Source: a virus. From it: a stretch of DNA of 32,575 nt. The stretch covers positions 1-32,575 of the IMG/VR virus record IMGVR_UViG_3300046734_000277; one strand, written 5' to 3'. The notes below the pieces were generated by a model. It did not search any database, had not been told where the DNA came from, and worked only from the letters and a program-made list of their open reading frames with translations. Positions 1 through 32,575 of this stretch are shown here, in pieces; position 1 is the stretch's first letter; the number at the start of each line of letters is the position of its first letter. The position numbers and the translations under genes are program-made.

Positions 1-145
1 AATCATTTTGAACTTCAGCAGCAGCATGATTAATTTGGTGCTTCTGTAATTCAAGGTTTCCAATTTGATTTGCTGCGTTATTTAGTTTTCCTACATAACC
101 TTGCAATTCTTCTAATTGTTCTTGGGTAATTTTGTTTTCACTCAT
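1..145 (-). CDS. small coiled-coil-like phage protein (partial)
   Basis: Reading leftward from an ATG at 145, the frame stays open to the window edge, so the C-terminus is missing. The visible 48 residues start MSENKITQEQLEELQGYVGK and are rich in Q, N, E, L and I with heptad-like spacing, which suggests a helical, coiled-coil protein. I recall similar short proteins next to structural genes in marine phages, but no function is established. It is the last visible gene of the leftward arm, 37 nt after the preceding gene, and an A/T-only stretch precedes its start. Confidence 0.7.
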   Translation of the reverse strand, partial: MSENKITQEQLEELQGYVGKLNNAANQIGNLELQKHQINHAAAEVQND

Positions 146-182
146 GGTTTTAAAATTAAAATTAAATTGTTAATAAATTAAA

Positions 183-548
183 CTATTCTGGGCTTTCAGG
201 TTCTTCTTCTGGGGCCCATGGCATTTCTGCCTCTACGTTTTTAGGTGTTATTTTATCGTTAATCGCTTTTTCAATCACTTCATTCATGTGATCTGTTGGG
301 TGATTAGCTTTTGCCCATTCTATTACATCTGCTTCCGTTAAATCGCCAAGCGCTGTAAAATTTTCTAAATCTGGTGCTCCTATTGGGCAGGCACCTGAAA
401 ATTCAGCAGTGTAAAAATTTCCATCTGAATCTTTTTCACTATCTGTTCCTACGTACTTAAAATTTACGTGTGTAATCACATCCGACAAACCGTCGAGACT
501 GGGTGCCTTTTTCATAGCCGTGATACCCCATGTGTAAGTAATTGCCAT
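183..548 (-). CDS. DUF7936-like small phage protein, copy 1
   Basis: A 121-aa acidic protein starting MAITYTWGITAMKKAP. The opening MAITYxW, the central stretch ending in an acidic patch and WxK/E, and the C-terminal PWAPEE tail match a small family common in marine phages, which I believe is catalogued as DUF7936; its function is not known. A second member lies at 5074-5409. Both sit directly downstream of a giant tail-fibre gene, this one 45 nt after the 1489-aa S74 fibre. That pairing suggests a role with the fibre, such as assembly helper or accessory subunit, but this is inference. There is no signal peptide or membrane segment. Confidence 0.8.
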   Translation of the reverse strand: MAITYTWGITAMKKAPSLDGLSDVITHVNFKYVGTDSEKDSDGNFYTAEFSGACPIGAPDLENFTALGDLTEADVIEWAKANHPTDHMNEVIEKAINDKITPKNVEAEMPWAPEEEPESPE

Positions 549-593
549 ATTATTATTTTTAATTGTTTGACTTATATTTTATTATCACTTGTT

Positions 594-3500
594 TTACTGA
601 TTTTCTAAAGTTTCAACTCTTGACTTAAGATCATCAATAATTGTTTGCTGTTCTTGCATAGCCTTAATTAATATAGGTACAAGCACAGAATATTTTACCG
701 TTTTAATTGGTTCTTCATAGCCTGGCACTTCTCTTTCTTTAACTAAAGCTGGGAATATAGATTCTAATTCTTGTGCTACAACACCTATTTGTTTTAAATC
801 CTCTCCTTTAAAATTAAAGTTTCTTACTTTAATTTGTTTTACTTCTTCTAACTTATCAGTTGCATCTACTATATTTTCTTTTAATTTTTCGTCTGAGTAT
901 TGTGTATAACTATTATTTTTATTTACAATATCACCATCTAAGTAACAAATTAATACATTATCATCTCCGGATATATGGTTTGATTGAAAATGCAAAAACA
1001 TACCAGAACTCGCATATGATGCTGTTGTATTTACAAAAACCCCAGTCGAACTACTATTTACACTGCTGCCTAATTGTAGTTTTGCTGCAATTTGCCCAGC
1101 AGCACTATTTTTTACATTTAATCTACCCCCAATATTACCTGAGGTAAAACCAATTGCAACGTCCTGAGCGAAATAAGCATTTTGCCCACTTATAGTACCT
1201 ACAAATGTAGCTGCATTTAAATTACTTGTTGAATGAGGATCTAAATAATAGCCAGTGTTATTTGAATCGTAAAATATAGGAGCTCTTGCTGAGTTTATTG
1301 AAAAAGAATTACCAGATGCATCATTGTACCATCTTCTAGTACCTTGACCACCACTAGTTCCAGCACTACCAGTTGTTGTCCAGTGCTCTAAATTACCAGT
1401 AACCTTATCAAATCTTACATAAACATCATAACCACTATTGTATGCTCTGCCGTAATATTGACCATTTACATGTATATTACCACCGATACCGGAACTATGA
1501 TATGTAATCCCTGGTTCTGATACCCACATAGTTAATGCACCACTTTCAGAAGATGTGCTACCATGTGCATAATTTATATGCATTCTTGCAGTACTATGCC
1601 CACCTTGTACAAATAATTTACCACTTGTAACTAATGATGTTGATCCGTCTGAAGGATTTAAATATCTTGTTGTATCATTTGAATCGTAAAATATAGGTGC
1701 TCTAGAAGATCCAATAGAGTAGCTGTGACCATTAATATCCCACCCGCCTACAGTTTGGCCCTGAGATGTATTATAAAAATGAAAACCAGTGGTTCCTACT
1801 AATTGAGAGGTCGTTCTAAGACCCACATACCATTCGGCTGCACTGTTTTTATAATTCCACATAGCCTCTAAACTACCGTTAGAATATATTTGAGGATATT
1901 GGTGGTTGGTTGTTGTATATACTTTAAATTGGCTACCAGCAGTGTTACTGGTTGTATCTATTTGAACAGCTTTTAAAAGAGAAGATGTAGCTGGATTTAC
2001 ATAATATGTAGTGTTATCTGAATCATAAAAAGTATTAGCATATAAAGACCCTCCTGTTTGTGGGTTGACATCGTGTAATGCTATTGATTTCCAATCTCTG
2101 TACGTTGCATTCCAACCTGTTCTAACGTAAATACCGTTAGTACTTGAACCATTTTCTGGAAAATAAAGTTGTGCTTTTCCTGCACTTGAAATCGCCATAT
2201 TTAATGCAATTCCGTAAGTATAAGCGGGTGGTTTATTAGAGCCTGACATATTAAGAACTGAATTATATCCTGCTTCAGTTCCGTCAATATAATCATTCCA
2301 GTTTTGAGAGGTAAGAGAGCCTCTATACCTAAATACATGTGCATTACCCTCTGTAAGTACTGGCTGCCCGCCTACATTTAAAGCAGCAAAATTTGATGTA
2401 CTATGTGGATCCGCATAATAATTAGTATTATTAGAGTCGTAAAATATAGGCGCTCTTAATGAACTAGCTCCAGTTAAATAATTGTTTACATGACCTACTC
2501 CATTTTGATCCACATAAAAAGTATTAGTACCTGAAGCATTTCTAAAATGTATATATCCGGCAGCTTGTAAATACCAGTGATTAGCATGGTATTGCATCTT
2601 ACCTCCAACTTCACCAGACCAAGAATCGGTAGTTTGTCGCCAATCACCAATAGTTTTAAATGCATTCCCTCCAGATGAAGAGGGATTTAAAAAGTATGTG
2701 GTGTCATTTAAATCATAAAATATTGGTGCTCTTGCATCTTGTGTTACTTCTAAAATAGCATTACCACCATCAAGCTGCATTACTTTTAATGTATTAGCAG
2801 CGCTTGCTCTTATACCTGTTAAGTTACCATAAGCTGAATTATAAGAACCAAAAAATCCATTTGCGCCTTCATAAGCCATATAATGCCCGTCTACTAAAAC
2901 AGAACCTTGACCATTTTTAGATAAAACTACAAATTCTGAACCTCCTGTCATTCCCAATCCAATTTCACGAGTATAACTATGGCTTCCTAAATCACCATAC
3001 CAAGAACCACTTTTAACCCAAAAATCAGATTTATGACTGCCATCTAATGTATCAGCGTCTAGTCCAGAACCAGAACCATCATTACCCGCGTGCCATACAG
3101 CGTTGCCGCCATCATATAAGTTGCCAGTAGCGTTAATATCTCCGTAAACTTCAAACTCATAATTGTTGCCGCTATATGTACCAAAGCGAGCCTGTGTTGT
3201 ATAACTGTTTGCAGTACCCCCAGATTGGTCTATGTATAGTGGTACCCCGCCCCCCACATCTTGTTTCCTAAAGCGAGTCCTATACTGGCCGTTAGTGTAG
3301 TTTCCATCAAATAAAAGTCCTTTGCTTGTGTTACTAGAAGCAATGCTTCCTGATATAACTCTTAAACCACCAGTTGTTGAATCGTCGGCATCACTTCGCA
3401 AGAATGAGCCGCTATTAATACCATCAAGTAAGTCAGCATCAAGACCAGAACCTGAACCATCGTTTCCTGCATGCCATATTGTATTACCAGCCCATGTTAA

Positions 3501-5063
3501 TGCTCCTGTTCCTGCTCTACCTAAAGCATCATTACTTGAATTACCAAATGTGATATATCCATTAGCTCCATTTTGGTTACCTGATATTCTAAAAGTATTA
3601 GCAAGATTAATATCACCAATCCAAGCATCATCACCTATTCTATAATTTTGTCCATTACCATTATTTGTTGTTATAACTTGGTCTGCAGTTAAATCACCAG
3701 CAGCGGTTATATCGGCTATATTAACTAAATTCCTACTGGAATCCATTATATAAGTACCATTTAACTGATACGCTGAAGCGTTAACTACAGAAAAATGACC
3801 AGTACCAGATGAAGCGGTTACATTTCCTGTAACTGTAATACCAGTATTTGTAGTTGATAATCTTGTTATATCATTATTCATTAAATTAACTGCACCATCT
3901 TCAAAAGCAGTTATCATTGTTTCACCACCATTAGCACTTCTTAACCTAAACACATTTGTATCAATTCTTAAATCGCCTGTACCTGCTGTATCTTGTATAT
4001 AACTGTGGTCACCATCGTGGTATATTTGAAGGTCTGAACTAGCACCTAGCCTTATTTTGTTATCATCTGCAAAATACATATCCCCAGTTGTTACTAAGTA
4101 TGTAGGGGTAATTTCTAAAGGAGTAACATCTAAAGCAGAACTGTTTGATAATCTAAATTTAATTGATTGGCTTACTGTATTATGGTCAATAAATGCTGCA
4201 CCAGCGCTTTTAAATGTTAAATTGTTTTCTGCAAATATTGAATTATTAGTTCCAACAGTTATTTGACTTCCATTAACATCAACATTTCCTGCAAAAGTTG
4301 CGTTTCCGCTATTTGACATATCTAAGGTTAAAACAGTACCTACACTGCCTCCATCATTTCCTTGAAATATTATATCTTTGTCATTTGCTAAATTTGTAAT
4401 ATATAAATCTCCAGTATTGTTTCTTATTTGTGAAAATACACTTGAATTATTGTGGTAAAGTTCTAAATCATTCCCAGTACCTATTCGTAATATTATATTA
4501 TCTAATAAACTTACGTTACCTGTAAAAGTTCCACCGGCTAATGGCATTTTAGTTCCAATACTATTAGTAACCGTTGTGCTAAAATTAGCATCGTCGCCTA
4601 AAGCTGCTGCTAATTCATTTAATGTATCTAGTGTACTTGGTGCACTATCAACTATACCTGCAACTGCATCATCAACATATAATTTATTAGCCGCGTCTGT
4701 GTTTGCTGAAACTGTATCAATACCTTGTATTCTACCGGTACCACCTAAAGTAATGTTACCACCTGATACATTTAAACTGCCAGACGCCTCTAAATTTGTT
4801 GTAAATATAGTGTCGCCATCAACATAAAAATCAGAATCAGAATCAATAACCCCTGTTCCATTCCATATAGCCAACCTATTATTTGTACCAGTACCACTTA
4901 CATAATTGTTTGACGATAAATAATTGGCTACTCTAGCATTAGTAAAGTAAAGATTACTACCTTCACCGATATGTGCTGTAGTGATACCGTGACTAGTATG
5001 TAAATGTGCCTGGGTTAATACCCCGTCTTTTATAAAATCACCTGTTACTTTAGTTAATGCCAT
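594..5063 (-). CDS. tail fibre/spike with C-terminal S74 self-cleaving chaperone
   Basis: A 1489-aa virion protein expected to bind the host surface. The N-terminus (MALTKVTGDFIKDGVLTQAH) and a following region with the DAANKLYVDDAVAG signature are typical of fibre shafts. Two copies of a WHAGNDGSGSGLDAD element follow, near the middle. Five copies of a motif close to RAPIFYDSNNTxYYxxP then occur in the second half, a repeat frequent in marine phage fibres. The last 100 residues form an intramolecular chaperone of the peptidase S74 family. The SDEKLKENI motif gives the predicted Ser1390-Lys1395 pair, with cleavage expected just before Ser1390, and the end is a coiled coil (EQQTIIDDLKSRVETLE). 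Cleavage and trimerisation are known for the family, not shown here. It follows a DUF7936-like gene by 10 nt. Confidence 0.92.
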   Translation of the reverse strand: MALTKVTGDFIKDGVLTQAHLHTSHGITTAHIGEGSNLYFTNARVANYLSSNNYVSGTGTNNRLAIWNGTGVIDSDSDFYVDGDTIFTTNLEASGSLNVSGGNITLGGTGRIQGIDTVSANTDAANKLYVDDAVAGIVDSAPSTLDTLNELAAALGDDANFSTTVTNSIGTKMPLAGGTFTGNVSLLDNIILRIGTGNDLELYHNNSSVFSQIRNNTGDLYITNLANDKDIIFQGNDGGSVGTVLTLDMSNSGNATFAGNVDVNGSQITVGTNNSIFAENNLTFKSAGAAFIDHNTVSQSIKFRLSNSSALDVTPLEITPTYLVTTGDMYFADDNKIRLGASSDLQIYHDGDHSYIQDTAGTGDLRIDTNVFRLRSANGGETMITAFEDGAVNLMNNDITRLSTTNTGITVTGNVTASSGTGHFSVVNASAYQLNGTYIMDSSRNLVNIADITAAGDLTADQVITTNNGNGQNYRIGDDAWIGDINLANTFRISGNQNGANGYITFGNSSNDALGRAGTGALTWAGNTIWHAGNDGSGSGLDADLLDGINSGSFLRSDADDSTTGGLRVISGSIASSNTSKGLLFDGNYTNGQYRTRFRKQDVGGGVPLYIDQSGGTANSYTTQARFGTYSGNNYEFEVYGDINATGNLYDGGNAVWHAGNDGSGSGLDADTLDGSHKSDFWVKSGSWYGDLGSHSYTREIGLGMTGGSEFVVLSKNGQGSVLVDGHYMAYEGANGFFGSYNSAYGNLTGIRASAANTLKVMQLDGGNAILEVTQDARAPIFYDLNDTTYFLNPSSSGGNAFKTIGDWRQTTDSWSGEVGGKMQYHANHWYLQAAGYIHFRNASGTNTFYVDQNGVGHVNNYLTGASSLRAPIFYDSNNTNYYADPHSTSNFAALNVGGQPVLTEGNAHVFRYRGSLTSQNWNDYIDGTEAGYNSVLNMSGSNKPPAYTYGIALNMAISSAGKAQLYFPENGSSTNGIYVRTGWNATYRDWKSIALHDVNPQTGGSLYANTFYDSDNTTYYVNPATSSLLKAVQIDTTSNTAGSQFKVYTTTNHQYPQIYSNGSLEAMWNYKNSAAEWYVGLRTTSQLVGTTGFHFYNTSQGQTVGGWDINGHSYSIGSSRAPIFYDSNDTTRYLNPSDGSTSLVTSGKLFVQGGHSTARMHINYAHGSTSSESGALTMWVSEPGITYHSSGIGGNIHVNGQYYGRAYNSGYDVYVRFDKVTGNLEHWTTTGSAGTSGGQGTRRWYNDASGNSFSINSARAPIFYDSNNTGYYLDPHSTSNLNAATFVGTISGQNAYFAQDVAIGFTSGNIGGRLNVKNSAAGQIAAKLQLGSSVNSSSTGVFVNTTASYASSGMFLHFQSNHISGDDNVLICYLDGDIVNKNNSYTQYSDEKLKENIVDATDKLEEVKQIKVRNFNFKGEDLKQIGVVAQELESIFPALVKEREVPGYEEPIKTVKYSVLVPILIKAMQEQQTIIDDLKSRVETLENQ

Positions 5064-5073
5064 AATTTAATTT

Positions 5074-5409
5074 TTATTCTGATACTGGAAAAGGATTGTG
5101 AAATGTTTTGTTTACTGGAGTTTTTAGTAATGCAATTTGTGCGTCTAAACTAGATTTCATAGCGTCAACATCAAGCCCATCTTCTAGCCAACCTATAACG
5201 TCACTTTCTTTTATTTTATCGTATTCAATAAAGCTATCTTTATCGTATTCTACAGAATAAGTTCCTATAGATGAAACCTCGTGTACGCCGGCTTCATGGT
5301 CTTCTGAAGCTGAATAGCCCCAATGAATCGTGTCTACAACGTTTGTTTTTCCGTCGTGTGAAATTTTTGCGTCTAACGCATTAATTGTCCATTTGTAAGT
5401 TATTGCCAT
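5074..5409 (-). CDS. DUF7936-like small phage protein, copy 2
   Basis: A 111-aa acidic protein starting MAITYKWTINALDAKIS, with HWGYSAS and an ESDVIGWLEDGLD segment typical of the DUF7936-like family. It is a homologue of the product at 183-548: both open MAITYxW and both carry a T/S-E-A/S-DVI-x-W segment near the middle. It lies between two giant fibre genes, 22 nt after the 1080-aa fibre and 10 nt before the 1489-aa fibre. Its start is preceded by a perfect TTTA tetranucleotide run. Function is unknown; a fibre-linked role is inferred from the repeated arrangement. Confidence 0.82.
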   Translation of the reverse strand: MAITYKWTINALDAKISHDGKTNVVDTIHWGYSASEDHEAGVHEVSSIGTYSVEYDKDSFIEYDKIKESDVIGWLEDGLDVDAMKSSLDAQIALLKTPVNKTFHNPFPVSE

Positions 5410-5411
5410 TT

Positions 5412-5431
5412 TTTATTTATTTATTTATTTA
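5412..5431. repeat. (TTTA)5 tetranucleotide tract before a start codon
   Basis: Five perfect tandem TTTA units fill most of the 22-nt gap between the stop of the 1080-aa fibre gene and the ATG at 5409. On the coding (minus) strand this is TAAA repeated, ending in an A run before ATG. A/T-rich leaders take the place of Shine-Dalgarno sites in this genome, so the tract probably forms the translation initiation region. Its repeat nature could permit length change by slippage. Confidence 0.85.
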
Positions 5432-8400
5432 TTAATATTCTGCTAATGTACCCGCGGAATTGCCTCTAATTGTTACATGAGCTACAGGAGATGCCCCACT
5501 TCCTGACCAAGTTAAAGTTAAGACATAATCTTGACCACTTGGATTAGTATTTAAATATGCTAACGTAATACCAGTTACATTACCTGACCCTTGAACTGAA
5601 GTCATTCCTGTACTAGCTGCTCCATAAGCTACTACTGAACGTCCAACTCCCGAAGCTACATTAGAAGTGTTTTGTTTTATAATTACTGTTACTTGCAAAG
5701 CATGAGTATGATCAACAAAAGCAATAGGAACCGCAGTTCCTGCAGAGCTTAATGCTTTTTGTACTGTTAATGTTTGTTCATTATTAAGTATATCTGAATC
5801 TGAATCACTATTTATTTTAACAGTTCCACGAACTTCAAGTTTTGCGTTAGGTGAAGTCGTTCCAATTCCCACATTTCCGTTGCCTTGTATTCTCATTCTT
5901 TCAATATACTGGCCTGATGTTTCGTTTCTTAAACCTAAACTTATATCACCATCAATATTATTTGAACTAGTATGAAATATACTTAATTCTCTTTGACTGC
6001 CTGATAAATCAATTCCCATTCCTGACCTTATAGTGCCATTAGCATATACATAAAACTTTTGCCCCGCATTAATACCTAAATCTAATGTTGTTAAAGGTGA
6101 AGTTGTTCCGATTCCTACGTTTCCTGCAGATGTTATACGCATTCTTTCTTCAATACCACCAGAACCAGCACTTGTCCAAAAACTCAATCTTCCATCATTA
6201 TTAGCAGAATCCCTATTTGCTGCAATCTGTGCATTTCTTGTGTTCCCACTATTAAAAGAAACAATACCTAAATTTTGACCATTAGCGTCTGTTGAAGGTG
6301 CGGCTAACTCTAATACACCTGCATTTCCTGCTCCTGTACCACCTTGTACGGTTAAAACATTCCAACCAAACCCTGTAAAATCAGGCGAAGTAGTTCCAAT
6401 TCCTACGTTACCAGCTGTAACATAAAGATTATCATCAACAGTAGTTGCGCCGTTTACATAAAGGGTTTCATTTATATAACCAGTTCCATTTACTTGAAGT
6501 TTATATGTAGGTGCAGTTGTGCCGATGCCTACGTTCCCAGATCTTTTCATTGTTACTTTGGCATCTGATAAACTTACTTCATCAGTAATAGTAGTTGAAT
6601 TATTAAAACAAAAATGTAAATCAGCCATATTATAACCATAGCCTCCACCAGAACCTACAATAGCTGTTTTATTAGCATAAGCACTAGAATTATTTTCTGG
6701 TCTAAAAGCTACACCAACTCCATAGTCTGCTTGATATCTTGCACCTGAAATAGCAACTGGAAAAAACGTTCCAGCTGTAGTTGTTGTTTCTACAATATTT
6801 AATTTTTCTAAAGGCGAAGTCGTACCAATTCCGACATTTCCTCCATTGAAATATGAATTACCATTAGAATTAATATTAACTTTAGTTACATTACTATCTT
6901 TTAAAAATAAAAACCCTTCATCAGTACCACCCCAGCTTAAACCACCATATTGGTTACCACCACCAGCATAACCATAGATTACATTTCTTACATAAGTAGC
7001 ACCATTTACATCTAATGGAGCTGCAGGCGATGTAGTTCCTATTCCTACATTACTTCCTGATGGATTTAATGATAAAGGAAAGTTTACTCCATCTGAATTT
7101 CTTTGAGATTGAATCCAGGTTCCGTATGGAGAAGAAGCTGATTGACCAATAGCTATACCCACATCTGCTCCTCGTATATAAGCTGCAGAATTAGCTACGC
7201 TAGTAGTATCATTTTGTACATTTCCATAAACTTCTAATTTAGAAGCAGGTGAAGTTGTCCCGATTCCTACTTTTCCATTAGGAACAACCATTGCACCACT
7301 TGTATTAATAACAGTATTTGAACCTAAACTGTCTAAAGTTATAACAGCACCAGTTGTCATTGACATTAAAGTTCTTGAATTGCTTACCTCTTTAATACTA
7401 AATGTTTCGGCATCAACTCTCAATTCATAAGGTTTGTTATTGTCGGTATCAGTTATTCTTAATGCTGGAGTAGCTGATTCTAAATCTAACAAAGCATCAG
7501 GAGATGTTGTTCCAATTCCTAAATTACCACTGCCTGTATAGACCATTTGATTGGTAAAATTCCCGCTACTATTATAAGCTTCAATACTTAAATAATTTAA
7601 ACTAGAAGAAGGGCCATTAATTTGAATTGCTGAAGAATTAGAATCATATATTGCACCAGTTGCTGTATTTCTATTAAATCCAATCCTACCACTATTAGCA
7701 TTTTGAATTTTTAAATTTCCAATTTTAACACTCCCTGATACTTCAAGTTTTTCAGCGGGAGAAGTCGTACCGATTCCTACGTTTCCCGAACTATTAATAC
7801 GCATTCTTTCCGTGTTGCTAACTTGAAACCACATATAATCTCCATCGTGAGCATACCTAATAGAACCTTCAACTGTATCTTCTGGGTCACCAAACAATAT
7901 ACCTTGTTCTTGTAAGTTGCCAGAAATAAATTGAATATAACTTGGTGAATTACCTCTTGCTATTTGTAATTTAGAATTACCATTAAACGAAGTTTGTTCA
8001 GTTCCAATTCCTAAATTACCAGAACTATTTAATCTCATTTTTTCAATAGAACCTGAGTTTCTAAATATAATTGAACTTGATGCAGGCATTGCGTCTACAT
8101 ATGTATTTGTTCCGTCTGATTTAAATCTAGCTTTATTAGTTCCTCCTACAATAAGATCACCTGTTACCGTGCCACCTGCTAATGGTAAATGCCCGACTTG
8201 AGAATATGTGTAAGCTGTATTCCAGTTTGTTGAATTATCTGTAATTATGCTATACACACCTGACCCATTGGTTTTCATTAAACCAGCAGATGAAAATTCA
8301 CTATCTGTTAATATATCTCCGTCAGCTGCCACTGTCTTAAAAGATATAACTTCGATGTCACTTGTGTTTGGTGGAGCGGTGCTAAAGGTAAGAGTTGTAC

Positions 8401-8674
8401 CATTCAAAGAATATGTATCTTTATGCTGGTATACACCGTCTATATATACTTGTGTTTTATTTTCGTTGTCTATACTGTTTGCTAAAGTAAAAGCAGTTGT
8501 ACTGCCATTACCTGTAAAACCGTCTTGATAAACTACACTTGCGCTAGCTGTATTATCTACCCAGTTTAAAGCAGATCCAGTAGAAGACAATACTTGTCCT
8601 GAAGTTCCTAAATCCCCAGATGAGTCTTTTAGGCCTCGCGTAAGTTCTATATCTGTTAGAAACTTTTGCGCCAT
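5432..8674 (-). CDS. tail fibre with GIGTTSP repeats
   Basis: A 1080-aa virion fibre protein. The N-terminus MAQKFLTDIELTRGLKD and the early module with VYIDGVYQHKDTYSLNG followed by TLTFSTAPP are common fibre-attachment pieces. The body carries about ten copies of a motif close to GNVGIGTTSPxxKLEV (including the variants GKVGIGTTSP, GNVGIGTTAP and GNLGIGTEQT), a beta-rich repeat known from long phage and bacterial surface fibres. The C-terminus is a compact Ser/Gly/Val-rich domain ending TIRGNSAGTLAEY and has no S74 chaperone, unlike the neighbouring giant fibre. It is 11 nt downstream of another fibre-type gene. A receptor-binding role is inferred; the receptor is unknown. Confidence 0.88.
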   Translation of the reverse strand: MAQKFLTDIELTRGLKDSSGDLGTSGQVLSSTGSALNWVDNTASASVVYQDGFTGNGSTTAFTLANSIDNENKTQVYIDGVYQHKDTYSLNGTTLTFSTAPPNTSDIEVISFKTVAADGDILTDSEFSSAGLMKTNGSGVYSIITDNSTNWNTAYTYSQVGHLPLAGGTVTGDLIVGGTNKARFKSDGTNTYVDAMPASSSIIFRNSGSIEKMRLNSSGNLGIGTEQTSFNGNSKLQIARGNSPSYIQFISGNLQEQGILFGDPEDTVEGSIRYAHDGDYMWFQVSNTERMRINSSGNVGIGTTSPAEKLEVSGSVKIGNLKIQNANSGRIGFNRNTATGAIYDSNSSAIQINGPSSSLNYLSIEAYNSSGNFTNQMVYTGSGNLGIGTTSPDALLDLESATPALRITDTDNNKPYELRVDAETFSIKEVSNSRTLMSMTTGAVITLDSLGSNTVINTSGAMVVPNGKVGIGTTSPASKLEVYGNVQNDTTSVANSAAYIRGADVGIAIGQSASSPYGTWIQSQRNSDGVNFPLSLNPSGSNVGIGTTSPAAPLDVNGATYVRNVIYGYAGGGNQYGGLSWGGTDEGFLFLKDSNVTKVNINSNGNSYFNGGNVGIGTTSPLEKLNIVETTTTAGTFFPVAISGARYQADYGVGVAFRPENNSSAYANKTAIVGSGGGYGYNMADLHFCFNNSTTITDEVSLSDAKVTMKRSGNVGIGTTAPTYKLQVNGTGYINETLYVNGATTVDDNLYVTAGNVGIGTTSPDFTGFGWNVLTVQGGTGAGNAGVLELAAPSTDANGQNLGIVSFNSGNTRNAQIAANRDSANNDGRLSFWTSAGSGGIEERMRITSAGNVGIGTTSPLTTLDLGINAGQKFYVYANGTIRSGMGIDLSGSQRELSIFHTSSNNIDGDISLGLRNETSGQYIERMRIQGNGNVGIGTTSPNAKLEVRGTVKINSDSDSDILNNEQTLTVQKALSSAGTAVPIAFVDHTHALQVTVIIKQNTSNVASGVGRSVVAYGAASTGMTSVQGSGNVTGITLAYLNTNPSGQDYVLTLTWSGSGASPVAHVTIRGNSAGTLAEY

Positions 8675-8685
8675 TAAATTTTATT

Positions 8686-9714
8686 TTATCCTATTTTACT
8701 TACTAATACTCTGATGTCGTTGTTTGAAGGTGCAGCACCAAAAGTAATTGTAACCACAGTTGTTGAAGTTCTTACGACATCTGCAATTACAGTGTCATTC
8801 GAACTTACGTCGTATAATTGAACAATTATATCTTTTGTGCCTAAGCCATGAGTAACAGCGTAGGATGTTGCTGACCCATCACCAATAGATGTTGCAAATG
8901 TACTTTCTTCAACGTTTTGAATTGTTTTGTAATTTGAACCATCTTTTGTTAATTGCCATGTATCAGTCGATTCATTCCATCTTAATGCTACATTTGTAGA
9001 ATCACCTCTTTCAATTTCAATACCTGCGTTTTCACTAGGTGTTCCTGTTGCATTACTATTTAGAGTAATAATATTATCAGCAAGATTTATTGTTTCGGTA
9101 TTGACCGTTGTAGTTGTACCTGAAACAGTTAAATTTCCAGAAACAGTTAAGTTATTGCTAACAGTTACATTGTTTGGTAACCCAATTTGTATTTGGTTGT
9201 TACTTACTGTAGTTTCAATTTCGTTTGATGTACCGGCAAATGTTAATGTTTCACCATTATTAAATGTATCATTTGATCCGTTATCCGCTGCTAAAGTAAA
9301 ACTTGTTGATAAAGCTACTGTTCCTGCTGCTGTTAATTGACCTTGTGCATTTACTGTGAATGTTGGTATTGCTGTTGTTGATCCAAAAGATCCTGCTGTT
9401 ACACCTGTATTAGTAATTGCAATATCGTCTGCATTTGCTGTGATACCAGTTCCTCCAACTACATTTAAAGTTACTGCTCCACCTGTTCCGCCGCCTGTTA
9501 AACCATTTCCAGCGGTAACAGCTGTAATATCACCCGCAACATTTTGCCATGAACTTGTTGCCGCATTATATACTTTTAATGCATCATCAGTGGTATTATA
9601 AATTATCCACCCTTGTATTAATCCTGATGAAGGATCGGTAGATACATTTTGAATTACTGCATTTTGTAACTCATTTTTGTTAAGATTAATATCTGTTAAG
9701 TATGATAGTGCCAT
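8686..9714 (-). CDS. tail fibre-type structural protein
   Basis: A 342-aa protein with N-terminus MALSYLTDINLNKNELQNA, resembling the start of the 1080-aa fibre (xxFLTDIELxxG). It continues with a WIIYNTTDDALKVYNAATSS segment and Thr/Gly/Asn-rich repeats (LTVSGNLTVSGTT). The C-terminal region, with TSYAVTHGLGTKDIIVQLYD and ending ITFGAAPSNNDIRVLVSKIG, is a beta-rich domain recurrent at the ends of phage fibres. It lies 6 nt after the 233-aa structural gene and 11 nt before the 1080-aa fibre. It may be a short fibre or a connector between baseplate and long fibre; I cannot choose. Confidence 0.82.
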   Translation of the reverse strand: MALSYLTDINLNKNELQNAVIQNVSTDPSSGLIQGWIIYNTTDDALKVYNAATSSWQNVAGDITAVTAGNGLTGGGTGGAVTLNVVGGTGITANADDIAITNTGVTAGSFGSTTAIPTFTVNAQGQLTAAGTVALSTSFTLAADNGSNDTFNNGETLTFAGTSNEIETTVSNNQIQIGLPNNVTVSNNLTVSGNLTVSGTTTTVNTETINLADNIITLNSNATGTPSENAGIEIERGDSTNVALRWNESTDTWQLTKDGSNYKTIQNVEESTFATSIGDGSATSYAVTHGLGTKDIIVQLYDVSSNDTVIADVVRTSTTVVTITFGAAPSNNDIRVLVSKIG

Positions 9715-9720
9715 AATTTT

Positions 9721-10422
9721 TTAGTTTACATATACCTTCCCTTGGAAAGAAGATTTAAATGTTATTGTAAATGTGTTGTTGTTTGTATGTTGAATATCAC
9801 CAACCACATGAGATCCTGCTGAATCTACTGTTGTAACTGATGGAAATTTTGCTAAGTTATGATTTATTGTTTGTGCTTGATTAGCTACAAAATTTATATT
9901 TGGTGAAACAAAATTTTTATCACTTTGTCCTTTTGGAGAAAATGACATTGCATAATGTTTATACTGTGATAATCTACCGTTGCCTTCTCTAAATGATAAT
10001 CCAAAAGTAGCATAAGCAGCACCTTCACCTGTATCAGTTATAGATGAAATAGCAAATTGACCAAAATTATTAGGATTAGTTGTTTCAGTTAACATAACAA
10101 ATAAACCATCAAAGTATTGTAAATACTGTGCTATGTTTTGATCATTAGTATTAAAATAAGAAAACTGTAAAGATGTTACAGCGCTAAATAAAGTTTGATT
10201 ACCTCCACCACCAACGAATGTGAATTCACCATTATCTGGGTGTGTAGCGGTTTCGTATTTATAAATTAATTGTCCATTAACATTTATCAAACTCGACGTA
10301 TTCAAAAAATCCGCGATACTTTCTAATGTAAAATTTCTAGTATCACCACCAGCGTCTGAGCCTATTAGCTTATCGTTTTTTGCAACGCTAGCGTCCTGAG
10401 AATACGTACTTATTCTAGCCAT
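9721..10422 (-). CDS. short fibre/virion structural protein
   Basis: A 233-aa protein. The N-terminus MARISTYSQDASVAKNDKLI resembles that of the 1737-aa fibre (MAKISTYTNENPSDDDLLIG), suggesting a shared attachment domain that docks both onto the same particle site. The last 60 residues, with QTINHNLAKFPSVTTVDSAG and ending SFQGKVYVN, match a small beta domain common at phage fibre tips. The middle is unremarkable and beta-rich. It sits 5 nt downstream of the holin gene, inside the fibre cluster. The structural role is well supported by context; exact placement is not. Confidence 0.8.
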   Translation of the reverse strand: MARISTYSQDASVAKNDKLIGSDAGGDTRNFTLESIADFLNTSSLINVNGQLIYKYETATHPDNGEFTFVGGGGNQTLFSAVTSLQFSYFNTNDQNIAQYLQYFDGLFVMLTETTNPNNFGQFAISSITDTGEGAAYATFGLSFREGNGRLSQYKHYAMSFSPKGQSDKNFVSPNINFVANQAQTINHNLAKFPSVTTVDSAGSHVVGDIQHTNNNTFTITFKSSFQGKVYVN

Positions 10423-10427
10423 TTAAT

Positions 10428-10886
10428 TTATTTTTTTATAACATTAATAGACTTTTCAACCCCACGCGAACCGAAGTAAGAAATAACAACCGCCATCATA
10501 ACCTTTTCAAAAGTGTCATTCCATAACGCGTTTATTTGAAAGTCTACTGAATTTACAGAATCTAATATACCAGCAAAAGAAAAAACAACAATACACCATA
10601 TTAAAACCATAGGTCGTACGTTTGCCGCAAGCCAAGATCCAGAAGTAGCGTCTGCCTTCCACCTTAAACTTATTTCTTCCATTTCTTTATTCTGCTGATC
10701 GTATATTAATTGCTGTAATTTAATTTTATCGTCTGTAGATATTTTTGCTTTACCTATTTGTGCAATTGCATCTTTAGGTGAAGTTACACCATTTAATACT
10801 GCGCCAAGTTGCGGTGAAACAACTGAAGCAGCCCCAAATAATAATTTACCTACCGTCGTATCTTTGAATTTCTTTTTATCAGACAT
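10428..10886 (-). CDS. holin, 3TM family
   Basis: A 152-aa protein resembling the 3TM holin family described for gene transfer agents and many phages. Holins form the lethal membrane lesion that times lysis. A weakly hydrophobic N-terminal helix lies at about residues 12-30 and a charged amphipathic helix at 50-78 (KLQQLIYDQQNKEMEEI). A strong membrane segment follows at about 92-110 after the typical RP (RPMVLIWCIVVFSFAGIL), and another at about 128-140 ending SYFGSRGVEKS, a characteristic closing motif. The start shares one base with the stop of the upstream gene (TAATG). No endolysin is recognisable next to it. Confidence 0.85.
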   Translation of the reverse strand: MSDKKKFKDTTVGKLLFGAASVVSPQLGAVLNGVTSPKDAIAQIGKAKISTDDKIKLQQLIYDQQNKEMEEISLRWKADATSGSWLAANVRPMVLIWCIVVFSFAGILDSVNSVDFQINALWNDTFEKVMMAVVISYFGSRGVEKSINVIKK

Positions 10887-11866
10887 TATTTTTTATTTTT
10901 ATAAGAACATCCTTTCATTTTATATCCTTTCATTTGATATACCGGTTTCATGCTTTTTACAAAATTTGTATTACCTGTATTTTTACCAGATACAAAATCT
11001 TTAAAACTTATAAAATTAGAATCTGCTGGTGTAGTTGATGAACCTTCAGTTCCCTCTTGTAATGTTACTCTATTTTTTCCGTAAAACTTAGGATTTATAG
11101 CTTGATTATCTTGTTTCTGACTAATCTTATTAACATTTTCAAGTCTATTTTTTATCCTAGTATTTTTTTCTTGTCTAGATTTTAAATTAGCAAGTCTTCT
11201 TTCCTGTCTTTTATTCAAACTTTCTTTACCTTCTAATTTACCAATAACTTCACCAAGTCTTTTTCCTTTTTTATCTTTTCTACTTATTAAGTTTTCTTCA
11301 AATTTAATTCCCCTAGCTCTTTGTCTTTTATCATAACTAGTAAAAGCATCACCCTTAACTTCTGGTGTACCAGGTTGAGATATATCTGAAACATTTACTA
11401 GTTTATTAAATCCATCAAGAACAGTATTATTAGTTAATCCTTGTGCTGTAGGATTATGTGTTCCGTATTTTTTTAAATTAAATTTTTTAGCCGCTTCAAC
11501 AATAGAAGGATCCAAGTCTTTATATAATTTTGTTCTAGTTATTGGTTCATTAAATATATCATCAACCTTTACTAAATTGCCATCTAAATTACCTTTATCA
11601 CCTATTTTTAAACCACTAAAGTTATTAGGATCTGATAAACTTAAAGATGTTGGATCTAATTTATAAACAGTATCACCAAATGATTCCATTTTTTTTACAA
11701 CATTTTCTCTGAACGTGTGATTACTCTTAGGATCCATTTTAAATACTTTGTTAGCCACGTTTTCTGGCATACCACCTTTAATAGCTTTTTCTTTAGCTAC
11801 TGCTGTTTTAGGGTCCATTGAATAAGGTGGCTCCTTTTTATTTTTTGGTTGTTTAAAATTTGGCAT
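10886..11866 (-). CDS. 326-aa Lys-rich protein, unknown
   Basis: I do not recognise this protein. It is basic and low in hydrophobic stretches. Residues 1-90 contain three spaced copies of a KMDP/YKLDP-like motif (SMDPKTAVAK, KMDPKSNHTF, KLDPTSLSLS), hinting at a short repeat. The centre (about 185-250) is very rich in K/R/E (for example KRQERRLANLKSRQEKNTR) and probably helical or coiled coil. The end is YQMKGYKMKGCSYKNKK. There is no signal peptide and no membrane segment. It lies between the tiny Cys protein (5-nt gap) and the holin (1-nt overlap) in the late operon, so a virion or lysis-associated role is possible but unsupported. Confidence 0.7.
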   Translation of the reverse strand: MPNFKQPKNKKEPPYSMDPKTAVAKEKAIKGGMPENVANKVFKMDPKSNHTFRENVVKKMESFGDTVYKLDPTSLSLSDPNNFSGLKIGDKGNLDGNLVKVDDIFNEPITRTKLYKDLDPSIVEAAKKFNLKKYGTHNPTAQGLTNNTVLDGFNKLVNVSDISQPGTPEVKGDAFTSYDKRQRARGIKFEENLISRKDKKGKRLGEVIGKLEGKESLNKRQERRLANLKSRQEKNTRIKNRLENVNKISQKQDNQAINPKFYGKNRVTLQEGTEGSSTTPADSNFISFKDFVSGKNTGNTNFVKSMKPVYQMKGYKMKGCSYKNKK

Positions 11867-11871
11867 GATTT

Positions 11872-12042
11872 TTATTTTTTATATTTATATGGGAATAGAG
11901 TATTCATAGCTTTACGTCTGCCTTCGCATCCGCATGGTATGTTTAACCCTTTTGATACTTTATCTACGAATCCTTTGATTCCTGTTTTTGTTGTAAAATT
12001 TTCTATTGAGTCTCCTAGACCCTTTGGTTTGTTTCTAATCAT
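11872..12042 (-). CDS. tiny GLGD...CGC protein, conserved in marine phages
   Basis: A 56-aa reading frame starting MIRNKPKGLGDSIENFTTK and ending with IPCGCEGRRKAMNTLFPYKY. The order GLGD, then a T-K-TGIKGFVD segment, then a CGC pair (Cys37, Cys39), then RR/RK and LFPY is a pattern I recall from many marine phage genomes as a small protein of unknown function. The gap of exactly one base to the preceding stop and 5 nt to the next start supports it as a real gene. The two cysteines could bind metal or form a disulphide; nothing more can be said. Confidence 0.8.
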   Translation of the reverse strand: MIRNKPKGLGDSIENFTTKTGIKGFVDKVSKGLNIPCGCEGRRKAMNTLFPYKYKK

Positions 12043-12043
12043 A

Positions 12044-12331
12044 TTAACAATTCCATTTTCTTCTAGCTGCTAATCCTCTTTCAGATTTCCATCCTTTAGA
12101 TCTAGCACAGAATGATTTTCTTCTTTTCCAAGCTTTACTACCCTTCTTTAATTTTGAAGGTGGTGTTGTAACCGCAGTTTTAAGTTTACTACCTGGGTTA
12201 TCTTTTCTGTATTTAGCTACGCCTTTTTTAGTCATTCCGCCTCCAGCTTTACCACCTTTTCCTCTACCTTTTTTTACTTTAGCGTAATATCCTTTTGATT
12301 TTTTCCTTGACGGAGCATTTTTACTTGGCAT
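12044..12331 (-). CDS. DUF6321-like basic protein
   Basis: A 95-aa, strongly basic protein (mostly K, R and G) starting MPSKNAPSRKKSKGYYAKVK. The central AGGGMTKKGVAKYRKDNPGS, the LKTAVTTPPSKLKKGSK stretch and RRKSFCARSKGWK are diagnostic of a family I recall as DUF6321, found in many marine phages. Its role is not known. The charge suggests contact with nucleic acid or with an acidic virion surface. It is separated by 1 nt from each neighbour in the late operon. Confidence 0.82.
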   Translation of the reverse strand: MPSKNAPSRKKSKGYYAKVKKGRGKGGKAGGGMTKKGVAKYRKDNPGSKLKTAVTTPPSKLKKGSKAWKRRKSFCARSKGWKSERGLAARRKWNC

Positions 12332-12332
12332 A

Positions 12333-12734
12333 TTATTTTATTTTTGTTGGATAAACTTTTGTTTTATCATATACTTCTTTTTCAATTGGGTTATTAGGAT
12401 CACCGTATTTCATTTTTTTACCTTTAATAATCATACCATCTCCAACCCTTTTAAATACTTGTATCGGTTCATCTTTTTTAGGTTTGAAATAAACATTGTT
12501 ATTGTCATACCAAGATCTTCCGCTTCGCATTTGAATTATATGTTCTTTTTCATGTTCTACAGCATCTGCTTTCTGCTTGTTATTTAAGTCTTTATTAATA
12601 GTAATAGTACGATCCATTTCTGCGTGACCCCAACTGCTTCCTAATTTTTTTTCAAAAACTGGTGTATCAGGTGTTGAATGTTTTTCATTAATACCTAATA
12701 AGCCTGGAATACTGCTTTTCATTTTATAGCCCAT
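12333..12734 (-). CDS. HExxH protein, putative zinc metallopeptidase-like
   Basis: A 133-aa protein with an HExxH zinc-site signature, AVEHEKEHIIQM, giving His61, Glu62 and His65 in a predicted helix, as in zincin metallopeptidases. The third metal ligand is not obvious. A region before it (ITINKDLNNKQKADAVEHEKEH) resembles proteins where a zincin helix follows a short beta hairpin. There is no signal peptide, and at this length it would be a minimal catalytic domain. It could process virion proteins or act on the cell envelope, or the motif could be structural only. It shares one base with the upstream gene's stop, within the cluster between GroES and the holin. Confidence 0.68.
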   Translation of the reverse strand: MGYKMKSSIPGLLGINEKHSTPDTPVFEKKLGSSWGHAEMDRTITINKDLNNKQKADAVEHEKEHIIQMRSGRSWYDNNNVYFKPKKDEPIQVFKRVGDGMIIKGKKMKYGDPNNPIEKEVYDKTKVYPTKIK

Positions 12735-13174
12735 TATCTATCTTTATCTTTAATCATATCATCTATAGCTTTATTATAAACTTTATCTGTATATGATTTA
12801 TTATTATAAAACTTACTTCTTTCGCTTGTAGGTAAATCTTCCTGAGCAAGCATTATACGATACATTCGCATAATTAATTGTTTACATTTAAAAGAAGTTT
12901 TATATATACTATATTTTATAGTTGTTCTATTACGATGCCTCCATACATCTATCCATCCGCTTCTTCTTAGTCTTTCCCATCTATCTTTATCCCAACTATA
13001 TGTGTAGGTGCCATCAATAAAATCATTACGTGTAAATCGCTCTTTGCAATCTAAATAAATAAGTAATTCTAAATCGGCGTCTTTTAGCCCATATGTTTTA
13101 CAGGCCCATTTTCGGATGAGCCTGTAATATTTTAGTAAATTTAAATCTTTTATGTCACTAGCACTTAACCTCAT
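12734..13174 (-). CDS. winged-helix-like conserved phage protein
   Basis: A 146-aa basic protein: LKYYRLIRKWACKTYGLKDA then DLELLIYLDCKERFTRNDF, then TYSWDKDRWERLRRSGWIDV, WRHRNRTTIKYSIYKTSFKC and finally PTSERSKFYNNKSYTDKVYN. The pattern of helices, a helix-turn-helix-like middle and a hairpin rich in R, W and Y resembles MarR-type winged helices, and I recall the family from many marine phages. DNA binding is inferred, not shown. It overlaps GroES by 4 nt and is followed by the HExxH gene with a 1-nt overlap. A late-gene regulator or a virion DNA-binding protein are both possible. Confidence 0.72.
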   Translation of the reverse strand: MRLSASDIKDLNLLKYYRLIRKWACKTYGLKDADLELLIYLDCKERFTRNDFIDGTYTYSWDKDRWERLRRSGWIDVWRHRNRTTIKYSIYKTSFKCKQLIMRMYRIMLAQEDLPTSERSKFYNNKSYTDKVYNKAIDDMIKDKDR

Positions 13175-13428
13175 TCGACTAACACTATATCACCAAGTTT
13201 TAAAACATAATATAGGTTATCTTTCCATTCGATACCATGACCAGCATGCTTATCGTAATATACTATATCGTCTTTACTAAGTATATCTGCTAAATGACCT
13301 GCAGAAATGACTTTTCCTTTTAAATACCTAACGTCTTTATTTTGATCTTCCGTTAGTTCAAGCCCTCCAACTTTTTTTGGAGCTTCTTTTATTTTTTCAA
13401 CAATGACGTAGTAATTAATTGCTTTCAT
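13171..13428 (-). CDS. groS: phage GroES-like co-chaperonin
   Basis: An 85-aa Cpn10-family protein, shorter than bacterial GroES (about 97 aa). Fold landmarks are AINYYVIVEKI at the start, the mobile loop region at about residues 16-37 containing GGLELTE, then LKGKVISAGH, a DIVYYDKHAGHGIEWKDNLY stretch and the closing LKLGDIVLVE. The loop tripeptide is L-E-L where bacterial GroES has I-V-L, so its middle position is acidic. Cpn10 heptamers cap the GroEL cavity. Its start lies 14 nt inside the end of the groEL gene, and its stop overlaps the next gene by 4 nt. The partner is very likely the phage GroEL upstream. Confidence 0.9.
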   Translation of the reverse strand: MKAINYYVIVEKIKEAPKKVGGLELTEDQNKDVRYLKGKVISAGHLADILSKDDIVYYDKHAGHGIEWKDNLYYVLKLGDIVLVE

Positions 13429-14977
13429 AATCTCTTACATTATTAATTACACAATCCGCTGAAAATATTGTTGTAGAAACACTAACTGCATTTCTTAATG
13501 CTGTTTTAGTTACGAGTACTGGATCTATAATTCCAGCTTCAACCATATTAATTTTTTTGTTTGCTACAACATCAATACCTATACCAGTTTTACCAGACTC
13601 TTTATATTCTAATGCCGCATTATCTAATATTGCTGCATAAGGTGCTTTTATTGCCTCTAGTAATATTGCTTCACCATCATTTTCAGGTATGATAGCGTAT
13701 GATGCATCTAATAACGCAACACCACCACCTGAAACAATACCTTCTTGTAAAGCTGCTTTTGTAGCATATATAGCGTCTTCAACTCTATCTTTCTTTTCCT
13801 TCATTTCAACCTTAGAGTTTGCACCAACTTTAATCATTGCCACTTGCCCGTTTAGCATTGCTAATCTTTCTTGTAGCTTCTTTTTGAAGAATGGGTTTTT
13901 TTCTTCTTTGATTTTATTTTCAACCACTTCGATCCTCTCGTTGAGAGCAACACCTTGGTCATTTGTTTGTAACACTGTATGTTTATCATCTGTAACTGAC
14001 TGAATAGCCTGTCCTAAAACATCGGGTTGTATTAAATCAAGATCATCGCCTAATTCTTCATTTATGACTTTTGCTCCGGTAAGTATCGCAAGGTCTTCAA
14101 TCGTATCTTGTTTTGTTGGACCGAATCCAGGCAAATCTACAACATTTACTTTTATATTACCTTTAACTTTATTAGCAAGCAATGCCGCTAAAGGTTGTTG
14201 TTCTACGCCTGCAACGATTAACAAACTTCTTTTCGATTTTATGACAAACTCCAATACGCTTTGTATTTTACGGATATTAGGTATCGGCGAGGATACTATC
14301 AGTACGTACGGATTATCTAGCACTGCTTTACCTTTATCCTTGTTTGTTATAAAATGTGGCGACTTGAGTCCGCAATTTATTCTAGTGCCCTCAACAAATT
14401 TAACTTGAGTGTCATGGGTCTCAGACTCTTCCATAAGGACGACACCATCCTTTCCTACTTTTGAATAGGCTTGCGATATAACTTTACCAAGAGCTTTATC
14501 ATTGTTACAACTAATTTCAGCTACGCTTTCAAGCATATCGTCTTTTACTTCAACTGCATTATCATCAAGATATTGAATTACTTTATTCATACCTGATAAT
14601 ATACCTTCTTTAATAGGTCTTACAGTTTGTGCATATTTTTTATCATTTGCTAAATGCAATAATGAATGAGCAAGGACGGTAGCCGTTGTGGTACCATCAC
14701 CTGCTTCTTTCACTGTATTCTTGGCAGCTTCCTTAATTAAAGTAGCACCAATATTCTCGACCGGATCCAGTAAGACTACTGATTCTGCAACCGTTACACC
14801 GTCTTTTGTTATCACCGGTCTTCCGAGAGCGTCTTCATATATAACGCATTTTCCCGAGGCTCCTAATGTAGATCTAACTGCATCAGTTAATTTATCTACA
14901 CCCGCCATTATTTTTTCTCTAGCATCCTTCCCGAAGGAAAGATCCTTAACTATCTCACTTGGGTTATTATATTCCAT
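13415..14977 (-). CDS. groL: phage GroEL-like chaperonin
   Basis: A 520-aa group I chaperonin subunit. The equatorial ATP-site motifs are intact: TKDGVTVAE with Asp59, AGDGTTTATVL with Asp94, and RVEDAIYATKAA followed by GIVSGGGVALL, which carries the catalytic Asp equivalent to E. coli Asp398. The apical domain occupies roughly residues 195-380 (LKSPHFITNKDKGKA, PGFGPTKQDTIEDLAILTGA). The C-terminus stops at CVINNVRDYESN and lacks the GGM-rich tail of bacterial GroEL. It is the first of a groEL-groES pair, opposite to the usual order. It presumably folds phage structural proteins; with ATP motifs intact it should be active. There is no clear promoter in the 24-nt A/T gap before it. Confidence 0.96.
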   Translation of the reverse strand: MEYNNPSEIVKDLSFGKDAREKIMAGVDKLTDAVRSTLGASGKCVIYEDALGRPVITKDGVTVAESVVLLDPVENIGATLIKEAAKNTVKEAGDGTTTATVLAHSLLHLANDKKYAQTVRPIKEGILSGMNKVIQYLDDNAVEVKDDMLESVAEISCNNDKALGKVISQAYSKVGKDGVVLMEESETHDTQVKFVEGTRINCGLKSPHFITNKDKGKAVLDNPYVLIVSSPIPNIRKIQSVLEFVIKSKRSLLIVAGVEQQPLAALLANKVKGNIKVNVVDLPGFGPTKQDTIEDLAILTGAKVINEELGDDLDLIQPDVLGQAIQSVTDDKHTVLQTNDQGVALNERIEVVENKIKEEKNPFFKKKLQERLAMLNGQVAMIKVGANSKVEMKEKKDRVEDAIYATKAALQEGIVSGGGVALLDASYAIIPENDGEAILLEAIKAPYAAILDNAALEYKESGKTGIGIDVVANKKINMVEAGIIDPVLVTKTALRNAVSVSTTIFSADCVINNVRDYESN

Positions 14978-15001
14978 TAAATTAAATTTTTTTATAAGTG
15001 G

Positions 15002-15310
15002 TTATTCAAAGGTTTTAACAACTTTAGGTCCTTTAGCGAACTCTAATCTTTTGTTATAATGTTCGATACTTCCATCAATTGCAGCTTCTGCTGATTCGAT
15101 GGTTTCTCTTCTGGTTATATCTGTCCATTCACCGGATGGTGTACCATCTGCATTTAAGCTTTGGCATTCGGTTTGATAAAATCCATTTGGTAATTGAACG
15201 ATTCTCCAATTTTTTTTGTCTGCGAAAAATTCCCATGTCTTCTTGGTTTCTTCGGATATTCCTTGGCTACTATTATTCGCCCAGGAATAGGTTTTGTAAT
15301 AAAATGTCAT
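15002..15310 (-). CDS. 102-aa unknown phage protein
   Basis: I do not recognise a family. The protein starts MTFYYKTYSWANNSSQGISE and has WEFFADKKNWRIVQLPNGFY in the middle, then a Gly/Thr/Trp turn (SGEWTDITRRETIESAEAAI) and a charged end. It is aromatic-rich near the N-terminus and probably a small alpha/beta protein. It lies 24 nt before groEL and 44 nt after the Gly/Pro-rich tip-like gene. Similar small proteins near fibres occur in marine phages, so a structural accessory role is possible. Confidence 0.7.
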   Translation of the reverse strand: MTFYYKTYSWANNSSQGISEETKKTWEFFADKKNWRIVQLPNGFYQTECQSLNADGTPSGEWTDITRRETIESAEAAIDGSIEHYNKRLEFAKGPKVVKTFE

Positions 15311-15354
15311 TGGTTTTGGTTTATAATACTATAATTACGTGGTTGTTAAATATT

Positions 15355-15627
15355 TTAAGGTCCTCCAAGTCCTTCATTGCCGCCGCCACCTGGACCACCA
15401 CCGCCAGGAGGAGGGGGAGGGCCACCGCCCGTATGAGTATACCCATGAAACTCACTCATTCTATGTGGGGCAGTTTTATTTACACCACTGGTTGCTGCTC
15501 CAAATAAACTAGCAGCTAAAGGTGTTGAACCACCTGCTAGCTTAATTTCATTTGAACTAGCATCTGAATCTCCAAGTTCGGTATTTATATCGTGCATGGA
15601 TATTTCACCACTACCTGGTAAGCTCAT
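15355..15627 (-). CDS. Gly/Pro-rich fibre-tip-like protein
   Basis: A 90-aa protein starting MSLPGSGEISMHDINTELGD. This SLPxSGxIS...INTELG opening is common in small phage tail proteins. The middle has ASSNEIKLAGGSTPLAASLF, then HRMSEFHGYTHTGGG, and the last 25 residues are nearly all G and P (PPPPPGGGGPGGGGNEGLGG). Polyglycine ends like this recall adhesins at fibre tips such as the T4-type gp38 group, so receptor contact is plausible. Its start overlaps the end of the 1737-aa fibre gene by 17 nt, which fits a fibre plus tip-subunit pair. The function is inferred. Confidence 0.78.
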   Translation of the reverse strand: MSLPGSGEISMHDINTELGDSDASSNEIKLAGGSTPLAASLFGAATSGVNKTAPHRMSEFHGYTHTGGGPPPPPGGGGPGGGGNEGLGGP

Positions 15628-18600
15628 CTTCTAATTTTTTAACTTTGTTATTTAATTCTTTTATAGACTCAATTAATAGTGCTGTTAACTTAGGGTAATC
15701 AACTGCTTTATAACCATTGTCTCTTGTTTCTACAATCTCAGGAAATACCTCTTCAATTTCTTGTGCAATAACTCCAATATCTTTTTTGCCTGTTTCTTTA
15801 TGTGATATTTTATTCCAAGTAAATGATACACCATTTATTTTATTTAATTTATCTAATGGATTAGATATATTGACTATATTATCTTTATACCTTTTATCTG
15901 AAGACACATATGCAACTACATCACCTTTTACTTTTAATGAATCTCCAGTATTATCCATATCAAGATAATGTGTGGTTGAATTCATATCATAAATAGTACC
16001 TCTAAAATAAGCATGATTATTTATGTCAAATTTAAATATTGAATATTCATAATCAGGCGAACCTGAAATTAATTTTCTTATATTAAATATATCATTTTGA
16101 TATGTTCCTGTACTACCTTGAGCGCTTGGAACATCTAAGAAAAATGTTTTATAATATTCACTTACATGCAACCTTCCTGAATCTGTTGTTCTAGCTCCTG
16201 AATTTTGATTAAATATAATACTCATTCCGCTTGCATAATTAGCAGAAGCAGTTACACTATTTGCGGATTGGTTTGGTATTATTACACCAGCACCATTCAA
16301 TATCATTACTTGTTTAGAGTAGTTATCATTTTCATTTCCTGTTACAAGTGATTTACCTAATCTATATTTAGCACTTAAGTCAAAGTTACCGGATGTACCA
16401 CCACCCCCAGTCATTTCTATAACGTGGTGATATCTTGATGCTGATTGCATTTCCATACATACTGATCCCGCATCATTTGATACAGTACCTAGGTTTTTTA
16501 ATAATAATGCAGTTGCTCTACCGTTTGGATCTAAAGATGTAGCAGTACCCCCAATTGTTGCAAAACTTTCAACCTCAATATCACCTCCAAATTTAGCATT
16601 ACCTCCACTATCAACTAAAAATTGTTTAGATATTATTGATCCATTACTTAAATCAATTTTAGTACCAGCATCAGCAAATACTTCTCCACTGTCAGGTGCA
16701 TCATAATTAGCACTTTGAATAGTACCGGTTGTTATATTACCACCATTAATTGTTGTACTACCACTTGTTGATAATGAATTAAATGTAACAACTTGGTTAA
16801 AAGCAAATGCTCTTACTGGAGCCGCAAATGATGGTGTGCCCGTACCGCCTCCTGCAGTTGTTTCAGTTACGGTATATGCAGAAGTCCAGTATTTATTACT
16901 TGCACTACCGGCCGTCATTTCTGGAGATTCATTTTGCCAGCCACTAGGGAAAGAGTTAAATGATGAATTATTAAAATTCCAAGTTATACCTGAGTTACTT
17001 GGTGTGCTTGGAGATCCACTCGATCCAGCATTATACCATATAATACCTGTTGCAGTTCTTTTCCCATCAGTACCGTTTGTTCCATTGGTTCCGTTTGTTC
17101 CATTGGTTCCGTTTGTTCCATCTTGTCCATCTGTTCCATCTTGTCCATCTGAACCTTGCTTTGATTTTGATAAGGTTTGAACTTTTGTAAACGTTGTAAC
17201 GCCTTCTACATTTATAGTATATTCAATACTAGCTAAGTCAGCAGTCATGCTAGTGTGATCGCCAACCACAGCCGGATTACCTGAAACAGTTATTGAACCT
17301 GCAGTTATATTTGTACCAGCTACAGTTACTTTGAATTGACCAGTAGATGGTGTGCCTGTAATACTATTTAATTCTGTTGTTCCTTTATATACTATAATAT
17401 TAGTACCACTACCAGTATATGTTACCGTACCTGTATTTGTTGTAGGCAGCGTATGTGCTTCGTTTGTTAATATTACAGTATAAGCATCTGCACCATCTGC
17501 ACCATCCGCGCCATCATTTCCATCATTCCCGTCAGTACCATTCGTACCATTCGTACCATTCGTACCGTTAGTTCCGTTAGTCCCATCCGTACCATCAGCC
17601 CCAGGTTTAATTCCAAAAACAGTAATTTGATCTCTAGCTAATATAGTACCACTTGCACTACCCTCTCTAATTTGCACTTCAATCACTTCTGGCATACTAG
17701 CATAACTTGAAGGCGGTGTGTAAGTATATGTATTTGTTGTTGTAGCCGTGCCAGCACTTGAATTGTTTTTAAAGAATTCGTAATATACAGTACCTGACGT
17801 GTTTACCGCAGTTGCTGTTACAGTTACTGTAGACGGACTAGGTGATGCACCCGCTGCTGTATACTCAAAACTTAAATCATCAGCTGTTAGGTTTACCGCT
17901 CTAGCTGCTGTTCCTGCTGATCCATTTGAACCATCTGCTCCATCAACCCCATCTGCCCCATCTGCTCCTTGTTTTGATTTAGCAAGAGTTTGTATTTTAG
18001 TAAAGCTATGTGTGTTTTCTACATTTATAGTATAAGTTACAGAAGCATTGTCTGCTGTCATACTTCCGTGATCCGCAATCACTACTGGATTACCACTAGA
18101 TGATATTGCACCCGGTGTTATACTAGAACCTGAAGCGGTAACTTTAAATTGATTTGTACCTGGTGTTCCAGTTGTTATTCCATTTATTTCTGTAGTTCCT
18201 TTATATACTGTTATATTTGTTCCTGAACCTGTGTAAGTAACTGCGCCCGTGTTAGTAGTTGGTAATGTATGTGCCTCATTACTTAAAACAACAGTATACC
18301 CGTCAGAACCATCAGTCCCGTTTGTTCCATTATTTCCAGCCGCTCCCGGTTTTATACCGACTACAGTTATTTGGTCTCTCGCTAAAACCGCGCTTGTAGC
18401 TGAACCTTCTCTTATTTGTACCTCTATTTTGTCAGGCATATTAGCATAACTACTTTGAGGAGTATATGTATACGTTGCAGTTGTAGTTGCTGTTCCTGTA
18501 CTTACATCATTTACAAAAAATTCATAATATACCGTACCTGATGTATTAATTGGATTACCTCTTACAACTATAGTGCTAGGCGAAGGTGTTGTTCCTGCAG

Positions 18601-20824
18601 CGGTATATTCTACACTAAGATCAGCTGCCGTTAAATTTACAGCTCTTGCATCCGTACCCGCTGATCCGTCTGCACCTGCAGCACCAGTTAATCCTTGCTT
18701 TGATTTTGATATTGTTTGAAATTTTTCAATAGTAACGCTATTCTCTATATTTATTGTATATTTTATAATAGCGAGATCAGTTGTCATTCCACTGTGGTCT
18801 GCAAATACAGCTGGATTTCCTGTTACTGTTTGATTACCTACAGTTATAGTACCTGATTCTACAGTTGCTGTTACTTTAAATTGATTAGCACCTGGCGTAC
18901 CTGTAACACTACTATATTCTGTACCACCATCAAATACCCTTATAGTTGTGCCAGAACCAGAAAAACTTGAAACGGTTCCGCTAGTATCAGCAGGTAGTGT
19001 ATGAGCTTCATTAGTACATACTACAGTTAAACCATTTGACCCTTGTTTTACCCCAACAACATTAACTGTATCAAAAGCAACTTCAGATTGACCTCCATCT
19101 GCAGCGCCTACCCTAAATTCTAAAGGCGCGGAAAATATACTTGCCGGCATATTAATGGTTACGCTATCACTGTTCTGAGCGGTACCGTCTGTAAAAGAAG
19201 TTTCATCTGTAAAAGTAGACCCACCTCCAGTAAATTTATAGAAGCCATTAGAAAGATTAGTTGAATTAGAAGTTAATGTTATACTAGAAGGATTTGGATT
19301 GTTACCTTCTGAATCGTATTGTATAACAAAAGCATTTGAACTTAATTTAACTGTCTTAGCATCCGCACCATTTGATCCTGTACTACCAGTAATTTGATTA
19401 AATGTTAAACCTGAAGGAACCGTATCACCATCGGTCCACGCTGACGATGCTTGATAAATTGCATAAAAAGTTCTCGACCCTTGTGTTGTCGATGCGTTAG
19501 ACCCACTTGAGTTATCCGCATATATTACAGTTGTAACAAATGTACTTGGAACATTACTTAAATCGCCAAATGATACCGTACCTATATTGGCACTTTTAAT
19601 TTTTACAACCCCATTTGATACTTCAAAAGGTGCATCGAATGAAGAGCCGTTATATACTTTAAATTTATCAGCTAAAAATCTTATTTCTGAGTATGGATCC
19701 GACGTAGCCCCATTTTGTGCAAGTATCGACATACCAGCAATTGCACCATTTGCATTTAAATTTAAGCTATATCTTGATTCTGTATATCCTTCTACTGTTG
19801 CAATAGTACTTTGGTTAGTACTTATACTAGAAGTATTACCATTTACTGTAGCTGTAAGGTCTGTAACTGATTGTGCTGTTGCTAAACTAGCATTGGCTAT
19901 AGCCGCATTGGCATTTGTAGTTACTGCGGTTGATAAAACACCTGTAATTCCAGTTACATCACCATTACTGTCTTGTGAGAACACTGCTTCTAGCTTATCT
20001 AAGTCACTTGCTACTGATCCAGCGGCAGATGTGGCCGTATTACTAATACTTGTTGATAATGCACCGGCTACACCCGTGATATCTGTGCCCGAAAATGTAA
20101 ATTGTGACTCTAATTCTGTTACTTTATTGGCACTAGAGCTAATATTTGTGGCATTTGTGTTAATACTTGTGTTTGCAGTAGCTATAGCACTGGTATTCGT
20201 ACCTATTCTTGTATCATCTGATACTACCCAAGCGCTACCATTAAATATATATAGCTTATTATTGTCGTTTGTATCGTACCAAAGCGAATTTGCAGGTAAA
20301 CCAGTCGTTGAAGGAGCATCATCTTGTCTAAAAACTCTAGGTCTTAGCGATAATGCTGCTACATTGCCTGTTATATTAGTTGTATTTGTTGCAATTTGAG
20401 GATCATGTGTCAATGTCCATGTACCATTAACTAATACATATACTTTATTACCATCATTTGTGTCATACCACAGTGATGAATTAGCTACTCCTGAAGTAGA
20501 TGGAGCGTCGTCTTGCCTAAATATGCTTGGTTTAAGGGCTAAAGTGTCATTAGCTGTAGTAACTGTAGAAGTTAAACTAGTTAATGCGCTAGCGTTTGCA
20601 CTAATAGCAGTTGTATTAGTAGTAATAGTGTTGCTCATAGTAGCTAAACTATACGTAGTTCCTGTTTGTATATAGAAACTTGCAAAATATTCTGCTAAAT
20701 CACCTAGTTTATAGTTAGCTGTTGTAAATTCTTTTTGATTGTTTACCGTTCTGACGTATTCCGAGCCTATTAATAGATCGTCATCACTCGGATTTTCATT
20801 GGTATATGTTGAGATTTTAGCCAT
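15611..20824 (-). CDS. giant collagen-like tail fibre with S74 chaperone
   Basis: A 1737-aa fibre. The N-terminal module MAKISTYTNENPSDDDLLIG resembles that of the 233-aa structural protein. Two FRQDDAPST...LWYDTND copies follow near residues 102 and 169, then Thr/Ala/Asn-rich helical repeats. From about 600 to 1260 there are three related blocks, each with a NEAHTLP segment (about 605, 850, 1123), a VYYEFF/QIREGSA piece or equivalent, and a short collagen-like Gly-x-y run (GTNGTDG, GADGADGADA). A C-terminal S74 domain begins at the SDKRYKDNI motif with predicted Ser1642-Lys1647, cleaved just before Ser1642 in known members, and ends in a coiled coil. It starts 1 nt after the small basic gene's stop. 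It is probably the main long fibre. Confidence 0.92.
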   Translation of the reverse strand: MAKISTYTNENPSDDDLLIGSEYVRTVNNQKEFTTANYKLGDLAEYFASFYIQTGTTYSLATMSNTITTNTTAISANASALTSLTSTVTTANDTLALKPSIFRQDDAPSTSGVANSSLWYDTNDGNKVYVLVNGTWTLTHDPQIATNTTNITGNVAALSLRPRVFRQDDAPSTTGLPANSLWYDTNDNNKLYIFNGSAWVVSDDTRIGTNTSAIATANTSINTNATNISSSANKVTELESQFTFSGTDITGVAGALSTSISNTATSAAGSVASDLDKLEAVFSQDSNGDVTGITGVLSTAVTTNANAAIANASLATAQSVTDLTATVNGNTSSISTNQSTIATVEGYTESRYSLNLNANGAIAGMSILAQNGATSDPYSEIRFLADKFKVYNGSSFDAPFEVSNGVVKIKSANIGTVSFGDLSNVPSTFVTTVIYADNSSGSNASTTQGSRTFYAIYQASSAWTDGDTVPSGLTFNQITGSTGSNGADAKTVKLSSNAFVIQYDSEGNNPNPSSITLTSNSTNLSNGFYKFTGGGSTFTDETSFTDGTAQNSDSVTINMPASIFSAPLEFRVGAADGGQSEVAFDTVNVVGVKQGSNGLTVVCTNEAHTLPADTSGTVSSFSGSGTTIRVFDGGTEYSSVTGTPGANQFKVTATVESGTITVGNQTVTGNPAVFADHSGMTTDLAIIKYTINIENSVTIEKFQTISKSKQGLTGAAGADGSAGTDARAVNLTAADLSVEYTAAGTTPSPSTIVVRGNPINTSGTVYYEFFVNDVSTGTATTTATYTYTPQSSYANMPDKIEVQIREGSATSAVLARDQITVVGIKPGAAGNNGTNGTDGSDGYTVVLSNEAHTLPTTNTGAVTYTGSGTNITVYKGTTEINGITTGTPGTNQFKVTASGSSITPGAISSSGNPVVIADHGSMTADNASVTYTINVENTHSFTKIQTLAKSKQGADGADGVDGADGSNGSAGTAARAVNLTADDLSFEYTAAGASPSPSTVTVTATAVNTSGTVYYEFFKNNSSAGTATTTNTYTYTPPSSYASMPEVIEVQIREGSASGTILARDQITVFGIKPGADGTDGTNGTNGTNGTNGTNGTDGNDGNDGADGADGADAYTVILTNEAHTLPTTNTGTVTYTGSGTNIIVYKGTTELNSITGTPSTGQFKVTVAGTNITAGSITVSGNPAVVGDHTSMTADLASIEYTINVEGVTTFTKVQTLSKSKQGSDGQDGTDGQDGTNGTNGTNGTNGTNGTDGKRTATGIIWYNAGSSGSPSTPSNSGITWNFNNSSFNSFPSGWQNESPEMTAGSASNKYWTSAYTVTETTAGGGTGTPSFAAPVRAFAFNQVVTFNSLSTSGSTTINGGNITTGTIQSANYDAPDSGEVFADAGTKIDLSNGSIISKQFLVDSGGNAKFGGDIEVESFATIGGTATSLDPNGRATALLLKNLGTVSNDAGSVCMEMQSASRYHHVIEMTGGGGTSGNFDLSAKYRLGKSLVTGNENDNYSKQVMILNGAGVIIPNQSANSVTASANYASGMSIIFNQNSGARTTDSGRLHVSEYYKTFFLDVPSAQGSTGTYQNDIFNIRKLISGSPDYEYSIFKFDINNHAYFRGTIYDMNSTTHYLDMDNTGDSLKVKGDVVAYVSSDKRYKDNIVNISNPLDKLNKINGVSFTWNKISHKETGKKDIGVIAQEIEEVFPEIVETRDNGYKAVDYPKLTALLIESIKELNNKVKKLEDELTR

Positions 20825-20825
20825 A

Positions 20826-21056
20826 TTATTCTTTTTTTGTACCTTGACCGCGGTTTCCTCTGTTGCTTCTTACTGAAGTGAATCTTTTGGTCTTATGATC
20901 GTAATCTTTGCCTTTAAGATTTTTACCTCTCTTCTCAGCTGCTCTTCTTAACCTTTGATTCTCTGCTTTCATTCTCCTTCTTCTAGGTGTCATTGCGTAT
21001 TGTTTGTCCCTTGCAGCTTTTGCTCTACGTGCTGTAGGTGAGAGTTTTTGTGCCAT
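20826..21056 (-). CDS. small basic protein, first gene of the late arm
   Basis: A 76-aa protein rich in Arg and Lys, starting MAQKLSPTARRAKAARDKQY and continuing with TPRRRRMKAENQRLRRAAEK. A start at 21077 would add seven residues (MSRNNIG). I prefer 21056 because MAQKLSP is the usual beginning in similar marine phage proteins. No function is known; such charge suggests binding to DNA or RNA, or to an acidic protein surface. It is the promoter-proximal gene of the leftward transcript and lies 1 nt before the giant fibre gene. Confidence 0.75.
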   Translation of the reverse strand: MAQKLSPTARRAKAARDKQYAMTPRRRRMKAENQRLRRAAEKRGKNLKGKDYDHKTKRFTSVRSNRGNRGQGTKKE

Positions 21057-21141
21057 ACCTATATTATTACGTGACAATAGGTTATTATTAAGTATACTAT
21101 TTTAGCTAATGTCGCATATAGAGGTAATGGGTTACTTTACC

Positions 21142-21186
21142 ATATTTACCCCATATACTTAAATAAAAAGTCAAATATATTTACCC
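21142..21186. repeat. direct repeat ATATTTACCC x2 in the divergent control region
   Basis: The 10-mer ATATTTACCC occurs at 21142-21151 and 21177-21186, 35 bp apart. On the minus strand it reads GGGTAAATAT. The second copy overlaps the predicted leftward -7 element. The arrangement could be a pair of binding sites for a regulator of late transcription, or a TAAATA-type late promoter signal. With two copies only, chance in this AT-rich DNA is possible, though the CCC ends are unusual here. Confidence 0.5.
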
Positions 21187-21201
21187 AGCCCCCATATCAA
21201 T
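21172..21201 (-). promoter_or_regulatory. predicted leftward Bacteroidota-type promoter
   Basis: On the minus strand ATTG (21198-21201) is followed by 18 nt and TATATTTG (21172-21179). Established Bacteroidota promoters have a -33 TTTG/TTG and a -7 TAnnTTTG separated by about 19 nt, so the -7 element is a perfect match. It points toward the late genes, with a leader of roughly 110 nt before the ATG at 21056. It implies use of the host primary sigma factor for the leftward transcript, or at least for its first round. Confidence 0.6.
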
Positions 21202-21240
21202 TATATGTTATATATATGGTTTTTATGGTGTATAGCATTA

Positions 21241-21274
21241 TACAATCTAAATACGATACTATCTAGATAATATA
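21241..21274 (+). promoter_or_regulatory. repeated 34-bp early element, copy 1
   Basis: Left block TACAATCTAAATACGA, 9-nt spacer, right block GATAATATA. It is the outermost copy, facing the right arm, with the ATG at 21302, 27 nt after the block. The following bases AGTGTA are shared with copy 2. It is predicted to start transcription of the first early gene and the membrane peptide behind it. Confidence 0.8.
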
Positions 21275-21301
21275 AGTGTATAACAAATAAGTATAAAACA
21301 A

Positions 21302-21610
21302 ATGAATAAAAGTAAATTAAACAATGCAATCGCAAAGCTAACTAAAGCTGAACTATCTGAAATCTTTCCTCCAATAACTAGAAACAATTTCGTAGTCAGA
21401 GAGAACTGGTATGGTAGAAATCAAATCATAACTTTTGTAAACAACAAAGGTCAACAAGTAACTTACAACCACGATGAGGTTCTTAAAGTAATGTTACCTA
21501 AACTAAAGCTAATGCCTTGCTGGATTAAAAGAAAGTATTGGTCTCAATCAACTGACATGCCAAGTAACGTGAGAGATGTAGTAATCGAAAGAATTGACTT
21601 AACTAAATGA
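21302..21610 (+). CDS. first early gene, 102-aa unknown
   Basis: Not recognised. A basic protein starting MNKSKLNNAIAKLTKAELSE, followed by a beta-rich core (ENWYGRNQIITFVNNKGQQV) and a Lys/Trp-rich end (LMPCWIKRKYWSQSTD). No membrane segment. Being the first rightward gene, directly behind element copy 1, it is probably among the earliest phage products, where host-takeover proteins usually sit. Its stop overlaps the next start as ATGA. Confidence 0.7.
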   Translation: MNKSKLNNAIAKLTKAELSEIFPPITRNNFVVRENWYGRNQIITFVNNKGQQVTYNHDEVLKVMLPKLKLMPCWIKRKYWSQSTDMPSNVRDVVIERIDLTK

Positions 21611-21750
21611 GAAAGTTCACTCACTATGCATTGCTCACTTGGGCGTTTACCTTAGGAGCAATGTCCTTCATCGGAATAGGATACATGATATTCTTACTGG
21701 TGACAGGTCAAGTAACAGAGTTCAATATCGCTTGCGGTATATGTAACTAG
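21607..21750 (+). CDS. 47-aa single-pass membrane peptide
   Basis: A short frame beginning at the ATGA overlap with the preceding gene. The peptide MRKFTHYALLTWAFTLGAMS then FIGIGYMIFLLVTG forms one long hydrophobic helix (about residues 8-34) after a basic start, ending in ACGICN with two cysteines. By the positive-inside rule the N-terminus should be cytoplasmic. Early single-helix peptides of phages often act on the host membrane or block superinfection, but no homologue is recognised. Confidence 0.65.
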   Translation: MRKFTHYALLTWAFTLGAMSFIGIGYMIFLLVTGQVTEFNIACGICN

Positions 21751-21982
21751 CTGGGCGTTGAGATGTGTTCTCTCCAGTATAAATAAAGTTGAACAGAAAC
21801 ACCTGAATGGTGTATAGCAATACTCACCGTACTATAATAGTCAGGTAAATAGTGACAATAGCTAGTTATTATTATTTATTTAATAACCTTATGTCATACT
21901 TTTTATTTCACTACACACTTAGAGTTGTTGTGTTACATTTGTAAACTATTTTACATTAGTAAACAATTCACCTACTTTTGAA
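21751..21982 (+). other. non-coding gap with hairpin and short direct repeat
   Basis: No credible gene is seen between the membrane peptide and element copy 2. It contains a bulged hairpin at 21751-21777 (CTGG/CCAG outer, GAGA/TCTC inner stem) right after the stop codon. It also holds a second copy (21807-21819) of the 13-mer ATGGTGTATAGCA found at 21225-21237, a TATAAT at 21833-21838, and TACTTTTG at 21973-21980, which matches the Bacteroidota -7 consensus TAnnTTTG. It may hold a small RNA or an extra promoter; none is proven. Confidence 0.45.
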
Positions 21983-22016
21983 TACAATTTAAATACGAAG
22001 ATAATAAGATAATATA
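21983..22016 (+). promoter_or_regulatory. repeated 34-bp early element, copy 2
   Basis: TACAATTTAAATACGA, 9-nt spacer, GATAATATA, then AGTGTA as in copy 1. It lies in non-coding DNA and precedes the ATG at 22039 by 22 nt. A Bacteroidota-like TACTTTTG ends 2 nt before it. Confidence 0.8.
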
Positions 22017-22038
22017 AGTGTAATTAAAAAATAATAAT

Positions 22039-22230
22039 ATGATTTGGAAAGATAACTTAGGAAATGATTTAACTTGGGCAATTGGCCTACAAATGGACGG
22101 TAAACTAAATAGAACTGATGTTGAAGGTATAATTGAAACTCACCAAGTTTGTAATGAATATAGAGTAAATGGTAAATTATACGGTCACTACACTTATGAC
22201 GGAAAATTAACTAATAAATATACAAATTAA
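22039..22230 (+). CDS. 63-aa unknown early protein
   Basis: Starts MIWKDNLGNDLTWAIGLQMD and ends YGHYTYDGKLTNKYTN. It is rich in G, N, Y and T, probably a small beta protein. No family is recognised. It is flanked by element copies 2 and 3; its TAA stop is the first three bases of the TAAATACGA in copy 3. Confidence 0.65.
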   Translation: MIWKDNLGNDLTWAIGLQMDGKLNRTDVEGIIETHQVCNEYRVNGKLYGHYTYDGKLTNKYTN

Positions 22231-22254
22231 ATACGACTAATAACGGATAATATA
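22221..22254 (+). promoter_or_regulatory. repeated 34-bp early element, copy 3
   Basis: TACAAATTAAATACGA, 9-nt spacer CTAATAACG, GATAATATA. The left block contains the stop codon of the upstream gene, and the next ATG (22261) follows the right block after 6 nt. This is the copy whose left part looks most like a T7-family promoter start (AATACGACT). Confidence 0.82.
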
Positions 22255-22260
22255 ATTGAT

Positions 22261-22386
22261 ATGAATAAAATAATAAAAGAAATTAATAAAATAGGTACTT
22301 ATAAAAAACCTACTAGCAATGACAGAAAAAAATTAAGAGAACTAATTGCAATGTTACCTATTTCTAAATACGATAGAATAAGATGA
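22261..22386 (+). CDS. 41-aa basic early peptide
   Basis: MNKIIKEINKIGTYKKPTSN then DRKKLRELIAMLPISKYDRI: a very basic, probably helical peptide. It is accepted because it starts 6 nt behind element copy 3 and its TGA overlaps the next ATG (ATGA). The sequence TAAATACGA recurs at 22365-22373 within its 3' end, without a matching right block. Function unknown. Confidence 0.6.
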   Translation: MNKIIKEINKIGTYKKPTSNDRKKLRELIAMLPISKYDRIR

Positions 22387-22562
22387 ATTTAAAAACTAAA
22401 GACGAAATAATTAAAATTAATATGACTACAAGTGAACTAAGTTTAATTGTTGAACATATGTACTTCAATCTCGCAAATGTTACTGAAAACTTTACCGAGA
22501 ATATGAAAATATACGATAAAGATATCAAATTTTACAAATACCTTAAAAACTTATTAAGATGA
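22383..22562 (+). CDS. 59-aa unknown early peptide
   Basis: Starts MNLKTKDEIIKINMTTSELS and ends DIKFYKYLKNLLR. Alternating charged and hydrophobic residues suggest two helices. Coupled to both neighbours by ATGA-type overlaps, so probably translated as part of one message with the flanking peptides. No family recognised. Confidence 0.6.
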   Translation: MNLKTKDEIIKINMTTSELSLIVEHMYFNLANVTENFTENMKIYDKDIKFYKYLKNLLR

Positions 22563-22669
22563 TGGAAGAAATTAAATACCAATTAGAAGCATTACACCAC
22601 GAGGTAATAGACAAAGACGATTTTATTAACGCAATTGAAGAAATATACTGGCATTATGAAGGTAAATAA
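22559..22669 (+). CDS. 36-aa acidic early peptide
   Basis: MMEEIKYQLEALHHEVIDKD then DFINAIEEIYWHYEGK. It starts at an ATGA overlap; a second ATG at 22562 is equally possible. The acidic helical character resembles small protein-binding peptides, but nothing is recognised. The next gene starts one base after its TAA. Confidence 0.55.
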   Translation: MMEEIKYQLEALHHEVIDKDDFINAIEEIYWHYEGK

Positions 22670-22670
22670 T

Positions 22671-22877
22671 ATGAAAGAACTACTGAAATATGTAGAACAA
22701 AAGAAAAAACAGCAAGCTCATGACCATTATGAGATGGCAAAAGTATTCGGCCCTTGTAAAGGAATGGGTAATAGAAAATATAAAATACCTCAAAAATCTA
22801 CCTTTGCAAAGTTTAAAAAGTACAGTTATACTGGTAGATGGAACGATTACAGAATAAATACGAACAAACTCGGATAA
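22671..22877 (+). CDS. 68-aa basic unknown protein
   Basis: Starts MKELLKYVEQKKKQQAHDHY, then FGPCKGMGNRKYKIPQKSTF and YSYTGRWNDYRINTNKLG. A helical N-terminus followed by a K/R/Y-rich tail suggests nucleic-acid contact. I chose the ATG one base after the previous stop over an upstream TTG. Its last codons and TAA stop lie inside element copy 4. Confidence 0.6.
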   Translation: MKELLKYVEQKKKQQAHDHYEMAKVFGPCKGMGNRKYKIPQKSTFAKFKKYSYTGRWNDYRINTNKLG

Positions 22878-22881
22878 TATA
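22848..22881 (+). promoter_or_regulatory. repeated 34-bp early element, copy 4
   Basis: TACAGAATAAATACGA, 9-nt spacer ACAAACTCG, GATAATATA. It sits within the last codons of the preceding gene, whose TAA stop (22875-22877) is part of GATAA. Next ATGs are at 22883 and 22889. Confidence 0.82.
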
Positions 22882-22882
22882 T

Positions 22883-23092
22883 ATGAATATGAAATTTATA
22901 GATTACAAACCTGAACAAATAGCGAAAAAGCTTAAAGATGTAGAAAGATACGAATCTATAATGGGTGTTGATACGAGAAGCAAATCTTGGCGAAAGTGGT
23001 GTGAATCGATCGAATATCGCAAACGAGAATGGCAATTCAGACAAAGTGTTGCCAACTATGCGAAGTATAATGCTCATAAAGCTTTACTATGA
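22883..23092 (+). CDS. 69-aa basic unknown protein
   Basis: Starts MNMKFIDYKPEQIAKKLKDV and continues with SKSWRKWCESIEYRKREWQF. It is helical, basic and Trp-rich. An upstream in-frame ATG at 22838 is rejected because it would begin before element copy 4; the ATG at 22889 would fit the usual element-to-start spacing slightly better than 22883. The TGA overlaps the next ATG (ATGA). No family recognised. Confidence 0.62.
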   Translation: MNMKFIDYKPEQIAKKLKDVERYESIMGVDTRSKSWRKWCESIEYRKREWQFRQSVANYAKYNAHKALL

Positions 23093-23211
23093 ATAAAAGA
23101 AAATTTAACCACAAACCTGTATTTACCTTTACTAAGAAAGAAATACAAAGAATTGAAGACTTATATTGGGATAGATATAATAAAAATACAAAAATATTAT
23201 GGCAAAAATGA
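23089..23211 (+). CDS. 40-aa basic early peptide
   Basis: MNKRKFNHKPVFTFTKKEIQ then RIEDLYWDRYNKNTKILWQK. A basic, aromatic peptide joined to both neighbours by ATGA overlaps, which is the main support for its reality. Function unknown. Confidence 0.58.
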   Translation: MNKRKFNHKPVFTFTKKEIQRIEDLYWDRYNKNTKILWQK

Positions 23212-23396
23212 AAGAACTAGACAATATCGCTAGAGGAGTAGCGGATGTCACTAAAGAATTAATGTATGATAGTATTGACTGGCAATTGTCAGACTATCCA
23301 CAAGACGGTGATGATTACAATGCTATACATTCGCACGTCATGAAAAGAGCAATCGAAATGATGTATTACGAACTAAATACGAACAACAATAGATAA
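23208..23396 (+). CDS. 62-aa acidic unknown protein
   Basis: Starts MKELDNIARGVADVTKELMY and contains DYPQDGDDYNAIHSHVMKRA then IEMMYYELNTNNNR. It is probably an all-helical acidic protein. An upstream in-frame ATG at 23199 would add three residues; 23208 gives the ATGA overlap seen at neighbouring junctions. Its TAA stop lies within the right block of element copy 5. Confidence 0.62.
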   Translation: MKELDNIARGVADVTKELMYDSIDWQLSDYPQDGDDYNAIHSHVMKRAIEMMYYELNTNNNR

Positions 23397-23400
23397 TATT
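23367..23400 (+). promoter_or_regulatory. repeated 34-bp early element, copy 5
   Basis: TACGAACTAAATACGA, 9-nt spacer ACAACAATA, GATAATATT (last base differs). It overlaps the last 30 nt of the upstream gene, whose stop is in GATAA, and precedes the ATG at 23406 by 5 nt. Confidence 0.8.
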
Positions 23401-23405
23401 ATTGT

Positions 23406-23597
23406 ATGAAAAAATGTAAATGCAATAATATAATACCATTAGGTAGAGTCAAGCTAGGTTATAATACCTGTGTTAATTGTAGTACAACTCAACAATATAG
23501 TTATGTACCTATAATTGCAAACAAACAAGTACTTGAAGTACAAATAGTATCACAAGAAGTAAGTGCTGCGGTACATAAATCGTGGCGAAGAAAATAG
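23406..23597 (+). CDS. small C4 zinc-finger protein, DksA/TraR-like
   Basis: A 63-aa protein starting MKKCKCNNIIPLGRVKLGYN, then TCVNCSTTQQYSYVPIIANK. Cys4, Cys6, Cys22 and Cys25 form a CxC...CxxC zinc site like that of DksA/TraR C4 proteins, which modulate RNA polymerase through its secondary channel. The piece RVKLGYNTCVNCS is the most characteristic part. It lacks the long coiled coil of full DksA, as do short TraR-like phage proteins. It is expressed from element copy 5 and may tune host transcription early; this is inference. Confidence 0.7.
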   Translation: MKKCKCNNIIPLGRVKLGYNTCVNCSTTQQYSYVPIIANKQVLEVQIVSQEVSAAVHKSWRRK

Positions 23598-23756
23598 GGC
23601 GTGAAATGGTAAGACAAGAAATAGGAGACGATAAGATTTGAAGCTAACTAAAAATGTATGTGATGCCGACTATCGACGGATATAAGCGAGCGTACGGAAG
23701 TGTATTACATTTGTTAGTTATTTGATGTATTTCTTTGAAGTCACACTAACTTGAAC

Positions 23757-23781
23757 GCAGGTTCGAATCCTGCCACGTCCA
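23757..23781 (+). tRNA. tRNA-like 3' half (T arm plus acceptor strand), 5' half uncertain
   Basis: GCAGG-TTCGAAT-CCTGC is a perfect T arm with the conserved loop, followed by a 7-nt acceptor strand CACGTCC and discriminator A. No CCA is encoded. A canonical 5' half is missing: GGAAGTG at 23696-23702 pairs with one mismatch but its D region lacks GG, and GGGCGTG at 23597-23603 pairs with one G-U but lies about 185 nt away. It may be a degenerate tRNA, a structured RNA ending, or a tRNA-derived attachment core. It ends 2 nt before the next ATG. Confidence 0.45.
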
Positions 23782-23783
23782 CT

Positions 23784-23939
23784 ATGGAACATCCAAACGC
23801 AAAGAAACATTTTTATGTGTCAATTCTGAAGAGTATAGTAAGAATTGTCGGGTATACGCTAATACCTTTCAATATAGTAGCGGCATGTATAACGCTGGTA
23901 ACCAGTGAGTTAATCGGCATTTATGAAGAAATGGTTTAA
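23784..23939 (+). CDS. 51-aa membrane protein, conserved in marine phages
   Basis: Starts MEHPNAKKHFYVSILKSIVR then IVGYTLIPFNIVAACITLVT, ending ELIGIYEEMV. One long hydrophobic segment (about 13-44, perhaps a hairpin) follows a basic/His N-terminus. I recall MEHPNxKKHxYVS proteins in many marine phages, always small and of unknown function. An upstream TTG (23751) is rejected because it reads through the tRNA-like T arm. Its stop abuts element copy 6. Confidence 0.75.
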   Translation: MEHPNAKKHFYVSILKSIVRIVGYTLIPFNIVAACITLVTSELIGIYEEMV

Positions 23940-23971
23940 CAAACTAAATACGAACTAACACGGATAATATA
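23938..23971 (+). promoter_or_regulatory. repeated 34-bp early element, copy 6
   Basis: AACAAACTAAATACGA, 9-nt spacer ACTAACACG, GATAATATA. It begins at the stop codon of the membrane protein gene and precedes the ATG at 23978 by 6 nt. It is the only copy with A at the first left-block position. Confidence 0.82.
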
Positions 23972-23977
23972 TACGAT

Positions 23978-24205
23978 ATGCAAAACTTATACAAACAATT
24001 AAAACCGGAATTCAGAAAAAAACTGAACGAAAACTGTAAGAAATACGAATCAGTGAGTAGAATCAAATACACTCTAATGTCTAAAACACTATGGCAAGAG
24101 CTATCTGTTAGTGATATCAAAGACTTAATATTATGGTCAAGCCTTGATACTAGAAAACTAACTATTGATGGCATGTTGTACGGTGATAATATTATTAAAC
24201 AATGA
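23978..24205 (+). CDS. 75-aa unknown early protein
   Basis: Starts MQNLYKQLKPEFRKKLNENC then KKYESVSRIKYTLMSKTLWQ, and carries ELSVSDIKDLILWS. It is probably a three-helix basic protein. I have the impression of relatives in marine phages but no function. It lies directly behind element copy 6 and overlaps the next gene by ATGA. Confidence 0.65.
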   Translation: MQNLYKQLKPEFRKKLNENCKKYESVSRIKYTLMSKTLWQELSVSDIKDLILWSSLDTRKLTIDGMLYGDNIIKQ

Positions 24206-24414
24206 ATTTACACACTAGTGCTCACGACAAAGTTTACGCTAAGATAAGAGCGATTGAAAACGAAATACAGGCAGACCAATTTGATATTGATAACGGTCTT
24301 GCAACTAGGTTTATACCTATGGAATTACACCTTAGCGTGATTGATTTCAAGAAAAGGCAGAAAGCCATATACGAATATATACTAAAATTAATAAATGAAA
24401 AACGAGAAAATTAA
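24202..24414 (+). CDS. 70-aa helical unknown protein
   Basis: Starts MNLHTSAHDKVYAKIRAIEN and ends YEYILKLINEKREN. Two long amphipathic helices (about 6-28 and 42-68) separated by LATRFIPMELHLS suggest a small helical hairpin or coiled-coil dimer. It overlaps the previous gene by 4 nt and the next by 20 nt. Confidence 0.62.
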   Translation: MNLHTSAHDKVYAKIRAIENEIQADQFDIDNGLATRFIPMELHLSVIDFKKRQKAIYEYILKLINEKREN

Positions 24415-24862
24415 TTATGATGACGTTGTAAACGCGTTAAGCGACGACGGTATCATGGAAGAACCAGATACAAACTGGATTCTTGAATATATTACTGCTA
24501 ACTACGGCGGTAACTTAGATAACACTAGTAGCTGGGCACAAGGTGCCGAAGGTTTACTAGTATATACTGAATCAACTGCAGATTCTTATGACGTATACGC
24601 ATGTACTAGCGAACATAATGGTCCAAGAGACTTTTGTAGTGATATATATTATTATTGTGACGGCGCGGAATTTGCTGAAAGAATATTAGATACACTATGC
24701 AACTATGAAAATGTGTGGGTTGCTGACCATGTATGGGATGAGATAGAAGATGATGTTGAATGTGCATTAGCAGAATGGTGGTCGGATGTATACGACGGTT
24801 TACATGAAGACAAAGTTGAAGAAATGATTAACGACGGATATGAGTACGACGAAGCAGAGTAA
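24395..24862 (+). CDS. very acidic 155-aa protein, possible DNA mimic
   Basis: By hand count about 41 Asp/Glu against 5 Lys/Arg, with many Trp and Tyr. Segments such as YEYDEAE, VWDEIEDDVECALAEW and SDVYDGLHEDKVEEMINDGY are acidic and helical. Known early phage proteins of this composition (for example T7 Ocr) mimic DNA and block restriction enzymes or RNA polymerase, but I see no homology to any of them, so a DNA-mimic role is only a suggestion. There is no signal or membrane segment. It overlaps its neighbours by 20 and 23 nt, in the transcript from element copy 6. Confidence 0.72.
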   Translation: MKNEKINYDDVVNALSDDGIMEEPDTNWILEYITANYGGNLDNTSSWAQGAEGLLVYTESTADSYDVYACTSEHNGPRDFCSDIYYYCDGAEFAERILDTLCNYENVWVADHVWDEIEDDVECALAEWWSDVYDGLHEDKVEEMINDGYEYDEAE

Positions 24863-25112
24863 ACCAGATTGGTTTAACGGTGATTGGTACACCACAGGTG
24901 ATACAGTTAGAAATCCGTTCAGCGGAGAAACATACAAATTAACCGGACCGGAATTAAGTATGTATGATTTTATAATCGGTGCAACATATACTGTTGAACA
25001 AGATTATAGTTTAAATTCTGATAACACCCAACAATTAATTGTAGACCTTGAAAAAGGTTTGAGATGGTTCAGACAAAATAACCCTAAAGCCTATATGGTA
25101 TTATTAGATTAA
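24840..25112 (+). CDS. 90-aa conserved phage hypothetical
   Basis: Starts MSTTKQSKPDWFNGDWYTTG, then DTVRNPFSGETYKLTGPELS and a C-terminal KGLRWFRQNNPKAYMVLLD. The KPDWFNGD..TGD.VRNPFSG pattern and the RWFRxNNPxAYMxLLD ending are shared with proteins I recall from cyanophages and other marine phages. No function is known. It overlaps the acidic protein gene by 23 nt and precedes the next ATG by 2 nt. Confidence 0.75.
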   Translation: MSTTKQSKPDWFNGDWYTTGDTVRNPFSGETYKLTGPELSMYDFIIGATYTVEQDYSLNSDNTQQLIVDLEKGLRWFRQNNPKAYMVLLD

Positions 25113-25114
25113 TT

Positions 25115-25555
25115 ATGGCAACAAGAAACTTAACAATGGTAGTGAACATAAAGCACTACAAAGAAGGCATTACACCTTCAAGCATGGCTAAATACAGTAA
25201 AGTTAATATGTATTTACACCACGACGGTTATCCTGAGTGGCAAGGTGTGCAATTAGCAAATTGGTTAAAAGTAAATAGCAGACAAGATGGTTCGGCAGTA
25301 GCGGCAAAGCTAGTATTTGATCATTACTATGACAGTTGCTATCTATATAACAACCCTGATGAAATAGACCATCAATATACTTATATTATATTTTACGGCG
25401 AAGACCCATTAATATTTTGTTATGACCAGTGGACTAGTAGGGAAGTATTTTGCTATACACCACAACAAATTCTCGATAAATATACAGATGACATGGAATA
25501 TACTGACTTTGCCGCTGGTGAAATTAGGAATGAGATGAGTTCAATTACAGACTAA
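25115..25555 (+). CDS. 146-aa conserved phage hypothetical (MATRNLT family)
   Basis: Starts MATRNLTMVVNIKHYKEGIT, followed by KVNMYLHHDGYPEWQGVQLA. The opening MATRNLT and the HDGYPEWQGVQL piece (elsewhere QWDGYPxGQG) mark a family common in phages with unknown function. The middle is rich in Tyr and Asp (FDHYYDSCYLYNNPDEIDHQ), perhaps with a metal-binding or nuclease-like site, though no motif is certain. Its TAA stop is the start of TAAATACGA in element copy 7. Confidence 0.75.
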   Translation: MATRNLTMVVNIKHYKEGITPSSMAKYSKVNMYLHHDGYPEWQGVQLANWLKVNSRQDGSAVAAKLVFDHYYDSCYLYNNPDEIDHQYTYIIFYGEDPLIFCYDQWTSREVFCYTPQQILDKYTDDMEYTDFAAGEIRNEMSSITD

Positions 25556-25579
25556 ATACGAATATATATGGATAATATA
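25546..25579 (+). promoter_or_regulatory. repeated 34-bp early element, copy 7
   Basis: TACAGACTAAATACGA, 9-nt spacer ATATATATG, GATAATATA. It contains the upstream stop codon and precedes the ATG at 25583 by 3 nt. It is the last copy and would drive the ligase-to-sigma gene block. Confidence 0.82.
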
Positions 25580-25582
25580 AAT

Positions 25583-25861
25583 ATGAGTGAGGAAGAATAT
25601 AAAGCATTATATAACCGAATTAAAATAGATTTATATGATGAGTTTATTAATCCTGAAACCGCTAATTACGGAGCTGATGTCATACGACAAAAGGAAGCTA
25701 AGGAAGATATATACTCCGATATAGTTTCAGAAAAAGAAATTATATGGGACGAAATAAAACAACTAACTTCTGTAATGAAAAAGTATGAAGCAGATGAAGA
25801 ATATGAACACGCTGCGTTTATGAAAAAAAGAATAAATAACCTTAAAAAAAGATTAAAATGA
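25583..25861 (+). CDS. 92-aa coiled-coil protein with UVR-like motif
   Basis: Starts MSEEEYKALYNRIKIDLYDE. The C-terminal helix pair (about residues 58-91, including YEADEEYEHAAFMKKRINNL) matches the UVR motif of UvrB/UvrC and McsA, a helical hairpin used for protein-protein contact. An upstream in-frame ATG (25568) would place the start inside element copy 7, so I chose 25583. It overlaps the ligase start by 4 nt, which fits a repair-linked role, but it lacks any catalytic domain. Confidence 0.66.
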   Translation: MSEEEYKALYNRIKIDLYDEFINPETANYGADVIRQKEAKEDIYSDIVSEKEIIWDEIKQLTSVMKKYEADEEYEHAAFMKKRINNLKKRLK

Positions 25862-26706
25862 TAAAACCAATGCTAGCCCACAAGTTTGATATCAACAGAG
25901 TTGATTATACACAACCAGAAGGCTACTACATCCAACCAAAGCTTGACGGCATCAGATGCGTATTTACAGCAAACGGTGCGTGGTCACGTAACGACAAAAA
26001 GTTTATGAACCTTAAACATATTGAAATGGCTCTTAAACCTTTCTTTGAACAACAACCTGATGTAGTACTTGACGGCGAATTGTATAATCATAAGTTGAAA
26101 CACGATTTTGAAAAAATCATTTCGCTTGTGAGAAAGCAAAAGCCAACCGAAGAAGACAGACGTAATGCACAACACCTAATACAGTTTCATGTATACGATT
26201 ATTTTTCAATGGATTCTCATTATGAAAAGTACTCAACTAGAATGCACAACTTAAATGTTGCAGACTTCTATTGTGCAAGTATCAAACACGTACCATCTTA
26301 CAAAGTAAGAAAACACGAAGAAGCTTTGAATATGCACTGCGACGCGTTTCTCTCTAACGGTTACGAGGGCTCTATACTACGTGACGGTAGCGCTTTATAT
26401 AAGCACGGCCGATCTTACGGGTTAATGAAGTTCAAAGACTTTAGCGACACCGAAGCGACAATCGTGGGCTATGAAATTGGTAAAGGTAAACGAACAGGCA
26501 CGCTTGGTAAGTTCCTAATGATGGATGATGATGGCAACAAGTTTGGTTGTCCTCCTGGTAAAGGTTACAATTACAAAGACCTGAAGAATATGCTTGAAAA
26601 CATTCAAGACTATATTGGCCAGCGTGCTACGTTTACTTATTTTCAAAGAACTAACGCGGGTAGTTACAGACACCCATTATTTAAATGTATCAGAAATTAT
26701 GAGTAA
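25858..26706 (+). CDS. ATP-dependent DNA ligase
   Basis: A 282-aa minimal ATP-dependent ligase that seals nicks with a 5' phosphate and 3' OH. Motif I is QPKLDGIRC with the predicted adenylated Lys28. Motif III is VVLDGELYN, motif IV GYEGSILRDG, and motif V YGLMKFKDF with its Lys. An OB-fold region follows (EATIVGYEIGKGKRTGTLGK and QRATFTYFQRTNAGSYRHPL). There is no N-terminal DNA-binding domain, as in other small phage ligases. The start overlaps the UVR-like gene by 4 nt. It probably joins Okazaki fragments and recombination products. Confidence 0.94.
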   Translation: MIKPMLAHKFDINRVDYTQPEGYYIQPKLDGIRCVFTANGAWSRNDKKFMNLKHIEMALKPFFEQQPDVVLDGELYNHKLKHDFEKIISLVRKQKPTEEDRRNAQHLIQFHVYDYFSMDSHYEKYSTRMHNLNVADFYCASIKHVPSYKVRKHEEALNMHCDAFLSNGYEGSILRDGSALYKHGRSYGLMKFKDFSDTEATIVGYEIGKGKRTGTLGKFLMMDDDGNKFGCPPGKGYNYKDLKNMLENIQDYIGQRATFTYFQRTNAGSYRHPLFKCIRNYE

Positions 26707-26809
26707 ACTAATATGGCAATTATACAATGATAATATGATTAGCGAAGAAGTAGCTAACTTATTACTAGATAAACATTATAACAGATTAAATAACAAAAGA
26801 TATGACTAG
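26699..26809 (+). CDS. 36-aa small unknown peptide
   Basis: MSKLIWQLYNDNMISEEVAN then LLLDKHYNRLNNKRYD. It is a helical peptide that starts 8 nt before the end of the ligase stop codon and ends 8 nt inside the next gene. A longer frame to 26594 exists but lies inside the ligase gene and is rejected. Moderate support from tight packing only. Confidence 0.5.
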   Translation: MSKLIWQLYNDNMISEEVANLLLDKHYNRLNNKRYD

Positions 26810-26990
26810 AGATATAATAATTGATAGAGTAATACAAAAAATTAAATCACGTTCAGACGTCGGCTTTAAAAAGTACGGAGTTACATTAAAAGATGACGAT
26901 CAACCTCTTGATGTATGGCTAACACATATACAAGAGGAATTAATGGACGCAGTTAATTATATTGAAAAAGCTAAAGACGTATTAAAATAA
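26802..26990 (+). CDS. MazG-like NTP pyrophosphohydrolase-type small protein
   Basis: A 62-aa all-helical protein starting MTRDIIIDRVIQKIKSRSDV with GFKKYGVTLKDDDQPLDVWL and EELMDAVNYIEKA. The KYG...L..W...QEELMDA.NY pattern with the EE..DA acidic cluster matches small phage relatives of the MazG/dUTPase alpha-helical superfamily, which hydrolyse (d)NTPs to monophosphates. At this length it covers only the core helices, and must multimerise if active. It overlaps the next start by one base (TAATG). Confidence 0.65.
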   Translation: MTRDIIIDRVIQKIKSRSDVGFKKYGVTLKDDDQPLDVWLTHIQEELMDAVNYIEKAKDVLK

Positions 26991-27550
26991 TGAATATATT
27001 TTACTTACATGACGACCCTCGGTTGGCGGCATCATATGTGTACGACAAGCATAAAGTTAAGATGATTTTGGAATCAGCGCAGATGTTATGCACGGCACAC
27101 CATGCTCTTGGTAATGGTCACAATGCACCTTACAAGCAAGCACATTTAAACCACCCGTCAACTATCTGGGTCCGATCAAATGCTTTACATTACGATTGGC
27201 TATGGAATCATATGATTGCATTAGGTGATGAATATACAAAACGTTATGGTAAAAAACATTTATCAATACGTAAAATGATAGACTATGACATGTGGTCTTA
27301 TCCATCAAATATTCCTCACAAACCATTCGAACACCCTCCACAGTGTATGCCAGACGAATATAAACGACCGCATGCTATACACGGTTATTGGAATTACTAT
27401 ATAAATGATAAATTTAAAGTTTGTAATAAAAATGAAACACCTTATAAAACGCCTCCTGTCCGCGTTATGGACGATTACTTTAATGGCAACGGTAGCTCTA
27501 ATATCATCTTTAGCCACGATGATATGGGCAGTAGACTTGCCACCGGATGA
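26990..27550 (+). CDS. DenV-like family conserved phage protein
   Basis: A 186-aa protein starting MNIFYLHDDPRLAASYVYDK, with HKVKMILESAQMLCTAHHAL and HLNHPSTIWVRSNALHYDWL. PHKPFEHPPQCMPDEYK and IHGYWNYYINDKFKVC follow. This His/Asp-rich pattern defines a family widespread in phages that is often annotated as distantly related to pyrimidine-dimer glycosylase (DenV), an excision-repair enzyme; I cannot confirm catalytic residues. The last about 35 residues (after TPPVRVMDDY) look unlike family members and overlap another open frame. It sits in the ligase block, consistent with DNA repair. Confidence 0.72.
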   Translation: MNIFYLHDDPRLAASYVYDKHKVKMILESAQMLCTAHHALGNGHNAPYKQAHLNHPSTIWVRSNALHYDWLWNHMIALGDEYTKRYGKKHLSIRKMIDYDMWSYPSNIPHKPFEHPPQCMPDEYKRPHAIHGYWNYYINDKFKVCNKNETPYKTPPVRVMDDYFNGNGSSNIIFSHDDMGSRLATG

Positions 27551-27731
27551 TTATACTTTGCTAAATACCAGGTGGTTAAACTGGCCAGTACAAGAATATT
27601 ATTCAAGAGAGAATATAGAACTATTAATTGAAGGACCAAAACAAATAACACTTAAAGATTATGAGCAAGACGAGACAACATATATTGCATCAATACAAAG
27701 TAAACTTATTCGGGTTAGCCGACAAAATTAA
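27432..27731 (+). CDS. 99-aa protein with signal anchor, overlapping the preceding gene
   Basis: Starts MKHLIKRLLSALWTITLMAT then VALISSLATMIWAVDLPPDD. It has a basic start, a hydrophobic stretch (about 8-33) and an AVD that could be a cleavage site, so it is either anchored in the inner membrane or exported. The remainder (NTRWLNWPVQEYYSRENIEL) is soluble. The first 119 nt overlap the preceding gene in another frame; shorter starts at 27483 or 27519 would reduce this. The part after 27550 is not covered by the preceding gene. No family recognised. Confidence 0.5.
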   Translation: MKHLIKRLLSALWTITLMATVALISSLATMIWAVDLPPDDYTLLNTRWLNWPVQEYYSRENIELLIEGPKQITLKDYEQDETTYIASIQSKLIRVSRQN

Positions 27732-27780
27732 AAAGTTTAGAAAACCATATAAAAGAAAGGCGACGAAAGCTAATAAATAA
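27661..27780 (+). CDS. 39-aa basic peptide
   Basis: MSKTRQHILHQYKVNLFGLA then DKIKKFRKPYKRKATKANK. It is strongly basic in its second half, and may be DNA- or RNA-binding. It overlaps the end of the signal-anchor frame by 71 nt, so at most moderately supported; it fills the space up to the following gene. Confidence 0.45.
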   Translation: MSKTRQHILHQYKVNLFGLADKIKKFRKPYKRKATKANK

Positions 27781-27797
27781 TAATTAGTAGACAGCTA

Positions 27798-28415
27798 ATG
27801 TCACAAAGAAATTTTAAATACTTACATGATAATAGAATTATATACGGGAGAACCCCAATCACGGATGTTCCTACCGAATCAACTGATATATATGATTATT
27901 ATGAAAACGGTACTTATCAATGTTATGCTTTATTTAGAAGCAAGGCTAAGATCACTACATATAAAAGTTTAAAGTGGCATTTTTTAGTTATACAACATTT
28001 GAATGGTGATTTAAATATGAAAGAACTTAAAAGAGTATTTGAATATATAGCCAATGTTAAAAATAACTTTGTTACGTTTACAATGTCACGTGGTGCATTT
28101 GATAAATTAGTTAATGAAGTTTTTATAACTGATGCTGAACGCCCACCCAAAAACAGAATTAGAAAAGTAATATTTAAACCTAACAAAATACTTACATTGT
28201 CTGAAAAACTAAGTATTGTTGGCCAATTGATTGGTAGAAGTAAAAAAATAGTTGAAGAAGATATTTACCAATGCATGTTAGATTTAAATGACGACAAACA
28301 AAAGATAACCATAAATAAGCTTGCTAAGCTTTTGGAATGTTCAACAAGAACTATATACAGAAATATGGGCAACCAACTTAAAATTGAAAAAGAACTTTTA
28401 AATAAAGAACTATGA
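27798..28415 (+). CDS. HTH protein, probable regulator or replication initiator
   Basis: A 205-aa protein starting MSQRNFKYLHDNRIIYGRTP. Residues 45-130 form a mixed domain (LKWHFLVIQHLNGDLNMKEL). The C-terminus at about 171-192 is a clear helix-turn-helix, INKLAKLLECSTRTIYRNMG, followed by a charged helix. The layout (large N-terminal domain, C-terminal HTH) fits either a transcription regulator or a replication initiator; the N-terminal domain is not recognised. It overlaps the sigma-like gene by 4 nt, so the two are translated together and may work together in switching transcription. Confidence 0.7.
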   Translation: MSQRNFKYLHDNRIIYGRTPITDVPTESTDIYDYYENGTYQCYALFRSKAKITTYKSLKWHFLVIQHLNGDLNMKELKRVFEYIANVKNNFVTFTMSRGAFDKLVNEVFITDAERPPKNRIRKVIFKPNKILTLSEKLSIVGQLIGRSKKIVEEDIYQCMLDLNDDKQKITINKLAKLLECSTRTIYRNMGNQLKIEKELLNKEL

Positions 28416-29176
28416 GAAAATATAATATTCAAAATTATATTAGATACAAAAACGACGTAGAAAAACAATTAGAGAGAGTCAGAAAGCCAATTAATGGTGA
28501 CTATACAGATTTAACTGATGAAGAAATTAAAATTAACTTTCTTCCTTTAGTTGTTACTCTTGCACATAAACAATCTACGTCAGATCAAGCATCAGGTGTA
28601 TTAAGTATACTTGATTTGTTTCAAGAAGGTAATGCGGGCTTATGCTCTGCTGTAAATAAATTAGACAGAACTATTTTAGCTGAGTCTGAAGATCAAGAAA
28701 AGACTTTGAAGTCATTCTTATCAAAAAGAATTAAAGGCGCGATACGGAGGTCTGTAGATATGCACAGAGGTGAGATTAGAATACCAGAACATAAACTAAA
28801 TGAAATTAGGCGTAATCCAAAAGATGAAAAGATGGTTGCTATGTTTTTCAATAGTGTATTTTCTAGTATTGATGATAAACCTAATGATGATGATAATATG
28901 GCTTATCAAGTTATAGATAAGTCTGAACCATATAATATAGCTTTACTCAATACATATTTATTGTCACTGATGAGAACACATTTAACACCAGTGCAATACG
29001 ATGTATTAAGAATGAGCTACGGACTAGACTGTGATAAACATTCTGCGAATGAAATTGCAGCTAAACTAGGAATCAATGTTGCGACTGCTCATGTACGTAT
29101 TTCGCAGATAAAACGGGATGCTATACATCTTCTTATCGAAAACGTAGATAGCTCGCAAGTGCTTGATTACCTGTAA
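28412..29176 (+). CDS. phage-encoded sigma-70-like factor
   Basis: A 254-aa protein. Region 2 spans about residues 38-118: LSILDLFQEGNAGLCSAVNK is the polymerase-binding 2.2 core, followed by FLSKRIKGAIRRSVDMHRGE for 2.3-2.4. EIRIPEHKLNEI continues as region 3.0, close to the RIPVHM of sigma-70. Region 4 spans about 185-242, with THLTPVQYDVLRMSYGLDCD and the -35-binding helix-turn-helix IAAKLGINVATAHVRISQIK. Region 1 and most of region 3 are absent, giving a size between primary and ECF sigma factors. It should direct host core polymerase to phage promoters. It is the last gene of its block; a small hairpin follows. Confidence 0.9.
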   Translation: MRKYNIQNYIRYKNDVEKQLERVRKPINGDYTDLTDEEIKINFLPLVVTLAHKQSTSDQASGVLSILDLFQEGNAGLCSAVNKLDRTILAESEDQEKTLKSFLSKRIKGAIRRSVDMHRGEIRIPEHKLNEIRRNPKDEKMVAMFFNSVFSSIDDKPNDDDNMAYQVIDKSEPYNIALLNTYLLSLMRTHLTPVQYDVLRMSYGLDCDKHSANEIAAKLGINVATAHVRISQIKRDAIHLLIENVDSSQVLDYL

Positions 29177-29180
29177 GTTA

Positions 29181-29195
29181 CGGTAGTAAATACCG
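29181..29195 (+). terminator. small hairpin after the sigma-like gene, possible weak terminator
   Basis: CGGTA-GTAAA-TACCG is a perfect 5-bp stem with a 5-nt loop, 4 nt after the sigma gene stop. It is followed by CTTAAGTTTAATTTTTAATA, so the T-rich stretch is interrupted and starts late. It may be an inefficient terminator or processing site between the sigma block and the recombination block. Confidence 0.4.
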
Positions 29196-29230
29196 CTTAA
29201 GTTTAATTTTTAATATGTAATTATATTAGT

Positions 29231-29776
29231 ATGACCATAAACCAAAAACTTGCAACCCTGCAAACAAAATTTAAATCGAAGAAAAGTAGATTTAATTCAT
29301 TCGGCAAATATTACTTTAGGTCAGCCGAAGACATTCTCGAAAGCATAAAACCCTTTCTCTTAGAGTTAGGAGTCGCAGTCACGATTAATGAAGAATTAAT
29401 TGAAACTAATCCTATGCCTATAATTCAAACAACTGCAAAGTTGTTAGATCAAGATGGTATGGAATTAACGGCTGTTGCGATAGTTGGTGTGGATCTCAAC
29501 CAAAAAGGTATGCAGACTCCACAACAATTTGGTAGTGCATCGAGTTACGCAAAAAAATATGCGTTAGGTAATTTATTATTAATTGATGATACTCAAGACA
29601 GTGATGCAACAAACGATCACGGCAAAAAAAGTTCAGCTTTCAAAGCAAAGCCTAAACAAGCTTTAGCTGATGTACAAAAAGCAATAGACTATATCAAAGC
29701 CGGTGGAAAGATTGATGCAATCAAAGCTAAGTATCAATTAACTTCAGAACAAGAAAAGAAGTTAACAACACTTTAG
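29231..29776 (+). CDS. ERF-family single-strand annealing protein
   Basis: A 181-aa protein that should anneal complementary single strands during phage recombination. Diagnostic parts are the KSKKSRFNSFGKYYFRSAED opening, ILESIKPFLLELGVAVTI and PQQFGSASSYAKKYALGNLL followed by LIDDTQDSDA, the classic ERF signature. Residues 130-181 form a Lys/Ala-rich tail (helical, KPKQALADVQKAIDYIK) likely for partner contact. Its start lies 54 nt after the sigma gene, the longest gap in this part, so a new transcript may begin here. It is directly followed by an exonuclease gene with a 1-nt gap, a typical annealase-exonuclease pair. Confidence 0.92.
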   Translation: MTINQKLATLQTKFKSKKSRFNSFGKYYFRSAEDILESIKPFLLELGVAVTINEELIETNPMPIIQTTAKLLDQDGMELTAVAIVGVDLNQKGMQTPQQFGSASSYAKKYALGNLLLIDDTQDSDATNDHGKKSSAFKAKPKQALADVQKAIDYIKAGGKIDAIKAKYQLTSEQEKKLTTL

Positions 29777-29777
29777 T

Positions 29778-30509
29778 ATGGACAAGACAAAGGTATTAGA
29801 AAAATTAAAGTTAGATGAAAACTATTATGGAGACTTTGGTAAACAATTTCTTAGCAATAGTGATATTAAAACTTTACTAACTAATCCCTTAGCCCTTGGC
29901 ATACAATCCAAACCAAGCCCAGCATTTCTTGTAGGTGGATATTTCCACACTGCGATACTTGAACCTGACAAGCTTAAAAAATATAAGGTTATCGAAAGTA
30001 GTACAAGAAATACAAAAGCATACAAAGAAATGTCTGGTGGTGAACTTTGTTTATTACAAAAAGAAGTTGACCAAATAGAATTGATGACACAAAAAATATT
30101 AGAAAACGACGTATGTCGTGGACTAATCAAAGGCATTGATGTTGAGTATGAGAAGCCTGGCTTAGCAGAACTTGAAGGCGCTTTATGGAAAGGTAAAGCT
30201 GATATTGTAAACCATGACGAAAAGCTTATAATTGATTTGAAAACAACCAAAGATATAAACTCTTTCAAGTGGTCTGCTAACCGTTTTAATTACGACAGTC
30301 AAGCATATATCTACAGTAAATTATTTGGATATGAATTTGTGTTTATAGTTATTGATAAGGAAACGCATCAAATAGCTGTTATGGATTGTTCACCTGATTT
30401 TTATTCGTCAGGTGCTGACAAGGTAAAGAGAGCAGTAGAAGCTTACGATTTATTCTACAAAACAGAAGGGTTTGAACCTTCACAATTTTTTATTAACTTA
30501 ACACTTTAA
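29778..30509 (+). CDS. PD-(D/E)xK exonuclease, RecE-like
   Basis: A 243-aa nuclease of the RecE/lambda-exonuclease type, expected to resect DNA ends 5' to 3' and load the annealing protein. Motifs are GGYFHTAILEPDKL with His57, then WKGKADIVN with Asp142, then LIIDLKTTKD with Asp153 and Lys155 (the D...DxK core), followed by QAYIYSKLFGYEFVFIVIDK. The N-terminal SNSDIKTLLTNPLALG segment is usual in this family. It lies next to the ERF gene with a single-base gap and is followed by a small unknown gene 7 nt later. Confidence 0.9.
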   Translation: MDKTKVLEKLKLDENYYGDFGKQFLSNSDIKTLLTNPLALGIQSKPSPAFLVGGYFHTAILEPDKLKKYKVIESSTRNTKAYKEMSGGELCLLQKEVDQIELMTQKILENDVCRGLIKGIDVEYEKPGLAELEGALWKGKADIVNHDEKLIIDLKTTKDINSFKWSANRFNYDSQAYIYSKLFGYEFVFIVIDKETHQIAVMDCSPDFYSSGADKVKRAVEAYDLFYKTEGFEPSQFFINLTL

Positions 30510-30516
30510 TTTAATT

Positions 30517-30735
30517 ATGGCAAGAAGAAAGAAAGCAACAACAAAATTATGTGCAATGACTGGAATGACATTTCCAACGTCAGAATTTTACGCTAACAAA
30601 ACTTCAGCAGATGGATTGCATGCGTATAGCAAAAAAGCAGATAACTTCAGAAGAAGATTACAAGCTACAGGAGCTACAGTAGGAACTACTGAGCTAAGAA
30701 CTATGTTCAATAATTTATTTCAAACAGCAGTATAA
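30517..30735 (+). CDS. 72-aa unknown basic phage protein
   Basis: Starts MARRKKATTKLCAMTGMTFP, then TSEFYANKTSADGLHAYSKK. The CxxTG.T.P.SEFY piece resembles half of a short zinc-binding or HNH-flanking region, but only one cysteine is present, so zinc binding is unlikely. It is basic at the N-terminus and helical after residue 40. It stands between the exonuclease and the SSB-like gene, so a role in recombination or replication is possible. Confidence 0.68.
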   Translation: MARRKKATTKLCAMTGMTFPTSEFYANKTSADGLHAYSKKADNFRRRLQATGATVGTTELRTMFNNLFQTAV

Positions 30736-30736
30736 T

Positions 30737-31051
30737 ATGGCAAGTATAATAGCAACAAGTATCGACTTAACAAAAATACCGAAAGATAAAATTATTGACG
30801 GTAAGAAAGGAAAATACTTACCTATTACAATTACTATTAACGATGAAACAGATCAGTTTGGTAATCAGGGTCCAGTGATTGTTCAACAATCAAAAGACGA
30901 AAGAGATGCTAAAATTGAAAAAGTTTATCTTGGTAATGTAAAGGTAGTATGGACCAATGGTGATAATGTTGATGTAGCTCCCAGAGATGATCAACCTGCT
31001 CAAGCAGCTATGCCTCCAAAACCACAACCAGTAGATGATTTACCATTTTAA
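30737..31051 (+). CDS. SSB-like single-stranded DNA-binding protein
   Basis: A 104-aa protein starting MASIIATSIDLTKIPKDKII then DGKKGKYLPITITINDETDQ. An OB-fold-like beta core is followed by a Pro/Gln-rich linker (PAQAAMPPKPQP) and an acidic tip VDDLPF. The tip closely resembles the DDDIPF tail by which bacterial SSB recruits repair and replication enzymes. It sits 1 nt after its neighbour and 11 nt before the primase-helicase gene. It probably coats single strands for the primase-helicase and the ERF protein. Confidence 0.78.
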   Translation: MASIIATSIDLTKIPKDKIIDGKKGKYLPITITINDETDQFGNQGPVIVQQSKDERDAKIEKVYLGNVKVVWTNGDNVDVAPRDDQPAQAAMPPKPQPVDDLPF

Positions 31052-31062
31052 ATAATTAATTA

Positions 31063-32575
31063 ATGCAAGTAAACAACACGGAGATTAACGGATTTTTAAT
31101 CGACCAGTTTAACCAGCATGATTTAAAGGTTGGTGCAACGCAGGGGATTTGTCCCCTGTGTTCGCATACACGTAAACCTGAAAATCGTAAACAACAATGT
31201 GCTAGTTATGATTGGGAACGTGGATTAGGAACTTGTCATAACTGTGATTCAACATTTCAGCTACATACATATCAACGTAAAGGTGAGCCATCAAAAGTTT
31301 ATGAAAAACCTGATGCTACGCACGTCGTTGAAAATAAAGAGCTAAGTGAAAATGTTTATAAATGGTTTAAAGATCGTGGTATATCATATGAAACCTTAAA
31401 TGATTTAAATATTACTGAAGGTAAAGAATATATGCCACAGACCGGACAAGTTGAGAATACTATCCAGTTCAATTATGTTATGGGTGATGAGCTCATTAAT
31501 ATTAAATATAGAGACGGACGAAAGAACTTTAAATTATATAAAGGTGCTGAGAAAGTCTTTTATAATATAAATAGTATCGTAAACGACAATACATGTGTTA
31601 TTGTTGAAGGTGAAATGGATGTGTTAGCATTTCATGAGGCTGGTATTAAAAACGTAGTATCAGTACCTAATGGTGCTACACTGAATCATAACAATTTAGA
31701 TTATCTTGATAACTGCATAGATTATTTTACAGACAAAGAAAAAATAATATTAGCAGTTGATCAAGACGACGCTGGCGCTGCGCTACAAGCAGAATTGATT
31801 AGAAGATTAGGTGCGGAAGTATGTTACTTAGTAAACTTTGTAGATTGTAAAGATGCAAATGATTATTTACTTAAGTATGGTAAAGAAGACTTAGCTGAAA
31901 CAATTAAAGAATGTAGACCAGTACCACTTGAAAATGTTACAACTTTTAAAGATATAGAACATGAAGTTACAGACTTTGTTAAACATGGTTTCAAAAAAGG
32001 TTTTCAAGTTGGCCTTAATAACTTTGACAATATATTCAGTACTTACACTGGTCAATTTATTACGGTTACTGGTATTCCTTCATCAGGTAAATCAGATTTT
32101 GTAGATCAAATGTGTGTTGGTTATAATATGAATTATGGCTGGCGAACTGCTTTTGCATCTCCTGAGAATGCACCAACATATTTGCATGCTCATAAGTTAA
32201 TGAGAAAAGTATGGCAAGATATGCCGAGATCATCGGATATTGGTTCAAGCAAATGGAAAGAAGTAGCTGAACACGTTAATGACAATTTCTTTTTTATTGA
32301 TATGGAAAGATATACACTTGAATCTGTATTACGTAAAGGTGCAGAGCTGGTTAAACGTAAAGGTATTAAGTGTTTAGTTATAGACCCATTTAACAAGATT
32401 AGAGATGTAGATGCTAAGACTGAAGATGTAAACAGATATACAATGGAATACTTAACTAAGATTGAAACATTTGCAAAGAAGTTTGATGTCTTAGTGTTTA
32501 TAGTAGCTCATCCAACTAAAATGTATAAAGATAGTAATGGTAAGATTGAAGAACCAACTATGTATAACATTAAAG
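31063..32575 (+). CDS. T7 gp4-like primase-helicase (partial, right edge)
   Basis: An open frame of 504 visible codons running off the window; T7 gp4 has 566 residues, so little may be missing. The zinc-binding domain has Cys30, Cys33, Cys58 and Cys61 (GICPLC, GTCHNC). The TOPRIM primase domain has VIVEGEMDVLAF (Glu182, Glu184) and AVDQDDAG (Asp233, Asp235). The RecA-type helicase domain has the Walker A motif TGIPSSGKSD with Lys343, Walker B CLVIDPFNK with Asp441, and the H motif FIVAHPTK. It should unwind the fork and make primers for lagging-strand synthesis. It is the last visible gene of the replication block. Confidence 0.95.
   Translation, partial: MQVNNTEINGFLIDQFNQHDLKVGATQGICPLCSHTRKPENRKQQCASYDWERGLGTCHNCDSTFQLHTYQRKGEPSKVYEKPDATHVVENKELSENVYKWFKDRGISYETLNDLNITEGKEYMPQTGQVENTIQFNYVMGDELINIKYRDGRKNFKLYKGAEKVFYNINSIVNDNTCVIVEGEMDVLAFHEAGIKNVVSVPNGATLNHNNLDYLDNCIDYFTDKEKIILAVDQDDAGAALQAELIRRLGAEVCYLVNFVDCKDANDYLLKYGKEDLAETIKECRPVPLENVTTFKDIEHEVTDFVKHGFKKGFQVGLNNFDNIFSTYTGQFITVTGIPSSGKSDFVDQMCVGYNMNYGWRTAFASPENAPTYLHAHKLMRKVWQDMPRSSDIGSSKWKEVAEHVNDNFFFIDMERYTLESVLRKGAELVKRKGIKCLVIDPFNKIRDVDAKTEDVNRYTMEYLTKIETFAKKFDVLVFIVAHPTKMYKDSNGKIEEPTMYNIK

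Follow-up and report, generated by a model that had tools for sequence, protein, structure and literature searches.

We analyzed a fragment of 32,575 bases from a virus (IMG/VR virus record IMGVR_UViG_3300046734_000277), which is hereafter referred to as the window. The genes groEL and groES, together with a third gene (T), are located in a minus-strand block with tail-fibre and holin genes (Table 1). A plus-strand block on the right side of the window encodes a DNA ligase, an ERF protein, an exonuclease-like protein, and a primase/helicase. The closest match of the primase/helicase was found in Cellulophaga phage phi10:1 (43.9%). This match and the phage relatives described below suggest a Bacteroidota host; thus, the window is probably derived from an aquatic phage that infects Bacteroidota.

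Table 1. Positions of the features in the window and of the long GroES genes in other contigs (contig label before the colon)
Feature	Position	Strand	Remarks
S74-type tail-fibre protein	594-5063	-	1489 aa; C-terminal S74 intramolecular chaperone domain
Further tail-fibre-like protein	5432-8674	-	
Holin	10428-10886	-	
T, third gene of the cassette	12734..13174	-	146 aa; ATGA (4-nt) overlap with groES
groES, co-chaperonin (Cpn10)	13171..13428	-	85 aa; short roof loop; mobile-loop motif GG-L-E-L-T
Overlap of groEL end and groES start	13415..13428	-	14 nt
groEL, group I chaperonin (Cpn60)	13415..14977	-	520 aa; ATG start at 14977
A/T-rich leader	14978..15001	-	Between the groEL start and the upstream gene (15002-15310)
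S74-type tail-fibre protein	15611-20824	-	1737 aa; C-terminal S74 intramolecular chaperone domain; collagen-like repeats
Long GroES	L281:2367-2909	+	Beside the large terminase gene
Long GroES	L283:11827-12375	-	Beside the large terminase gene
Long GroES	L279:31782-32345	-	Beside the large terminase gene
Long GroES	L284-L298; L318:458-1060; L321:1560-2144		Beside the large terminase gene

The chaperonin region is flanked by the two very large, S74-ended tail-fibre-like proteins. No Shine-Dalgarno sequence was evident in the leader before groEL, and its absence is usual for Bacteroidota phages. Elsewhere in the window, ARAGORN called a tmRNA of merely 186 nt at 23597-23784 (+). The match to the full Rfam model (188 nt) was under the gathering score, and the credible element is only tRNA-like (23696-23781, 29.2 bits). 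Similarly weak tRNA-like matches were observed in four of the 12 long relatives, and a fifth had a match of 63.9 bits, which exceeds the tmRNA cut-off, in a stretch of 83 bases.

The product of groEL matched Pfam Cpn60_TCP1 (PF00118) over residues 30-513 (E = 3.7e-48, 164.9 bits with a cut-off of 34.3) and phrog_5725 of PHROGs (E = 4.5e-134). The product of groES matched Pfam Cpn10 (PF00166; E = 9.3e-9, 35.6 bits with a cut-off of 21.1) and phrog_3188 (E = 6.3e-10). AlphaFold2 models, which were built from homologs of the window lineage and bacteria, had pLDDT values of 85 (GroEL) and 92 (GroES), and the top Foldseek matches were GroEL structures and Cpn10, respectively. The original prediction of groEL followed by groES with a 14-nt overlap was thus exact in coordinates, strand, and lengths, and the profiles and predicted folds identified the products as Cpn60 and Cpn10. 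The small size of GroES, which had also been read correctly, is due to a roof loop that is about 10 residues shorter than that of E. coli GroES. A short roof is not a hallmark of phages, as it was also found in the GroES of phage DAC16 and in a Campylobacter GroES, which is equally short. The window GroES retains the mobile-loop motif GGLELT, and it is predicted to cap GroEL.

By scanning viral contigs with the window GroEL, we confirmed at least 599 relatives in IMG/VR, and the best 80 of them (66-100% identity) were fetched. In all 80, groES follows groEL on the same strand and overlaps it by 1 to 26 nt (most commonly 14, 1, 4, or 17 nt), which is consistent with translational coupling of the two genes. 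The dN/dS values against 11 relatives were 0.08-0.17 for groEL and 0.05-0.18 for groES. Thus, both genes and their arrangement are fixed and under selection. Among the 80 bacterial loci, groES was detected in 72, and all 72 have groES before groEL, in agreement with what had been assumed for bacterial operons.

The reversed order is not unique to the window lineage. It recurs in the phages similar to the Flavobacterium elemo phages (13 of 13), in Maribacter phage Panino and two Panino-like contigs, and in the group of the Manatee Spring phage MW202828 (all 77 loci in which groES was found; the two genes overlap in just 13, and the gap exceeds 300 nt in 34). No relatives were recovered when viral contigs were scanned with the Panino GroEL. 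The opposite order, groES before groEL, was found in phages immuto, Calle, DAC16, and MW202566. No groES adjoins groEL in phage EL and in several Vibrio phages. The assumption that most phages with chaperonin genes carry only one partner did not hold for this section of phage diversity: both are present in the window lineage, the elemo-like and MW202828-like phages, Panino, Calle, immuto, and DAC16. In Cellulophaga phage phi18:3, a small groES occurs together with a T homolog in convergent orientation (E = 3.7e-17) and with a long GroES gene by the terminase, and no match to groEL was found in this phage. As phi18:3 has groES and T without groEL, the order of groEL and groES is readily explained by groEL that was gained upstream of, or lost beside, a standing phage groES. 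The reversed, overlapping order had been taken as an argument for a phage lineage; the phage lineage itself stands on the tree described below, and the order is weak evidence alone, given the phi18:3 groES without groEL.

The GroEL tree was constructed from 61 sequences with a mixture model. The window lineage formed one clade (support 100/100) on a long stem (1.37 substitutions per site), and it grouped with other phage GroELs outside the branch that contains bacteria. The support for this split was 94/94, just below the starred level of the tool, and several phage branches are long, so that the deeper branching order is unsure. A single clade of the window lineage and Bacteroidota hosts was rejected (AU test, p = 0.000485), and a single clade of GroELs from all phages with the groEL-groES order was not rejected (p = 0.33). 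Other phage GroELs were nested inside bacterial clades (Bacteroides phage DAC16 and a 735-kb phage in Bacteroidota; Vibrio phages Va1, K471, and 207E48 in gammaproteobacteria), which indicates that the tree is able to reveal capture. The best identity to a bacterial GroEL was 42% among the matches listed, where one genome per species was scanned. The original prediction of a phage lineage without recent host capture had named close clustering with host GroEL in a tree as the contrary result, and no such clustering was found.

The terminase gene is absent from the window fragment and present in 15 of 16 long relatives, including the closest (the L003 contig, GroEL 96% identical). The PF03354 terminase model had no match within the lineage. 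The terminases of the long contigs share 62-65% identity with the MW202828 terminase, and homologous terminases are encoded in the elemo phages, Panino, Calle, phi18:3, and Gundel. Since GroEL is 36% and terminase about 64% identical between the lineage and MW202828, GroEL may have been replaced, instead of inherited by plain vertical descent; the excess divergence could mean either fast evolution or replacement of GroEL. This difference (L082 and L279 compared with the window lineage) is the opposite of the expectation that GroEL is conserved. A terminase tree intended to time the gain of groEL was set aside, as many of its branches are very long and only a few forks are supported. From these sequence comparisons, we conclude that the chaperonin pair is real, old, and common to hundreds of related phages.

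Residues were compared between 79 GroELs of the lineage and 79 of bacteria, with the numbering of E. coli GroEL. The catalytic residues D52, D87, and D398 are conserved in all 79 lineage GroELs, and D495 and the GGG loop in all 22 GroELs examined. The GGM tail occurs in none of the 79 lineage GroELs, versus 71 of the 79 bacterial ones. The earlier description of a GroEL with ATP motifs and without the GGM tail was thus correct. The GGM-rich C-terminal tail is a usual trait of GroEL, but it is neither essential nor defining. The segments bearing E434 and E461 are shortened or deleted in 79 of 79 lineage GroELs (78 of the 79 bacterial GroELs have E or D at position 461), and R452 is lost. In E. 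coli GroEL, these residues form contacts between the rings. Its loss suggests that the lineage GroEL is a single-ring or altered-ring machine, in which the ring would act alone or with an odd ring-ring interface. As single-ring chaperonins exist, the missing inter-ring contacts do not bar membership in GroEL.

The apical substrate-binding sites are also changed in the lineage: Y199 is replaced by L or I, Y203 mostly by H, and L234 by Q, the last in all 79 GroELs. L237 is conserved in 79 of 79. L234 is a contact for both GroES and substrate. With these apical changes, binding of the lid or the substrate may differ from that in GroEL. A co-variation of V26E in the mobile loop of GroES and L234Q in GroEL was considered and dropped, because the MW202828-like GroELs combine E234 with a hydrophobic loop and the elemo GroELs have L234.

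Homologs of the third gene, T, follow groES in all 79 relatives with room for them. In all 13 elemo-like and 77 MW202828-like loci, a T homolog also adjoins groES and is encoded on the opposite strand. A T homolog is thereby present near groES in every phage group with the groEL-groES order. The groEL-groES order with T beside groES, which is the trait of the phages with this order and a phrog_6681-type terminase, is present in the window. The T protein has weak winged-helix/MarR-like similarity (4rbr in the PDB profile search, E = 0.11), and six of 28 T members matched a PHROG named transcriptional regulator. The Pfam search of T gave scattered single-member matches that were not credible, and no solid family. 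In a tblastn search, T seemed strictly tied to groEL (70 of 70 records), and phi18:3 overturned this; thus, T is linked to groES or to the locus, and not to groEL.

A second, long GroES-like protein of about 180-200 residues (phrog_13932, co-chaperonin GroES) is encoded beside the terminase in 15 of the 16 long lineage contigs, as well as in the elemo phages, Panino, MW202828, Calle, and phi18:3. Its gene lies outside the window fragment and is carried by the closest long relative mentioned above. The C-terminal half of the protein matched the GroES profile (hhalign 91.7%, E = 7.7e-7). The N-terminal half matched GroES weakly (24-35%, E of 4e-4 to 8e-4, versus 0.02-0.4 with shuffled columns), and the protein is possibly a tandem lid similar to chloroplast Cpn20. 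It appeared to be exclusive to groEL carriers in 77 records, which was also overturned by phi18:3. The protein is already annotated as cpn10 in the elemo phages, Calle, and phi18:3, and 'chaperonin cpn10' is listed as a core gene of Pervagoviridae (PMC8776804). In Panino, the protein annotated as GroES is the long form beside the terminase, and the groES beside groEL (L089:4221-4487; Panino 68128-68394) is annotated as hypothetical only. The pair in the window had been called complete; the pair itself is confirmed, but 'complete' may understate the system, as the long relatives have this second, larger GroES-like protein.

We think it likely that groEL and groES give rise to a functional phage chaperonin of group I with a co-chaperonin of its own, in an old lineage of podovirus-type phages related to marine and freshwater Bacteroidota phages. 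As groEL, groES, and T are arranged head to tail with short overlaps, the ring and the lid would probably be produced together. The GroEL subunits would assemble into a ring to which ATP and non-native proteins bind, and the phage GroES would cap the ring so that the client folds within. The clients would most likely be virion proteins, and the ring may act alone or through an atypical contact between rings. The proposal is based on homology, the catalytic residues, purifying selection, the separation from host GroEL, and the fixed order; the ring state, the coupling, and the clients are inferred. In its most likely form, the pair would work as a standard ATP-driven cage that is closed by a phage lid and serves phage proteins. 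A more elaborate form seems improbable, namely a private single-ring GroEL with two lids (the small GroES and the tandem Cpn20-like protein) that would jointly provide virion proteins with a mixed or enlarged cage, in which case T would be a regulator or an accessory factor of the cassette.

Other explanations concern how the two proteins act. The phage GroEL may work without a lid, similar to gp146 of phage EL, and the phage GroES may cap the host GroEL, similar to gp31 of T4. The occurrence of GroES without GroEL in the related phi18:3, the lack of interaction between EL and E. coli GroES (PMC7185714), and the invariable Q at L234, a contact for GroES and substrate, are in favor of such separate functions. 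We nevertheless consider them unlikely, because the genes overlap in 80 of 80 relatives and both are under purifying selection, and because the window GroEL is about 40% identical to bacterial GroELs over its full length and keeps L237, whereas EL is just 25.6% identical to it. The altered apical residues, the missing GGM tail, and the lost inter-ring contacts would also fit a chaperonin-derived scaffold or decoy that has lost folding activity. This is quite improbable, as all the tested catalytic residues are conserved, dN/dS is well under 1, and the partner GroES is retained.

With regard to the origin of the locus, recent capture of a host groESL operon, which was then rearranged to groEL-groES, has a precedent in the other phage GroELs that nest in host clades (DAC16, the 735-kb phage, and the Vibrio phages). 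The tree and the AU test reject it for the window lineage, with its separate clade on a long stem and the rejected union with Bacteroidota. The opposite order in every bacterial locus with a detected groES and the constant order over 80 loci that span 66-100% GroEL identity also make capture extremely improbable. By contrast, there is a nearly even chance that groEL was added upstream of a standing groES-T, or lost from an older groEL-groES-T, so that the order is a record of this event without a function of its own. This is suggested by phi18:3 with its small groES, T, and long GroES, by the homologous terminases across these phages, by the GroEL of the lineage and MW202828 being far more divergent than the terminase, and by the single clade of the phage GroELs with this order, which was not rejected. 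On the other hand, the direction of change is not readable from the terminase tree, and in Calle, which belongs to the same terminase group, groES lies upstream of groEL. This explanation is about origin and is compatible with a working chaperonin pair.

Aquatic phages commonly encode complete chaperonin systems. The presence of both GroEL and GroES in phages is already known (PMC7185714), and the groEL-groES order is visible in the public elemo records. The distinctive features of the window lineage are the ring contacts, the second lid, and the third gene, which make it a good test case. The solved chaperonins of EL, OBP, and AR9 are from giant phages and are reported to need no lid, whereas the system of this lineage is compact and abundant, includes a lid of its own, and apparently lacks the usual inter-ring contacts. 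It could be used to test whether a natural single-ring GroEL-GroES cycle is sufficient and which virion proteins need it, and the elemo phages, grown on Flavobacterium sp. BAL314, are cultured relatives for such experiments. Marine et al. (2017, in ISME J) reportedly described marine viral GroEL/GroES that are divergent from those of bacteria, with the subunit gene order tied to the GroEL phylogeny.

Among the known systems, the cultured elemo phages (Elemovirus, about 60 kb) share with the window lineage the groEL-groES order (with an overlap of 1 nt), the T homolog by groES, the absence of the GGM tail, and the long GroES-like protein beside a homologous terminase, but their GroEL is only about 35% identical, T is on the opposite strand, and L234 and R452/K452 are present. 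The podovirus MW202828 from Manatee Spring and about 440 related IMG/VR contigs likewise have this order, T by groES, and the long GroES by the terminase; unlike the window, T is convergent, GroEL is 36% identical, and in many members groEL and groES are separated by other genes or by gaps. Panino, whose GroEL and GroES homologs were noted by its authors (PMC11590407), also has groEL followed by groES and the long GroES beside the terminase, but T, although nearby, is about 1 kb away, past a tRNA cluster. EL gp146, OBP gp246, and AR9 gp228 are phage-encoded, group-I-like chaperonins similar to the window GroEL, and those of OBP and AR9 are single rings (PMC9598537); unlike the window pair, all three are reported to work without a co-chaperonin. 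T4 gp31 is a phage co-chaperonin similar to the window GroES (Foldseek match 1g31, E = 5.5e-3), and it also lacks the roof loops (PMC6318259), but its partner is the host GroEL, its mobile loop is longer, and it is 14% identical to GroES.
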